Made by a program: the position numbers and the translations under genes
From: Candidatus Poribacteria bacterium
GTDB taxonomy: Bacteria; Poribacteria; WGA-4E; WGA-3G
Direction: 5' to 3'
DNA length: 34,544 nucleotides
Assembly (NCBI GenBank): GCA_022827885.1
Contig: JAJEIP010000056.1
Location: 1 to 34,544 of the forward strand
Shown here: in pieces, positions 1 to 34,544 of the stretch
Layout of the letters: the number at the start of each line of letters is the position of its first letter
Position numbering within the stretch: position 1 is the first letter of the stretch
Notes under the pieces: generated by a model
Database searches by the model: none
What the model saw: the letters and a program-made list of their open reading frames with translations, nothing else
Told to the model about the DNA's origin: nothing

Positions 1-1
1 G

Positions 2-121
2 TTTTTACCCCCTTATTCACCTGATTATAATCCGGTTGAACATGATTTCGCCAATATTAAACGAAAGCGTGAATATCACCCAGAAAAGTCCATTGAGGAT
101 ATTATTCACATGTATAAGTAA
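2..121 (+). CDS. IS630-family transposase, C-terminal end (partial at window edge)
   Basis: Frame 2 is open from the window edge to a TAA at 119-121 and encodes about 39 residues. They begin FLPPYSPDYNPVEHDF and continue with a basic stretch (NIKRKRE). The PPYSPDYNPVE block is the hallmark of the DDE catalytic core end of IS630/Tc1-type transposases, where the final acidic residue lies in the NP-x-E context (here E13 of the fragment). Only the 3' end is visible, so whether the element is intact cannot be judged. It lies 93 bp upstream of mlaF, on the same strand, where mlaE would often be found. Confidence 0.8.
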   Translation, partial: FLPPYSPDYNPVEHDFANIKRKREYHPEKSIEDIIHMYK

Positions 122-196
122 TTCTAAAATCTACCATAAAACACACAGGCGGATATGAGCAACGTCCGTCAAAGTCCAAACGTACGCTGTGTCTCT

Positions 197-214
197 GCAA
201 GGTAAAATTAAAAA
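197..214 (+). repeat. Start-proximal dispersed motif, copy 1 (upstream of mlaF)
   Basis: GCAAGGTAAAATTAAAA sits immediately before the mlaF ATG at 215. The same string occurs before radA (2604-2629), inside the 5' end of tsaC (11902-11927) and, on the minus strand, before the DUF420 gene (22721-22741). The AAGG may act as a Shine-Dalgarno sequence, although its 12-nt A-rich spacer is longer than usual. Confidence 0.7.
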
Positions 215-994
215 ATGATTTCGATTCGGGATGTTACAAAAAATTTTGGCGGCAAAAACGTTCTAAATGGGTTAAGCCTCGAAATTCCACGCGGTGAGAC
301 ACTCGTGATTATGGGCCCAAGTGGATGTGGTAAGAGTGTACTCCTCAAAATTATTACCGGATTGATCTCTGCAGATTCCGGTGAAATTTGGTTCGATGGC
401 ACGGAAATATCAAGTCTGAAGGGAAAAAAGATAAATAACCTCCGCCGAAAAATTGGAATGCTATTCCAGTCGGCTGCCCTCTTTGATTCGATGACCGTGG
501 CGGAGAACGTCGCTTTTATGCTCGACCAGCATACAGATCTTGATAAGCGAGAGATGCGTAAAATTGTTGACGAAAAGCTCAGCCTTGTTGATTTAGAGGG
601 CGTCCAAGACTTGCGACCCGCTGAATTGAGTGGCGGTATGCGAAAACGCGTTGGACTCGCACGCGCCCTCGCATTTGATCCAGAGGTTATTCTCTACGAT
701 GAACCCACAACGGGACTTGATCCGGTTACCTGTACCGAAATCAATCAACTTATTAAAGACCTCCATGAGAGGTTGCAAGTCACCTCCGTTGTGGTTACAC
801 ATGATATGCATAGTGCCTTCAGTGTCGCGACCCGAATGGCGATGATTCATGAAGGTAAGCAGGTCGCTTATGGCAGACCCGATGAAATTATCAACATCGA
901 CGATCCCATTTTGCAACAGTTCATCCTATTTGGGGCACCAGATCAGATTCTTAACATGGAAAATCCCATTTTGAAAAAATATTTGGGGAGGTAG
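215..994 (+). CDS. mlaF: MlaF-type ABC transporter ATPase (MCE lipid transport)
   Basis: A 259-aa ATP-binding subunit of an MCE (Mla/Ttg2-type) phospholipid transport system, acting on the cytoplasmic face of the inner membrane. Visible motifs are Walker A GPSGCGKS (34-41), the signature LSGGM (138-142), Walker B ending in D162-E163 within LYDEPTTGLDP, and the H-loop H196 in VVTHDM. The length is typical of MlaF. The next gene, mlaD, starts 1 nt after the stop, so the two are clearly co-transcribed. The permease mlaE normally encoded alongside is absent here; the upstream neighbour is an IS630 end. The C-terminus carries a near-repeat: PDEIINIDDPILQQF followed by PDQILNMENPILKKY. The start is supported by homology and by the dispersed motif directly in front. 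Confidence 0.93.
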   Translation: MISIRDVTKNFGGKNVLNGLSLEIPRGETLVIMGPSGCGKSVLLKIITGLISADSGEIWFDGTEISSLKGKKINNLRRKIGMLFQSAALFDSMTVAENVAFMLDQHTDLDKREMRKIVDEKLSLVDLEGVQDLRPAELSGGMRKRVGLARALAFDPEVILYDEPTTGLDPVTCTEINQLIKDLHERLQVTSVVVTHDMHSAFSVATRMAMIHEGKQVAYGRPDEIINIDDPILQQFILFGAPDQILNMENPILKKYLGR

Positions 995-995
995 T

Positions 996-2552
996 ATGAA
1001 CTTCTGGACGGCTTCGGTAAAAGTTGGTGTAATGGTTCTAATCGGAATTGTTTTGCTGACAATTCTTCTGACGAATGCTGAGAATTGGCCGTGGGCAGCT
1101 GCTGGGGATGAACTGACCTTTCACTTTCGTTCTGTCAACGGACTTTATGTCGGCGCAGGCGTTTACTTATATGGGGTGCAAATCGGCAAAGTAACGGCTA
1201 TCGAACTCCGTCCTGACACGGATAATGTGCGCATCAAAGCGAGAGTCAAAAACGCTTTTGAATGGTTACGGGAGGACTGTAGTGCCAGAATTTCTATGAA
1301 TGGATTTGTCGGTGAAATTTATATCGCACTTGACAATGGACCAGTTGGGAACCCCGTATTAAAGCCAGCGAACTTGCCGATTGTTGGAAAAGACCCCGTC
1401 AATGCTTTGGAACTCCTTGAGCAGACAAGTGCTGGTATGACACAGGCTATTGAACTGACAACGGCTGCGAATGAAGTGCTACAGGCGAACCAAGAAGCGA
1501 TTCAACTCGCCATTAAAGAGATTCGCGAGGTTGTCTCACTTACTGGAAAGACGATTGAGAAGTTAAGTCTTGACTCTGAAGAGACCGTAAAAACGCTGAC
1601 ACAACTCGCCTTAGAAAATGATAGACGGTTTCAGGATACCCTCGTAAAGGTGAATAACCTTCTAACACAGTTAGAAGGCGATTCCCTGATGGTGAGTAGT
1701 CAAATTAGTGACATCACGCGTGAACTCTTGAGACTTCTGAATCAAAATTCACCGAAGTTGAACACTATTTTTACCGATATTCACGCAACAACATCAGAAT
1801 TTCGACAGATCACACAGGATTTTCGATCGGATTTCGAGGCGTTAGCGACACAGGTTTCTGCCCTCGTTTCGCAAAGTAGTCGTGCAATTGAAACGGGAGA
1901 GGTCAATATCGCACCCATATTAGAAAATCTGAAGGCAACGACGGCTTCGGTCGCTACGGTGGAAGCGAGTGTCAATCGGTTTCTTACCACGCTTAACGAG
2001 GGGGAAGGGACCGTCTCCCAATTGTTGAACACACCGGAACCGCTTGAGGATGTCCGCCGAACCTTGAAAAATGTCGACGAAACGATGAATGCGGTAACGG
2101 AACTCTCGCAAAGAACTGAAACGCAGTTGGAGCAATTTAATTTACCACAGTTTGGCTGGGACTATGAACTCCGTTATCTGAGTCTTGAAGAGCGACTCCA
2201 CAACGAGTTGGCATTTTTACTCTCTCAAGGACCTGAGGCGCACTACAGACTCGGGGTCGGGGTTCGAGACGAGAAGATTCGGTTTGAACTTCAGTATGGG
2301 TATAACGTAACAGATTTCCTTCGGGCACGTGCTGGGTTTATGCGTTCCAGAGTCGGCGCGGGGCTCGATTTGTGGTTGTGGTCCCGCCGTTTCGGCATCA
2401 GCGTTGAAGGGGTAGGGTTGACAAGCAGAGAACCCGAGTTGAACGCGGAAGTGGGATTTCGGTTCTTCCGATATGGACAATTCCTACTTGGCGTGGAGAA
2501 TGTGACCCGTGAGCGGCGTTGGACAACAGGATTCCGCTTTTTTGGTTTTTAA
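996..2552 (+). CDS. mlaD: MlaD-like MCE protein with C-terminal beta-rich (barrel-like) region
   Basis: A 518-aa substrate-binding/tunnel component of the MCE transporter. One N-terminal membrane anchor (about residues 8-27) precedes the MCE domain (about 37-120), which contains VNGLYVGAGVYLYGVQIGKV. Residues about 130-375 are predicted helical and rich in coiled-coil-like stretches, as in MCE proteins that build long periplasmic needles. The last ~140 residues change character: alternating hydrophobic and aromatic beta strands (for example HYRLGVGVR, IRFELQYGYNV, RWTTGFRFFGF) ending in a terminal Phe, as outer-membrane beta-barrel proteins do. That tail is unusual, since simple MlaD proteins are under 200 aa. 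Likely role: carrying lipid between the inner and outer membranes with the MlaF ATPase. The MCE call is firm; the barrel is an inference. Confidence 0.88.
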   Translation: MNFWTASVKVGVMVLIGIVLLTILLTNAENWPWAAAGDELTFHFRSVNGLYVGAGVYLYGVQIGKVTAIELRPDTDNVRIKARVKNAFEWLREDCSARISMNGFVGEIYIALDNGPVGNPVLKPANLPIVGKDPVNALELLEQTSAGMTQAIELTTAANEVLQANQEAIQLAIKEIREVVSLTGKTIEKLSLDSEETVKTLTQLALENDRRFQDTLVKVNNLLTQLEGDSLMVSSQISDITRELLRLLNQNSPKLNTIFTDIHATTSEFRQITQDFRSDFEALATQVSALVSQSSRAIETGEVNIAPILENLKATTASVATVEASVNRFLTTLNEGEGTVSQLLNTPEPLEDVRRTLKNVDETMNAVTELSQRTETQLEQFNLPQFGWDYELRYLSLEERLHNELAFLLSQGPEAHYRLGVGVRDEKIRFELQYGYNVTDFLRARAGFMRSRVGAGLDLWLWSRRFGISVEGVGLTSREPELNAEVGFRFFRYGQFLLGVENVTRERRWTTGFRFFGF

Positions 2553-2603
2553 TGTGCGCAGGCGGATTGACGGGAAAGAACGTTAAAAACGCAAACTCGC
2601 TTC

Positions 2604-2629
2604 ACCGAACCGCAAGGTAAAATTAAAGA
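2604..2629 (+). repeat. Start-proximal dispersed motif, copy 2 (upstream of radA)
   Basis: ACCGAACCGCAAGGTAAAAT followed by TAAAGA abuts the radA ATG at 2630. It matches the copy in tsaC (11902-11927) over about 24 nt with one mismatch, including the ACCGAACC extension that copy 1 lacks. The placement supports a role in the translation-initiation region. Confidence 0.7.
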
Positions 2630-3991
2630 ATGGCACGAGAGAGACGCAAATTTGTCTGTCAAGAATGTGGATATACAACCCCAAAGACGCTGGGACGGTG
2701 TCCGAGTTGTCGGAGTTGGCAGAGCTTCGCCGAGGAAGTAGAAACCCTCACCACACTCTCGAAACATCGGGATATCGGACAAGTGTCGCGCGAACCCGAA
2801 CCCATTTCGCAGGTTACAGCCAACGAAGTAGAGCGACATCTAACGGGGATGTTAGAGTTTGACAGAGTACTGGGGGGCGGGATTGTGCCGGGCTCTGTGG
2901 TCCTTATCGGCGGCGATCCTGGGATAGGCAAATCTACGTTGTTACTACAAGCCGGTGATGCTTTGAGTCGCAACTATGGGGATGTGCTTTACGTTTCCGG
3001 TGAAGAATCTGTAAGCCAGACGAAACTCCGGGCGACGCGACTCGGCGTTGCCTCTGATACGCTCTATGTGCTCTGTGAAAACAATTTGGAGCAGATTGAA
3101 AAGTATATTGAAGCGCGAGCCCCGAAGGTCGTCATTGTCGATTCTATACAGACGGTTTATCTATCGAGCATCCCATCTGCCCCTGGGAGTGTCACGCAAA
3201 TTCGGGAGTGTGCAGGGCATCTCCTAATTTGTGCGAAGAATCGGAATATCCCCGTATTTCTCGTTGGACATGTGACAAAGGAAGGGGCACTCGCGGGACC
3301 TCGCGTTTTAGAGCACATGGTGGATACTGTTCTCTATTTTGAAGGTGAACAACACCAAATTTACCGCGTCCTTCGAGCAATCAAAAATCGGTTCGGTTCC
3401 ACGAATGAAATCGGAATCTTTGAAATGCAAAGCGCAGGACTCGTGGATGTGATGAACCCGTCAGAACTCTTTTTAAGCAACAGGGAGGCAGAAGTTTCGG
3501 GATCCGTCGTGGTTTCAAGTATAGAGGGGACCCGCCCTCTACTCATGGAAGTGCAGGCACTCGTCGTGCCTACACATTACGGAAACCCACGCAATACAGC
3601 AGCTGGGGTGGACAGACATCGGATTGCATTACTCATTGCGGTTCTGAATAAAAGGGTGGGGATTAACGTCGGGGATTCTGATGTTTTCGTTAATGTTACC
3701 GGTGGGTTGCGCATTGCTGAACCTGGGATAGACCTCGGTGTTCTGATGGCAATATCCTCAAGTCATCGCGATCTCCCTGTGGATCGGAAGACTGTTGTGA
3801 TCGGTGAGGTCGGGCTTGGGGGTGAAATTCGGCCTGTAACGCATGTGGAGAGACGCATCCGGGAAGCCGCGAAGTTAGGCTTTAGACGTGTGATTTTCCC
3901 TGAATATAATCGGAAAGGCTTGGAAATTGACGAGGATATTGAACTTGTGGGGGTTAGCGACGTATATGACAGTCTGGGGGCTTTGCTGTAA
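2630..3991 (+). CDS. radA: DNA repair protein RadA (Sms)
   Basis: A 453-aa RecA-like branch-migration ATPase that processes recombination intermediates. In order: a four-cysteine zinc finger (C10, C13, C24, C27), Walker A GGDPGIGKST (K101), the RadA-specific KNRFG motif (252-256), and a C-terminal Lon-protease-like domain (from about residue 280) with GGLRIAEPGIDLGVL. Length and layout match standard bacterial RadA. The start is set by the MARERRKFVCQECG N-terminus typical of the family and by the dispersed motif just upstream. It precedes the yacL-ispD-ispF-cysS genes, echoing the Firmicute arrangement in which radA is the first gene of that group. Confidence 0.97.
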   Translation: MARERRKFVCQECGYTTPKTLGRCPSCRSWQSFAEEVETLTTLSKHRDIGQVSREPEPISQVTANEVERHLTGMLEFDRVLGGGIVPGSVVLIGGDPGIGKSTLLLQAGDALSRNYGDVLYVSGEESVSQTKLRATRLGVASDTLYVLCENNLEQIEKYIEARAPKVVIVDSIQTVYLSSIPSAPGSVTQIRECAGHLLICAKNRNIPVFLVGHVTKEGALAGPRVLEHMVDTVLYFEGEQHQIYRVLRAIKNRFGSTNEIGIFEMQSAGLVDVMNPSELFLSNREAEVSGSVVVSSIEGTRPLLMEVQALVVPTHYGNPRNTAAGVDRHRIALLIAVLNKRVGINVGDSDVFVNVTGGLRIAEPGIDLGVLMAISSSHRDLPVDRKTVVIGEVGLGGEIRPVTHVERRIREAAKLGFRRVIFPEYNRKGLEIDEDIELVGVSDVYDSLGALL

Positions 3992-4058
3992 TACGATTCG
4001 CTATGTGTTGATGGTAATAAAGCCTGAATGTGAGCGTTGTTAAGTCGGTTTGTTTACA

Positions 4059-4079
4059 AAATAAATCACTAATTTATTT
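4059..4079. repeat. AT-rich inverted repeat between radA and yacL
   Basis: AAATAAAT and ATTTATTT form perfect 8-bp arms around a 5-nt loop, 68 nt after the radA stop. AT-only pairing makes it a weak terminator. It could be part of the promoter region of the next gene. The rest of the 199-bp gap (3992-4190) shows no other structure that I can support. Confidence 0.35.
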
Positions 4080-4190
4080 GGGCGCAGATACTGGTAGACA
4101 GAGGTATCTTGTGAGCGTAAATAGAATCCGCGCCCGTGAGAGGCAGCACTGTTTTTCGAGTTACACGTTGCGTACAATGGAGTACAAAAA

Positions 4191-5219
4191 ATGAAAGTTT
4201 GGGGTATCCGTCTCTTTTTTATACTTGCAAGTGCAGCAAGCTGCTATATCATTTACAGGGACCCAATTACAACGGTTGTCGGATGTGTCGTTGCCCTTCT
4301 TCTGATTGGGGCAGAAATGTGTTTGCGTACACCGAGCATGCGTAGCATCATTGCAAGTCTGATAGGGCTTGCTGTAGGTCTATTAATTTCTATCGCTATA
4401 CTACCTTTGCTTTCGCAACTCGATGGTAACCTCAAGATAGTGATGGTTCTCAGTCTGGGTTACCTTGGCATGATGGTCGGTTATCATCTCTCTACGACAT
4501 GGGATTTAAGTCAACTGTCCGGATCAAACACATCTACCCGCCTTGGCGAGTCACGTTCGGCTCAAGCCGCAAGTAACTTCAAAATTTTAGACACAAGTGT
4601 TATTATTGATGGGAGAATTCTTGAGATCTGTCAAACCAGATTTATCGAGGGGACGCTTGTCATTCCGCGGTTTGTTCTCAATGAGTTGCAACATATTGCG
4701 GATTCAACCGAACCCCTCCGCAGAAATAAAGGACGGCGCGGTTTCGATATTCTCCGAGCACTTCAGAACAACCCAGCGATTGATGTTGAGATCTCAGAGG
4801 AGGAAGTCCCGCATTTGCCCGAAGTCGATGCAAAGTTAGTGCATCTCGCACAGAAGCGCGGGGCAACGATTATCACAAATGATTTAAACCTCAACAAAGT
4901 CGCTGAATTGCAGAGTGTGAAGGTCCTCAATATCAACGAATTGTCAAACGCTGTCCGGCCCGTCGTCATTGCCGGTGAGGCCATTCAAGTACTCCTCCTC
5001 AAGGAGGGAAAGGAACCGAATCAGGGCGTTGGCTATCTTGATGATGGAACGATGGTAATTGTTGAGGATGGCAAGCCTTACATCGGAAGCACGCTTAACG
5101 TTGAAGTTACACAGATGTTACGGACGAGTGCAGGTCAGATGATTTTCACGCGAATCAAAGAACATGAACTGGACATTGATGAACAGCAAGGTGTGCGCTC
5201 TTATCCCCGCAGCTGGTAA
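4191..5219 (+). CDS. yacL: YacL-like membrane PIN/TRAM-domain protein
   Basis: A 342-aa protein with about four N-terminal membrane helices (within residues 5-110), then a PIN nuclease domain starting at LDTSVIIDGRI with acidic residues D134, D140 and E165 (in FVLNELQ). A TRAM RNA-binding module forms the C-terminus (about 270-335, GVGYLDDGTMVIVEDG). This is the architecture of Bacillus YacL. The PIN domain suggests a metal-dependent ribonuclease, but the physiological target of this family is not established. It is followed by ispD with overlapping reading frames, the same neighbour as in Firmicutes. Confidence 0.9.
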   Translation: MKVWGIRLFFILASAASCYIIYRDPITTVVGCVVALLLIGAEMCLRTPSMRSIIASLIGLAVGLLISIAILPLLSQLDGNLKIVMVLSLGYLGMMVGYHLSTTWDLSQLSGSNTSTRLGESRSAQAASNFKILDTSVIIDGRILEICQTRFIEGTLVIPRFVLNELQHIADSTEPLRRNKGRRGFDILRALQNNPAIDVEISEEEVPHLPEVDAKLVHLAQKRGATIITNDLNLNKVAELQSVKVLNINELSNAVRPVVIAGEAIQVLLLKEGKEPNQGVGYLDDGTMVIVEDGKPYIGSTLNVEVTQMLRTSAGQMIFTRIKEHELDIDEQQGVRSYPRSW

Positions 5220-5880
5220 AGGCAGCCGAATGATGCATTCGGTGAAAAAGCCTTACTTAAAATTGGCACAGAAGCCGATTTTGGCACATACGGTTCAGCG
5301 GTTTGAGCAGAATAGTGCTGTGGATGCGATTTTCGTCATTGTTGACCGAGATGATTTTCGTGAGTGTCACGCTGCTGTGTTACATCCTAACCGATTTACA
5401 AAGGTCCAGGCACTGGTTGAGGGGGGAGAAACTCGTCAGAGGTCTGTCTATAATGGTATCCGTGCCCTGTCTGCAGACGTTGATTTCGTGATTGTCCATG
5501 ATGGGGTGCGCCCTTTTGTGACGGATGAGATCATCTTTGAGTGCCTCGCCGCGGCAGACGAGTATGGCGCGGCTATTGCAGCGGTGCCCGTCAAGGATAC
5601 AATTAAAGTCGCCAACGCAGACAGTTTCATTGTGGAAACACCCGAGCGTGATCAATTGTGGGCGGTGCAAACCCCACAGGTCTTTCGAAAATCTCTTTTG
5701 GAGGCGGCACATCAAGCCGCGCAAGCACGTCAACTGACAGCGACTGACGATGCCTCGCTTGTTGAACAACTCGGTTTTCCTGTTAAGCTCGTGAAAGGGA
5801 GTTACGTGAATCTAAAGATAACGACCCCCATTGATTTGAAAGTCGCTGAAGTGTTGATCTCAGATGCTACCCTTTGGTAA
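5179..5880 (+). CDS. ispD: 2-C-methyl-D-erythritol 4-phosphate cytidylyltransferase
   Basis: IspD transfers CMP from CTP to methylerythritol phosphate in the non-mevalonate isoprenoid pathway. Seen here: the nucleotide-binding N-terminus ALIPAAGKGSRM, VHDGVRPFV in the middle, and TDDASLVE near the C-terminus. I chose the ATG at 5179 (MNSKVCALIPAAGKG) because IspD proteins usually start a few residues before the AAGKG motif. The in-frame ATG at 5164 would add five residues. Either start lies inside the end of yacL (41 or 56 nt overlap), which points to translational coupling. ispF follows 34 nt downstream. Confidence 0.95.
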   Translation: MNSKVCALIPAAGKGSRMMHSVKKPYLKLAQKPILAHTVQRFEQNSAVDAIFVIVDRDDFRECHAAVLHPNRFTKVQALVEGGETRQRSVYNGIRALSADVDFVIVHDGVRPFVTDEIIFECLAAADEYGAAIAAVPVKDTIKVANADSFIVETPERDQLWAVQTPQVFRKSLLEAAHQAAQARQLTATDDASLVEQLGFPVKLVKGSYVNLKITTPIDLKVAEVLISDATLW

Positions 5881-5914
5881 GAGAGTTTTCAGGTGTCGGA
5901 AGATATAAGAAAAA

Positions 5915-6388
5915 ATGCGAATAGGTATTGGTTACGACGTTCATCGGTTGGTTTCTGATAGGAAATTGATTCTCGGCGGCGTTGAGATCTCGTATCATTT
6001 GGGATTGTTGGGGCATTCGGATGCGGATGTCCTGACCCACGCAATCGTAGATGCAATTTTAGGAGCCGCCGCACTCGGCGATATTGGCACACATTTTCCC
6101 GATACGGATGATCGTTATGAAGGGATGGACAGCCTTATTTTTCTCGCAGCGGCCGCCGCAAAGGTGAGACAATGTGGCTACCAGATTGAAAATGTGGATA
6201 GCACGGTTATCGCACAGCGTCCGAAATTGGCGCCCTACATTTCGGAGATGCGCGCGAGACTTGCCAAAACACTTGATATTGCTGTCGTACAGGTGAACGT
6301 GAAGGCTACCACAGCGGAAGAATTGGGCGTTGTCGGCGAAGGGAAAGCGATTGTCGCACACGCTACCGCCTGTCTTTCTCGGATATAA
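5915..6388 (+). CDS. ispF: 2-C-methyl-D-erythritol 2,4-cyclodiphosphate synthase
   Basis: IspF, 157 aa, catalyses cyclisation of CDP-methylerythritol 2-phosphate with release of CMP, two steps after IspD in the same pathway. The zinc-binding DVH (D8, H10) and the [12 protein letters not shown] segment with the third histidine ligand are present. So are [11 protein letters not shown] and the C-terminal [17 protein letters not shown] block. Length is normal. It lies in the ispD-ispF operon; cysS begins 142 bp later with its own leader region. Confidence 0.97.
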
Positions 6389-6468
6389 ATGTTTTTTGTC
6401 TTTCTAACTATGGGAGCACGGTTAATTCCAACTCGACCTTCAGGCGCAAAGGTTTCTGAATTCACCCA

Positions 6469-6508
6469 GACACCCTCGTGAAACGAAGTGGAACGAGATA
6501 CAGGTGTC
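6469..6508 (+). promoter_or_regulatory. Possible leader hairpin upstream of cysS
   Basis: GACACC (6469-6474) pairs with GGTGTC (6503-6508), and directly inside it CTCGT (6475-6479) pairs with ACGAG (6493-6497), leaving a 13-nt loop and a 5-nt bulge. It lies 22 nt before the cysS ATG. No T-box consensus or U-tract was found, so any regulatory role is only suggested by position. Confidence 0.25.
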
Positions 6509-6530
6509 CAATTATTAAAAAATTAGAAAA

Positions 6531-7961
6531 ATGAAGATCTATAACTCACTGAGCCGACAATTGGAGGATTTTGTCCCGCTAAATCCCGAACAGATATCTA
6601 TCTACAGTTGTGGTCCAACTGTTTACGATTACATTCACATGGGAAATGCACGCTCTTTTTTGGTGACAGATATTGTTCGGCGTTATTTGGTGTATAGCGG
6701 GTACAAAGTCAAACTGGTTCAAAATTTGACGGATATTGATGATAAGATTATTAATCGTGCGGCAGAATTAGGGGTGCCGGCAAAGCAACTTGCCCATCAG
6801 AACGGGGAAGCATTCTTTGAGGATTCCCAACGCCTCGGTATCCATTCTGCGGATGTCCACCCGAAAGCAACCGAACACATTCCAGAGATGATAAGTCTAA
6901 TTCAGACCCTGATTGATAAAGGGGCGGCTTACGTTATTGATGGGAGTGTTTATTACCGCGTGAATCAATTTGCTGAATATGGGAAACTTTCTGGTCGAAA
7001 ACCAGAGGATCTCCTCGCAGGGGCGCGGGTTGAAATTGATGAACGGAAGGAGGACCCGCGGGATTTTGATATGTGGAAAGCCGCGAAACCGGGTGAACCT
7101 TCTTGGGAAAGTCCGTGGGGTAAGGGCAGACCGGGATGGCATATAGAATGTTCTGCCATGGCGATGAAACATCTCGGTGAGACGATTGATATTCACGCAG
7201 GGGGTGAAGATTTACAATTCCCGCACCACGAAAATGAGATAGCACAGAGCGAATTGGCGACCGGACACACCTTCGCACGTTACTGGATACACGTCGCTTT
7301 TTTGAAGATTGATGGCAGACGAATGGGCAAATCGGAACACAATTTTATCCTGCTACGAGACGCGCTTGACCATTATCCCACCGAAGTGATTCGTCATTTC
7401 CTGATTTCCGCACATTACCGGCACCCCCTTGACTACAATCCGGAGAGTTTAGCGAAATCGGAAGGGGCACTCAGACGTTTGAACAACTGTTTGGACGCCT
7501 TGAAAAAATATGAGGGGTGTAAGGACGAGGTACCCTTGTCTGATCGGGACACGGAAACCCTGCCCCTACACGAGGCCATCCAAACGATGAAATCGCGATT
7601 TACCGAGGCGATGGATACAGACTTCAACACCGCACAAGCACTCGGTGCTATTTTCACGCTTGTTGGCGAAGTCAACAGATCGCTTGCGACTTCTAATGGC
7701 GCAGCTGCCCCTGTTTTCGCACAAGCCTATCAGGCGTTGACTGAAACCTGTGAGGTGCTCGGGATTTACAATATGGATGCCGAAGATGGCAGCAATGTGG
7801 AGCAACGCGACCAACTCATTGCTCTACTATTGGAGGTCCGACAGGAGGCACGAAGTCGCAAAGATTGGGATACATCCGATAAAATTCGGGACAGGCTTAA
7901 AGAACTCAACATTGAAATCCAGGACACCCGTGAGGGGGCGACTTGGAAAATTATATCATAA
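6531..7961 (+). CDS. cysS: Cysteinyl-tRNA synthetase
   Basis: CysRS, 476 aa, class I aminoacyl-tRNA synthetase charging tRNA-Cys. Visible: zinc ligands C27 (SCGPTVYD) and C207 (IECSAM), with the GGEDLQFPHHENEIAQSE block supplying the histidine and glutamate ligands. The HIGH signature is H36-M-G-N39. The second signature, usually KMSKS, reads R264-M-G-K-S268, a divergent form that keeps the functional lysine and serine. The C-terminal helical anticodon-binding region ends with KIRDRLKELNIEIQDT. Length is standard. It sits after ispF, as in the Firmicute cluster, but gltX and cysE are not between them. Confidence 0.97.
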   Translation: MKIYNSLSRQLEDFVPLNPEQISIYSCGPTVYDYIHMGNARSFLVTDIVRRYLVYSGYKVKLVQNLTDIDDKIINRAAELGVPAKQLAHQNGEAFFEDSQRLGIHSADVHPKATEHIPEMISLIQTLIDKGAAYVIDGSVYYRVNQFAEYGKLSGRKPEDLLAGARVEIDERKEDPRDFDMWKAAKPGEPSWESPWGKGRPGWHIECSAMAMKHLGETIDIHAGGEDLQFPHHENEIAQSELATGHTFARYWIHVAFLKIDGRRMGKSEHNFILLRDALDHYPTEVIRHFLISAHYRHPLDYNPESLAKSEGALRRLNNCLDALKKYEGCKDEVPLSDRDTETLPLHEAIQTMKSRFTEAMDTDFNTAQALGAIFTLVGEVNRSLATSNGAAAPVFAQAYQALTETCEVLGIYNMDAEDGSNVEQRDQLIALLLEVRQEARSRKDWDTSDKIRDRLKELNIEIQDTREGATWKIIS

Positions 7962-7972
7962 GGAGTAAGAAG

Positions 7973-8611
7973 ATGATTTATCGATCCATTGCGTTATTTT
8001 CAGTGTTCTGCTTGGTTTCCGTTATTTTCACAGGGTGCGCCGCACTCTTCTCAGAACAGGAGTGGAGCGAAAATTATGCCCTCATGGAAGGCGTATCGGC
8101 GACAAGTCCACAGATGATTGATGGCAAATTGAACACGATCGGGGAAACCACCTTCCCCGCAGGATCACAGGGATTCATTGGTGCGAATCCTGCTTCACAG
8201 GTCATAATTACCTTGCCGGAAAAAAAGACGATCCGTCGGATTGTCGTGCATTCGGACAATTTAAGTGAGTTTGATATTTACGCCGATAAAGGCAGCATCG
8301 CCGTTGATGCGGATTGGCAGTTAATTAAGGACGTCCGGAGCGTCAAACAGAATCCGATTAAGATCGCGCTGCTGATTCCGTTTCCGACAGATCGTATTCG
8401 GTTACGCGTTTTAGGCACGAAAGATGACGCCCTCTTGAGCCGACAGGAACGGGCACGTTCTGGTGGTAGAGGCTGGAATATCGGAAGTCGGCGCGCTGTC
8501 GGAAAAATTCGAGAGATTGAACTTTACGGTTATAAAACCGCTGAACAGGTTGAAGAGGAACAGGCTACCGATAAGCGTGAAAAAGAACTTGATGAATTGC
8601 TCGATTTGTAG
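7973..8611 (+). CDS. Predicted lipoprotein with discoidin-like domain
   Basis: A 212-aa protein. The start at 7973 is chosen over the upstream in-frame ATG at 7943 because AAGGAG sits 7 nt before it and it yields a clean lipoprotein signal: MIYRSIALFSVFCLVSVIFTGC with C22 as the lipidation site. The mature part has a pattern like F5/8-type C (discoidin/galactose-binding) domains: IGETTFPAG, then QVIITLPEKKTIRRIVVHSDN, FDIYA, and RIRLRVLGTKDD. A charged Glu/Lys-rich tail follows. Predicted location is the periplasm or outer membrane; the ligand is unknown. The next gene is a similar lipoprotein, so they are probably divergent duplicates. Confidence 0.75.
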   Translation: MIYRSIALFSVFCLVSVIFTGCAALFSEQEWSENYALMEGVSATSPQMIDGKLNTIGETTFPAGSQGFIGANPASQVIITLPEKKTIRRIVVHSDNLSEFDIYADKGSIAVDADWQLIKDVRSVKQNPIKIALLIPFPTDRIRLRVLGTKDDALLSRQERARSGGRGWNIGSRRAVGKIREIELYGYKTAEQVEEEQATDKREKELDELLDL

Positions 8612-8676
8612 TAACATAAGATAGGACAACAAGGTGGTTGTTTCTACAATACCGCCTCAATTTCATACGATAGGAA

Positions 8677-8692
8677 ACGGCATCTGTGCCGT
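8677..8692. repeat. Short intergenic palindrome
   Basis: ACGGCA and TGCCGT form a perfect 6-bp stem with loop TCTG, in the 104-bp gap between the two lipoprotein genes. It has no T-tract and precedes a strong Shine-Dalgarno (AAGGAGGT at about 8703-8710). It resembles the other small intergenic palindromes of this window in style. Confidence 0.45.
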
Positions 8693-8715
8693 TCTGGGCA
8701 ACAAGGAGGTAATAC

Positions 8716-9306
8716 ATGCGTTTTGGATTATTGATACTAACCCTCTGCGTGGTGGTTGGGATGTCGGGCTGTATTCTCGCGTCGAATCCAGCTCTTAATT
8801 TGAGCAAGAACATCGCACTTGATGCGACGAGCGAGGATACAAAGTACCATGACGACAATATCTACTCGATAGGAGAGACAGGTCCGATTCTCGAAGACGG
8901 CAAGGATGAGGCGTCCCAAATGGAGTCGGATAAATACACGGAGGCTGTTTTGAGATGGCGGCAACCCCAGACGATTCAGCAGGTCGTGGTGAAAGCCGAA
9001 CCGGGGCAACTTGAGTTCTTCGCCGTTCAATACATGAATGATGAGGAAGAATGGATTACGGTAAAAGAGGTCCGCGACAATATGCGTCCGGTGTACAGGT
9101 TCACTTTGAAGGATCCGATTGTGACGACGAAGTTTCGGCTCAAAGTGCCGCGCCGTTGGGACTCGCGCCGCGTCGGGGGGGCGAAACGCTCAACCCGTGG
9201 TGAAACTGGAGCACCCACTGCGCAAGAATATAAAAAGATTCAGGAAATTGAAATCTATTACGTGCTCCCACCGGATCCGATGGAAGCTGGCACAGCAGAA
9301 CAGTAA
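8716..9306 (+). CDS. Predicted lipoprotein with discoidin-like domain
   Basis: A 196-aa protein with a near-perfect ribosome-binding site (AAGGAGGT) 5 nt before its ATG. The signal MRFGLLILTLCVVVGMSGC predicts lipidation at C19. The mature domain starts with ALNLSKNIALDATS and contains IYSIGETGPILEDGKDE, LRWRQPQTIQQVVVKAE, FFAVQYMNDEEEWITVKEV and TTKFRLKVPR, which is a discoidin-like beta-sandwich pattern. It parallels the preceding lipoprotein in order of elements (IGET, IQQVVV/IRRIVV, FRLKV/IRLRV), suggesting an old tandem duplication. A binding role at the cell envelope is plausible; no catalytic motif is seen. Confidence 0.75.
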   Translation: MRFGLLILTLCVVVGMSGCILASNPALNLSKNIALDATSEDTKYHDDNIYSIGETGPILEDGKDEASQMESDKYTEAVLRWRQPQTIQQVVVKAEPGQLEFFAVQYMNDEEEWITVKEVRDNMRPVYRFTLKDPIVTTKFRLKVPRRWDSRRVGGAKRSTRGETGAPTAQEYKKIQEIEIYYVLPPDPMEAGTAEQ

Positions 9307-9326
9307 TACCTTTTTCAGGGTTATTG

Positions 9327-9378
9327 GTTATCAGTTAAAGAGGGTTGGGTTCAATCAGACCCTCTCTTAACTGACAAC
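9327..9378. repeat. Long hairpin element upstream of dprA
   Basis: Arms at 9327-9345 and 9359-9378 pair over 18 of 19 positions with one bulge, around a 13-nt loop. The left arm reads GTTATCAGTTAAAGAGGGT. The right arm runs into CTGACAACTGATGACTGACA and an A-rich run to the dprA ATG. It is too long for an ordinary terminator and looks like a dispersed miniature repeat. A partial copy lies before xdhC (19747-19763). Confidence 0.65.
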
Positions 9379-9400
9379 TGATGACTGACAACTATTAAAA

Positions 9401-10588
9401 ATGCTGTCTAACGAGACAATCAGTCTAATTCATTTAAATCTAATTCAAGGTGTAGGTCTCAAAACCGTTCAATGCTTACGGGACGTTTTTGGTAGCACAG
9501 AGCGGGCCCTTCGGGCAGCACCGGACGAAATCAGAAAAATAGAGCAGCTGTCGCCAGCAATCCGTGACCTCTTAATTCACAAGCCCGTTTTGTATCCAAT
9601 AGAACGTGAACTTGAATTGATACATACATACGGTTGTCAGGTTGTAACACTCTATGATGCCGCATATCCACCCCACTTGAAACAGATTGACACGCCGCCG
9701 TTTGTGTTGTATGTAAGGGGGGAACTGGTCCCAGAAGACGCGATAAGCGTCTCCGTCGTCGGTTCCCGAAACGCCAAGGATTACGGGCGAAAGGTGAGTT
9801 ACCGCTTGAGCTACCAGATCGCGCAGCGCGGTTTAACAGTGGTAAGCGGTTTCGCAAAGGGGATTGATACCGCAGCCCATCGCGGCGCACTTGAAGCCGG
9901 CGGTAGGACAATCGCAGTGATGGGAAATGGATTAAGTCTTATCTATCCTGCAGCGAACAGGGACCTCGCTGAGAAAATTGAAACATCGGGGGCGTTAGTT
10001 TCCGAATTCCCGATGGCAGCCAGACCGAAGCCGAGAAACTTCCCACGTCGGAACCGTATCATTAGTGGATTGACGCTTGGAACTGTTGTGGTGGAGGCAT
10101 CAAACCGTAGTGGCGCATTGATTACTGCCCGTCTCGCCGCTGAGCAAAATAGAGAGGTGTTCGCCGTCCCAGGTGAGATTTTTTCTCAACTCTCAGCGGG
10201 TACCCACAAGTTAATTAATGAGGGTGCGAAACTCATTAACACTGTAGACGATCTGCTCAACGAGTTACCCCCTTATGTATTAAGCCAAATTCAGCCCCAC
10301 ACATCACCATCACCGGTGCCAGATATGGCGGCAGTGCCTACACACGCATCCTCTGCTGGGCAGAATGATACGGAACCTATCCCTGAAACACCGCCACCTC
10401 CACCTGATTTAACACCTGATGAGAAAACGATTTTTGAGGCTATCGAAGTGCCGTCCTCACATATTGATACCATTGTTCGGACGACCCAACTCCCGATCAG
10501 TCAGGTGTCAAGTGTGCTTCTAATGTTGGAACTCAAGGGCATCGTTCAACAGTTGCCGGGCAAACAATTTACGAAGACTAATCAATAA
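9401..10588 (+). CDS. dprA: DNA-processing protein DprA (Smf)
   Basis: A 395-aa protein that binds incoming single-stranded DNA and loads RecA during transformation. An N-terminal helix-hairpin-helix-like region (about 1-80) leads into the Rossmann-like core, with SVVGSRNAKDYG, VSGFAKGIDTAAHRGALEAGG, NFPRRNRIISGL and the SGALITARLAAEQNREVFAVPG block. A proline-rich linker (about 305-335) joins a C-terminal winged-helix domain of about 60 residues. Length and layout agree with full-length DprA. It starts just after a large hairpin element and is on the same strand as tsaD. Confidence 0.96.
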   Translation: MLSNETISLIHLNLIQGVGLKTVQCLRDVFGSTERALRAAPDEIRKIEQLSPAIRDLLIHKPVLYPIERELELIHTYGCQVVTLYDAAYPPHLKQIDTPPFVLYVRGELVPEDAISVSVVGSRNAKDYGRKVSYRLSYQIAQRGLTVVSGFAKGIDTAAHRGALEAGGRTIAVMGNGLSLIYPAANRDLAEKIETSGALVSEFPMAARPKPRNFPRRNRIISGLTLGTVVVEASNRSGALITARLAAEQNREVFAVPGEIFSQLSAGTHKLINEGAKLINTVDDLLNELPPYVLSQIQPHTSPSPVPDMAAVPTHASSAGQNDTEPIPETPPPPPDLTPDEKTIFEAIEVPSSHIDTIVRTTQLPISQVSSVLLMLELKGIVQQLPGKQFTKTNQ

Positions 10589-10741
10589 CTTATTTCACGA
10601 TGGAAATCAACTTTCCGCCCGTTTGCAGTTAAACCAGGAATCTTAAAGAAAAACACTTTTCATAACCGTGGGCAGTTGGAATTAACCAAAAACCCGTTCG
10701 TAATGGAATAGTGAACGGCCCAAGAGCCCATAATTAAAAAA

Positions 10742-11791
10742 ATGAAAATACTCGGTATAGATACCTCATGTGATGAAACCGCTGCTGCAGTTGTTGCTGA
10801 TGGTAGAGACGTGCTTTCCAACGTCGTTGCTTCACAGATTGAAGTCCACCAAGAATACGGGGGCGTTGTCCCGGAACTCGCATCGCGTAAACATATTGAA
10901 GCGATAAACTACATCGTGAGTCGGTCGTTGACAGAGGCGGATGTCACATTTAAGGACTTGGAAGCGATAGCCGTAACGAATCGTCCCGGCTTAATCGGAG
11001 CATTGCTCGTTGGAGTTGCCGCGGCGAAAAGTCTTGCCTATTGCCACAATCTGCCCCTACTCGGCATCAATCACGTTGAGGGACATATCTATGCGAATTT
11101 TATGGTACATGATGCTCTGACATTCCCGCATATCTGCCTCACGGTTTCTGGTGGGCATACGTTGCTCGTTGAAGTTCACGAAGGCTGGCAGTATAAGGTG
11201 TTGGGAGGGACGCAAGACGATGCCGCCGGTGAAGTCTACGATAAAGTCGCGAAGTATCTCGGACTGGGTTTCCCCGGCGGAAAAATAATTGATGACCTCG
11301 CACAGAAAGGAGACCCCGCAGCGATAAAATTTCCGAGACCGATGCGGAATACGGACGATTATCAATTCAGTTTTAGCGGTATCAAGACCTCGGTGCGCTA
11401 TTTTGTGGAGAAGGCACGACGCGCAGGTCTACTTGTGGATAGTGGACAAGCGGATGTAAAACCGACGAACCCTGATATGGTAACGATTGAAGATATTGCT
11501 GCCAGTTTCCAAGCCGCTGTCGTGGATGTGCTTGTTTACAAGTCGATTCGCGCCGCGAAAGCCACTGGTGCCAAGGCGATAACCTTGACAGGGGGCGTTG
11601 CCGCAAATAGCCAGCTGCGTGCTTCACTCAAGATCGCTGCTACGGAGATTGGGGCGGAAGTCTACTATCCGCCGATGAACCTGTGTACGGATAACGGCGC
11701 AATGATCGCGGGAATCGCTTACCAGAAATATCAGCAAGGACTCCGAGATGCGCTCTCTCTGAATGCGACGCCGAACGGATCCCTTGTCTGA
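10742..11791 (+). CDS. tsaD: tRNA N6-adenosine threonylcarbamoyltransferase
   Basis: TsaD (formerly Gcp/YgjD), 349 aa, transfers threonylcarbamoyl to A37 of ANN-decoding tRNAs. Key features: GIDTSCDETAAAVV at the N-terminus, the iron/zinc-binding HVEGH motif (H111, H115), VSGGHTLLV, the GGTQDDAAGEVYDKVAKYLGL segment and the C-terminal NGAMIAG block. The ASKH fold and length are standard. tsaC, which makes the threonylcarbamoyl-AMP donor, follows 80 bp downstream, so two of the core pathway genes are side by side. Confidence 0.97.
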   Translation: MKILGIDTSCDETAAAVVADGRDVLSNVVASQIEVHQEYGGVVPELASRKHIEAINYIVSRSLTEADVTFKDLEAIAVTNRPGLIGALLVGVAAAKSLAYCHNLPLLGINHVEGHIYANFMVHDALTFPHICLTVSGGHTLLVEVHEGWQYKVLGGTQDDAAGEVYDKVAKYLGLGFPGGKIIDDLAQKGDPAAIKFPRPMRNTDDYQFSFSGIKTSVRYFVEKARRAGLLVDSGQADVKPTNPDMVTIEDIAASFQAAVVDVLVYKSIRAAKATGAKAITLTGGVAANSQLRASLKIAATEIGAEVYYPPMNLCTDNGAMIAGIAYQKYQQGLRDALSLNATPNGSLV

Positions 11792-11828
11792 TCCGCCACG
11801 AGACGTAAACCCGTAATGAAATTAGGTT

Positions 11829-11847
11829 CTCCTTTGGAGGGGTTTTT
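11829..11847 (+). terminator. Weak candidate terminator after tsaD
   Basis: CTCC-TTT-GGAG forms a short stem, followed by GGGTTTTT. It lies between the tsaD stop and the tsaC start. The stem is only 4 bp, so termination would be partial at best. Confidence 0.25.
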
Positions 11848-11871
11848 GCTTGGGGGTTTCTTCAGTTCTAT

Positions 11872-12516
11872 ATGAAAAGACATCAACCTACAAATCACCT
11901 GACCGAACCGCAAGGAAAAATTAAAAAGGCCGTCCAATGTCTAAAGTCGGGGGGTATTGTCGCTATCCCGACCGATACAGTCTATGGATTAGGTGCCGAC
12001 CCGTTTAATCCAAGTGCTGTCCAGAAACTCTATACAGTCAAAGGGCGGCCCGATGGGAATCCGATTCCGCTTGTTCTCAGTTCCGTTTCGGATATCCACC
12101 GCTTCTCTCGAAACCTGCCCGATTTCTTCTTCCACCTCACAGATCGGTTTTGGCCCGGCGGTTTGACGATTGTGATTGAAAGCAAAGGGCTGCTGCCCGT
12201 ATTAACGGCTGGCGGGAAGACTGTCGGGGTCCGAATTCCAGACAACCCGCTGCTTCTGGAAATCCTTCAAGCGTTTGGTGGACCGATGGCAATAACAAGC
12301 GCGAATCTCTCTGGAGAACCGCCAGCCACCGCTGTCGAAGAAATTGGTAAAGAACTCGGTTCACGAATTGATATGATTGTCGATGGCGGGCGGACACCGG
12401 GCCCCATCCCCTCTACAGTTTATGATATTTCCGTCTCGCCGCCACTCGTTCGACGACCCGGCGTGATTTCAGAAGAAACACTCGCCAAGGAGTTCGCGTG
12501 CTACAACAAGCGTTAA
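11872..12516 (+). CDS. tsaC: Threonylcarbamoyl-AMP synthase (YrdC/Sua5 family)
   Basis: A 214-aa YrdC-domain protein that makes threonylcarbamoyl-AMP from ATP, threonine and bicarbonate for t6A. Diagnostic blocks are SGGIVAIPTDTVYGLGADP, KGRPDGNPIPLVL, WPGGLTIVIES, VGVRIPDNPLLLEIL, GGPMAITSANLSG and STVYDIS. Length indicates the short TsaC-type form without the extra Sua5 domain. The start at 11872 has no clear ribosome-binding site. The N-terminal TEPQGKIKK is encoded by a copy of the dispersed motif found just upstream of other genes, and the only ATG nearer the core (11938) is out of frame. The next gene overlaps by 19 nt. Confidence 0.93.
   Translation: MKRHQPTNHLTEPQGKIKKAVQCLKSGGIVAIPTDTVYGLGADPFNPSAVQKLYTVKGRPDGNPIPLVLSSVSDIHRFSRNLPDFFFHLTDRFWPGGLTIVIESKGLLPVLTAGGKTVGVRIPDNPLLLEILQAFGGPMAITSANLSGEPPATAVEEIGKELGSRIDMIVDGGRTPGPIPSTVYDISVSPPLVRRPGVISEETLAKEFACYNKR
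11902..11927 (+). repeat. Start-proximal dispersed motif, copy 3 (inside tsaC 5' end)
   Basis: ACCGAACCGCAAGGAAAAAT followed by TAAAAA, one mismatch from the radA-leader copy over its first 24 nt. Here it is read in frame as part of TsaC instead of lying in the leader. Confidence 0.7.
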
Positions 12517-13082
12517 AGCAACTGCTTCAATTCTTAGCCACTCCCACGGGACAGTGGGTGCTCCTCGGCTGCGTCAGTTTTATAGCGTTAGCAATCGTCT
12601 ATAACAGGAAAAAACAGATTCCGGGGTTGACGGTAGCGGTTATCCCGGAGGATACGTGGTTTATCAACCGTGATGACAACCATCGCCTCGCCATTGTTGT
12701 CTCTTTGCACCTGATTAACAAATCAAGCGCGCCTATCCGGATTCGCAGATGTAAACTGAGTGGATATTCACCCAAACCCCCGCCTGAAAAGTTGTTCTTA
12801 CAGGGGCATGATACGAGTGTTGAGCTGGCGTATCCAAAACACGACCTCTTTGTTGACGTAGACGCGCATCCTTCAGAACATACTTCAGAGTACGTTCTGA
12901 ACCCTTACACCGAGCAGCGTCTGTGGGTTTTTTATCACTCCGGCATTGTTACAATGACAAATATGCTTCGGGCCCCGATTGTACTCAGAGATGTGAATCG
13001 GAAACGCAAGTCTATCCAGATAGCGGTGCCTCGCAATATGGAGCAGATTCAACTCTATCGCGAGGCAGCAATGCGATGGTAA
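12498..13082 (+). CDS. Uncharacterised single-pass membrane protein
   Basis: A 194-aa protein starting at GTG 12498, supported by AAGGAG 5 nt upstream. It overlaps the tsaC end by 19 nt, so translation is probably coupled. Residues about 17-36 form one membrane helix (WVLLGCVSFIALAIVY), followed by a soluble domain of probable beta strands: LTVAVIPEDTWF, RLAIVVSLHLINKSSAPIRIRRCKL, EQRLWVFYHSGIV, PIVLRDVNRKRKSIQIAVP. No family recognised. The stop abuts the convergent stop of the next gene with no spacer. Real gene very likely; function unknown. Confidence 0.7.
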   Translation: MLQQALKQLLQFLATPTGQWVLLGCVSFIALAIVYNRKKQIPGLTVAVIPEDTWFINRDDNHRLAIVVSLHLINKSSAPIRIRRCKLSGYSPKPPPEKLFLQGHDTSVELAYPKHDLFVDVDAHPSEHTSEYVLNPYTEQRLWVFYHSGIVTMTNMLRAPIVLRDVNRKRKSIQIAVPRNMEQIQLYREAAMRW

Positions 13083-14126
13083 TTAATCGAGTTCGGACAG
13101 TTTAACGGTTCTGCCGCCTGCTTCTGCCGACATGTCGGAGGCGAAGACAACGCGGTGTGTTTCATAAGCCGTATCAAAATCGGTCAATGGCATCGGTTCA
13201 TTGCGTCTGATGCTATCTATGAACGCTTGGAATTGCGGCTCGTATGGATGATCGCTGACATCGCCAGAATCAATGAGCGAGGTCTCAAGTGTACTCCATC
13301 TGCTCTTATCCATACCGTGAAGTTTCGCGGAATAGATACGGTTGTCGAGAAGACTGCCCTCACTTCCAACGAGGTGGATATGGAAGTAGTAAGGCTGTAA
13401 GCAATCGACACAGGAGGTGACTTTCCCGATTTTTCCGCCACCTTCAAACTTAAGGAGGCTGACGCTCGTCGTTTTGTATTCGTAGGGTTGAAAAGCCGCA
13501 CCTGTGGATTGCGTGTGGTAACTCGTTACTTCTTCAACGTTTCCATCCATGAAAAAGAGGAGGGCATCGAGCGCATGACATCCAGCGGTGAGCAGCGTAC
13601 TACCGCCAAAGTCTTTTTTGATGTTCCATTCGTATTGTCCGTACCAGGGTCCAATGCCGTGGTAGTAATCGACTTCGGCATAGTGGAGTTCCCCGAGCAA
13701 TCCGTTGTTGATGACGGAGCGAATCATTGTAAAATGTGCACTGTATCGACACTCGAAACAGACACAGACGTTGACACCTGTGCTTTTGACAGCATCACGG
13801 ATAGCTTTCGCATCTGCGTGTGTAAGGCAGATCGGTTTTTCTATGATGAGATGTTTTCCCGCTTCGGCAGCAGCGATGGCTTGTTCGGCATGAAAGGGAT
13901 GTGGCGTGCAGATATCGATGATGTGGACATCCGGATCCGCAAGCATTTTTTCAAAATCGGTATAGGCTTTAAGGGGTGTTCCATAAGTTTCTGCCAGTGC
14001 AGATTCATCGTGTTCTCGACGTGAACAGATGGCGGTAACATCCGAACCTGTAACGGCTTTGAAGGCTTCGATATGAGCACCGGCTACCCAACCGAGCCCG
14101 ACAATTCCAACGTTTAAATTATCCAT
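13083..14126 (-). CDS. Gfo/Idh/MocA-family oxidoreductase
   Basis: A 347-aa NAD(P)-dependent dehydrogenase of the glucose-fructose oxidoreductase/inositol dehydrogenase family. The N-terminal Rossmann domain shows [17 protein letters not shown] and the family hallmark EKP (in [15 protein letters not shown]). The C-terminal half has the expected beta-sheet domain with [20 protein letters not shown], carrying the conserved His of the substrate pocket. The start at 14126 is backed by AAGGAG 7 nt upstream. Substrate is unknown; sugar or inositol derivatives are typical. It is monocistronic here and convergent with the preceding gene. Confidence 0.93.
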
Positions 14127-14592
14127 TTTACGGCTCCTTTGTGTCCCGCAGGCGATGTCGAGTGTAGCTTCTCAAGCATATGTTAATAGAATCCAAACGC
14201 TCACGGGTAATTGGAAATATTATATCATGAATGGAGATTTTTAAAGTGAAAAATTGCAGATTCATTCAGTTCTTCTATACGGACAATCTCCATATCAAAG
14301 ACCCTTCAATACAACTAACAGAAACTGATGCCGAATGGATGAAAAAATGGGTTGATATAATTTTGAGTTTCTTATATAATTACTATAGTTTGGACAATTG
14401 CTACGCGGTTCATGATCCGTTTTCAAAACATTTCTGATTTTTCTAAAAGTTGTTCACGCAAACCCAACTCACAGAAAAATAGACGTTGATGTACCAAAGC
14501 ACAGCCCCAGCGGGCCGGCTGGTGGAAAAATAAATGTTATAGTCCAGTCTAAGGTCTGAAACCGATAATCACAGGAGGGAATCATTAGCAGA
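14127..14592. other. 466-bp divergent intergenic region (Gfo/Idh and nuoI)
   Basis: An AT-rich region holding the start signals of both flanking genes. An open frame at 14231-14437 (68 codons) has no ribosome-binding site and no recognisable product, so it is not called. A GC-rich palindrome, CCAGC...GCTGG, lies at 14507-14522. AGGAGG at about 14573-14578 precedes nuoI at a longer than usual spacing (14 nt). I see no RNA gene here. Confidence 0.5.
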
Positions 14593-15141
14593 ATGAAAGT
14601 TAACGAAGAAATGTCTTTTTGGGATAGACTCTATATCCCTGCGTTGATTAAGGGGATGTTTACGACCCTGAAACATATCCCAAAGAAAAAGTTGACCTAT
14701 CAGTATCCTGAAGATCCTCGGAGTGTGGATGAACGCAACGATAGGTATCGCGGCATTCACAAACTGACGGTGACAGAAAAAGACGAAATCAAATGCGTAG
14801 CATGTTTCTTGTGCGCGACTGCCTGTCCTGCAGATTGTATCACAATTCAGGCGGCACCAGCCCCGGAAGGTTGGCAAACCAAGGAAGGTTATCCGCGCGA
14901 GAAATACCCGGATGTCTTTGAAATCAATATGCTCCGTTGCATATTTTGTGGGTATTGCATTGAGGCTTGCCCGGAAGATGCTATCCGGATGACAGGATTA
15001 ACGCTCCCTCAATACTTCCGTGAGCGTCAGAAAGAGGGAGAGAGTCTTGGAAGTGCCCGCAGTGACTTCATCTTTGATCGGGACATGCTCGTCGCAAACA
15101 ATGACATCCCGCAGCAAGGGCTGAGTGTTGAGGCGAAGTAG
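14593..15141 (+). CDS. nuoI: NADH-quinone oxidoreductase subunit I-like ferredoxin protein
   Basis: A 182-aa protein with two 4Fe-4S motifs in the CxxCxxCxxxCP spacing: C68, C71, C74, C78 and C116, C119, C122, C126. These carry clusters N6a/N6b in complex I, relaying electrons toward quinone. The N-terminal FWDRLYIPALIKGMFTTLKH helix and PEDPRSVDERNDRYRGIHKL segment are typical of NuoI. No other nuo genes are in the window, so it is either a dispersed complex I subunit or belongs to a separate redox enzyme. The MT-A70 gene follows with no spacer. Confidence 0.88.
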   Translation: MKVNEEMSFWDRLYIPALIKGMFTTLKHIPKKKLTYQYPEDPRSVDERNDRYRGIHKLTVTEKDEIKCVACFLCATACPADCITIQAAPAPEGWQTKEGYPREKYPDVFEINMLRCIFCGYCIEACPEDAIRMTGLTLPQYFRERQKEGESLGSARSDFIFDRDMLVANNDIPQQGLSVEAK

Positions 15142-15714
15142 GTGAACCGATCCGGACAATTGATGGCAGCATACGCTCCGTTCCCCCATAAGAAGTACAG
15201 CATCATATACGCCGATCCGCCGTGGGATTACAAAGGACAACTTCAGCACACGGGAAGTGGAGGTAAGGAGAGTGGTGGCGCAATTCGACACTATCCGACT
15301 GTGCCGGTGTCAGAAATGAAGACATGGGACATTGCCTCAATTAGCGAAGAGAATTGTCTGCTTTTTATGTGGACCTCTTCTCCACATCTCGATCAGGCGA
15401 TTCAGCTCGGCACGGCGTGGGGGTTTCGGTGGGCGACAGTCGCTTTCGTCTGGGATAAGCAACGCTTGAACCCCGGTTTCTACACGATGAGCCAATGTGA
15501 GTTATGCCTTGTTTTCAGACGTGGGAACATCCCACAACCGCGAGGCGCGAGGAATATGAGACAACTCGTGCAGGCTAAACGAACACGTCACTCTGAAAAA
15601 CCGGAGGCAGTGCGTAAACGGATTGAGAAAATGTTTCCCCACCAGTGTAAGATTGAACTATTCGCGCGAAAACAGTATCAAGGCTGGGACGCATGGGGAC
15701 TCGAAATTCACTAA
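15142..15714 (+). CDS. MT-A70-family adenine N6-methyltransferase
   Basis: A 190-aa SAM-dependent methyltransferase. The catalytic motif DPPW is at 25-28 (IIYADPPWDYKG), followed by LFMWTSSPHLDQAIQLGTAWGFRWATVAFVWDK and the C-terminal HSEKPEAVRKRIEKMF and KIELFARKQYQGWDAWG blocks seen in bacterial and phage MT-A70 enzymes. GTG at 15142 directly follows the nuoI stop; ATG at 15163 is an alternative. No restriction endonuclease or specificity gene is nearby, so it is likely a solitary DNA (or RNA) adenine methylase. The link to nuoI may be only transcriptional. Confidence 0.88.
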   Translation: MNRSGQLMAAYAPFPHKKYSIIYADPPWDYKGQLQHTGSGGKESGGAIRHYPTVPVSEMKTWDIASISEENCLLFMWTSSPHLDQAIQLGTAWGFRWATVAFVWDKQRLNPGFYTMSQCELCLVFRRGNIPQPRGARNMRQLVQAKRTRHSEKPEAVRKRIEKMFPHQCKIELFARKQYQGWDAWGLEIH

Positions 15715-15864
15715 TCTCGTTAAAGCCTATTGGACCTTTAGCACATGCGCTGAGCCGATAAGGCGGGAGCAGCAATATTAATTTTTTAGTTATTAACGGA
15801 CCGGGCGTAATGGTTTTGATTAACAGTGAACCGTTGTGTTTTCACTGGTCCTTCACACATTTAT

Positions 15865-15894
15865 TTGCCTAAATTTATTTGAAAGGCGTACAAT
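15865..15894 (+). promoter_or_regulatory. Candidate sigma70-like promoter before the 935-aa gene
   Basis: TTGCCT (15865-15870), 18-nt spacer, TACAAT (15889-15894). The predicted start of transcription would be only about 5-8 nt before the ATG at 15907, giving a nearly leaderless message, consistent with the lack of a Shine-Dalgarno there. Confidence 0.35.
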
Positions 15895-15906
15895 CGAATC
15901 GACCCA

Positions 15907-18714
15907 ATGCAAGGATTATCACTTAATTTTCGTTCGGAAACGCTTTTGGCGCTAACTGATAAAATCAAATCCAGTATTGAGGGGCGGATGAGTTGGGGAG
16001 ATACCTTTGGCTTAGGGCTTGGTGTGAAGTCAGATAAGCATCTGATCGTTTGGACACCCAAAGAGAGCTCAGAGGGCGACATTCTACCCGGTTTTGACTC
16101 AGAAGATGGTAAGCTTACAGTAAAGATGCGACCGCGTCCAGGCGCATGGGTTTCCTGGATTGACGAGGCGAAGATCACAGCCGGGACACAGGATGACTAT
16201 GACCGGGTCCACAGAAGCATACAAGAATTGGAGCGGAACGCGCGCCAAATCACAGATTTCGCCGATGGCAGCGTCTCAGATATTACGATTCAAAACTTGG
16301 GAAAATCCCTAACGCTTTCCGAACTCGCTCAGGATGTTCTAAAAACACGGTTGACAATACCCAGTACCGTCAAAACGGGTGGGTACGTACTCGCAAATAT
16401 GGCGGAGGCTGATACTAAGGTACTGCCCCCGGCGACCGTTATCGTTCCAGAGCAAACCCACATTCATCGCGTGCATCTCAATGAAGACGCACTTTTTGAC
16501 CAAATACTCGCCCAGGACTACAGGCTGCTGCTTGTGGTCATCAGAACTCATATTAAGCAGTACCCCGATCTCATCGACTTGGGATACGGTTTAACACTTC
16601 ATACGCGACTGTCTAATGTATTCGAGGAGCCAGACGCAGAGACATCGGAGGCAATTAAAGAAGAGGCTGATCCTATTCAAGTGCTCGCCACAGGGGCGGT
16701 TTACGATCCTCTTGAACCCGAGATGCTGCGATTCGTGCCTGTTGCGTTCAGCGCACCCGCTGAGGAAATTGAAACCGCAATTCGCGAGAGTTCAAAGAAA
16801 ATCGAAACGTACACGGTGAAAGCCAATCAAAACGCCTATCAACTCATGGCGCAATTCCAACAGGGCGTAGAAACCCGTTTGAGAGCCCTTGTCCTTGGAC
16901 CGGGGCAACGCGTCCATAATAAGGTATGGGACGATCTGGTGATCCGTGAATTACGGAACACTATGCTTACTTTCGTCGAATTCTATGAGGAATATCTCAC
17001 CGAGCATTTTGAGGCATCAATCGCAGCGGCGAAAACCGAAGAGCTCAGAGAGAATATTGACCCCATGATAGAATTTTGGCAGTTACAGGATAATCAGCAG
17101 TTAACCCTGAATCACCTTATTCAATCCTCCTATAAACTGGCGAATCAGGTGCTCGATCGAGCTGCTGGATTGTTTCATGATCTCGTGTTTGAAGAGGACT
17201 TCATTGAAATCGGGCTTGTCAGGCAGGTGGATCTCTCAATTTTCGAGAATAACGAACTCTTAAACGAAATTTACTTGCCACAATGGACGCGTGGAACCGT
17301 CCGTGAGAAGATGGCAGGTATTACGCTGCGCTCAACTTTACATGCAACGCAAGTTGAACGGTTGACGAGTATCTGGTTGGAATTGCTGGAACTCGCAAAC
17401 TTCGCAAGTCAGAACGGGCAGGATTTTGAAATCGTTATTCAACCGTTAGTCAATCTCCTATTAGCCGAGAAAGCAGAGAAACCAACGCAGCGCCGAAGTC
17501 AGCAGGCACAGCATCGAGGGAGAACTACCAATTTTGCTGGTTTTGAGATTCCTGATAAAACTGTCGACCAAATCCTTGATCATGTAAAACTGCATTTACC
17601 AACTATAAAACAATGGTTGCAGAATATGCCTTCAGCTGTTGATGAGCGACAGCATTACGCAACCTTGTGGGCGTTGGTGCTTGATGGGCGGCTCCGTGAG
17701 CAACTCTTGGCGGATATTCAACCTACCTGTGATATTAATCTGAGTGTACCCGACCAGACCAAAAGGTTAATCAATCTCATGCTCGGCAGCGCGCTTATTA
17801 TTCAAGCTGAGAAAGACCGTAAGTCAATAGAGCGTAACCTAAACCGGGCGGTTATCTCAAAGACTGGACACGAATTGGCGAATGTCACAACAGCGGCAAT
17901 GCTTGCTATACATGGAGATACCCTGCTTGCAATACTTTACGAGGAATTGCTCGGGTATCATGACACTTTGGCAAAGCGGGCAGGGAAGCTCGCACACCCC
18001 CCTCAAAAAGGGAAGAAGCGGAAACGTGGGCAATCGCGGAATAACGGTGCCGCGAATGCTGAGGCGATTGAGGCGGAGCAGCAAAAAGTTGAAGAACTCA
18101 TGGCTTTCCTCAGACCCTACCGCCAAGAAGAAGTTATCACCACTTTAGCGATAGCCGGTATTGATCCTCGGGCCATTAACCTTGAAGAAATTCGGAAGCA
18201 GCAGGTCCTCAGTTTCGACGTAAGTGATTTACCCGCCATCGGTGAAACGTGGCTCGGTGATAGTAAAAGCGTCGGGGATTATCCAAATTTGCGGGTGTTC
18301 CTCCTGCAAAATCAACTCCCGATATCGACAACGGGACGGTTGCTTATGGAATTGCGACAGCAATTTCCGGATGAGCTTTTCAATCATGTCTTAGGGCTCA
18401 TCCAAGAGGTGAAGGCACTCCAAGGCGATGATTTTAAGGGTCATCTGCTCAATCAGTTTGTTACGTATATTTCCGAGAAGGTGTGGCGGTGGGAGTTGAC
18501 ACAGATTACGGAGGCTGAACTGCCACTTTTGCTGAAGGAAAAGGTACTCGCATCGGCGATCTGTTATGAAAAAGAGGTCGATAGTTTACTCGAATACGTT
18601 GAGCGCTATGATGAACTCGTATCTACAAAACTATCAGCAGGTTCAGAAATGGACAACCACCGTCAATATATCGAGGAACAATTTCAAGCAATCGTTGAAA
18701 CCCTTTTAGTCTAA
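15907..18714 (+). CDS. Large uncharacterised soluble protein (935 aa)
   Basis: A long intact frame with normal codon structure and no signal peptide or membrane helix. I do not recognise the family. An N-terminal region (about 1-115) has beta-type segments (LSLNFRSETLLAL, DGKLTVKMRPRPGAWVSW), then the protein is mainly alpha-helical to the end. A strongly basic Lys/Arg linker lies at about 698-712 (PPQKGKKRKRGQSRNN) before a further helical domain. No Walker, nuclease or protease motif was found. It stands between the methyltransferase and a degenerate dehydrogenase-fold gene 24 nt downstream, with which it may share an operon. The start at 15907 lacks a ribosome-binding site; ATG 15988 is an alternative. 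Confidence 0.8.
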   Translation: MQGLSLNFRSETLLALTDKIKSSIEGRMSWGDTFGLGLGVKSDKHLIVWTPKESSEGDILPGFDSEDGKLTVKMRPRPGAWVSWIDEAKITAGTQDDYDRVHRSIQELERNARQITDFADGSVSDITIQNLGKSLTLSELAQDVLKTRLTIPSTVKTGGYVLANMAEADTKVLPPATVIVPEQTHIHRVHLNEDALFDQILAQDYRLLLVVIRTHIKQYPDLIDLGYGLTLHTRLSNVFEEPDAETSEAIKEEADPIQVLATGAVYDPLEPEMLRFVPVAFSAPAEEIETAIRESSKKIETYTVKANQNAYQLMAQFQQGVETRLRALVLGPGQRVHNKVWDDLVIRELRNTMLTFVEFYEEYLTEHFEASIAAAKTEELRENIDPMIEFWQLQDNQQLTLNHLIQSSYKLANQVLDRAAGLFHDLVFEEDFIEIGLVRQVDLSIFENNELLNEIYLPQWTRGTVREKMAGITLRSTLHATQVERLTSIWLELLELANFASQNGQDFEIVIQPLVNLLLAEKAEKPTQRRSQQAQHRGRTTNFAGFEIPDKTVDQILDHVKLHLPTIKQWLQNMPSAVDERQHYATLWALVLDGRLREQLLADIQPTCDINLSVPDQTKRLINLMLGSALIIQAEKDRKSIERNLNRAVISKTGHELANVTTAAMLAIHGDTLLAILYEELLGYHDTLAKRAGKLAHPPQKGKKRKRGQSRNNGAANAEAIEAEQQKVEELMAFLRPYRQEEVITTLAIAGIDPRAINLEEIRKQQVLSFDVSDLPAIGETWLGDSKSVGDYPNLRVFLLQNQLPISTTGRLLMELRQQFPDELFNHVLGLIQEVKALQGDDFKGHLLNQFVTYISEKVWRWELTQITEAELPLLLKEKVLASAICYEKEVDSLLEYVERYDELVSTKLSAGSEMDNHRQYIEEQFQAIVETLLV

Positions 18715-18738
18715 TTTATAACTATTGTAAGGTAATAG

Positions 18739-19650
18739 ATGAAAGTCGCTTTATTGGGCAACAGTCAGTTAGCCGTCTCGACTGCCTGGGGCTTGTGTCA
18801 ATCAGAGACGGCACGTGAAGTCGCCTTTGTGTCGGATGCAACGTCGAGCAAGAATAGATTTGTTCATCCAAAAGAGGGCACACCAGCATACCTCCGGGAT
18901 CTTGTGGAAGCGAATGCTTTGAGGGCAAGCGACACCGCGATTTCCGTTTTCAATTCATTAGAGGGGATGGCGAATGCAGACGTAGTTGTGCTGCTGCCAC
19001 CAGTGGGGCAATCCGGTTTTCGGTCTCCCCAAGCCGCAAAGACGACAAGTATCGCCCTCGTTCGGCGGTTTGTAACCGGAATCCAGCAGTATGCCCCAGA
19101 TGCCAAAATTCTCGTGGCACTGTCACCCACGAATTACATCTCTGCGTGGATACATCAGACCCTCGGCGACGGGCAGATTCTCGGACTCGGAAACGGGGCT
19201 GCTACAGCGCACTTAGCCTCTGAAATTGCGAAACGTGTTGATGTGTCCGTGAAAGACGTGACGGCTCTGGTGATTGGGAGTGATCAAGAGACGTACCCGC
19301 TCCCACAATACTGTCGGGTGAACGGTATTCCGCTTGCACAACTCATCTCTGAAACTGACATTGAAAGCCTCTGTGAAGCCGTTGCACGGCGTTCCCCGTA
19401 TATCGTGAGCGGCGAATGGACATTGGTAAGTCATATTTTGCAAATTGTTTCAGCGATTGCGCTTGATAAAAGACGCGTCATGAGTGTTGGGACACGTGTC
19501 TCAGCAGGGACAACATCCGTTTACCTTAATGTTCCTGCACAGATCGGATACGACGGTGTTGCGACTATTGTTCCACTTGAGTTGACCGATCAGCAACGCG
19601 AACAGTTTAAAAAATTAGTCGGGCAGAGTGCGGAAGACCAAATTCTATAG
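18739..19650 (+). CDS. Malate/lactate dehydrogenase-fold protein lacking catalytic residues
   Basis: A 303-aa protein that aligns by eye along most of its length with bacterial malate dehydrogenase: YAPDAKILVALSPTNYIS (cf. YAPDA..SNPLDVMT), DVTALVIGSDQETYPLPQY (cf. [20 protein letters not shown]), NGIPLAQLI, ALDKRRVMSV and VYLNVPAQIGYDGVATIVPLELTDQQ. The functional residues are changed. The GHGD catalytic His region reads S181-D182-Q183-E184, the LDxxR pair is A155/H158, and the NAD-binding glycine motif reads GNSQLA (7-12). A dehydrogenase activity is therefore unlikely. It may be a pseudoenzyme or bind a different ligand. AAGG precedes the ATG at normal spacing. Confidence 0.8.
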   Translation: MKVALLGNSQLAVSTAWGLCQSETAREVAFVSDATSSKNRFVHPKEGTPAYLRDLVEANALRASDTAISVFNSLEGMANADVVVLLPPVGQSGFRSPQAAKTTSIALVRRFVTGIQQYAPDAKILVALSPTNYISAWIHQTLGDGQILGLGNGAATAHLASEIAKRVDVSVKDVTALVIGSDQETYPLPQYCRVNGIPLAQLISETDIESLCEAVARRSPYIVSGEWTLVSHILQIVSAIALDKRRVMSVGTRVSAGTTSVYLNVPAQIGYDGVATIVPLELTDQQREQFKKLVGQSAEDQIL

Positions 19651-19746
19651 AAGGGGCATCGTATAAGGTGCCTTCCCTGTTCGTTTTGTGAGTTGTGTGA
19701 AGTTTAATATTTAAATTCGGTGTGCTGGCCGCTAACGGCTTTTCTT

Positions 19747-19763
19747 CTGACAACTGATAACTA
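19747..19763 (+). repeat. Partial copy of the CTGACAACTGA element before xdhC
   Basis: CTGACAACTGATAACTA matches the right side of the hairpin element before dprA (CTGACAACTGATGACT) and is likewise followed by a short A-rich run into an ATG. No full hairpin is visible here. Confidence 0.5.
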
Positions 19764-19770
19764 CTAAACA

Positions 19771-20877
19771 ATGAGAGAAATATACCAAAAAATTCCAGAA
19801 CTAATAGAGACCTCCCAAGTCGGAGCGTATTGCACTGTTGTAGAGACGAAAGGGTCAACTCCACAAAAGCCCGGCTCGAAGCTTTTGATTCTCCCGGATT
19901 TACGGAATATTGGGACGCTCGGCGGCGGTTGTGTTGAAGCCGAAGCGCGGCGACAGGCGATCGGACTCATGCAAGACGGGATGCCGCGGCTCCTTGAGTT
20001 TCAATTGGATAGCGATTACGGTTGGGATGATGGGCTTATCTGCGGCGGAAATATGAAAATCTTTATCGATTTGCCGAAGACCCCCGCCGAAGCCGACATG
20101 TTTGAGAGACTTCAAACGTTGAATGCCGAAAAGATACCACTCGTCTGTGCAACGGTTGTGGCGAGTGAAAAGCAGGGCATTGATGTTGGCATGAAGATGA
20201 TCTTTGCGAACACTGGAGAACATATCGGCACGTTAGGCGATCCGGCTTTGGAAGCAGCAGTGGAGGCAGAGATAGCGAAGGTACTTGCGCGGAACAGTGC
20301 TGGCTTGTTTCAGGAGAATGAGACGGCTTCGGTCTTCTTGGAACCGCTACAACCGAGACCGACCTTGCTCATCGCAGGGGCAGGACATGTCGGGCAGGCA
20401 CTCTGTCATCTTGGGAACTGGTTGGATTTTGACATTGCGATTGTTGATGACCGTGCCGACTTTGCTTCTGCTGAACGCTTGCCGGAGGCGGACGAAATTA
20501 TCATCGGAGATATCGCAACAGAACTCCAAAACTATCCGATCACGCCACTGACGTATGTCGTGATTGTCACCCGTGGTCATCAACACGATGAATCCGCACT
20601 TCATAGTGTTGTTGAATCGGATGCCGGTTACATCGGTTTAATCGGCAGCCGTCGCAAAATTAAACTGATATTTGACGATTTGCTGGAGGCAGGGATTTCT
20701 AAGGAGCGACTTCAACGGGTGTACGCACCCATCGGGTTGGATATTAACTCGAAAACAGTACCGGAGATTGCGGTCAGCATCGCATCGCAGCTTATTCAGA
20801 TCCGCAACGCCGCTGACACTGTTGGCACTTTTGACGCACAACCCGCGCGAATGCCGACCGTTAAAATAGCAGGGTGA
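19771..20877 (+). CDS. xdhC: XdhC/CoxI-family molybdoenzyme maturation protein
   Basis: A 368-aa protein of the XdhC family, which binds, sulfurates or inserts molybdenum cofactor into xanthine dehydrogenase-type enzymes. The N-terminal XdhC_CoxI domain shows VVETKGSTPQKPGSKLLI, GTLGGGCVEAEARR and LICGGNMKIFIDL. The C-terminal Rossmann domain shows LLIAGAGHVGQALCHLGNWLDFDIAIVDDRADFAS, YVVIVTRGHQHDESAL and GLIGSRRK. Length is typical. No molybdoenzyme gene is in the window. A 116-aa gene starts 4 nt after the stop. Confidence 0.92.
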   Translation: MREIYQKIPELIETSQVGAYCTVVETKGSTPQKPGSKLLILPDLRNIGTLGGGCVEAEARRQAIGLMQDGMPRLLEFQLDSDYGWDDGLICGGNMKIFIDLPKTPAEADMFERLQTLNAEKIPLVCATVVASEKQGIDVGMKMIFANTGEHIGTLGDPALEAAVEAEIAKVLARNSAGLFQENETASVFLEPLQPRPTLLIAGAGHVGQALCHLGNWLDFDIAIVDDRADFASAERLPEADEIIIGDIATELQNYPITPLTYVVIVTRGHQHDESALHSVVESDAGYIGLIGSRRKIKLIFDDLLEAGISKERLQRVYAPIGLDINSKTVPEIAVSIASQLIQIRNAADTVGTFDAQPARMPTVKIAG

Positions 20878-20881
20878 AAAA

Positions 20882-21232
20882 ATGAAGAAGATTCAGATAA
20901 CAGAGGGCAAAGTCTATACGCTTCCCGAAGTGATAGACTTTGTAAAACAGACGTTAGACCGCGTTGGTGAAAAGTCTACTCGGGACCGGCTGCGATATTC
21001 GTCCGTCGATGTCTATTGGTTACTTTTTGATATGCTCCAGTATGTGAACAGGAATGTCCCGGGTGAATTTATCCTCCTCCAGACCGAAAAAGACACTTAC
21101 CGAGTCACTTATGCGACTGAAGATGTTGGAAAGCAGAGATCGGATAAGAAACTCAAAGCAGAGATAAACCGAACGGCAAAGTATCTTGAAGAATTGACCG
21201 GCAGGAAGCCATCGTGGGGTGGAGAAGAGTAA
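20882..21232 (+). CDS. Small uncharacterised protein (116 aa)
   Basis: The start has AGGGTGA just upstream, which overlaps the xdhC stop, so it is probably co-translated. The product is charged and soluble, with helices around TLPEVIDFVKQTLDRVGEKSTRDRLRY and KKLKAEINRTAKYLEELTG and a short beta segment FILLQTEKDTYRVTYAT. No family recognised and no metal or nucleotide motif seen. Context with xdhC suggests, but does not show, a link to molybdoenzyme maturation. Confidence 0.65.
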   Translation: MKKIQITEGKVYTLPEVIDFVKQTLDRVGEKSTRDRLRYSSVDVYWLLFDMLQYVNRNVPGEFILLQTEKDTYRVTYATEDVGKQRSDKKLKAEINRTAKYLEELTGRKPSWGGEE

Positions 21233-21285
21233 GCGTGGACGGGATCTCAAGGGAATAGAGTATTTATGAGATAAGGAGATATTTC

Positions 21286-22182
21286 GTGAACCAAGAACCT
21301 AAAGTAACAGTTGAAGATATTGAGATGTCTGTGGAGGCGTTGGATGTCCAGAAAGCCGCAGACATCTTTGAGGAATATGGGTGTCTTGTCGTGCGCGGGT
21401 TGATGGCACCTTATATTCAGGCGATCCATGTGGACATTGAGGCTGCCGCTGCGGAATCCATATCCTTGCTTGACAAAGCAGAACGGATTGTTGAGGGATG
21501 GCGCACTCCCAACGGCACACTCTTCCTGCCAGCACCAGAAGGCTACGAACGCGACAAACAGATTATGGTTTTGGCGATAGGCTATCAGACGAGTGCTGCG
21601 TTCTTCCAATCCGCTTTCGATGAGACGACAGTCGGTATCGTGGAGGCGATCTTGGGACCGAATGTGGAGATCTTTGGGAACGGACAGTGCCTCTATAAGG
21701 AGCCGGTTGGCGGACACCCGAAGCACCTCCATCAAGATTCTGCCTATTTTGAACACCGCTATCAGGGACCCGTCGGAATTTTGAATTACGTCGTGGATAC
21801 GGACTTGGTAAATGGAGCCTTACACGTCGTGCCGGGTTCACATAAACTCGGCCAACTCAAGCATATTGACACGTTCTCACACCTCGGTCTCGCAGAGGAT
21901 GAGTGGCCCTGGGAGAGCGCATTGCCCGTCTCTGGCAAAGCCGGGGATTCAATCTTCTTTAACGTCAAGACAGTGCACGGTTCCAAACAGAATATGTCGG
22001 ATAAGCCGCGTCCGATTTTCATCAATCGCTACCGCCGAACAGACGATTTCGTGATTATCGGTGGGACAACCACGACGAACCGAGCAGAGGCAGAGAAACG
22101 AGCAGCAGCCGCTGAAGAAGCAAAGAAATCTAATAGTGATCGAGGTCTGATGTTGCGCGGGTTCCGTCCTTTTGATGCATAG
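21286..22182 (+). CDS. Phytanoyl-CoA dioxygenase (PhyH) family protein 1
   Basis: A 298-aa Fe(II)/2-oxoglutarate-dependent oxygenase. The GTG start at 21286 is supported by AAGGAG 7 nt upstream. The iron triad is visible as H149-Q-D151 (HLHQDSAYF) and distal H231 (VKTVHGSKQ). The R of NRYRRTDDF is the likely 2-oxoglutarate anchor. GALHVVPGSHKLG is the classic PhyH strand. Substrate unknown. It belongs to a local group of three PhyH genes but is on the opposite strand from the other two, converging on the DUF420 gene. Confidence 0.9.
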   Translation: MNQEPKVTVEDIEMSVEALDVQKAADIFEEYGCLVVRGLMAPYIQAIHVDIEAAAAESISLLDKAERIVEGWRTPNGTLFLPAPEGYERDKQIMVLAIGYQTSAAFFQSAFDETTVGIVEAILGPNVEIFGNGQCLYKEPVGGHPKHLHQDSAYFEHRYQGPVGILNYVVDTDLVNGALHVVPGSHKLGQLKHIDTFSHLGLAEDEWPWESALPVSGKAGDSIFFNVKTVHGSKQNMSDKPRPIFINRYRRTDDFVIIGGTTTTNRAEAEKRAAAAEEAKKSNSDRGLMLRGFRPFDA

Positions 22183-22228
22183 AGACAATCTGTAAGTTTG
22201 TGGTAGTGCAATGTATTGCGCGTTGTGA

Positions 22229-22246
22229 CAGGCGATAAATCACCTG
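22229..22246. repeat. Intergenic imperfect palindrome between convergent genes
   Basis: CAGGCGA and TCACCTG pair with one mismatch around AAAT, in the 112-bp gap between convergent genes. A second small stem, GCAAT/ATTGC, lies at 22208-22219. These may serve as bidirectional terminators, but no T-tracts are present. Confidence 0.35.
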
Positions 22247-22294
22247 ACTACGAACCTGAGGACTTGTAGTGGATAAGGATCATACCATCTGTCT

Positions 22295-22711
22295 CTATAA
22301 CTGATACAGCATGAGATAGATAATCACACCTGTTATTGAGACGTATAACCAGATCGGAAAAGTGATCTTTGCGATACGACGGTGCTTCTCGAACCGCTCA
22401 CGCCACGCCAAATAGAGAGTCCGCAACGCCAACGGCACTATCACGAACGCCAAGATAATGTGCGAAATGAGGATAGTGAAGTAGACCGGACGAATCCACC
22501 CGTGCTTTGTGAACGGTTTCGATCCGGCGTGATAGTGGTAGATAACGTAGCACACCAGAAAAAGCACAGACACACCAAAAGCCGCGAGCATGCAGTTTTT
22601 ATGTGCCGTAATTTTCCGCTGTCGGATTTGCACATACCCAATCGTTAGCAGAACGCCGCTGATTGTGTTCAGCGTTGCATTGACCGTCGGCAGATCTGAG
22701 ATCTCAATCAC
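22295..22711 (-). CDS. DUF420 family membrane protein
   Basis: A 138-aa protein with about four membrane helices. The start is placed at GTG 22711 (VIEISDLPTVNATLNTISG), which matches the usual DUF420 N-terminus and has AAGGGG upstream. The longer open frame to 22789 would translate the dispersed start-proximal motif (PQGKIKK). Conserved features are IRQRKITAHKNCMLAAF, YHYHAGSKPF and PVYFTILISHIILAFVIVPLALRTL, including histidines typical of the family. DUF420 (YozB/CtaG-adjacent) proteins are often near haem-copper oxidase genes, but none are here. It lies downstream of two PhyH genes on the same strand. Confidence 0.85.
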   Translation of the reverse strand: MIEISDLPTVNATLNTISGVLLTIGYVQIRQRKITAHKNCMLAAFGVSVLFLVCYVIYHYHAGSKPFTKHGWIRPVYFTILISHIILAFVIVPLALRTLYLAWRERFEKHRRIAKITFPIWLYVSITGVIIYLMLYQL

Positions 22712-22720
22712 ATTTTCCCC

Positions 22721-22741
22721 TTTTTTAATTTTACCTTGCGG
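22721..22741 (-). repeat. Start-proximal dispersed motif, copy 4 (upstream of DUF420 gene)
   Basis: On the minus strand CCGCAAGGTAAAATTAAAAA (plus one A) ends 9 nt before the GTG start of the DUF420 gene. It is identical over 18 nt to the radA-leader copy. Confidence 0.7.
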
Positions 22742-22832
22742 ATAAGTATCGGTTGTCCGTCTTTTAGGTTCTTCGTGTTCGAGTCGCACTCCATTTCATT
22801 ACGTGCTACGGTTTCGTCACTATTTTCCCTTT

Positions 22833-23711
22833 CTAACGGGGCCACCGATAGGCTTGTGCTCCCTTCGAATTCTCTAACGCAAATTCCCACCGTTGACACC
22901 ACGTTTCATATTGAGTATTCCCCGCTTCTGGTCGCAAACGGCTCCGCATCAGGAATGCCGGATAGAAAGGTCTTCCTGTCGGTTGGTAGACATCGTGATA
23001 CCGCAGATCGAAACTCCATCGGATGCTCTTGGATTCGTTCGGTTTCGCACTATGGAGCGTATAGTTGTGGAACAGAATAACGCCGCCGGCCCGGATCGGC
23101 AACGGTTTCATAGTGAGGTTATCGGGTTGATGTTCCGGTGGAACCGCCAGTCCAGCCGCCGACCAATCGTGCTTGTAAAGTCCCCTCTTATGGCTGCCCG
23201 GCATAACCTGTAAGCACCCGTTTTCCAACGTCGCATCTACAATCGGAATCCAAACAGTTAGCATGAAGTAGGGATCGGTGTCGGGCCAGCACACCCCCGC
23301 GTCCTGATGCCAAGGTGTCGGTGCCCGTTGTGAACTCTTTTTCGGCAGGACGGCACGGATATGTTGGATCGGATTACAGATGATTTCGGAACCCACGAAA
23401 GACTCGGCGATGTCGAGGATTTTCGGGTTCTTGAGGAAGTTGAACGTCGCTTCACCGCGCGCCTGCATGATATCCAGATTCGCCGTTATCTCGGGTGCCT
23501 CCTGTGAGAGATGGAGTAACCGTTCTGTGAAAGGTTTATCGGCGTGCGTCTCTGTAACCTTCCCTTCCGAGTGCAATTTCTCGGCACGTTCCGCGATAAT
23601 TCCCTTATATTCGTCAATCACAGGACCCAGGTCGTTTTCATCAAGTGCGTCTTCAAGCAGTAGATATCCGTTGTCGTGAAAGAAGGAAACTTGAGATTCA
23701 GTCAAACGCAT
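22833..23711 (-). CDS. Phytanoyl-CoA dioxygenase (PhyH) family protein 2
   Basis: A 292-aa protein. The start at 23711 is chosen over 23738 because AAGGAGG sits 8 nt before it and the product then begins MRLTESQVSFFHDNGYLLLED, the normal PhyH entry. The iron triad is H135-Q-D137 (TPWHQDAGVCWPD) and distal H220 (YTLHSAKPN), with the R of SIRWSFDLRY as candidate 2-oxoglutarate ligand. GCLQVMPGSHKRG is conserved. It lies between PhyH 3 upstream and DUF420 downstream with gaps of 89 and 121 bp. Substrate not predictable. Confidence 0.92.
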   Translation of the reverse strand: MRLTESQVSFFHDNGYLLLEDALDENDLGPVIDEYKGIIAERAEKLHSEGKVTETHADKPFTERLLHLSQEAPEITANLDIMQARGEATFNFLKNPKILDIAESFVGSEIICNPIQHIRAVLPKKSSQRAPTPWHQDAGVCWPDTDPYFMLTVWIPIVDATLENGCLQVMPGSHKRGLYKHDWSAAGLAVPPEHQPDNLTMKPLPIRAGGVILFHNYTLHSAKPNESKSIRWSFDLRYHDVYQPTGRPFYPAFLMRSRLRPEAGNTQYETWCQRWEFALENSKGAQAYRWPR

Positions 23712-23800
23712 GAGTGCGTCCTCCTTGCACGGAGGCACGCATGGTAATCGCGGAACCTCCGAGTTGTGTTGTAGGGTGTGGCTTGCAAACCCCTATTTCA

Positions 23801-24604
23801 CTATCCCCATCGCTGTTCGGGTGGATCGAAGACAAATCCATGAAAGAATTTCCGCTGTTCGGGTGAGAGTTGCGTGTTGTAAAAGTCTTTGGGATACCCC
23901 CAATGTTCCTCAGAGGCAATCATCCACGGGTGCTCATAGGCGTAATAGAGCATTTCACGAGAACCCTTCGATTTTGTGAAGATGCCGGCGGAATGCCAGA
24001 CGGCGTTATGGAAGAGAATCGCACTCCCCGGTGGGGCGCATACTTCCAAAGCACCCGGATATTCATAAGGATGCCGCAGGTCTTCATGGCTCGGATCATA
24101 CAGTGCCGTGTGGCTTCCCGGTATGAGCCACAGATTGCCTTGACCGCCTTCTGTCATATCGGTCAGATAATAGCCGATTTTGAGTTGCAAAAACGGAATC
24201 GGACGTAGGTTACGATAGCCTTCATCGTGCCCATCGATATGCCACCCCATCGAACGTTCCATTAAATCGGACGCGTGCTCAACAATGGCATCCGAAGCGT
24301 GATGGTGGGGCATTTTATTCAGCAACCCCGTGACGTATGGTAGGATCGGTTGCCAATCCAGGAGTTCCAAAAACGCCGGGTGGTCTCCAAGGATGTAGAA
24401 AATGCGGGTGCTTTTCTCGCCATGGATGTGTGTCATTCCGGTTTCGGTGAGGCCTTTCTCCTCGCATTCCCGTCGCTTCTCAATGACTTCAGCGAGGGCA
24501 CTCCTGAGTGTTTCAACGTGTGAAGGCGCGAGAAAGTTGTCCAAGACGAGATAGCCGTTATTTTCAAAGAAAAACTTTTCAGCATCAGTCAATCCGTATG
24601 ACAT
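23801..24604 (-). CDS. Phytanoyl-CoA dioxygenase (PhyH) family protein 3
   Basis: A 267-aa Fe(II)/2-oxoglutarate oxygenase. Its N-terminus LTDAEKFFFENNGYLVLDNFL is typical of the family. The iron ligands are H122-I-D124 (GWHIDGHDEG) and H204 (AVWHSAGIF), with GNLWLIPGSHTALYD between them. Compared with the neighbouring PhyH proteins it has HxD as HID instead of HQD and little other identity, so these are distinct paralogues. GAGGG upstream serves as a ribosome-binding site. The amidohydrolase gene lies just upstream on the same strand (63-bp gap). Confidence 0.92.
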   Translation of the reverse strand: MSYGLTDAEKFFFENNGYLVLDNFLAPSHVETLRSALAEVIEKRRECEEKGLTETGMTHIHGEKSTRIFYILGDHPAFLELLDWQPILPYVTGLLNKMPHHHASDAIVEHASDLMERSMGWHIDGHDEGYRNLRPIPFLQLKIGYYLTDMTEGGQGNLWLIPGSHTALYDPSHEDLRHPYEYPGALEVCAPPGSAILFHNAVWHSAGIFTKSKGSREMLYYAYEHPWMIASEEHWGYPKDFYNTQLSPEQRKFFHGFVFDPPEQRWG

Positions 24605-24667
24605 GTCGTAAACCCTCTTCTCTTTCCCTATTTTCAGGGATCTCGCTTCTCAATCTCTCATATTTTA

Positions 24668-25636
24668 CTATAACTTGAACAATTTTATGGCATTTTCACT
24701 GAAAATTCGCGCTTTATCTGTTTCCGGGATCGGCATTTCCTCAATTAAACCGACAAATCGCGGCATATCCACCCACGGATGGTCTGTTCCGAACAACAAG
24801 CGATCTGCCCCGGAATACGCATAAGCGTACTGTATGGATTCCACCGATGGCGATACAATATCGAGATAGATACGTCGTAGATACGTACTCGGGGGCTGTG
24901 TGATATTTTCTCTGGCTCTCCCTAAAACTTCCGTCTGATGGTCAAGCCTACCGCTCATATAGGGGAGGATACCGCCAACGTGCGGCATCACGATTTGCAG
25001 GTCAGGGTGGCGTTCGAGAATCCCACTCAAGATGAGTCGTAACAGTGCAAAACTGTTGTCCACCTGTAACCCCATCATACCGATCATCCAGTGGTCTTTG
25101 ATCGCTTCACCCCACGTTGGAACCGTCGGATGCATCACAATCGGCATACTGAGTGTTTCGGCGTGTGTATAGACGGGTTCGAATTGTGGGGCATCAACAG
25201 GTTTCCCGCCGATATGGGAATAGAGCATGATCCCCCGAAAACCGAGTCCTTTTACCCGATCCATTTCTGTAATGGCTTCATCTATGTTCTGCCACGGCAG
25301 GCACGCCAGTCCTGCGAATCGGTGTGGATGTGTGTCCACAAGTTCGGCGATGGCATCGTTGATCGCTTGTGCGCCCTTGTTCCCTAATTCGGGTGCGAGC
25401 ATACAGGGCGGGGGTATATTGGTGCTAAGCAGTGCCATATCGACCCCTGCTGCATCCATATCCTTGAGTTTTCGCTTCGGATCATAGGCTTCGTCTTGGA
25501 GGCGAAATGTTTGGACATCGCCGTATGTAACAACAGCCTCGTTCCCACGACGGATAACTTGCGGTGGGTGTGGGTTCTGCGCGAGGATTTCGGTATAGGT
25601 GTTTGGAAATATATGGCTCTGACAATCAATTCGCAT
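24668..25636 (-). CDS. Amidohydrolase (ACMSD-like, TIM-barrel metal-dependent)
   Basis: A 322-aa protein of the amidohydrolase-2 family, which includes aminocarboxymuconate-semialdehyde decarboxylase and other decarboxylases/hydrolases. I use ATG 25636 (MRIDCQSHIFP); a TTG at 25648 would add four residues. Metal-site candidates are H169 (IVMHPT), H219 (VMPHVGG) and D285 (FGTDHPW). The first motif, normally HxH, reads Q6-S-H8. Other family blocks are FAGLACLPWQN and GFRGIMLYSHIGG. It may be co-transcribed with the PhyH genes downstream, which hints at a shared degradative pathway of unknown substrate. Confidence 0.9.
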   Translation of the reverse strand: MRIDCQSHIFPNTYTEILAQNPHPPQVIRRGNEAVVTYGDVQTFRLQDEAYDPKRKLKDMDAAGVDMALLSTNIPPPCMLAPELGNKGAQAINDAIAELVDTHPHRFAGLACLPWQNIDEAITEMDRVKGLGFRGIMLYSHIGGKPVDAPQFEPVYTHAETLSMPIVMHPTVPTWGEAIKDHWMIGMMGLQVDNSFALLRLILSGILERHPDLQIVMPHVGGILPYMSGRLDHQTEVLGRARENITQPPSTYLRRIYLDIVSPSVESIQYAYAYSGADRLLFGTDHPWVDMPRFVGLIEEMPIPETDKARIFSENAIKLFKL

Positions 25637-25822
25637 TTTTTGAGTCAAAAATGTTCTTATAGTGGACTCCAGAATTAATGAGACAGGAGCATTCGCGAGT
25701 CAGCATCAGAATGTTGGTGTCTACGCATTTATAACTTTCACCCATAGTATGCCATGTCTAACGCTTTTTTAGCAAGGAATCTTTTTCGGAGACATAGGTC
25801 ATTCAATTTTCCTCTCCCCGCT

Positions 25823-25844
25823 GGCGAGGTTTCCTAACCTCGCC
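25823..25844. repeat. Strong intergenic hairpin repeat
   Basis: Perfect 9-bp arms GGCGAGGTT and AACCTCGCC around the loop TCCT, in CT-rich surroundings. It is far from both flanking genes' ends, so it is unlikely to be a terminator of either. It probably belongs to a dispersed palindrome family. Confidence 0.6.
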
Positions 25845-25862
25845 GCTACTCCCGAAAAATCC

Positions 25863-25891
25863 TTGCGATTTGCGACCCCTTGTGCTATCAT
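25863..25891 (+). promoter_or_regulatory. Candidate sigma70-like promoter for the haem/LRR/cohesin gene
   Basis: TTGCGA (25863-25868), 17-nt spacer, TATCAT (25886-25891), about 57 nt before the chosen start codon at 25948, which has GGAAGGGAG as ribosome-binding site. Confidence 0.4.
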
Positions 25892-25947
25892 CTAAAATAT
25901 GAAAACCACTTGCCAATCAAGTTCATAATGTGTGGAAGGGAGAGCCC

Positions 25948-28900
25948 ATGAAAAGTTGGAAAATCTTTGTTATCTTTACCTGTCTATTGATGCCTATTTT
26001 CGGAAGTTATCAAAGTGCCGATGCACAGGAAAATATTGCCCAACAGGCGTATGCGATCTTTGAGCAAAATTGCCTCAACTGCCATGGAGTATACGGCGCG
26101 TTTATTGAAGAAATCATCATTGATCATACAGTGCTCATCGAAACAGGCGCAGTTGTTCCAGGGAAACCGATTGAATCCACCGTCTATACGCGGCTCCTTG
26201 AAAAAGACCTCACCAAAGGGATGCCGTTGGGTCAACCGCAACTTCCCGCCGCCGCGATTCTAACAATTGGCAACTGGATTCAAGCCGGCGCGCCGGATTG
26301 GCAGCCCCCAGAACGAGACACTGCCTTCATCACCCCCGCCGAAATGCTTGAAACGATTGAGCGTCACCTCAACTCGCTTTCGCCATTTGATCGCACCTTC
26401 ACACGCTATTTCACGCTGACGCATCTCTATAACGCAGGTGAGAGTCCAGAGGCACTCCACGCCTATCAACGGGCACTCTCTAAACTCGTGAACAGTCTCT
26501 CTTGGGGACGCGAAGTCATCAGACCCCAACCCATTGACCGAGAAGAAACAATCTTCTACATCGACCTCCGAGACTACGAATGGGAGATCGGAACCCACCG
26601 ATGGACCCAGATTGAACAGGTGTATCCGTATAGTATTGAGTTCGATGCCCCGACACAAACGACTCTCCGTGAAAAATTAACAAATCTGCGCGAAGCGATG
26701 GAGTGTGAGGTGCCGTTCGTTCATGTGGATTGGTTTATCGCTACAGCCTCCTTGCCGCCCCTCTATCACGACATCTTAGATCTTCCACAGACGGATCGGG
26801 AGTTAGAGGCACGGCTTGAGGTAAATGTAGTGGAAAATATCCGAAATGCGGCAGGAAAACGCGTCTGGCGGGCGGGTTTCAATGATTCTGGTGTCTCCAA
26901 TAACAACCGCGTCGTCGAACGGCACCTTTCCCGGTATGGCGCGTATTGGAAAAGTTACGACTTTGCTGGGAATGTGGGGACGCAGAGCGTTTTTACCCAT
27001 CCACTTTCATTTGAACACGATGGTGGCGAGATTATCTTCAATCTTCCCAACGGTTTGCAGGCATATTATCTGGTAGATGCTGGAGGCAACCGGCTGGACG
27101 AAGCCCCGATAGAAATTGTCCGAAACCCCGCTGCGAGTGATCCGACTGTCCGCAATGGACTCTCCTGCATAGGTTGCCACACCGAAGGGATGAAGACGTT
27201 TGAAGATCAGGTGCGCGCTGTTGTTGAGAAGAACCCAAATCCGCTGTTTAACAAAGAACAGGCGTTGCGTCTCTATGCAGAGCAGGGGACGATGGATGCT
27301 TTTATAGATGAGGATACTGAGCGTTACCGGCAGGCACTTGAAAAAACAGGCGATGTCTTCGGTGGGATTGAACCTGTTCAGCGGTTTCACGAGGCGTTTC
27401 AAAGGCCACTTGATGCGGCGCATGCGGCTGCCGCGGTCGGGTTAGAAACGGCGGATTTCCTCCAGAAGGTTCGTGAGAATGCGAGTCTGAGAAACTTAGG
27501 TTTGGCGGTGCTAACAGGGCCGAATGGCACTGTGAAACGGGATACATGGACCTCGAATTTCAGTGAAATCGTTACGACGCTGAGCTCTCCCGACAGCGAT
27601 ATAGTTAAGCCTGTTACCCCTCGAACTGAACGTATCCCTGGGGCTACTGTGCATATCCGTGACGTAAACCTTCGTGATGCAATTGCAGAGGCACTTGGTA
27701 AAAATCCCAATGTTCCGATTACCGCAGAAGAAATCGCGACATTGGAGAGATTGAGGGCGGAGAACAGGAACATTAGCGATTTGACAGGGCTTGCGTTTGC
27801 AAAAAATTTAACAGTATTAGTTATCAGTTACAATCCTTTATCCGATCTCTCAGCACTTGCTTCATTGACAAAATTGCGTGAAATACAATTTCGGGGCACT
27901 GAAGTAGCTGACCTTTCACCCCTATCAGGATTGCGCGATCTTGAAGCAATAAATGCCTCAGAGACTCGTATAACAAGTCTAACACCCTTGGCAGGACTCA
28001 AAAATCTGCAAAAGTTAGACACCGTACATTCTGATATTACGGACCTCTCACCCCTGGCAGGATTGACAAACCTAACAAGACTCCGTTTATATGACTGCAA
28101 AGCAACCGACCTCTCACCCTTAAAGGGCTTAACAAAACTCAGATGGTTTGGTCTTACGCACACCGATAATATCTCGGATCTCTCACCCTTGTCCAGATTA
28201 ACAGACTTGGAACATCTTGCTCTGTCCGATACTGAGATTTCAGATATTTCCCCGTTGGCAGGATTGGTTAATTTGAAAACGTTGATACTCAATAGGAATC
28301 AAATTGTAGATGTCTCGCCACTTGCATCTCTACCTAACTTAAAAAATTTACAGCTTCACGAGAATAACATCTCTGACCTCTCACCATTGGATCGCATACG
28401 CGAGAGTATAGAAGTCTTCACTTGGTTTGGTAACCCGGCCTTTCCACAAGGCGGTCCAAATATTGAGGGACCTTGGCTCTGGCTGACCTTGCCCGTAAAA
28501 TTAGACAAAGATGGACCTCTGACGGATTATTTAGCAAAAGCATCCAACAATAAATCTACAGAACAACAGATTGCTACCCTCGGGGCCTCGGAAGGGACTC
28601 TTATAGGGAACAGTGCATGGTCAGGTGGAATGCTTGAGCCTTACGCCCCTAATAACTTCACAGGTAATAAGACGAACCTTAGAAGATTATTAGACTCTCA
28701 AGGCACTATTGAACCCAATATTTATGGGCAGTTGTTTGTTGTCTACAGTTCTATCACTTTGTATTCTCCGAGAACACAGCAGACCAAAATATTTATAGGT
28801 GCCAGTAATGGTCAGAAAGTCTATCTTAATGGACAATTAGTCCATGAAGACTACGCAAACTATGCCTTTGGAGCACACAATATTGGTTACCGAACATTTT

Positions 28901-30060
28901 TTCCTATCACGCTACAAAAGGGGAAAAATGTCCTGCTGGTAAGGCTTGACGAGTTGCAGGCACATTATGAGTTATGGTCTCTCTTTTTTGGATTTGAGCC
29001 TGGCACCGAATATACGATATCGAACCCCCGTGTCGGGTACACCTTATCTGATCCTAAAGTCCACGTTGGTGATACCTTCACTCTTGATCTGAGTGCTGAA
29101 GATGTCCACGATTTAGCGGGATGGCAATTTGATATTGAATTTGATCCTACCGGACTTGAAGTCGTTGAAGTCAAAGAAGGCGATTTCCTGAAAACAGGAG
29201 GCGCGACGACCTTCTTTCAGAAAGGAAGAATTGACAATCGCTCTGGGAAGATTACAGGGCTCAGCGCAGCGAGTCTCACCGGAGACGGTGTCAGCGGCAC
29301 AGGCCTGCTCCTTTCAGTGATCTTCTCCGCAAAGGCAGACAGACAGACGCAATTGGCGTTGCACAACTTCCAATTCGGTTCCAGCACGGGACAGGCGATC
29401 CCTGCCGAACCTCATACGTTTACCATTGTTGTCGTGGAATCGCTCACAACTGGCGATATAAATCGAGATGGACAGGTAAGTATTCTGGACATAATCTTAG
29501 TCGCCAAACACTTGGGGGAAACCGCACCCTCCAACTCGGAAGTAGATGTAAACGGGGATGGAATCGTCAGCATCCTGGACATTATCCTTGTGGCGGGACA
29601 TCTCGGTGAGTCAACGGCTCCAGCCGCACCTTCTCTGCTTGCAGAAGCCCTAAATCCTGATCAGGTAGTGGCGTGGATAGCACAAGCACATGTTGAAGGC
29701 GACGGCTCCGTTGCTTTCCAACGAGGCATCGCGAGCCTTCAAAGCCTCTTAGCATTGCTAATTCCTGAAGAGACAGCATTGCTGCCGAACTATCCGAATC
29801 CGTTCAACCCAGAGACGTGGATACCCTATCGACTTTCCGAACCTGCGGAGGTCACTTTGCGAATCTATACTGTGAATGGTATCTTGGTTCGGACGTTGGC
29901 GTTGGGACATACACCTGCTGGTATCTATCAAAGCCGTAGCCGTGCGGCGTATTGGGATGGCAAAAATGATGTCGGTGAACCTGTGGCAAGTGGGGTCTAT
30001 TTCTACACCTTAACCGCAGGCGATTTCACGGCAACGCGGAAACTGCTAATTCGCAAATAG
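25948..30060 (+). CDS. Giant secreted protein: haem c, LRR, cohesin, dockerin, C-terminal sorting domain
   Basis: A 1370-aa exported protein. The start at 25948 is preferred to GTG 25930 because of GGAAGGGAG 6 nt upstream and a clean signal peptide (residues 1 to about 28). Domains in order: a haem-c site C42-L-N-C45-H46 in a planctomycete-type cytochrome module; an unfamiliar region with a second CxxCH (C407-C410-H411); internalin-like leucine-rich repeats at about 606-817 (consensus SDLSPLxxLTxL); a beta domain at about 830-1020; a cohesin domain at about 1024-1160 (VGDTFTLDLSAEDVHDLAGW); a dockerin with two calcium loops (GDINRDGQVSILD, VDVNGDGIVSILD) at about 1167-1221; and an NYPNPFNPETWIPY sorting domain at about 1281-1370. 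It is probably a surface-anchored electron-transfer or binding scaffold; its partner and substrate are unknown. Confidence 0.9.
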   Translation: MKSWKIFVIFTCLLMPIFGSYQSADAQENIAQQAYAIFEQNCLNCHGVYGAFIEEIIIDHTVLIETGAVVPGKPIESTVYTRLLEKDLTKGMPLGQPQLPAAAILTIGNWIQAGAPDWQPPERDTAFITPAEMLETIERHLNSLSPFDRTFTRYFTLTHLYNAGESPEALHAYQRALSKLVNSLSWGREVIRPQPIDREETIFYIDLRDYEWEIGTHRWTQIEQVYPYSIEFDAPTQTTLREKLTNLREAMECEVPFVHVDWFIATASLPPLYHDILDLPQTDRELEARLEVNVVENIRNAAGKRVWRAGFNDSGVSNNNRVVERHLSRYGAYWKSYDFAGNVGTQSVFTHPLSFEHDGGEIIFNLPNGLQAYYLVDAGGNRLDEAPIEIVRNPAASDPTVRNGLSCIGCHTEGMKTFEDQVRAVVEKNPNPLFNKEQALRLYAEQGTMDAFIDEDTERYRQALEKTGDVFGGIEPVQRFHEAFQRPLDAAHAAAAVGLETADFLQKVRENASLRNLGLAVLTGPNGTVKRDTWTSNFSEIVTTLSSPDSDIVKPVTPRTERIPGATVHIRDVNLRDAIAEALGKNPNVPITAEEIATLERLRAENRNISDLTGLAFAKNLTVLVISYNPLSDLSALASLTKLREIQFRGTEVADLSPLSGLRDLEAINASETRITSLTPLAGLKNLQKLDTVHSDITDLSPLAGLTNLTRLRLYDCKATDLSPLKGLTKLRWFGLTHTDNISDLSPLSRLTDLEHLALSDTEISDISPLAGLVNLKTLILNRNQIVDVSPLASLPNLKNLQLHENNISDLSPLDRIRESIEVFTWFGNPAFPQGGPNIEGPWLWLTLPVKLDKDGPLTDYLAKASNNKSTEQQIATLGASEGTLIGNSAWSGGMLEPYAPNNFTGNKTNLRRLLDSQGTIEPNIYGQLFVVYSSITLYSPRTQQTKIFIGASNGQKVYLNGQLVHEDYANYAFGAHNIGYRTFFPITLQKGKNVLLVRLDELQAHYELWSLFFGFEPGTEYTISNPRVGYTLSDPKVHVGDTFTLDLSAEDVHDLAGWQFDIEFDPTGLEVVEVKEGDFLKTGGATTFFQKGRIDNRSGKITGLSAASLTGDGVSGTGLLLSVIFSAKADRQTQLALHNFQFGSSTGQAIPAEPHTFTIVVVESLTTGDINRDGQVSILDIILVAKHLGETAPSNSEVDVNGDGIVSILDIILVAGHLGESTAPAAPSLLAEALNPDQVVAWIAQAHVEGDGSVAFQRGIASLQSLLALLIPEETALLPNYPNPFNPETWIPYRLSEPAEVTLRIYTVNGILVRTLALGHTPAGIYQSRSRAAYWDGKNDVGEPVASGVYFYTLTAGDFTATRKLLIRK

Positions 30061-30081
30061 TATCATATGACCATAGGATAG

Positions 30082-30111
30082 CTGGGAGGCTGATGTTCAT
30101 TAGCTTCCCAG
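30082..30111 (+). terminator. Hairpin downstream of the giant gene
   Basis: CTGGGAGGCT pairs with AGCTTCCCAG over 10 bp (one G-T wobble) around a 10-nt loop, 22 nt past the stop codon. The following TTATCACTC is only weakly T-rich, so efficient intrinsic termination is uncertain. Confidence 0.5.
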
Positions 30112-30195
30112 TTATCACTCATGAGTGGAAGGATGTGCTTGAAGGCACATTTGCTTCAAGTATAACAATACGGGCAAGGGGTGTCAACCCTATTT

Positions 30196-31053
30196 TCAAG
30201 TCAACGCCTCCTGTTTTGCTAAGTTGGCATCAAGGGTTTGGAGTTGATGCTGTGGAATTAGGTCAAGATATTGCGTGATAACACGTCTCGAAAGTCGTGT
30301 AATCTGTGAAATTGTGTCAACATCGGCAGTTGCGGCACGAACGACTTTCACGGACTCATAATCCCGAATGTATCGATCCACGGCCTCCTTGGAATGCTTC
30401 ATCTTGGCGGCAATAGTCGGGGTAAGATACCCTTGAAGATAGAGCGTGATGATCTCTTTCTTGTGAGTAATCGCCCCCGATAAGTCATGAATATTGCCAC
30501 GGGTGGGTAAGATTTCGCCTGTGGTTCTTTGCCACTCATTGACATAATCACAGACGACCTGATCACAGACGTTGAGCAAGACTGCCAAGTCAAGTTGTGT
30601 CAATAAGGCACCTTGGTCATACGCTTGATGACACCAGCGAACCAAGCGCTTGATCCGCAGTTGTCGGGAAGTGAATCCGTTTCGAAAGGATTCAACATCC
30701 TCTGCAGCAACGTAGGTCAGAATGATAGGTTTCATACGGGTCTTGATGATGGATTTGCCTCTTTCGGGGTATTCATCAATCGGCACTGCCATCCAGACGA
30801 GTTGCCCATACCGGAGGAGCCGTTCCTCTGGAAGTTGGTCGCCCCTGGCGAGTTTCTCCAAAGGGAGGGTAATGACGAAATATTCCTCAACGGTCTTGAG
30901 AATGTCGTCCACAATGGCAGTCGCTGTGACTTCGCCTTTGTCATAGCCGTAGTCATTGAGAAAGCGATGGATCAGCAACTGTCGTAGCGACTTATCGTTG
31001 ATGCGCCTGACTTTCTTCTCGTTATTCTGCGTGCGCGTCAAAGGTTTGCTCAT
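30196..31053 (-). CDS. DUF1670 family protein, downstream member of a pair
   Basis: A 285-aa protein with two probable helix-turn-helix segments: QLDLAVLLNVCDQVVCDYVNEWQ and YLTPTIAAKMKHSKEAVDRYIRDYE. The pattern (AYDQGALLT, THKKEIITLYLQGYLT, VDRYIRDYES) recurs in the neighbouring gene, so the two are paralogues. I recognise this as the DUF1670 family from memory of its motifs; function is not established, and DNA binding is inferred from the HTH segments. Its ATG shares one base with the upstream gene's stop (TGATG), indicating translational coupling. The pair lies between two secreted-protein genes on the other strand. Confidence 0.75.
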   Translation of the reverse strand: MSKPLTRTQNNEKKVRRINDKSLRQLLIHRFLNDYGYDKGEVTATAIVDDILKTVEEYFVITLPLEKLARGDQLPEERLLRYGQLVWMAVPIDEYPERGKSIIKTRMKPIILTYVAAEDVESFRNGFTSRQLRIKRLVRWCHQAYDQGALLTQLDLAVLLNVCDQVVCDYVNEWQRTTGEILPTRGNIHDLSGAITHKKEIITLYLQGYLTPTIAAKMKHSKEAVDRYIRDYESVKVVRAATADVDTISQITRLSRRVITQYLDLIPQHQLQTLDANLAKQEALT

Positions 31054-31850
31054 CAGAGATCCCCCTTTTTTTCATCCATAGGTTCTGGATGAAGGAGATG
31101 GGTCATGCGATCGGTGTGTTGGTATTCCTCATACAGTGAGAGATATTCGCGAACCAAACGGTCAGAGAGGTGGGTAATCAGGCGTATCTGGCCCCTCGGA
31201 AAGTCTTGAGCATGGAGCGTGGCGACGTGTGTGAAGTCTCTCAAATACCGGTAGACGGCACGTTCGGAGTGGTTCGTCTTTTGCTCAATCTCGGTGAAGG
31301 TGTACATCTTGAAATACAACTCGAGGATCTGTGTCTTGTGAGACACCCCTGGGCCCATGTCGAGTTTCGTCCCGCGCGTCATCACGAAATAGCCCTCACG
31401 CCTCAAGTGTTGAATGTCGCGTTTCATCGTCGCAGGACTGCTGGTTAATAAAACAGCTAAATCCTCATAAGTCAGCAAAGCGTCTTGGTCATAAGCCTCT
31501 TTGGTCAATCGCAGGATCCGATGGCGTCTGAGACCTGCCAGACCGTAATCGGCTAAGACTTCGAGATCGGTGTCGATGTCATTGAGTTTCAGGCGACAGG
31601 AGACTTTTTTCGCTAAAGCGATGTGTCTACCTGCTGGTTCCTCCGCAGCCACTGCCTCGTAACAGATTTGCCCTGAAGTGAGTTGAACATCGGCGTGTTG
31701 GGCAAAGTAGGTAGAAATCTGTTTATAGTAGGCTTCCGCCACTATAGGCATCAGATTAAAGTCTTCTGAAATCTTCTGAATAATCGCCGATCTGGCATTC
31801 TTGGATTCAATGCGTTTGACACCATAGGCGGTGTCCTTCTTACGGTTCAT
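31053..31850 (-). CDS. DUF1670 family protein, upstream member of a pair
   Basis: A 265-aa protein starting at ATG 31850, preceded by GGAGG 5 nt upstream; ATG 31862 would add four residues. It shares with its neighbour AYDQDALLTYEDLAVLL, SHKTQILELYFKMYTFTEIEQKTNHSERAVYRYLRDF and the C-terminal ITHLSDRLVREYLSLYEE. The two HTH-like regions, plus MKRDIQHLRREGYFVMTRG, suggest a DNA-binding regulator or recombination accessory protein. It is divergent from the WD40 gene, with palindromic sequences in the 121-bp gap that could be its operators. Confidence 0.75.
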   Translation of the reverse strand: MNRKKDTAYGVKRIESKNARSAIIQKISEDFNLMPIVAEAYYKQISTYFAQHADVQLTSGQICYEAVAAEEPAGRHIALAKKVSCRLKLNDIDTDLEVLADYGLAGLRRHRILRLTKEAYDQDALLTYEDLAVLLTSSPATMKRDIQHLRREGYFVMTRGTKLDMGPGVSHKTQILELYFKMYTFTEIEQKTNHSERAVYRYLRDFTHVATLHAQDFPRGQIRLITHLSDRLVREYLSLYEEYQHTDRMTHLLHPEPMDEKKGDL

Positions 31851-31877
31851 ATCGACCTCCATGAAGTGAGTCTCGGT

Positions 31878-31920
31878 GATGTAAATACATCTACCTGTTA
31901 GATGAACTCATACTATGAGT
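31878..31920. promoter_or_regulatory. Palindromic operator candidates between DUF1670 pair and WD40 gene
   Basis: Two palindromes lie here: GATGTA-AA-TACATC (31878-31891) and ACTCATA-C-TATGAGT (31906-31920). A further half-site, ACTCAT, is at 31924-31929. They are in the divergent promoter region next to a gene with HTH-like segments, so operator function is a reasonable inference. Confidence 0.45.
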
Positions 31921-31937
31921 ATAACTCATGGGGTCAT

Positions 31938-31959
31938 TTGATACAAACTATAAATAAAA
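31938..31959 (+). repeat. 22-bp direct repeat, left copy (WD40 gene leader)
   Basis: TTGATACAAACTATAAATAA plus AA, directly before an A-rich ribosome-binding region and the WD40 gene ATG. An identical copy is at 34435-34456, inside the 3' end of the same gene. Confidence 0.85.
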
Positions 31960-31971
31960 AAAGGATTTTTT

Positions 31972-34521
31972 ATGAAAAGAACACGATTCTCCATTTTTTT
32001 GATAACCATTCTATTTTTAATTATGTATCTACCGAGTGGCTTTGCCCAAGATTCTCCACAATGGCATCTGCCTGAAGGTGTCAAAACGCGCCTCGGCAAA
32101 GGGTGGAATTCCGAGATGGCATATTCCCCAGATGGAATACGTTTGGCAGTCGCGAGTAGTATCGGCGTTTGGCTCTACGATGCCGGGACAGGCAAAGAAC
32201 TTAACCTGCTCACAAGGCATACGGGTGAGGTCAGATGCGTCTCGTTCAGTCCAGATGGACAGACGTTAGCGAGTGGAGGTACTGCCATCCAACTGTGGGA
32301 TGCGAGAACGGGGGTGCCTCTTCAGAGGCTACAGGCGTATATGGGTTGGGTTTTGAGTATCTCGTTCAGTCCAGATGGACAGACGATGGCGAATGGAAGT
32401 AGTGACTCGACTGTTCACCTATGGGATGTGAGGACAGGGGCACATCTTCGCACGCTGAACGGACATACGGGTCAGGTTAATAGTGTGATGTTTAGTCCCA
32501 ATGGTCAAACGCTGGCGAGTGGGAGTTGGGACGAGACCATCCGATTATGGGATGTGAGAACGGGGGCGCATCTTCGGACGTTGAGGGGGCATGCGCGTGG
32601 GGTCAACAGTGTTGTGTTCAGTCCAGATGGGCAGACGCTTGTGAGTGGGAGTTGGGACGGGACTATCCGTTTCTGGGATGTGAAGACAGGTGTCCAACTT
32701 CGGACGCTGAGGCATGAGTGGACGGTCAACAGTGTCGTGTTAAGTCCAGATGGGCAGACACTCGCAAGTGGGCATTATGGATTCATCCATCTATGGGATG
32801 TGGGGACGGGGCATCACCGTCAGACGCTGAGAGGACATCCGAGCTACGTCGAGAGGGTCGTGTTCAGTCCAGATGGGCAGACGCTTGTGAGTGGGAGTTG
32901 GGACGGGACTATCCGTTTCTGGGAGACGAGAACAGGGGCATATCTCCGCACACTGACAGGGCATGAGCGTGGGGTCAATAGTGTAGCACTCAGTCCCGAT
33001 GGACAGACGCTGGCGAGTGGGATCGAAGATGCTACCATCCGTCTGTGGAATATCTCAAGTGGGAGGGATCTGCGGACGCTCGCCGAGGGAACGTCAGGGA
33101 TCCAGAGTGTCGCGTTCAGTCCCGATGGTCGGACATTGGCGAGTGGGCATTATGATGGCATAGTTCGTCTCTGGGATACGAAAACCGGTGAACATCTTCG
33201 CATGCTTGAAGGGCATAAGCGTTGGGTCTATAGCGTAGCCTTTAGCCCGGATAGTTTTACACTTGTGAGTGGTGGAGATAACATTCATCTCTGGGATGTG
33301 AGAACCGGCGCACATCTTCGGACCCTTGAGGGGCATACAGGTAGTGTCAAGAGTGTTGTGTTCAATCCCGATGGGCAGACGATCGCAAGTGGGGGTGGGC
33401 ATCCGGATAATACCATCCGTCTCTGGGATGTGAGAACCGGTGAACATCTTCGCACGCTTGAAGGGCATACGTTTGCAGTTGATAGCGTCGTGTTCAGTCC
33501 CGATGGGCAGATGCTGGCAAGTGGAAGTCAGGAGGTAATTCAGTTGTGGAATGCGAGGACCGGGGCGCACCTCCGGACGCTGACAAGACATCTGGCTTGG
33601 GTTCACAGTGTCGCGTTCAGTCCCGATGGGCAGACGTTGGCGAGTGGGAGTTTGGACGATATCATTCGCTTATGGGACGTGCCGACTGGTGAGCATCTTC
33701 GGACGCTCGAAGGGCATACAGGTAGTGTCAATAGTGTCGTATTCAGTCCAGATGGGCAGACGTTAGTGAGTGGGAGTTCGGACGGCACAGTGCTTCTGTG
33801 GGATCTCGCACCTACCGCACAGGAATCGAAAAGAATTGTAGCGGATATCAACGCTGACGGTATCGTGAACATCCAAGATTTGGTGTTGGTTGCTTCCAAC
33901 TTTGGAAAAACTGGGGAAAATATCGCCGATATCAACGGCGATCACGTTGTGAATATCGTGGATTTGACATTGGTTGCCGGCATGTTAGACAACGTTGCCG
34001 GTGCCCCGTCAGTATGGGGGAGCGGTTTGGAGATCAATCCTACAAGAGACCAAGTCGAACAGTGGTTACGTGAGGCACAACAAGTAAATCTCACAAATTC
34101 GGACTTTCAGCGTGGGATTCTGGTGTTGGAGCAGCTTCTCGCCGAATTGACTCCTACAGAGACAACACTCCTGCCGAACTACCCGAACCCGTTCAATCCT
34201 GAGACGTGGATACCCTACCAGCTCGCAACACCCGCAGATGCAAGTATATCCATCTATACGGCAAGTGGACAATTGGTTAGGAAATTAGATTTAGGACATC
34301 AACCTATAGGTATCTATGAATCCCGGAGTCGTGCGGCGTATTGGGATGGCAGAAACACACTCGGTGAACCCGTCGCGAGCGGTGTGTATTTCTATACGCT
34401 CACTGCCGGGGATTTCACTGCCACGCGGAAGATGTTGATACAAACTATAAATAAAAGGAGAAACTTTTTTGAACCTCGTTTTTTCATTCCTTTGACAATT
34501 ATAACCCAAGCCACCTATTGA
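31972..34521 (+). CDS. Secreted WD40 protein with 14 blades, dockerin and C-terminal sorting domain
   Basis: An 849-aa exported protein. The signal peptide (about 1-25) ends in SGFAQ. Fourteen WD40 repeats run from about residue 42 to 618, each with the core SVVFSPDGQTLASGS...IRLWDVRTG...LRTLxGH, consistent with two seven-bladed propellers. A dockerin follows (about 622-678; VADINADGIVNIQD and IADINGDHVVNIVD), then a helical linker and the NYPNPFNPETWIPY sorting domain (about 731-823) shared with the giant gene upstream. The normal end of that domain (ATRKMLI) is followed by about 25 extra residues encoded by a copy of the gene's own leader and signal region. Role: probably surface protein-protein interaction. 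A weak AAGGA precedes the ATG. Confidence 0.93.
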   Translation: MKRTRFSIFLITILFLIMYLPSGFAQDSPQWHLPEGVKTRLGKGWNSEMAYSPDGIRLAVASSIGVWLYDAGTGKELNLLTRHTGEVRCVSFSPDGQTLASGGTAIQLWDARTGVPLQRLQAYMGWVLSISFSPDGQTMANGSSDSTVHLWDVRTGAHLRTLNGHTGQVNSVMFSPNGQTLASGSWDETIRLWDVRTGAHLRTLRGHARGVNSVVFSPDGQTLVSGSWDGTIRFWDVKTGVQLRTLRHEWTVNSVVLSPDGQTLASGHYGFIHLWDVGTGHHRQTLRGHPSYVERVVFSPDGQTLVSGSWDGTIRFWETRTGAYLRTLTGHERGVNSVALSPDGQTLASGIEDATIRLWNISSGRDLRTLAEGTSGIQSVAFSPDGRTLASGHYDGIVRLWDTKTGEHLRMLEGHKRWVYSVAFSPDSFTLVSGGDNIHLWDVRTGAHLRTLEGHTGSVKSVVFNPDGQTIASGGGHPDNTIRLWDVRTGEHLRTLEGHTFAVDSVVFSPDGQMLASGSQEVIQLWNARTGAHLRTLTRHLAWVHSVAFSPDGQTLASGSLDDIIRLWDVPTGEHLRTLEGHTGSVNSVVFSPDGQTLVSGSSDGTVLLWDLAPTAQESKRIVADINADGIVNIQDLVLVASNFGKTGENIADINGDHVVNIVDLTLVAGMLDNVAGAPSVWGSGLEINPTRDQVEQWLREAQQVNLTNSDFQRGILVLEQLLAELTPTETTLLPNYPNPFNPETWIPYQLATPADASISIYTASGQLVRKLDLGHQPIGIYESRSRAAYWDGRNTLGEPVASGVYFYTLTAGDFTATRKMLIQTINKRRNFFEPRFFIPLTIITQATY
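32614..32678 (+). repeat. 65-bp exact direct repeat in WD40 gene, first copy (blade 5)
   Basis: Identical at every base to 32860-32924 (blade 7), 246 bp or exactly 82 codons apart. It covers the core from VFSPDGQTLVSG through SWDGTIRFW. Perfect nucleotide identity implies recent duplication or gene conversion. Confidence 0.9.
32860..32924 (+). repeat. 65-bp exact direct repeat in WD40 gene, second copy (blade 7)
   Basis: Second copy of the blade-core repeat at 32614-32678. The sequences diverge immediately outside the 65 bp (blade 5 continues GATGTGAAG, blade 7 continues GACGAGAAC). Confidence 0.9.
34435..34456 (+). repeat. 22-bp direct repeat, right copy (3' end of WD40 gene)
   Basis: Identical to 31938-31959. 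It is followed by AAGGAG and then a stretch that, read in the WD40 frame (PRFFIPLTII), resembles the start of the WD40 protein's signal peptide (TRFSIFLITI). This suggests the relic of a second gene start. Confidence 0.8.
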
Positions 34522-34531
34522 TAAACATAGC

Positions 34532-34544
34532 ACTCCGCTGGAGT
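34532..34544. repeat. Small palindrome at the window end
   Basis: ACTCC-GCT-GGAGT, a 5-bp stem with a 3-nt loop, cut by the window edge; the stem may extend outward because GC precedes it. It lies 11 nt after the WD40 gene stop. Confidence 0.4.

Follow-up and report, generated by a model that had tools for sequence, protein, structure and literature searches.

The 518-residue protein considered here is, in our reading, the poribacterial form of the long transenvelope MlaD, working within a three-part MlaEFD phospholipid transporter; we put the probability of this at roughly three in four. Its gene lies near the start of the window, by which we mean the whole stretch of DNA that was analysed (34,544 nucleotides of a Candidatus Poribacteria bacterium contig). 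In computational terms, the domain order on the single chain runs from a transmembrane helix, through an MCE domain and about 244 amphipathic helical residues, to a ten-stranded barrel (Table 1), and all of the parts that the initial annotation had placed on one chain (an anchor, the MCE domain, a long amphipathic stretch of helix and a barrel predicted to be of the membrane type) are supported. The interval to which it had drawn attention, positions 2130-2552, corresponds to residues 379-518. The architecture itself is not new; what is new is its presence throughout the Poribacteria, together with a spacer that is both longer and of nearly fixed length.

Table 1. Features of the MCE protein and its upstream neighbour in the window, and of the barrel-less MCE paralogues in other Poribacteria loci
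Feature	Coordinates	Strand	Basis
mlaF-like ABC ATPase, 259 aa	215..994	+	PF00005 130.2 bits; adjoins mlaD on its upstream side
mlaD-like MCE protein with barrel tail, 518 aa	996..2552	+	ORF, Pfam, AF2 models
N-terminal transmembrane helix, residues 6-26	1011..1073	+	AF2 helix; hydrophobic in sequence
MCE (MlaD) domain, residues 37-115	1104..1340	+	PF02470 E 4.7e-16
Amphipathic helical spacer, residues 137-380	1404..2135	+	Low-confidence model helices; helical periodicity; near-constant E107-Y394 distance in the phylum
Conserved GxG..L motif within the spacer, residues 336-343	2001..2024	+	29 divergent sequences
Ten-stranded antiparallel beta-barrel, residues 385-517, predicted outer-membrane domain	2148..2546	+	AF2 pLDDT 90.2; fold matches; face alternation; Gly-rich, conserved polar face
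Barrel-less MCE paralogue with its own mlaE and mlaF	L076 391-1722
Barrel-less MCE paralogue with its own mlaE and mlaF	L080 2591-3916
Barrel-less MCE paralogue with its own mlaE and mlaF	L082 2965-4302	minus

The MCE assignment rests on a Pfam search of the 518-residue frame, in which PF02470 reaches 59.2 bits (cut-off 25.1) over a single stretch; the tandem MCE domains of the PqiB/YebT multi-MCE type were not found in the protein. Two further models fall below their thresholds, namely the E. coli-type MlaD model TIGR04430 (71.1 against a cut-off of 135) and the mycobacterial Mce model TIGR00996 (62.1 against 140.5), and the best match among PDB sequences is to the mycobacterial Mce1 complex (8fed; E 5.4e-9, residues 39-258). 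The hydrophobic anchor sits within residues 1-36, and the helix modelled there has a pLDDT of about 60-77. For the neighbouring ATPase, the top NCBIfam model is PRK11831 (MlaF), at 222.5 bits and under its cut-off of 441. No second MCE gene was found in the 5.1 Mb genome from which the window comes.

Genes for mlaE, mlaF and mlaD lie consecutively in 32/33 close loci and in 16 of the 17 distant tail-bearing stretches, with the one exception in each set falling at a contig end. In the genome of the window the arrangement is interrupted: the window is contig C20, and mlaE, present as a single copy, lies on another contig (C135), such that absence of mlaE from this genome is ruled out. At the start of the window (2-124) lies the final part of a DDE_3 transposase, and the mlaE contig (L002) terminates in the start of a transposase-like frame (L002 2332-2410). 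Since transposase remnants are present at both contig ends, and the sequence beyond them aligns at 94% with L003, where the mlaE-mlaF region is intact, an insertion element between mlaE and mlaF has probably broken the assembly of this genome; we presume that the element is of the IS630 type. When these two contig ends are compared by BLAST with a further locus, L020, each of them finds two positions (at about 4029-4265), which suggests that the mlaE-mlaF intergenic region of L020 carries a duplicated segment.

Elsewhere in the window, we noted a 1376-residue frame (25930-30060) that combines leucine-rich repeats with cohesin, dockerin type I and C-terminal FlgD-Ig-like domains, and an 849-residue frame (31972-34521) that contains 13 WD40 stretches and scores very highly against propeller models from eukaryotes. 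A frame of 935 residues (15907-18714) has no Pfam match at E 0.001. Two lipoprotein-like frames are neighbours, the first (7943-8611) having no Pfam match and the second (8716-9306) resembling F5/8 type C domains below the cut-off.

Turning to the tail, residues 376-518 were folded with 31 relatives (AF2), and the best of five models (mean pLDDT 90.2, pTM 0.78; range of mean pLDDT across the five, 66.8 to 90.2) consists of ten antiparallel strands spanning residues 385-517. This bears out the proposal that the last ~140 residues are amphipathic beta strands, and what is predicted is a barrel with one hydrophobic strand face, and not a soluble beta-sandwich. The same ten strands are returned by the full-length run, in which the overall mean pLDDT is only 47.2, with values of about 63-80 for the barrel and about 26-40 for the spacer, and in which the arrangement of one relative to the other is not predicted. 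The top fold matches in the PDB are OpcA (Z 16.4, rmsd 2.4, 133 aligned), Legionella porin I (Z 16.3, rmsd 2.5, 130 aligned) and the designed transmembrane barrel TMB10 (Z 15.7, rmsd 2.3, 128 aligned), whilst the Foldseek matches at E 0.001 or better comprise KdgM, twice, and a designed transmembrane barrel. Against a viral fold library, the model chiefly retrieves general outer-membrane barrels, plus some unrelated proteins, with weak scores. Taken as a structural prediction, the tail is very probably an outer-membrane barrel.

Searches of Pfam and of PDB sequences do not assign the tail to a family. Pfam, at E values up to 10, gives no match for the window tail or for the tail of one relative, and membership of a known Pfam outer-membrane family is ruled out, the sole match being a weak and unrelated one between another relative's tail and DUF4345 (E 0.13). 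A profile of the tail matched no solved structure among PDB sequences (best E 0.3, to unrelated proteins). In plasmids, tblastn returned 15 records, all of them confined to residues 62-299, in the MCE domain and the helices, so that the tail is left unmatched; a scan of viral contigs gave 184 stretches with the pattern, none of which was confirmed.

All 33 loci carrying close relatives of the protein, from a scan of genome contigs, belong to the Poribacteria; PF02470 is present in 81/84 Poribacteria genomes, and the tail profile in 79/84, covering 21/21 genera, with exactly one match per genome. In an alignment of 59 distinct proteins, the tail always shares its reading frame with the MCE domain, although one of the 59 ends inside the tail at its contig end. 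An artefact of frame or assembly is therefore ruled out as its source. Three of the genomes in which the tail is missing have no MCE match at all (G076, G007 and G022); another (G032) has an MCE frame of 352 residues only, and the last (G018) has only an MCE frame of 457 residues, similar in size to the proteins of the barrel-less kind. That kind is represented by three paralogues of 442-446 residues in G012, G016 and G023, where the barrel system coexists with it. These second MCE proteins share the transmembrane helix, the MCE domain, the helical stretch and the mlaE and mlaF neighbours, and differ in having no barrel: their C-terminus, SLF, comes soon after the helices, and they carry repeated GEGTxGKL-like motifs. 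They may resemble the Bacteroidetes-type MlaD.

The terminal Phe that the initial annotation had picked out is real in the window and is not general. Across the window and 33 close relatives, the final residue is Trp in 29, Phe in 4 and Asp in 1; in the 24 complete distant relatives it is Trp in 14, Tyr in 5 and non-aromatic in 5.

The alignments behind the comparisons that follow differ in their membership. Two of them draw on the 34 close sequences, of which A1 holds 32 (L005 and L015 left out) and A2 holds 30 (L005, L012, L015 and L025 left out). The other two, A3 and A4, hold 29 divergent sequences, made up of the window protein, 7/33 close relatives and 21/25 distant ones (L040, L041, L063 and L073 left out), with identity to the window protein falling to about 21%.

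The helices of the spacer are predicted by the full-length model at low confidence, and six segments taken from that model were analysed for periodicity; when hydrophobicity is averaged over the 29 sequences, all six show a period of 99-103 degrees, with p at or below 0.0005 in every one. Within the spacer motif, G336 and L343 are invariant and G338 is nearly so. The distance from Glu107, in the MCE domain, to Tyr394, in the first strand, is 286 residues in 39/59 distinct proteins and 283-288 in 57/59, the two remaining proteins having 278 and 291. Because this length is nearly constant despite identities as low as 21%, the sequences suggest that the spacer is a rigid, length-critical element rather than a loose linker. 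As one straight helix, 244 residues would extend for about 37 nm, which exceeds the 24 nm measured for the periplasm of Veillonella parvula (PMC10665443), and either a wide poribacterial periplasm or folded-back helices would therefore be expected. One could go further and regard the spacer as a molecular ruler, with MlaD setting, or following, one fixed distance between the inner and outer membranes; we offer this as a tentative idea, and a rather doubtful one.

The constancy of the spacer would also suit a protein whose barrel is only a tether, that is, a periplasm-crossing rod that keeps the membranes at a set distance whilst lipids travel elsewhere, for example by way of TamB, which is found in this same genome. 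(LptD, sought there with PF04453, was not found, with a model that is insensitive, detecting 2/14 control genomes and missing Synechococcus and Bacteroides.) Most long MlaD proteins, according to the main text of PMC10665443, have no barrel, so that the barrel may be dispensable for transport. However, the protein retains its MCE ring domain and the locus its mlaE and mlaF genes, and an ABC transporter would be superfluous for a pure tether, which leaves us to consider this an unlikely explanation.

Which side of the barrel might face the membrane is addressed by the pattern of residues along its strands, with the outward face assigned by hydrophobicity and not from the coordinates of the model. 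In the window protein, charged or polar residues (D, E, K, R, H, N and Q) make up 2% of one face and 55% of the other, and the alternation between hydrophobic and polar positions gives a contrast of 2.18, against 0.90 +/- 0.20 for shuffled strands, a value equalled by none of 10,000 within-strand shuffles. The contrast has the same sense in 29/29 sequences, the window included. Such alternation fits a hydrophobic face that is directed towards lipid just as it fits one that is packed into a soluble core, so the orientation rests on glycine, conservation and loops. Gly occupies 171/882 cells on the polar face and 42/840 on the hydrophobic one; of the 14 strand positions that are most conserved, moreover, 13 lie on the polar face, where the threshold of 14 was picked after the list had been seen. 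Mean entropy does not differ significantly between the faces (p 0.21; 18 of the 29 sequences kept, those at 62% identity or more having been removed). As to the loops, those opposite both termini reach 16 (S1-S2), 7 (S3-S4), 16 (S7-S8) and 14 (S9-S10) residues in relatives, with S5-S6 staying at 2, and the turns on the side of the termini reach 6, 7, 4 and 2. The longest loops thus lie mainly opposite the termini, which fits a linker that arrives from the periplasm.

These features bear on a second alternative, namely a soluble periplasmic barrel, similar to lipocalins or nitrobindins, that binds lipid or caps the tunnel. Soluble nitrobindin-type barrels do match the model (Z 10.8-12.3), and alternating faces by themselves suit either kind of barrel, but the outer-membrane and designed transmembrane barrels score more (Z 15.7-16.4), a Gly-rich polar face that holds the most conserved positions resembles a lumen and not a soluble surface, and the longest loops are on the far side from the termini. 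The V. parvula counterpart, moreover, is recovered in outer-membrane fractions, where the tagged barrel fractionates with TolC (PMC10665443). Together, the Gly-rich and conserved polar face and the pattern of the loops favour a membrane barrel over a soluble one, which we regard as improbable; and if the tail is a membrane barrel, then the polar face of its strands would be the lumen.

Returning to the long transenvelope MlaD, we propose a model for how the poribacterial system might move phospholipid, which as a whole we think probable. Hydrolysis of ATP by MlaF would drive MlaE, on which six MlaD chains would assemble their MCE domains into a ring; the helices of the six chains would then form a tunnel that crosses the periplasm and has a hydrophobic lining, and the barrels would hold the far end of that tunnel in place by inserting into the outer membrane. 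At its mouth, the tunnel would exchange phospholipids with the outer membrane, and would do so without a soluble MlaC or a lipoprotein MlaA: neither was detected in any of the 84 Poribacteria genomes (0/84 for each; positive controls, E. coli and Caulobacter). LpxC, for lipid A, is present in 81/84 of these genomes and Omp85 in 84/84. For the direction we follow the analogy of V. parvula and E. coli, and assume it to be retrograde, from the outer to the inner membrane.

In this scheme, the barrel is most likely an anchor that aligns the tunnel, or a docking end, and not a pore. The barrel is unlikely to be the path taken by lipid because its lumen would be polar and Gly-rich; with 55% of that face charged or polar, and with the V. 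parvula barrel judged by its authors to be too narrow for phospholipid (PMC10665443), we take it to be an anchor. The description of the protein as a ‘self-contained lipid conduit’ is, for the same two reasons and given the mlaE-mlaF-mlaD cluster, overstated. That the barrels are themselves the lipid path, with six or three chains merging into a larger TolC-like pore, an option that the authors of PMC10665443 raise for V. parvula, seems very improbable to us, as each chain is predicted with high confidence to have its own ten-stranded barrel and charged residues crowd the lumen face.

A long MlaD with a barrel tail has already been described, in V. parvula, by Grasekamp et al. 2023 (PMC10665443), and the contrast with ‘standard’ MlaD drawn by the initial annotation consequently holds against the short E. 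coli form and not against this published one. Like the V. parvula protein, the poribacterial one has a transmembrane helix, a single MCE domain, a helical stretch and a C-terminal barrel of ten strands, and is partnered by mlaE and mlaF with no MlaA or MlaC; unlike it, the poribacterial chain has 518 residues, compared with 419, and about 244 helical residues, compared with about 150 (PMC10665443). The two barrels are likened by domain order and strand number, and not by sequence homology. The E. coli MlaD of the MlaFEDB system also places a transmembrane helix and a single MCE domain on a transporter of the MlaE/MlaF type, but, at 183 residues, is without the long helix and without the barrel (PMC10665443). 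With mycobacterial Mce1 (8fed), the protein shares an MCE domain followed by a long helical tail; in Mce1, however, a small barrel of six strands is built jointly, with one strand from every chain (PMC10665443), whereas the poribacterial chain is predicted to have ten of its own.

As regards distribution, the main text of the 2023 paper gives 103 sequences with an inferred C-terminal barrel, and states that the PVC and FCB groups are without it (PMC10665443). Poribacteria are not named in that main text, although its supplements may list the phylum, and we found no report of this protein in Poribacteria in the open-access literature, subscription journals being outside the scope of the search. 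Kamke et al. 2014 (PMC3909097) place the Poribacteria outside, but contiguous to, the PVC group, such that the phylum adjoins a group in which, in its main text, PMC10665443 found no barrel.

Our analysis therefore extends the barrel form to a candidate phylum that sits beside groups reported to be without it, and supports the proposal made in 2023 that lipid transport over a one-chain bridge from membrane to membrane is both old and widespread (PMC10665443). The genomes that hold both the barrel and the barrel-less MCE systems provide a natural comparison for the role of the barrel. Finally, the near-constant spacer yields a measurable prediction, namely that the spacing of the membranes in Poribacteria should match the length of the tunnel; were the reading of the spacer as a ruler to be true, that distance would be far above the one in V. 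parvula, and with straight helices might reach about 37 nm.
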